A stretch of 10,806 nt of DNA, taken from contig JABEUK010000031.1 of the NCBI GenBank assembly GCA_013044425.1, positions 1 to 10,806 on the forward strand, written 5' to 3'. Below, piece after piece: positions 1-10,806 of the stretch; position 1 is the first letter of the stretch, and every line of letters begins with the position of its first letter. The notes under the pieces are model-generated. The model worked only from the letters and a program-made list of their open reading frames with translations, did not search any database and was not told the DNA's origin. Source of the DNA: Thermoplasmata archaeon (GTDB lineage: Archaea > Thermoplasmatota > Thermoplasmata > Lutacidiplasmatales > UBA184). Position numbers and translations under genes: made by a program.

Positions 1-84
1 CAGGGCGGCCGCAAGCCCGATGCCGAGCGACGCCAGGGTCGAGCGACCGGGTCTTCGTCGGATCGCATCGAAGGCCGGGTACAC
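1..84 (-). CDS. ABC transporter permease, FtsX/MacB-like (N-terminal fragment)
   Basis: Only the first 28 codons are in the window; the gene continues beyond the left edge. I place the start at a GTG (complement 84-82), preceded by a GAGGT ribosome-binding site 4 nt upstream and lying 19 bp after the mptA stop. The visible N-terminus reads MYPAFDAIRRRPGRSTLASL and then a hydrophobic run. A short cytoplasmic segment with 'A(I/L)RxLxRRPxRSxLxxLGI' entering the first membrane helix is typical of FtsX-like permeases of MacB/LolC-type ABC exporters. The identification rests on this short motif only. Same-strand order and tight spacing suggest co-transcription with mptA, without implying a shared function. 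Confidence 0.5.
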   Translation of the reverse strand, partial: MYPAFDAIRRRPGRSTLASLGIGLAAAL

Positions 85-103
85 GGCTACCTCGGGGCCC
101 GAT

Positions 104-1012
104 CTAGGACTCCGCGGGCCGACGGAGCTCGCCGAAGGTGGTCTCGTGCGAGGACTCGACGTTGTACTTGTGGATCGACTCTTCGCTGACGGTCCCTACG
201 CGCACCACGACGTGGTCTGGTATCTTGGGGAACCGGATGGGGAGATCGGCCAGCAGATCGCGCATCACGTCTTCGACGAACTTCGGGTTGCGGTGGGCGT
301 TCAGGACGAGCTGGGCCTCGTCGCCGCGCTTGAGGATCGCATAGGTCGGCGAAGATTGGGCGTGCTCGATCGCCTCCAACAGGTGCGTTGCGTCGACCTC
401 GATCCCCGGAGAGAGCTCGAACAACAGACGAGTGCGGTTGCGTTGGTTGTGGGTGATCATCGGCAGACCCTTCAACGACGGATCCGCCAAGAGCGGGTAC
501 TCGGCCGTCAGTCGCTCGCGGCACGTTTCCATCGCGCAGGGGCACGCCGTCATCCCGACGGCCTCGGCACCGATGCCTCGGATCAGGCTCACCTTGCCAT
601 CGGCTTCCCGGTGGGCACGGGTTTCGGCGAGGATGGTGAAATCCTCGAAGCTTTCCCGTCCCGGAGCGATCCCTTTCCTGAGGAAAAACTCCGCCTGCGC
701 GCTGACCGTCGCGTCGTTCGCGTAGGGGTGCCGTACGAGGAGCTCCTCGGCGATCTTGGCGCACGCGGCCTCGAAGCTCTCCACCGGTTTCCGCGCGGTC
801 CAATCAACGATCTCCGCCAGGAGCTCGGCGTTCCGCGAGAGATCGGATCCCTTGCGGTGGGCCGGAAGGTCGACCGCGACGCTGAAGCTCGCGCTGAGGA
901 CGTGGTCGATACCGTCGCGGATGACGTGGATCGGCTTGCGGATCCCGGTGATCCCGACCTGGCGAAGCTCGTACCGCCCGCGCGTCGGCGCCATCGCGTG
1001 GACGTCCTTCAT
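104..1012 (-). CDS. mptA: GTP cyclohydrolase MptA (FolE2/COG1469 family)
   Basis: 302-residue cytosolic enzyme of the Fe(II)-dependent GTP cyclohydrolase family that, in archaea, converts GTP to 7,8-dihydroneopterin 2',3'-cyclic phosphate, the first step towards methanopterin-type or folate-type C1 carriers. Visible family signatures are VGITGIRKPI (19-28), VDLPAHRKGSDLSRN (47-61), a GMTACPCA motif (153-160) with metal-region cysteines C157 and C159, THNQRN (187-192, H188) and ESIHKYN (278-284, H281). The GMTACPCA form resembles archaeal MptA more than bacterial FolE2. I chose the ATG at 1012 because it begins the conserved 'MKDVHAMxP' N-terminus, has GGAG 6 nt upstream, and sits 27 bp from a TATA-like element; a GTG at 1024 would add four residues. 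It is divergent from the DUF59 gene and has an ABC permease gene just downstream. Confidence 0.93.
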   Translation of the reverse strand: MKDVHAMAPTRGRYELRQVGITGIRKPIHVIRDGIDHVLSASFSVAVDLPAHRKGSDLSRNAELLAEIVDWTARKPVESFEAACAKIAEELLVRHPYANDATVSAQAEFFLRKGIAPGRESFEDFTILAETRAHREADGKVSLIRGIGAEAVGMTACPCAMETCRERLTAEYPLLADPSLKGLPMITHNQRNRTRLLFELSPGIEVDATHLLEAIEHAQSSPTYAILKRGDEAQLVLNAHRNPKFVEDVMRDLLADLPIRFPKIPDHVVVRVGTVSEESIHKYNVESSHETTFGELRRPAES

Positions 1013-1034
1013 CGGTCGCTCCACGAGAAGAGGG

Positions 1035-1042
1035 TCTTTAAC
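1035..1042 (-). promoter_or_regulatory. TATA-like element for mptA
   Basis: Read on the - strand, GTTAAAGA is centred about 27 bp upstream of the chosen mptA ATG, the distance expected for an archaeal TATA box driving a leaderless or nearly leaderless mRNA. The GGAG in front of the ATG would then be outside or at the very edge of the transcript, so one of the two signals may be fortuitous. This is pattern recognition only. Confidence 0.35.
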
Positions 1043-1086
1043 TCGTTCCCCCGGTGCACGGGCCCGGCCGCACGACGGGAGTACGC

Positions 1087-1092
1087 CTTATA
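1087..1092 (+). promoter_or_regulatory. TATA-like element for the DUF59 gene
   Basis: CTTATA is centred about 29 bp upstream of the ATG at 1119 in an otherwise G+C-rich stretch. No Shine-Dalgarno sequence precedes that ATG, which supports a leaderless mRNA. Together with the mptA element this forms a compact divergent promoter region of about 100 bp. Confidence 0.45.
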
Positions 1093-1118
1093 GGAACCCG
1101 GCCGGTGTACACTCCTGT

Positions 1119-1517
1119 ATGTCCGAAGACGTGTCGTCCCCTCCCGCCGCTCCCGCCAGCGCAGCCCCTCCCGTGCCGGCCGATTCCCCCGGGGTCACGG
1201 GGCAGGGCGGGGCGTACGCGGAACGGGAAGCGAACCTCCTTGCCGAACTCAAGAAGATCTACGACCCGGAGATCCCGATGAACATCGTCGATCTCGGCCT
1301 CATCTACGGCTTCGATTGGACGGGCGATGACGTCGTCCTCCGGATGACACTGACCGCGCCCGGCTGCCCGGTCGCTGGGATCCTCGCCGACGAGATCAAG
1401 GCCGCCCTGGAGAAAGTGCCCGGCGTACACTCCGCGAAGGTCGACATGATCTGGGAACCCCCCTGGACGCCGGAGCGGATGAGCGACTTCGCGAAGCGCC
1501 AGTTCGGATACGCGTAA
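1119..1517 (+). CDS. MIP18/DUF59-family iron-sulfur cluster assembly factor (SufT/PaaD-like)
   Basis: 132-residue cytosolic protein of the MIP18/DUF59 family, whose members (SufT, PaaD, eukaryotic CIA2) help deliver or maturate Fe-S clusters. The first 34 residues are Pro/Ala/Ser-rich and probably disordered. The domain proper covers 38-131, with LKKIYDPEIPMNIVDLGLIY (44-63), the beta strand VVLRMTLTAPGCPVA (72-86) carrying the family's conserved cysteine (C83, the only cysteine), and a C-terminal WEPPWTPERMSDFAKRQFG (112-130). The ATG at 1119 is the first in-frame start after the TATA-like element. It could serve the cysteine-rich small subunit of the neighbouring complex as well as any other Fe-S protein; that link is an inference from proximity. 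Confidence 0.9.
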   Translation: MSEDVSSPPAAPASAAPPVPADSPGVTGQGGAYAEREANLLAELKKIYDPEIPMNIVDLGLIYGFDWTGDDVVLRMTLTAPGCPVAGILADEIKAALEKVPGVHSAKVDMIWEPPWTPERMSDFAKRQFGYA

Positions 1518-1532
1518 ACCCCCCGGCGAACC

Positions 1533-1538
1533 GTTAAG
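1533..1538 (+). promoter_or_regulatory. TATA-like element for the DUF1684 gene
   Basis: GTTAAG lies about 30 bp upstream of the ATG at 1565, inside the 47-bp gap after the DUF59 stop. It resembles the mptA element. A weak AGGG also lies about 6 nt before the ATG, so a leadered transcript shared with the upstream gene is equally possible. Confidence 0.25.
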
Positions 1539-1564
1539 GCTGCCGGCCGGTCGGACAGGGTCGC

Positions 1565-2266
1565 ATGCCCAACGTCGAGAGCGAGTGGCGCAAAGCCATC
1601 GAGGAGGAGCGGGCGCTCAAGGACGAGTTCATGGCCCGCCATTCGGAGTCGCCGTTCGTGGCGGAGCGGGTTCCCTTTCACCCGCTGAACTACTTCCCGA
1701 TCGACGCCCAGTACCGCCTACCGGCGCGGCTCGAGCGCCGAGCGACACCGGAGGAGGTGTACCTGCGCACCAACCGAGACGGGTCGGCGGTCATGCGGTA
1801 CTTGGGGGACCTCGTCTTTTCTCTGAAAGGCCGCCGGCACCGCCTTCGGGTCTACCACGCAGGGGAGGGAGTTGGGACGAACGTCTTCGTGCCGTTCCGC
1901 GACCTCACGAGTGGCAAGGAATCCTATGGACCGGGACGCTACCTTGTCTTCACCTTGACCGAGGACGACCGCTACGACCTCGATTTCAACGCGGCATTCA
2001 ATCCGTACTGCGCCTACACGGATGCCTACGAATGTGGCTTCCCGCCCGCCGAGAACGATCTCGCGATCGCCATTCGGGCCGGGGAGAGAGCGTGGTCGGC
2101 GGACGCGAACCCCGGCTCGCCTTCGGGTGCGATCCTCGAGATGACGCGTAAGCAGCTGGCGGCACGAGGGAGCAAGCCGCCGCCGACACGGCCGACCTCA
2201 AGGTCATCGCCCCGGAGCCGAGCGCGCGGCGCGAGGACCCCGGCAAAGCGCCGGACCCGCGTCTGA
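1565..2266 (+). CDS. DUF1684 family protein
   Basis: 233-residue protein of the DUF1684 family, whose biochemical role is not known to me. Family features are visible in order: an N-terminal helix with KDEFMARHSESPF (19-31), LNYFPIDAQYRLPA (41-54), a beta-rich core, NVFVPFRDLTSGKESYGPGR (106-125), LDFNAAFNPYCAYTDAYECG (139-158) and PPAENDLAIAIRAGER (160-175). The canonical domain normally ends near here. There is no signal peptide and no membrane helix, so it is probably cytosolic. Residues about 193-233 form an Arg/Pro/Ser-rich tail with poorer third-position G+C than the body, while a neighbouring frame looks more gene-like there; the true C-terminus may be frameshifted or the tail non-conserved. 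The start at 1565 aligns with the usual N-terminus. Confidence 0.85.
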   Translation: MPNVESEWRKAIEEERALKDEFMARHSESPFVAERVPFHPLNYFPIDAQYRLPARLERRATPEEVYLRTNRDGSAVMRYLGDLVFSLKGRRHRLRVYHAGEGVGTNVFVPFRDLTSGKESYGPGRYLVFTLTEDDRYDLDFNAAFNPYCAYTDAYECGFPPAENDLAIAIRAGERAWSADANPGSPSGAILEMTRKQLAARGSKPPPTRPTSRSSPRSRARGARTPAKRRTRV

Positions 2267-2280
2267 TCGGGCACCGCACC

Positions 2281-2287
2281 TTTCATA
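2281..2287 (+). promoter_or_regulatory. possible TATA-like element for the stress-protein gene
   Basis: TTTCATA is the only A+T-rich run in the 51-bp gap before the ATG at 2318, centred about 33 bp upstream, slightly farther than the other candidates. The call is weak; read-through from the DUF1684 gene is also possible. Confidence 0.2.
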
Positions 2288-2317
2288 CTGCGCCAAGCTC
2301 TGGGCCGCATCGCCTCG

Positions 2318-2791
2318 ATGTCGGATGTGAGGACGGTCGCCCCAGCCACCCCGGTGCCCGATTCCCTGCCCAGGCCCATCCGCGACATCGTCGTAGGCTA
2401 CGATGGCTCGGATGCCTCCGCCCGGGCCTGTTCGATTGCCATCCGGATCGCGGGACTCCTCGGAGCGCGGGTCCACCTCGTGCACGCCGGGGAGCTTCGA
2501 CCCGAGATCGTGGAACCGAGGACGGAGGAGGAGATCGCGTCGGTCGACCGCAGCGTGGCGGCCGCCATGGACCTCGTCAAATCCTACTCCGAGCGATTGG
2601 GCGTTCCCCTGCGGATCATTTCGAGGGAGGACTCCCCGGCGACCGCGATTCTCGCAGTCCAGGAGGAGGTCGACGCCGACCTGATCCTGGTCGGGACTCG
2701 CGGCCTGCATGCGGCCCCGAAGCTCTTCCTCGGTTCGGTCTCTACCGAAGTCCTCGCGCGTTCGCGCGTTCCAGTGACGATTGTCCCGTAA
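2318..2791 (+). CDS. universal stress protein, UspA family (ATP-binding type)
   Basis: 157-residue single-domain UspA-family protein with a Rossmann-like alpha/beta fold. After a 20-residue leader the first strand reads RDIVVGYDGSDAS (22-34), with the nucleotide-contacting D29. The C-terminal signature G-x2-G-x9-G-S is complete at G126, G129, G139 and S140, which marks the ATP-binding subgroup, and the last strand is VPVTIVP (151-157). Such proteins act in the cytosol in stress or energy-state signalling; the specific role here is unknown. The gene ends 24 bp from the stop of the oppositely oriented complex operon, with no T-rich terminator in between. Confidence 0.92.
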   Translation: MSDVRTVAPATPVPDSLPRPIRDIVVGYDGSDASARACSIAIRIAGLLGARVHLVHAGELRPEIVEPRTEEEIASVDRSVAAAMDLVKSYSERLGVPLRIISREDSPATAILAVQEEVDADLILVGTRGLHAAPKLFLGSVSTEVLARSRVPVTIVP

Positions 2792-2815
2792 CTCGAGGAA
2801 CGTGGCCGGTAGGTC

Positions 2816-4822
2816 TCAGAAGAAGAGCGCCGTGTAGATGATCACGAGGAGTACGACCACGAGAATGTACGCGAGGTAGCGGCCGATCCGGCCGGGCATG
2901 ACCGCGCGCTTGAGCCCCTCCGCGAACCAGAGCCCGAACCGCGCCAGGCTGTCGTAGAACACCTTGAAGACGTCTAGGACCTCGAGCTCCACGTTGTACG
3001 CTTCGGGCGTCGCGATCTCGGCGGAGACGGCCGGTCCAGCGCGTTGTCGGATCTCGCGGGTCCCGAGCAGGCCGCGCAGCATGATGCGCATGCCGGTGCT
3101 GTAGCCAAAGGAAGTGTACGTCGCTTCGATCGAGTTCGGGGGGCGTCCCGACGCCCAGACGGGCGTGCGGCGGGCCTTGGGCGATCCGCCGAGCGCGAAG
3201 TACGCGAGCGCCGGCACGAGTCCCGCGACGAGGGCGATGGCGAGCGCCGGCGGGGAAACGATCCCGAATGGGCTCCCCGAGACGATCGACCAGCCGTTCG
3301 GAATCGCGAGGAGCCCCGAGACCGGCGCTGTCAGCGAATAGCCGGCCAGCGTCGACGCCGCTGGGGTCAGGAACTGTAGGATCCACGGAGAGAGCACGCC
3401 GAGTCCGACGATGACGGCGGCCAGCGCCGCCATCGGCGCCCCGAGACCCCATCGACGCGGAGCTCGATCGGTCACGACCGGCTTCCACAGGACGGAGAAC
3501 CCTAGGAACTTGACCATCGCGACCACGACCAAGCCCGCGGCGAGGGCCACCGCAGCCCCGGCGAGCAGCCCGAGGAACTGGAGCGCGGGGACGGAGAAGC
3601 GGAAGGATTGGAACAACGCTTCCAAGATCATCCACTCACTGACGAACCCCGCGAGCGGAGGGCCGGCCGCGAGGCTCAGGGTCGCAACGAGGATCGCGCC
3701 GCTCGCGGCGGCGTTCCCGGCTTTCGGCCGACCGCGCACGCGGTTGAGATCGACCGTGCCCGTGGATCGCTCGATGTACCCGGCGCACAGGAAGAGCGTG
3801 GCCTTTGTAATCGCATGCGCGAGGGCCTGGAAGAACGCCGCGAAGAGCGCGAAGGTGAACAGGGTCGGCAGGTCCTCCACCCGGGCGATGAGCGCGATCC
3901 CAAGCGCGACCAAGATCAGGCCGTTGTTCTCGATGGTGCTGTAGGCGGGCAGGCCCTTCGCGTGCTCGCTGACCGCCGCGAACAGCGCGCCGAGAAGCGC
4001 CGAGACGGCTCCGATGATGAGAAGGAGCCCGCCCCACCAGGAGGGCCCCTCGGGGAGCAGCGTGAGCATGCGGAACAGCCCGTACACTCCGGCCAGAGTC
4101 AGCGTCGCGCTGAGCACGGCGGAAGCGTTGGAGGGCGCGGAGGAGTGCGCGATCGGCAGCCATTCGCTCATGTGGAACGGTGCGATCCCCATCTTCAATC
4201 CGAACCCGAGCAATGCCGCCACGAAGACCAGGGAAGTGAGGGGTCCGGCGATCGAGGTGGCCATCATCCCGAAGCTCCCCGAGACCGCGTAGAACGCGGC
4301 GATCGCCACCGCGATCAGCAGACTGCTCGCTTCCCCGAATGCGAGGAAGACGAAGGCCGCGGAGAAGATCCGGTTCGGTCGACCTGTCGCTTCCAGGATC
4401 ATCCAGTACGAGGCAAGCGTCATCGCCTCCCACCCGGCGAGGAAGACGAGGAAGTTCGTGGAGGTGAGCACGATGGCGATCGACCCCAGGGTCAGGGAGT
4501 AGGCCACCGCGAGCCTCGAGCTAGAGTGTTGATCGTAGTCCAGGGAGAAGGCCGAGGTGCCGATCCAGACGATTCCCGCCGTCAACGCAAAGAACGCCGA
4601 GAGACCGTCCAGGCGAATCGACTCGGGCTCTCCGATCACTCCCGACCAGGAGATCGCCGTGACGGGCCCACCGGTGAGCACGAGGATCGCGGCCACGACG
4701 AGGAGCCCGCTCGCGACGAGCGTAGCGGCGTACCCCACCCGGCGGTGGATCAGCGACAATGGGGCGCCCGCGAACAGACCGACGAGCGCCGTGAGCACCA
4801 AGACGCCCGCGGCGTACGTCAT
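2816..4822 (-). CDS. hyfB: HyfB-like proton-antiporter subunit of an energy-converting complex
   Basis: 668-residue polytopic membrane protein of the Mrp/NuoL-type antiporter family, closest in layout to HyfB/HycC of group 4 hydrogenases. It would form one ion-translocating channel of the membrane arm. Channel residues are in place: E132 in GWEAMTLASYW (TM5), K210 in GFGLKMGIAPFHMSEW (TM7), K340 in HAITKATLF, and K438 in VAMVKFLGF (TM12). The C-terminal extension after about residue 550 has the HyfB-style TPVWASG segment (the usual WxCG cysteine is Ser here), an amphipathic stretch and a final helix (about 650-668). The ATG overlaps the small-subunit stop by 4 bp (ATGA), with GGAGGTGACCG directly before it, so the two are translationally coupled. 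It is the last gene of the operon. In E. coli-type clusters hyfB comes early. Confidence 0.9.
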   Translation of the reverse strand: MTYAAGVLVLTALVGLFAGAPLSLIHRRVGYAATLVASGLLVVAAILVLTGGPVTAISWSGVIGEPESIRLDGLSAFFALTAGIVWIGTSAFSLDYDQHSSSRLAVAYSLTLGSIAIVLTSTNFLVFLAGWEAMTLASYWMILEATGRPNRIFSAAFVFLAFGEASSLLIAVAIAAFYAVSGSFGMMATSIAGPLTSLVFVAALLGFGLKMGIAPFHMSEWLPIAHSSAPSNASAVLSATLTLAGVYGLFRMLTLLPEGPSWWGGLLLIIGAVSALLGALFAAVSEHAKGLPAYSTIENNGLILVALGIALIARVEDLPTLFTFALFAAFFQALAHAITKATLFLCAGYIERSTGTVDLNRVRGRPKAGNAAASGAILVATLSLAAGPPLAGFVSEWMILEALFQSFRFSVPALQFLGLLAGAAVALAAGLVVVAMVKFLGFSVLWKPVVTDRAPRRWGLGAPMAALAAVIVGLGVLSPWILQFLTPAASTLAGYSLTAPVSGLLAIPNGWSIVSGSPFGIVSPPALAIALVAGLVPALAYFALGGSPKARRTPVWASGRPPNSIEATYTSFGYSTGMRIMLRGLLGTREIRQRAGPAVSAEIATPEAYNVELEVLDVFKVFYDSLARFGLWFAEGLKRAVMPGRIGRYLAYILVVVLLVIIYTALFF

Positions 4823-5580
4823 CGGTCACCTCCGTTCCGGACCCGGTTCCGGCCCGCGAGGCGAAGGATCCCATCCAGCACGGCCAACGGGGGAGGGGGG
4901 CAACCGCTCACGTAGAGATCGACGGGCACGATCGTGCGGACCGGCACTTCCAACCCCGGGTTCCCCTCGAAGATGCCTCCATCGATCGCGCAGGCGCCCA
5001 CCGCGAGGACCGCCTTCGGAGCGGGCATGGCGTCGTACGTACGCCTCAGCGGTTCGACCAAAGGCTCGGTCGGCACGCCGACCACGGCCAGCACGTCCGC
5101 GTGCCGCGGGGAGTTCGTGAAGGAGATGCCGAGACGCGCCGCATCGTAGTACGGGTTCGCCAGCGCCAAGACCTCGAGGTTGCAGGCATTGCAACTGCCG
5201 ACGTCCATGAGGAAGACATGGATCGATCGCCCGATCGGCGCGAGCGGCGCGGGCTCGACCCGGAGGGCGGGGGGCGTTCCGGAGATCCAGATCAGTCCCT
5301 CTCGGGCCGCGTTCCCGGATTCGACGGCGCCGCCCGCGCCGAATCCCACGCGGAAGCACCGCGTGCAGCGGATACATTGGCCCTGGTCCACACCGGCCGG
5401 CGTGATCGCGCCCGTCGGGCATAGGGGCTCGGCGATCGCGGCGGCCGAGCGGAAGGCGGCGGCGTCCTCTATCCCCACGGGGCAGCCGGTCGGAGGAATC
5501 TCCTCCCCAGTCGGAGCGCCCACCGGATAGGTCGTGGTGACGATCCCCTTCTTCCACGCGCGTGAGATCCAACTGGGCAT
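4819..5580 (-). CDS. NuoB/HyfI-like small subunit fused to an N-terminal ferredoxin-like domain
   Basis: 253-residue Fe-S protein of the peripheral arm. Residues 118-243 are a NuoB/[NiFe]-hydrogenase small-subunit domain with all four proximal (N2-type) cluster ligands: C130 and C133 in DVGSCNACNLE, C197 in GACAIDGG, and C227 in SGCPPPP. The CxxC spacing is the hydrogenase form; complex I NuoB has adjacent cysteines. Residues about 33-80 form half of a HyfH/NuoI-type ferredoxin: C54-P (CPTGAI) and C69-x2-C72-x2-C75 can hold one [4Fe-4S] cluster, while the second cluster's set is lost apart from a lone C33. The fusion replaces a separate HyfH subunit. The start is ATG with GAGGA 4 nt upstream, 6 bp after the large-subunit stop. 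It should relay electrons between a soluble donor or acceptor and the large subunit. Confidence 0.88.
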   Translation of the reverse strand: MPSWISRAWKKGIVTTTYPVGAPTGEEIPPTGCPVGIEDAAAFRSAAAIAEPLCPTGAITPAGVDQGQCIRCTRCFRVGFGAGGAVESGNAAREGLIWISGTPPALRVEPAPLAPIGRSIHVFLMDVGSCNACNLEVLALANPYYDAARLGISFTNSPRHADVLAVVGVPTEPLVEPLRRTYDAMPAPKAVLAVGACAIDGGIFEGNPGLEVPVRTIVPVDLYVSGCPPPPLAVLDGILRLAGRNRVRNGGDR

Positions 5581-5586
5581 CGATCC

Positions 5587-6900
5587 TCATCCATCCGTAT
5601 CGGCGAATACGAGCCCGAAGGACTCGAGCGCAAAGTGGAAGTCCGTGAACACGCCGCCACGCATGCCGAGGGCGAACAACGGCCAGTTCGCTTGGCTCGG
5701 TGTGCGCACGCCGACCGAGCGCACACGGCCGTCAGAGATCCGCACGTCGTAGACCAGATCGCCGCTCGGGGCTTCCAGGCGAGCGATTCCCCGGCCGGGC
5801 TCGACCGGGGCCGGGGGCGCGGACTCCCCACCGCGCATGCTCGACCAGCGATCTAGGATCTGATCCAGGAGGAGCAGGCTCGATCGAACCTCCTCTTGAC
5901 GGACCAGCACTCGGGCGAGCGCGTCGCCCGACCCCTCCTGCGCGAGGGGCACGAACAGGTCGGTGTAGGGGGGCGTCGGCGCCCGGAGGCGGTCGTCCCA
6001 CGCCACGCCCGACGCACGGAGCGTAGGACCGACGGCGCCCCAGCGAAGGGCGTCGGCGCGCGAGACCGTCGCGGTCGACTGGATCCGGTCGATGAACGTT
6101 CGCGAGCTCAAGAAGAGCTCCCAGAGCGACGCGAACTCGCGGTCGAGCTCCCGTAACCGGCTGCCGAGCGCTCGGCGGTCGTCCGGCCCGAGTCGACGCA
6201 GCGGGTTTTCCGAAGCGAGCGCGCCGAAGGCCCAGCGGTGACCGAAGGTGCGAGCGGTGAGGCGGAGCGACTCCTCCGCCAGCGCATGGGCCTGGGCGAC
6301 CCCGACGTTCTGGGACGCCGCCTCCGCGACGCGGGCGATCAGATGGAGGTGATTGTACACGCGCTGGAGCTCCTGGGCGAGCGCGCGCGTCCACAACTCT
6401 GACTCGGGAACCCCGATCCCCTCCGCGATCTCGACCGCTCGGAGGAACGCGGCCCCGTGCGACGCGGAGAAGTTGCCCGCGAAGCGCTCGACCCGCAACA
6501 ACGCGTCCGGCACGGATCGCCCGACCAGGGCTGCAGCCACTCCCCGATGCTTGTACCCGACCTCGGGAACGATCTCGAGCACGCGCTCGCCGTACGTACG
6601 GAGATCGAACGCCCCGGACTCCGGGACGCCCATCGTCACGGGACCGTATGGAAAGGTGAAGACCCCGTATCCTTCGACCGATTCGCCAACAGGAATGCGG
6701 TGGGGATGGCCCTCGGTGGTCTGCCAAAGCTCGAGGATACCGATCTCCTCGACCGTCAACTGGGCCGGTCGCTCGAGCAACGTCTCCCGGCTCTCGTAGT
6801 CCGTGCGGAGCGCAAGGGAGCGATCCGCATCGACGTAGGTGAGCGAGCGCTCGCGCGCCCTCGGCGGAGGGTCCCCGACCTCGGGAAGAGGGGCGCTCAC
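5587..6900 (-). CDS. HyfG/NuoD-like large subunit lacking all NiFe ligands (Ehr-type)
   Basis: 437-residue homologue of the hydrogenase large subunit/NuoD. The fold is recognisable from GERVLEIVPEVGYKHRG (104-120), the L1 region RFAGNFSASHGAAF (139-152), AQELQRVYNHLHLIA (175-189) and the C-terminal FHFALESFG (421-429). In the RxCGxCxxxH motif the cysteines are A141 and F144 (H148 kept). In the C-terminal DPCxxC the positions are G429, L430, V431 and D434, and the chain ends three residues later, so there is no maturation peptide. The protein has no cysteine at all, so it cannot bind a NiFe site. The complex I quinone Tyr position is G142 and its His position is T89. No NuoC domain precedes it. 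The GTG start overlaps the HyfF stop by 3-4 bp (GTGA) with GGAGG 6 nt before it. The closest known type is the Ehr complexes; the substrate is unknown. Confidence 0.88.
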   Translation of the reverse strand: MSAPLPEVGDPPPRARERSLTYVDADRSLALRTDYESRETLLERPAQLTVEEIGILELWQTTEGHPHRIPVGESVEGYGVFTFPYGPVTMGVPESGAFDLRTYGERVLEIVPEVGYKHRGVAAALVGRSVPDALLRVERFAGNFSASHGAAFLRAVEIAEGIGVPESELWTRALAQELQRVYNHLHLIARVAEAASQNVGVAQAHALAEESLRLTARTFGHRWAFGALASENPLRRLGPDDRRALGSRLRELDREFASLWELFLSSRTFIDRIQSTATVSRADALRWGAVGPTLRASGVAWDDRLRAPTPPYTDLFVPLAQEGSGDALARVLVRQEEVRSSLLLLDQILDRWSSMRGGESAPPAPVEPGRGIARLEAPSGDLVYDVRISDGRVRSVGVRTPSQANWPLFALGMRGGVFTDFHFALESFGLVFADTDG

Positions 6901-8339
6901 GGCACGCCTCCACCGAGCAGGCTTGCCGCGGAATGGATCGTCGGGGCGAGATACGGGATCGCGATGATCCCGAGCAGGAGCGCCACGCTGACGTTGATGA
7001 GAGGGATCACGACCGCCCGGGGGCTCTCCGGCGGTCCGGCCGTATCGGAGCCCCGGCCGGGATCTGCGCCGAACACCATCCGCCCGATCTGGGCATTCAT
7101 CCCTAGGAACGAGAGGAGGATCGCCACAACGCAGGCGATGGCGACCCACCAGGCCCCGACGACGATCGCCCCAGCGACGATCAGGAGCTCGCCGACGAAC
7201 GTGCCGAACGGAGGGGTTCCGGTGACGGCGATCGCGGAGAGCACCCAGGTGGCACCGGTCCAGGGTAGGTCCGTCCGAAGACCCCGAACGTCCTCGATGC
7301 GGGTGGTCCCGGTCCTCCTCAGCACGTTCCCGGCGCAATAGAACGCGGCGGATTTCGCGAAGGCGTGGGCCACCACGAGGATCAGCGCGCCATAGAGCGC
7401 GATGCCACCGAGACCGACACCGACGACCGCGAGGCCCATGACCTCCATGCTGGAGTACGCGAGAAGCCGCTTGTACGAGCGCTGACGTTGCATCAGGAAC
7501 GCGGCGACCAGGGCCGTGGCAACCCCGAAAACGATGACGAGGTCGGAGAGAGCGGCAGGAACGGGGCTCGCCACGACGGCGTAGACACGCAGGAACGCGT
7601 AGAGCGCGGTTGGCAGCAAGACCCCGGAGAACATCGCGGAAACGGGCGAGGGGGCCTCGGAGTGAGCGTCCGGCAGCCAGGTGTGCATCGGGAAGAGACC
7701 GATCTTCGTGCCGTACCCGACGAGAGCGAGGGTCACCGCCATCGCGAGCGGCAGGCTCAGGACCATAGGGTGGGCCGCGAGCGCAAAGCCGTTGAGGGAC
7801 CCGGTAGCCTCGTACAGCAGGAGCAGGGCGAAGAGCGCAATCGTCAGACCGGCCGACGCGATCAGCGTGTACCGCCAGGCGGCCTCGACGCTCGTCGGTC
7901 TACGCTCGAGAACGATGAGGAGCGCGCTCGCCACCGTCGTGCCCTCGAGACCGATCCACATCAGTCCGAGGTCCGTGACCGACAGCGTCAGGAGCATCGC
8001 GAACGCGAACGCCCCGAGAAGCGCGTAGTAGCGCTGCGGGGTCAGGAACGGACGATCGATCGACCGGAGGTATCCGCGCGAGTACCACGTCGAGGCGGCG
8101 TAGATGGCGGCGACCAGGAACAGAAAGAGATCGCTCAGCGCATCGAGCCCGATGTACGCGCCCCAGCTTCCCTGGGCCCGAAGCCCGAGCAACGCGGCGG
8201 CGGCCGCTAGGGTCAGGAGGGCCGTTATCCGTGCGATGAGCTCGCTGGCCCGCGCCCCCGCGACGACGGCGAGAAGCGCCCCGGTGACCGGGGCCAGGAG
8301 CACGATGAGCAGCCACAGAAGCGGATCGGAGAGGTTCAT
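6897..8339 (-). CDS. hyfF: HyfF-like proton-antiporter subunit
   Basis: 480-residue membrane protein of the NuoL/M/N antiporter family with about 14 helices, similar in size to HyfF. It would be the second ion channel of the membrane arm. Key residues: E132 in MWIGLEGTTVASALLI (TM5), K212 in GYGTKIGLFPMHTWLPDAH (TM7), SYKRLLAYSSMEVMG (288-302) and K329 in VAHAFAKSAAFYCAGN (TM10 region). The equivalent of TM12 around ILLSFLGMNAQIGRMVFG carries no lysine, unlike the HyfB-like partner. The ATG overlaps the HyfE-like stop (ATGA) with GGAGG about 10 nt upstream. Confidence 0.9.
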   Translation of the reverse strand: MNLSDPLLWLLIVLLAPVTGALLAVVAGARASELIARITALLTLAAAAALLGLRAQGSWGAYIGLDALSDLFLFLVAAIYAASTWYSRGYLRSIDRPFLTPQRYYALLGAFAFAMLLTLSVTDLGLMWIGLEGTTVASALLIVLERRPTSVEAAWRYTLIASAGLTIALFALLLLYEATGSLNGFALAAHPMVLSLPLAMAVTLALVGYGTKIGLFPMHTWLPDAHSEAPSPVSAMFSGVLLPTALYAFLRVYAVVASPVPAALSDLVIVFGVATALVAAFLMQRQRSYKRLLAYSSMEVMGLAVVGVGLGGIALYGALILVVAHAFAKSAAFYCAGNVLRRTGTTRIEDVRGLRTDLPWTGATWVLSAIAVTGTPPFGTFVGELLIVAGAIVVGAWWVAIACVVAILLSFLGMNAQIGRMVFGADPGRGSDTAGPPESPRAVVIPLINVSVALLLGIIAIPYLAPTIHSAASLLGGGVP

Positions 8340-8986
8340 CCGCTCAACTCCTCCAGGATCTCGGCCTCGGGAAGACCGGTCACGTCCCTCTGGATGGACA
8401 GGATGATCGCGACGAGCACGACCCCCAGGACGTCGAGGAAGACGACGACCTCAATGAACAGCGGGAATCCCAACGCGAACAGCGCCGCCGCGTAGACGAT
8501 GGCGTTCTCCTCCTCCAGATAGCCGATCACTTGAACGAGCGTGTTGCGACGCGTCGCCAGCATCAGGAGCCCCTCGAGCAACAGCACGAAGGGGAGTGCG
8601 ACTCCCGGCACCGCGGGGAGCGAGGGCGCCAGCGTCTGTTGGAAGACGAACCATCCGACGATCGCCAGGGCGACCGCGGCGAGTGCGTGGCCCGTGACGC
8701 GCTGGGAGGCGTGGATCTCCCGCGCCCTCCACCGGAACGCACGGATCTGCCGCCGGAGGATGTACGGAACGAGGAGCACCCGGACCCCCACCACGAGGAC
8801 CGCAACCGCTCCGAACTCCCAGTTGTCATAGACCCAAGCGAGCCAGCCCAGCAGGGCGGCGAGCAGCAACGACTGCACCGCGATCCCGCTGACGAGCGGG
8901 TCGACAAACGACTCCGACTGCAGGTAGAGCGCCGTCAGGAGGATGCCCAGGCCGACGAGAGCCTCGACGGTCGCGGTCGTGTCCAT
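8336..8986 (-). CDS. hyfE: HyfE-like membrane subunit
   Basis: 216-residue membrane protein with about six to seven helices, near the usual length of HyfE, which combines a NuoK-like part with additional helices and links the antiporters to the NuoH-like subunit. Buried acidic residues expected for proton transfer are visible: E138 in VLLLEGLLML, the cluster IGYLEEENAIV (154-164), and E179 and D185 in PLFIEVVVFLDVL. A basic cytoplasmic loop RRQIRAFRWRARE lies at 78-90. Its ATG follows the upstream TAG stop with no gap at all. Assignment is based on size, topology and operon position as much as on sequence. Confidence 0.87.
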   Translation of the reverse strand: MDTTATVEALVGLGILLTALYLQSESFVDPLVSGIAVQSLLLAALLGWLAWVYDNWEFGAVAVLVVGVRVLLVPYILRRQIRAFRWRAREIHASQRVTGHALAAVALAIVGWFVFQQTLAPSLPAVPGVALPFVLLLEGLLMLATRRNTLVQVIGYLEEENAIVYAAALFALGFPLFIEVVVFLDVLGVVLVAIILSIQRDVTGLPEAEILEELSG

Positions 8987-9949
8987 CTACGCTCCCCCGA
9001 GGACGGCGAACGCGAAGAAGGACAGGATCGCGAGCGAGAAGGAGAGCGCGAGGAAGTCCCGGATCTTGAACAGGCGAACCTTCGCGAGGGAGGCCTCGAG
9101 GAGCACGAGGATCCCGACCAGCACGAGAAGCTTCGCGAAGAGGATCCCGACGTTGGCGGCCGTGGCGAGCGCGCCCGGGTCGGAGAGCATTCCCCATGGG
9201 AACGCGAAGACGTTGACGAACACCGCGAACAGCAGGAACTGCTTCAACCAGGAGTTCCAGCGGAACAGCCCGAGCAGGCGGCCGGAGTGTTCGTAGGTCC
9301 GACCTTCCTCGAGCATGCCGAACTCCATGAGGCCCGAGCTCTCCACCGGAAGCTTTGCGGTCTCCACGAGGAGGAGCAGGAAGAACGCAGCCGTCACGAG
9401 CAGGTGCGTGGGGGAGAGATACAAGGAGGTGGATACCGAGAGCACGTTGTTGGTCACGTACGGGTTGTTCGTTCCGGTGATGACCGCAACGGCGAAGAAC
9501 ACGACGATGAGGGTCGGTTCGGCCAGCGCGGCAAACGAAACGCTGCGGCTCGCGCCGAGGGCCGTGTAGTTGCTTCCCGCGTCGAGCGCCGCGAGGATCG
9601 TGACGATGCCGGCCAGTGCGAACAAGAGCCCGCCGCCGAGGAAGTCGACGAGCGGGGCGACCGGAAGGGGGTACGGAGTGATGATCGGGACGACGACTGC
9701 GATGACCACGTAGGCGGCGAACCCGACGAACGGAGCGGCGACGAAGAGACGCGATGTATTCGAGGGGAGGAGGGTTTCCTTGCGCAGGAGCTTGCGCAGA
9801 TCGTAGTAGGGCTGAAGAATCGGGGGCCCGCGACGGGACTCCGTCCAGGCTTTCGCGCGGGCGAGGATGCCGGCGAGGAGCGGGGAGAGTATCAGTACGA
9901 CGAGCAGCTGCGCCCCCGTCGCAATCGTGGCGTCCCAGTCCGGCTGCAC
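8987..9949 (-). CDS. hyfC: NuoH/HyfC-like membrane subunit
   Basis: 320-residue membrane protein of the NuoH/HyfC/HycD family, the subunit that docks the hydrophilic arm and channels redox energy to the membrane arm. Conserved elements: RRGPPILQPYYDLRKLLRKE (39-58), the loop ASRSVSFAALAEP (133-145), VETAKLPVESSGLMEFGMLE (195-214) with its acidic residues, and TYEHSGRLLGLFRW (218-231). About eight helices are expected, matching the family. The start is a GTG at complement 9949-9947. GAGGT lies 9 nt upstream and AAGGT closer. It is the first gene of the six-gene operon, and the 320 bp upstream hold no other - strand gene that I trust. Confidence 0.92.
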   Translation of the reverse strand: MQPDWDATIATGAQLLVVLILSPLLAGILARAKAWTESRRGPPILQPYYDLRKLLRKETLLPSNTSRLFVAAPFVGFAAYVVIAVVVPIITPYPLPVAPLVDFLGGGLLFALAGIVTILAALDAGSNYTALGASRSVSFAALAEPTLIVVFFAVAVITGTNNPYVTNNVLSVSTSLYLSPTHLLVTAAFFLLLLVETAKLPVESSGLMEFGMLEEGRTYEHSGRLLGLFRWNSWLKQFLLFAVFVNVFAFPWGMLSDPGALATAANVGILFAKLLVLVGILVLLEASLAKVRLFKIRDFLALSFSLAILSFFAFAVLGGA

Positions 9950-10042
9950 CTACCTTCGACCTCGAGGGTAGGCGTCATCGGCCGCACGCGGTTCGCCCCG
10001 GAGGGCAGGCGGACGCCACCGCCGATGTGGGGTAGGAGGTTG

Positions 10043-10054
10043 GTTATAAAAAAT
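10043..10054 (-). promoter_or_regulatory. TATA box, probable promoter of the complex operon (possibly two-way)
   Basis: The most A+T-rich stretch of the window. On the - strand it reads ATTTTTTATAAC, a good archaeal TATA box, and predicts a start of transcription near 10020-10025 and a 5' leader of about 70 nt before the GTG at 9949. On the + strand TTATAAAA could equally serve a transcript through the hairpin region towards the 10273 gene, so the orientation is not settled. Confidence 0.5.
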
Positions 10055-10138
10055 CACGCCCGTCCGCTCGGCCGCTGCGCCGGCGGGAGGACCCGGCGCG
10101 AGCCCAACCCTCACGGCGGCACCGGCTCGGACCGCCAT

Positions 10139-10198
10139 CGCTAGGGAACCCGTCGGCGGGCGAGAAACACTCAAGACGGGACGTCGTGTTCCCTAGCG
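10139..10198. repeat. long-armed inverted repeat (stem-loop)
   Basis: CGCTAGGGAAC (10139-10149) is exactly complementary to GTTCCCTAGCG (10188-10198). Nested inside, CCGTC (10150-10154) pairs with GACGG (10175-10179), leaving a loop of about 20 nt and an asymmetric bulge. It could be a structured RNA leader, a small ncRNA or a dyad operator for the + strand gene. The loop contains CTCAAGA, which resembles an anticodon loop, but the remaining arms do not fit a tRNA. Confidence 0.6.
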
Positions 10199-10200
10199 GA

Positions 10201-10236
10201 CGGCTGTGGAGTCAGCCGCCGCGCTCCCGCGCGGGA
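10201..10236 (+). repeat. two further small stem-loops before the 10273 gene
   Basis: CGGCTG (10201-10206) pairs with CAGCCG (10213-10218) around a 6-nt loop. TCCCGCGCGGGA (10225-10236) is a perfect 12-bp palindrome. With the larger repeat just upstream they give three stems in a row ending about 27 nt before GGAGG, as a structured 5' leader would. G+C-rich sequence makes short stems common, so only the set is suggestive. Confidence 0.4.
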
Positions 10237-10272
10237 ACCGCCGCCAACGCCGATGACTCCTGGGAGGAAGAG

Positions 10273-10716
10273 ATGGGAACGGCAAGGCGGGGCGGGCTGG
10301 CCCGCGAATCGAGTTCGACCCAGGCGGACGGTCCGCTTTCACCACGGCTGCGGAAAGCGCTCGTACCCTGGATCGACCTGGATGCGGTGGACTGGGAAGC
10401 GTTCGAGGCGTGGCTGTTCACGGTGCTAGCGACGCTCCCCCGCCCCGGCACGACCGAGGCTGGCACGGGTGAAGACCGACTACGAGCGCTCTCCCTGGCG
10501 CTCGTCCAGGCGGCGCAGGAGCGCGCGGTGAGCCACTTTCAGGCGGCGGAATATTTCCGCGACAATCAGATGCTCGCCCGGCGGGTCAAGGCCCTCGAGG
10601 CGCTGCTGAGGGCGGCGCAGAAACGAGGCTTCGGGGGCCCAGGGCCCTCCGAGGAGACCCTCGAGAGCCGCGCCGCCGCCCGGTACCTGCCTCGCGGGAA
10701 GGAAGCCGATCGGTAG
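10273..10716 (+). CDS. small uncharacterised protein
   Basis: 147 residues; I do not recognise a family. I chose the ATG at 10273 because GGAGG lies 6 nt upstream. The frame is open back to a GTG at 10186, but that start lies in the inverted-repeat arm and has no good ribosome-binding site. The N-terminal 25 residues are polar, followed by WIDLDAVDWEAFEAWLF (33-49), then a Gly/Thr linker and a long charged helix (about 68-117, with RALSLALVQAAQERAVSHF and MLARRVKALEALLRAAQKR) that may form a coiled coil. There is no membrane helix, signal peptide or cysteine, so it is probably a soluble cytosolic protein. It is divergent from the complex operon, so a regulatory or accessory link is possible but unproven. 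Confidence 0.7.
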   Translation: MGTARRGGLARESSSTQADGPLSPRLRKALVPWIDLDAVDWEAFEAWLFTVLATLPRPGTTEAGTGEDRLRALSLALVQAAQERAVSHFQAAEYFRDNQMLARRVKALEALLRAAQKRGFGGPGPSEETLESRAAARYLPRGKEADR

Positions 10717-10734
10717 GCGCTCGGCCGCGCCTAC
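10713..10734. terminator. hairpin spanning two convergent stop codons
   Basis: GTAGGCGC (10713-10720) and GCGCCTAC (10727-10734) are perfect 8-bp complements around the 6-nt loop TCGGCC. The TAG stop of the + strand gene and the TAG stop of the - strand MarC-like gene each lie in one arm. There is no T-run, the usual archaeal termination signal, so it may instead limit read-through or stabilise 3' ends of both mRNAs. Confidence 0.35.
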
Positions 10735-10806
10735 AGCTGCTGGATGATGGCCATGAAGAATTTTATCATGAACTGTACGGCGACCACCGCGAGCAGCAGA
10801 CCGAAG
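10731..10806 (-). CDS. MarC-family membrane protein (C-terminal fragment)
   Basis: Only the last 24 residues and the TAG stop are inside the window; the gene starts beyond the right edge. The visible end, FGLLLAVVAVQFMIKFFMAI plus four more residues, is one hydrophobic helix. The pattern GLLLAxxAVQFxI close to the C-terminus is characteristic of the last helix of MarC/UPF0056 inner-membrane proteins, whose function is unsettled. The fragment is too short for certainty, and another polytopic protein is possible. Confidence 0.5.
   Translation of the reverse strand, partial: FGLLLAVVAVQFMIKFFMAIIQQL

Follow-up and report, generated by a model that had tools for sequence, protein, structure and literature searches.

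The window, by which we mean the whole 10,806-nt stretch of DNA analysed here, carries on its minus strand a six-gene operon in the order hyfC-hyfE-hyfF-EhrL-EhrS-hyfB, with genes that mostly abut or overlap. Ahead of hyfC lies a fluoride riboswitch aptamer, which the earlier note on this DNA missed and which is the most informative feature of the locus. The features are as follows.

2318..2791, plus strand: universal stress protein gene (PF00582), convergent with the operon; by synteny, such a gene adjoins many Ehr operons
2816..4822, minus strand: hyfB-like antiporter-type membrane subunit (PF00361; NF005046 under its cut-off)
4819..5580, minus strand: EhrS, a NuoB/HyfI-like subunit with a fused N-terminal ferredoxin-like part (PF01058)
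5587..6900, minus strand: EhrL, a NuoD/HyfG-like large subunit, 437 amino acids with zero cysteines in the translation
5590..5616, minus strand: C-terminal motif of EhrL, G429 to G437, with V431 and D434 at the cysteine positions
6457..6486, minus strand: L1 motif of EhrL, R139 to H148, with A141 and F144 at the cysteine positions
6619..6621, minus strand: codon of E94 of EhrL, aligned with Glu21 of Pyrococcus furiosus Mbh
6897..8339, minus strand: hyfF-like antiporter-type membrane subunit (profile match; channel residues conserved)
8336..8986, minus strand: hyfE-like membrane subunit (synteny; NF008556 under its cut-off)
8987..9949, minus strand: hyfC/NuoH-like membrane subunit, whose gene opens the operon (PF00146; synteny)
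9947..9974, minus strand: predicted switching stem, CGCCTACC / GGTAGGTG (0.063 of shuffles as good in the window)
9962..10032, minus strand: fluoride riboswitch aptamer RF01734 (cmscan, 34.3 bits against a gathering threshold of 34)
10193..10269, plus strand: second, divergent RF01734 match (21.8 bits, below gathering; E 6.2e-4 genome-wide)
10273..10716, plus strand: small protein without a Pfam match, directly behind the second RF01734 match

EhrL begins at a GTG codon and overlaps the stop of hyfF. Its L1 motif reads R139-F-A141-G-N-F144-S-A-S-H148 and its C terminus S427-F-G-L-V431-F-A-D434-T-D-G, and in the alignment A141, F144, V431 and D434 occupy the four NiFe-ligand cysteine columns. 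The earlier note had described a 437-residue protein free of cysteine with these four residues at the ligand sites, and translation and alignment agree with it. A frameshift or misassembly hiding real CxxC motifs, a doubt that the note itself raised, was rejected and is excluded by the open frame and by the 65 homologues that align with it. Pfam assigns EhrL to Complex1_49kDa (E 3.9e-26), with NiFeSe_Hases under its cut-off.

The absence of the cysteines extends to the homologues. In a first alignment of 66 rows (the window and 65 homologues, three rows being partial), only one row, L047, has a single cysteine at the NiFe sites. A second alignment comprised 69 distinct Ehr rows, 35 CxxC group-4 rows and 21 Nuo/Fpo-like rows; here two Ehr rows (L047 and L102, from a Mycobacterium plasmid) have one NiFe-site cysteine and none has more, the full set of four is present in 35/35 group-4 rows, and the Nuo/Fpo-like rows have all four in 0/21 and two in 13/21. 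Column 434 holds E or D in all 21 Nuo rows and in 56 of the 69 Ehr rows. Invariant EhrL residues are present across 61 sequences.

The locus almost certainly encodes an Ehr complex: the large subunit is without the four cysteines, the operon is of HyfBCEFGI-like composition and the protein belongs to a clade of its own, all of which upholds the Ehr-type reading of the earlier note. We built a quick tree of 78 thinned rows (38 Ehr, 25 CxxC hydrogenase and 15 Nuo/Fpo-like) and a careful tree of 73 rows from which the five longest had been removed; both are unrooted, include the ligand columns and sample neither Geobacter nor Nitrospira Ehr. In both, the Ehr and the Nuo/Fpo sequences each form one side of a top-support branch, the Ehr side at 100/100. 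E-plasma (L083), which we take to be a member of the published AMD plasmas group, falls in the Ehr clade. A firm position of EhrL inside active hydrogenases or complex I, the other outcome that the earlier note had set against its own reading, was not found; neither tree places it there. A tree constrained to keep Ehr and Nuo on one side is 13.8 log units worse (p-AU 0.134) and is not rejected, so that two separate losses are favoured but not proven. Of the note's phrase that the protein has lost every NiFe cysteine, the absence stands; the polarity in the word 'lost' goes beyond proof because the tree is unrooted.

Ehr shares features with both neighbouring families. Like NuoD/Nqo4 of complex I and the Fpo-like proteins, it has an incomplete NiFe site with E or D at the last cysteine position. 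Unlike complex I, its operon is without a NuoEFG-type input module, and it has a hydrogenase-type Glu and a separate clade. The Q-site His and Tyr (columns 93 and 142), which in complex I contact quinone as His38 and Tyr87 of Nqo4, are not kept in the Ehr rows. EhrL scores 107.5 bits against 459.35 for TIGR01962 and 85.4 against 600 for NF040602, a cut-off that every genome sampled from the phylum likewise fails to reach. With Escherichia coli FHL/hydrogenase 4 and P. furiosus Mbh, Ehr has the fold, the subunit set and the proton-path Glu in common, and often the His at H148 (45/69 Ehr rows). Unlike these enzymes, it is without the NiFe ligands of RxCGxCxxxH and DPCxxC, and the APRGE Arg is absent in 58/69 rows (kept in 11/69 Ehr rows against 35/35 hydrogenases); the GPxHP His is kept in just 3/69. 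HypD, by profile search, was not found in the host genome G000 (83% complete) nor in 36 of the 37 genus genomes, the exception being G033, in a search whose control detected it in 4 of 14 named genomes. An active NiFe hydrogenase was rejected on these four grounds: cysteines, APRGE Arg, GPxHP His and HypD.

The AlphaFold2 model of EhrL has a mean pLDDT of 92.5 and a pTM of 0.92, with a low-confidence spot at residues 89-91 of the model (90-92 of the protein), in the stretch aligned with the Mbh beta1-beta2 loop. Foldseek returned the E. coli FHL subunit 7z0s_E as its top match (TM 0.76, query), with the complex I 49-kDa subunits ranking behind this large subunit. By residue count on the alignment, E94 and H148 correspond to Glu21 and His75 of P. 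furiosus Mbh, which the available part of PMC11228991 describes as two proton routes into the NiFe site. The E94 column holds E in 68/69 Ehr and 35/35 hydrogenase rows and G in 21/21 Nuo rows. Because E94 and H148 are conserved while the NiFe ligands are absent, proton delivery to the pocket seems to be retained although the metal is gone. Residues typical of Ehr in the alignment include R213, H221 and D271.

The partner subunits retain electron-transfer and channel residues. In EhrS, the Cys set C54, C69, C72 and C75, from whose pattern alone the ferredoxin-like part is assigned (Pfam makes no call there), is kept in 57-59 of 64 rows, and the proximal-cluster ligands C130, C133, C197 and C227 are kept in 61-63. 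Row alignments show the channel Lys, Glu and His of HyfF and HyfB to be conserved. The order hyfC-E-F-EhrL-EhrS-hyfB is repeated in Thermoplasmata, Nitrososphaerales and Actinomycetota. The ferredoxin-like part and the gene order are not universal because Rhizobium and Azospirillum deviate, with short small subunits (534 and 540 bp) and hyfB in first place. A partner oxidoreductase encoded within the operon was rejected, no constant extra redox partner being seen among the Ehr operons compared for synteny, a survey in which ORF calling overlooked individual subunits at many loci of high GC content. L079 and L082 share a record prefix, as do L081 and L084, which points to two Ehr operons in each of these assemblies; within the pairs RF01734 was found only before L079 and L084.

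The host genome G000 comprises 1.42 Mb in 217 contigs, and the nearest named relative, at 81% identity, is a Thermoplasmata MAG. EhrL (E < 1e-100) occurs in 20/37 genomes of the genus, and four further relatives at 37-40% identity (G038, G047, G051 and G058; E < 1e-50) bring the Ehr-bearing total to 24 of 61 genomes of the genus and its relatives, a sample in which numerous MAGs are incomplete and 30 fetched loci were read individually. The loci from those four further genomes (L023-L026) are likewise without NiFe ligands. A separate NuoD-like gene is present in G000 and in most relatives' genomes. Quinone pathway genes were considered as support for a quinone acceptor and set aside: profile searches found MqnA in 0/37 genus genomes and MenD over its cut-off in 0/61, and a quinone acceptor is weakened because neither was found and the Q-site contacts are not kept. 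A COX1-type oxidase scores over cut-off in 33/37 genus genomes, which makes the source or kind of quinone in the genus puzzling.

The aptamer at the head of the operon ends 12 nt ahead of the hyfC GTG, with E 2.1e-5 in 140 kb, 6.6e-8 on 451 bases and 4.8e-8 genome-wide. At E <= 0.001 under strict filters, it and the divergent second match are the only RF01734 matches in G000, both before the operon. The small protein at 10273-10716 has an LRPWIDxxEVGxxGFxxWL-like motif; three of its relatives likewise lie behind RF01734 matches (L193, L198 and L199), and one relative gave no Pfam match either. Across 12 Ehr-heading switches, pairing holds in 97.6% of cells for the 14 pairs of P1, P2 and the pseudoknot, with compensatory change on both sides in 10/14; 0/500 shuffles and no slid register approach the observed pairing. 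This covariation test used a sequence-based alignment of the 12 with pairs written after the Rfam consensus line, the pseudoknot pairs being those we assume, as read off the alignment.

Downstream of the aptamer, the predicted switching stem would cover bases ahead of and within the hyfC GTG and would compete with the aptamer pseudoknot. The 3' pseudoknot strand can pair just upstream of the start codon in 26 archaeal loci, where the stem has a mean score of 7.7 versus 5.1 in shuffles and reaches <= 0.05 in 16/26; above 0.05 lie the window (0.063), L033, L037, L044, L057, L058, L077, L078, L079 and L096. The stem is part of the minimum-energy fold computed for this part of the window, which has a whole-fold z of -1.84. 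In Alicyclobacillus a long hairpin and then T residues follow the aptamer, an arrangement that looks like a terminator. From these sequence signals we consider it very probable that the operon is under fluoride-riboswitch control.

Such switches precede Ehr operons widely. Our count rests on the 56 loci with at least 3.2 kb ahead of EhrL: the window with 29 Thermoplasmata loci that are 48-81% identical, a further 12 from Thermoplasmata, one Nitrososphaerales, six bacterial GTDB loci and seven plasmid stretches. A locus was positive if at least one scan (Rfam, R1 or R2, with R1 and R2 at E <= 0.01) gave a match before the operon and on its strand. R1 was modelled on riboswitches not heading Ehr and scores poorly on most insert-bearing archaeal switches; R2 was modelled on 12 Ehr-heading switches and does detect these archaeal ones, and its own seeds, which include 7 of the 30 near loci plus L096, L099 and L102, match by construction. 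By all scans together, a fluoride riboswitch precedes 44 of the 56 loci, with switch-headed Ehr in Thermoplasmatota, Actinomycetota, Spirochaetota, Pseudomonadota and Bacillota. Positive are the window and its near relatives (30/30), 5/12 other Thermoplasmata (L077, L078, L079, L084 and L096), 0/1 Nitrososphaerales, 5/6 bacterial GTDB loci (L086, L087, L090, L093 and L095) and 4/7 plasmid stretches (L099, L102, L168 and L171), among which L168 and L171 are biased picks because they were fetched via the MutS pair described below; L099-L103 were fetched as Ehr hits. No match over threshold was found at the other 12 of the 56: the Nitrososphaerales locus L070, the Thermoplasmata loci L075, L080-L083, L085 and L094, and L092, L100, L101 and L103. 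Rhizobium, Allomeiothermus and Azospirillum loci are among these misses, and in L075 and L092, both scored as misses, R2 matches below threshold lie where a switch would be expected. Because of these 12 loci, fluoride is not every Ehr's business.

Rfam alone gave 21 positives among 39 readable loci (40 scanned), with contigs assigned to loci by their coordinates. In a genome scan, the contig continues upstream past hyfC in 16 of the 24 Ehr-bearing genomes; in 14 of these RF01734 lies some 3.1 kb ahead of EhrL on the same strand, and in the other two, G013 and G019, the switch was found with R2 (L072 and L071). In a control set of 58 loci (NiFe group 4, Nuo/Fpo-like and two E. coli regions), 0 matches appeared at R1 E <= 1 and R2 E <= 0.1; this control is weak because most of its loci have 1.5-kb flanks and operon fronts often fall outside. 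The distance from switch to hyfC is about 135 nt in L095, 229 nt in L168 and 500 nt in L102, where a NUDIX gene lies between. On the Alicyclobacillus plasmid (L099), EhrL (13632-15128) sits behind its own switch, 145 nt ahead of the annotated start, and tblastn (E 1e-6) found no other Ehr subunit in 29 kb.

Other fluoride-regulon genes accompany these loci. Behind other RF01734 matches in relatives lie genes for crcB, a dynamin-like GTPase, a Na+/H+ exchanger and NUDIX, each identified by Pfam for one member per protein and by similarity for the others. In the three genus genomes with crcB, a riboswitch is directly upstream of it. Dynamin-like GTPase genes lie 5 nt behind RF01734 matches in the genus (L174, L177, L178, L183, L186, L187 and L189; one checked by Pfam, the others by BLAST), and in the Burkholderia stretch L168 a dynamin-family gene is annotated beside a MutS pair. 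Near Ehr, the Alicyclobacillus plasmid carries CrcB, about 2.5 kb from EhrL, and DUF190; the Mycobacterium plasmid carries Usp, NUDIX, His phosphatase, enolase and DUF190; and the Burkholderia plasmid carries NUDIX, enolase, inorganic diphosphatase and DUF190.

Tandem MutS domain V proteins of about 500 amino acids each recur in fluoride-riboswitch neighbourhoods from archaea to proteobacteria. Such pairs lie at the following positions.

L063, 5060-7953: MutS pair
L042, 13129-17237: MutS pair
L099, 20648-23694: MutS pair
L102, 1-2359: MutS pair
L168, 13469-16551: MutS pair

By p values that ignore kinship and genome incompleteness, the MutS pair (E < 1e-20) is present in 7/24 Ehr-bearing versus 0/37 other genomes (p 0.0008; within the genus 6/20 with Ehr versus 0/17 without, p 0.017), and CrcB (PF02537) in 0/24 versus 8/37 (p 0.013; within the genus 0/20 versus 3/17, p 0.088). 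Of six plasmid stretches fetched via the MutS pair, two (L168 and L171) have an Ehr operon nearby and four are without one. The other annotated stretches with fluoride switches carry such regulon genes and no Ehr, and the Tsukamurella stretch has neither Ehr nor fluoride-regulon genes.

Ehr is treated in PMC4378227, PMC7304191, PMC10284858, PMC7894505, PMC6349859 and PMC10432482, and published accounts, in the portions available, give its function as unknown, which agrees with the earlier note's statement that the reaction is unestablished; PMC7325606 says nothing on Ehr in its available portion. The archaeal setting, which the note thought worth attention, is less special: Thermoplasmatales 'AMD plasmas' without both motifs were reported in 2013 (PMC3750248, section 15), and a 2023 review covers Ehr of ammonia-oxidising archaea, both as far as the accessible text goes. 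Cysteine-less Ehr, archaeal ones included, is thus already in print, and the fluoride riboswitch at the operon head is the added feature. Published Ehr, the 'putative hydrogenase 4' of AMD plasmas included, is in the available text likewise without NiFe motifs and, where described, has group-4-like subunits; unlike there, a fluoride riboswitch heads the operon here, fluoride being absent from those accounts as accessible, and EhrS is fused to a ferredoxin-like part. A search over titles and the beginnings of abstracts, covering 20 of 54 matches in one part and with subscription journals mostly outside its scope, found no link between fluoride and hydrogenase or between fluoride and Ehr. Among the matches listed, 'fluoride riboswitch' and 'hydrogenase' occur together only in an E. 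coli PFAS transcriptome paper.

From the riboswitch side, the available text of Weinberg 2010 (PMC2864571) places the crcB motif upstream of genes for mutS, for transport and for formate hydrogen lyase. A 2024 review (PMC11139923), in its accessible portions, counts formate hydrogen lyase as one of the enzymes most often associated with these riboswitches and reads it as anaerobic fermentation, ranks Na+/H+ antiporters next after exporters among the associated classes, ties fluoride to cytoplasmic acidification and names enolase as fluoride-inhibited. The 'formate hydrogen lyase' loci of this literature and our loci alike have Hyf/Hyc-like genes behind RF01734; unlike that reading, all switch-headed operons in the set compiled here encode an EhrL without a NiFe site.

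The best reading of this locus, and a somewhat probable one, is in our view an ion pump that is induced by fluoride, driven by redox energy and used for fluoride resistance. For its regulatory part, the predicted control of this Ehr branch by fluoride, the sequence gives good support. Regulation tells when Ehr is made and not what it does, and we infer the pump role from the parts, the regulon and the review's account of fluoride and pH; the fluoride response in vivo, electron donor, acceptor, direction and ion are inferred alike. Intracellular fluoride would close the aptamer pseudoknot, and the closed pseudoknot would occupy a strand otherwise paired with the ribosome-binding region before hyfC; because that strand no longer masks the region, the operon would be translated, as by an ON switch. 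Low-potential electrons, probably derived from ferredoxin, would enter EhrS through the ferredoxin-like cluster, pass to the proximal cluster and reduce an acceptor, most likely a quinone-like molecule, in the emptied EhrL active-site pocket, where E94 and often H148 are kept. The redox energy would move ions via HyfC, HyfF and HyfB, and a proton pump would clear HF-borne protons and restore the voltage and pH gradient used by fluoride exporters. Against the pump reading, the RF01734 match in the window is barely over gathering and the window stem stands at 0.063.

The regulon admits other roles. Ehr might itself remove fluoride, using redox energy to export it, or HF, and standing in for a Fluc/CrcB channel, as suggested by the lack of CrcB in the 24 Ehr-bearing genomes against its presence in 8 of the 37 others (p 0.013), and by a switch that stands before crcB in three genus genomes and before the Ehr operon where Ehr is present. 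We think this decidedly unlikely: the contrast within the genus is 0/20 versus 3/17 (p 0.088) with many incomplete MAGs, the antiporter subunits retain ordinary proton-channel residues, and CrcB and Ehr can coexist because Alicyclobacillus has both about 2.5 kb apart. That an emptied hydrogenase site and an antiporter arm expel fluoride and so replace Fluc in these archaea is doubtful to a slightly greater degree. A ferredoxin:acceptor oxidoreductase that lets electrons escape while glycolysis or other enzymes are inhibited by fluoride, with pumping secondary, would account for the ferredoxin-like Cys set of EhrS (57-59/64 rows), for enolase near Ehr on the Mycobacterium and Burkholderia plasmids and for the inorganic diphosphatase on the latter; four membrane subunits with intact channel residues would be a high cost for a simple electron outlet, which leaves it unlikely.

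Three further readings turn on Ehr itself. A general-use, complex I-like Fd:quinone oxidoreductase, with the fluoride switch of some lineages being incidental, fits the 12/56 readable loci with no switch, the E or D at position 434 (21/21 Nuo and 56/69 Ehr rows) and the compatible joint Ehr and Nuo side (p-AU 0.134), yet the switch before Ehr in five phyla and the linked fluoride-regulon genes make it improbable. The fold and operon resemble Hyf/Hyc, as a true formate hydrogenlyase or hydrogenase with other metal ligands would predict; no Ehr row has more than one of the four Cys, the APRGE Arg is kept in 11/69 rows against 35/35 in hydrogenases and the GPxHP His in 3/69, and HypD was not found in 36/37 genus genomes, so we give this very little credence. 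A decaying relic is scarcely credible: in the part available to us, a 2026 paper (PMC13194489) calls the Geobacter Ehr non-functional, and the active site is indeed lost here, but the invariant residues across 61 sequences, the six-gene order across phyla and the compensated riboswitch already speak against a relic for this Ehr branch.

Ehr is found in many phyla, and the fluoride tie of one branch supplies a testable function together with a biochemical inducer. The 'formate hydrogen lyase' among fluoride-riboswitch targets may be a misannotation, and because of this the idea of a fluoride-induced formate fermentation needs re-examination. If Ehr is indeed a pump, the means by which cells withstand fluoride include a complex I relative of respiratory type, one that would be most useful in acid habitats, where HF enters cells.
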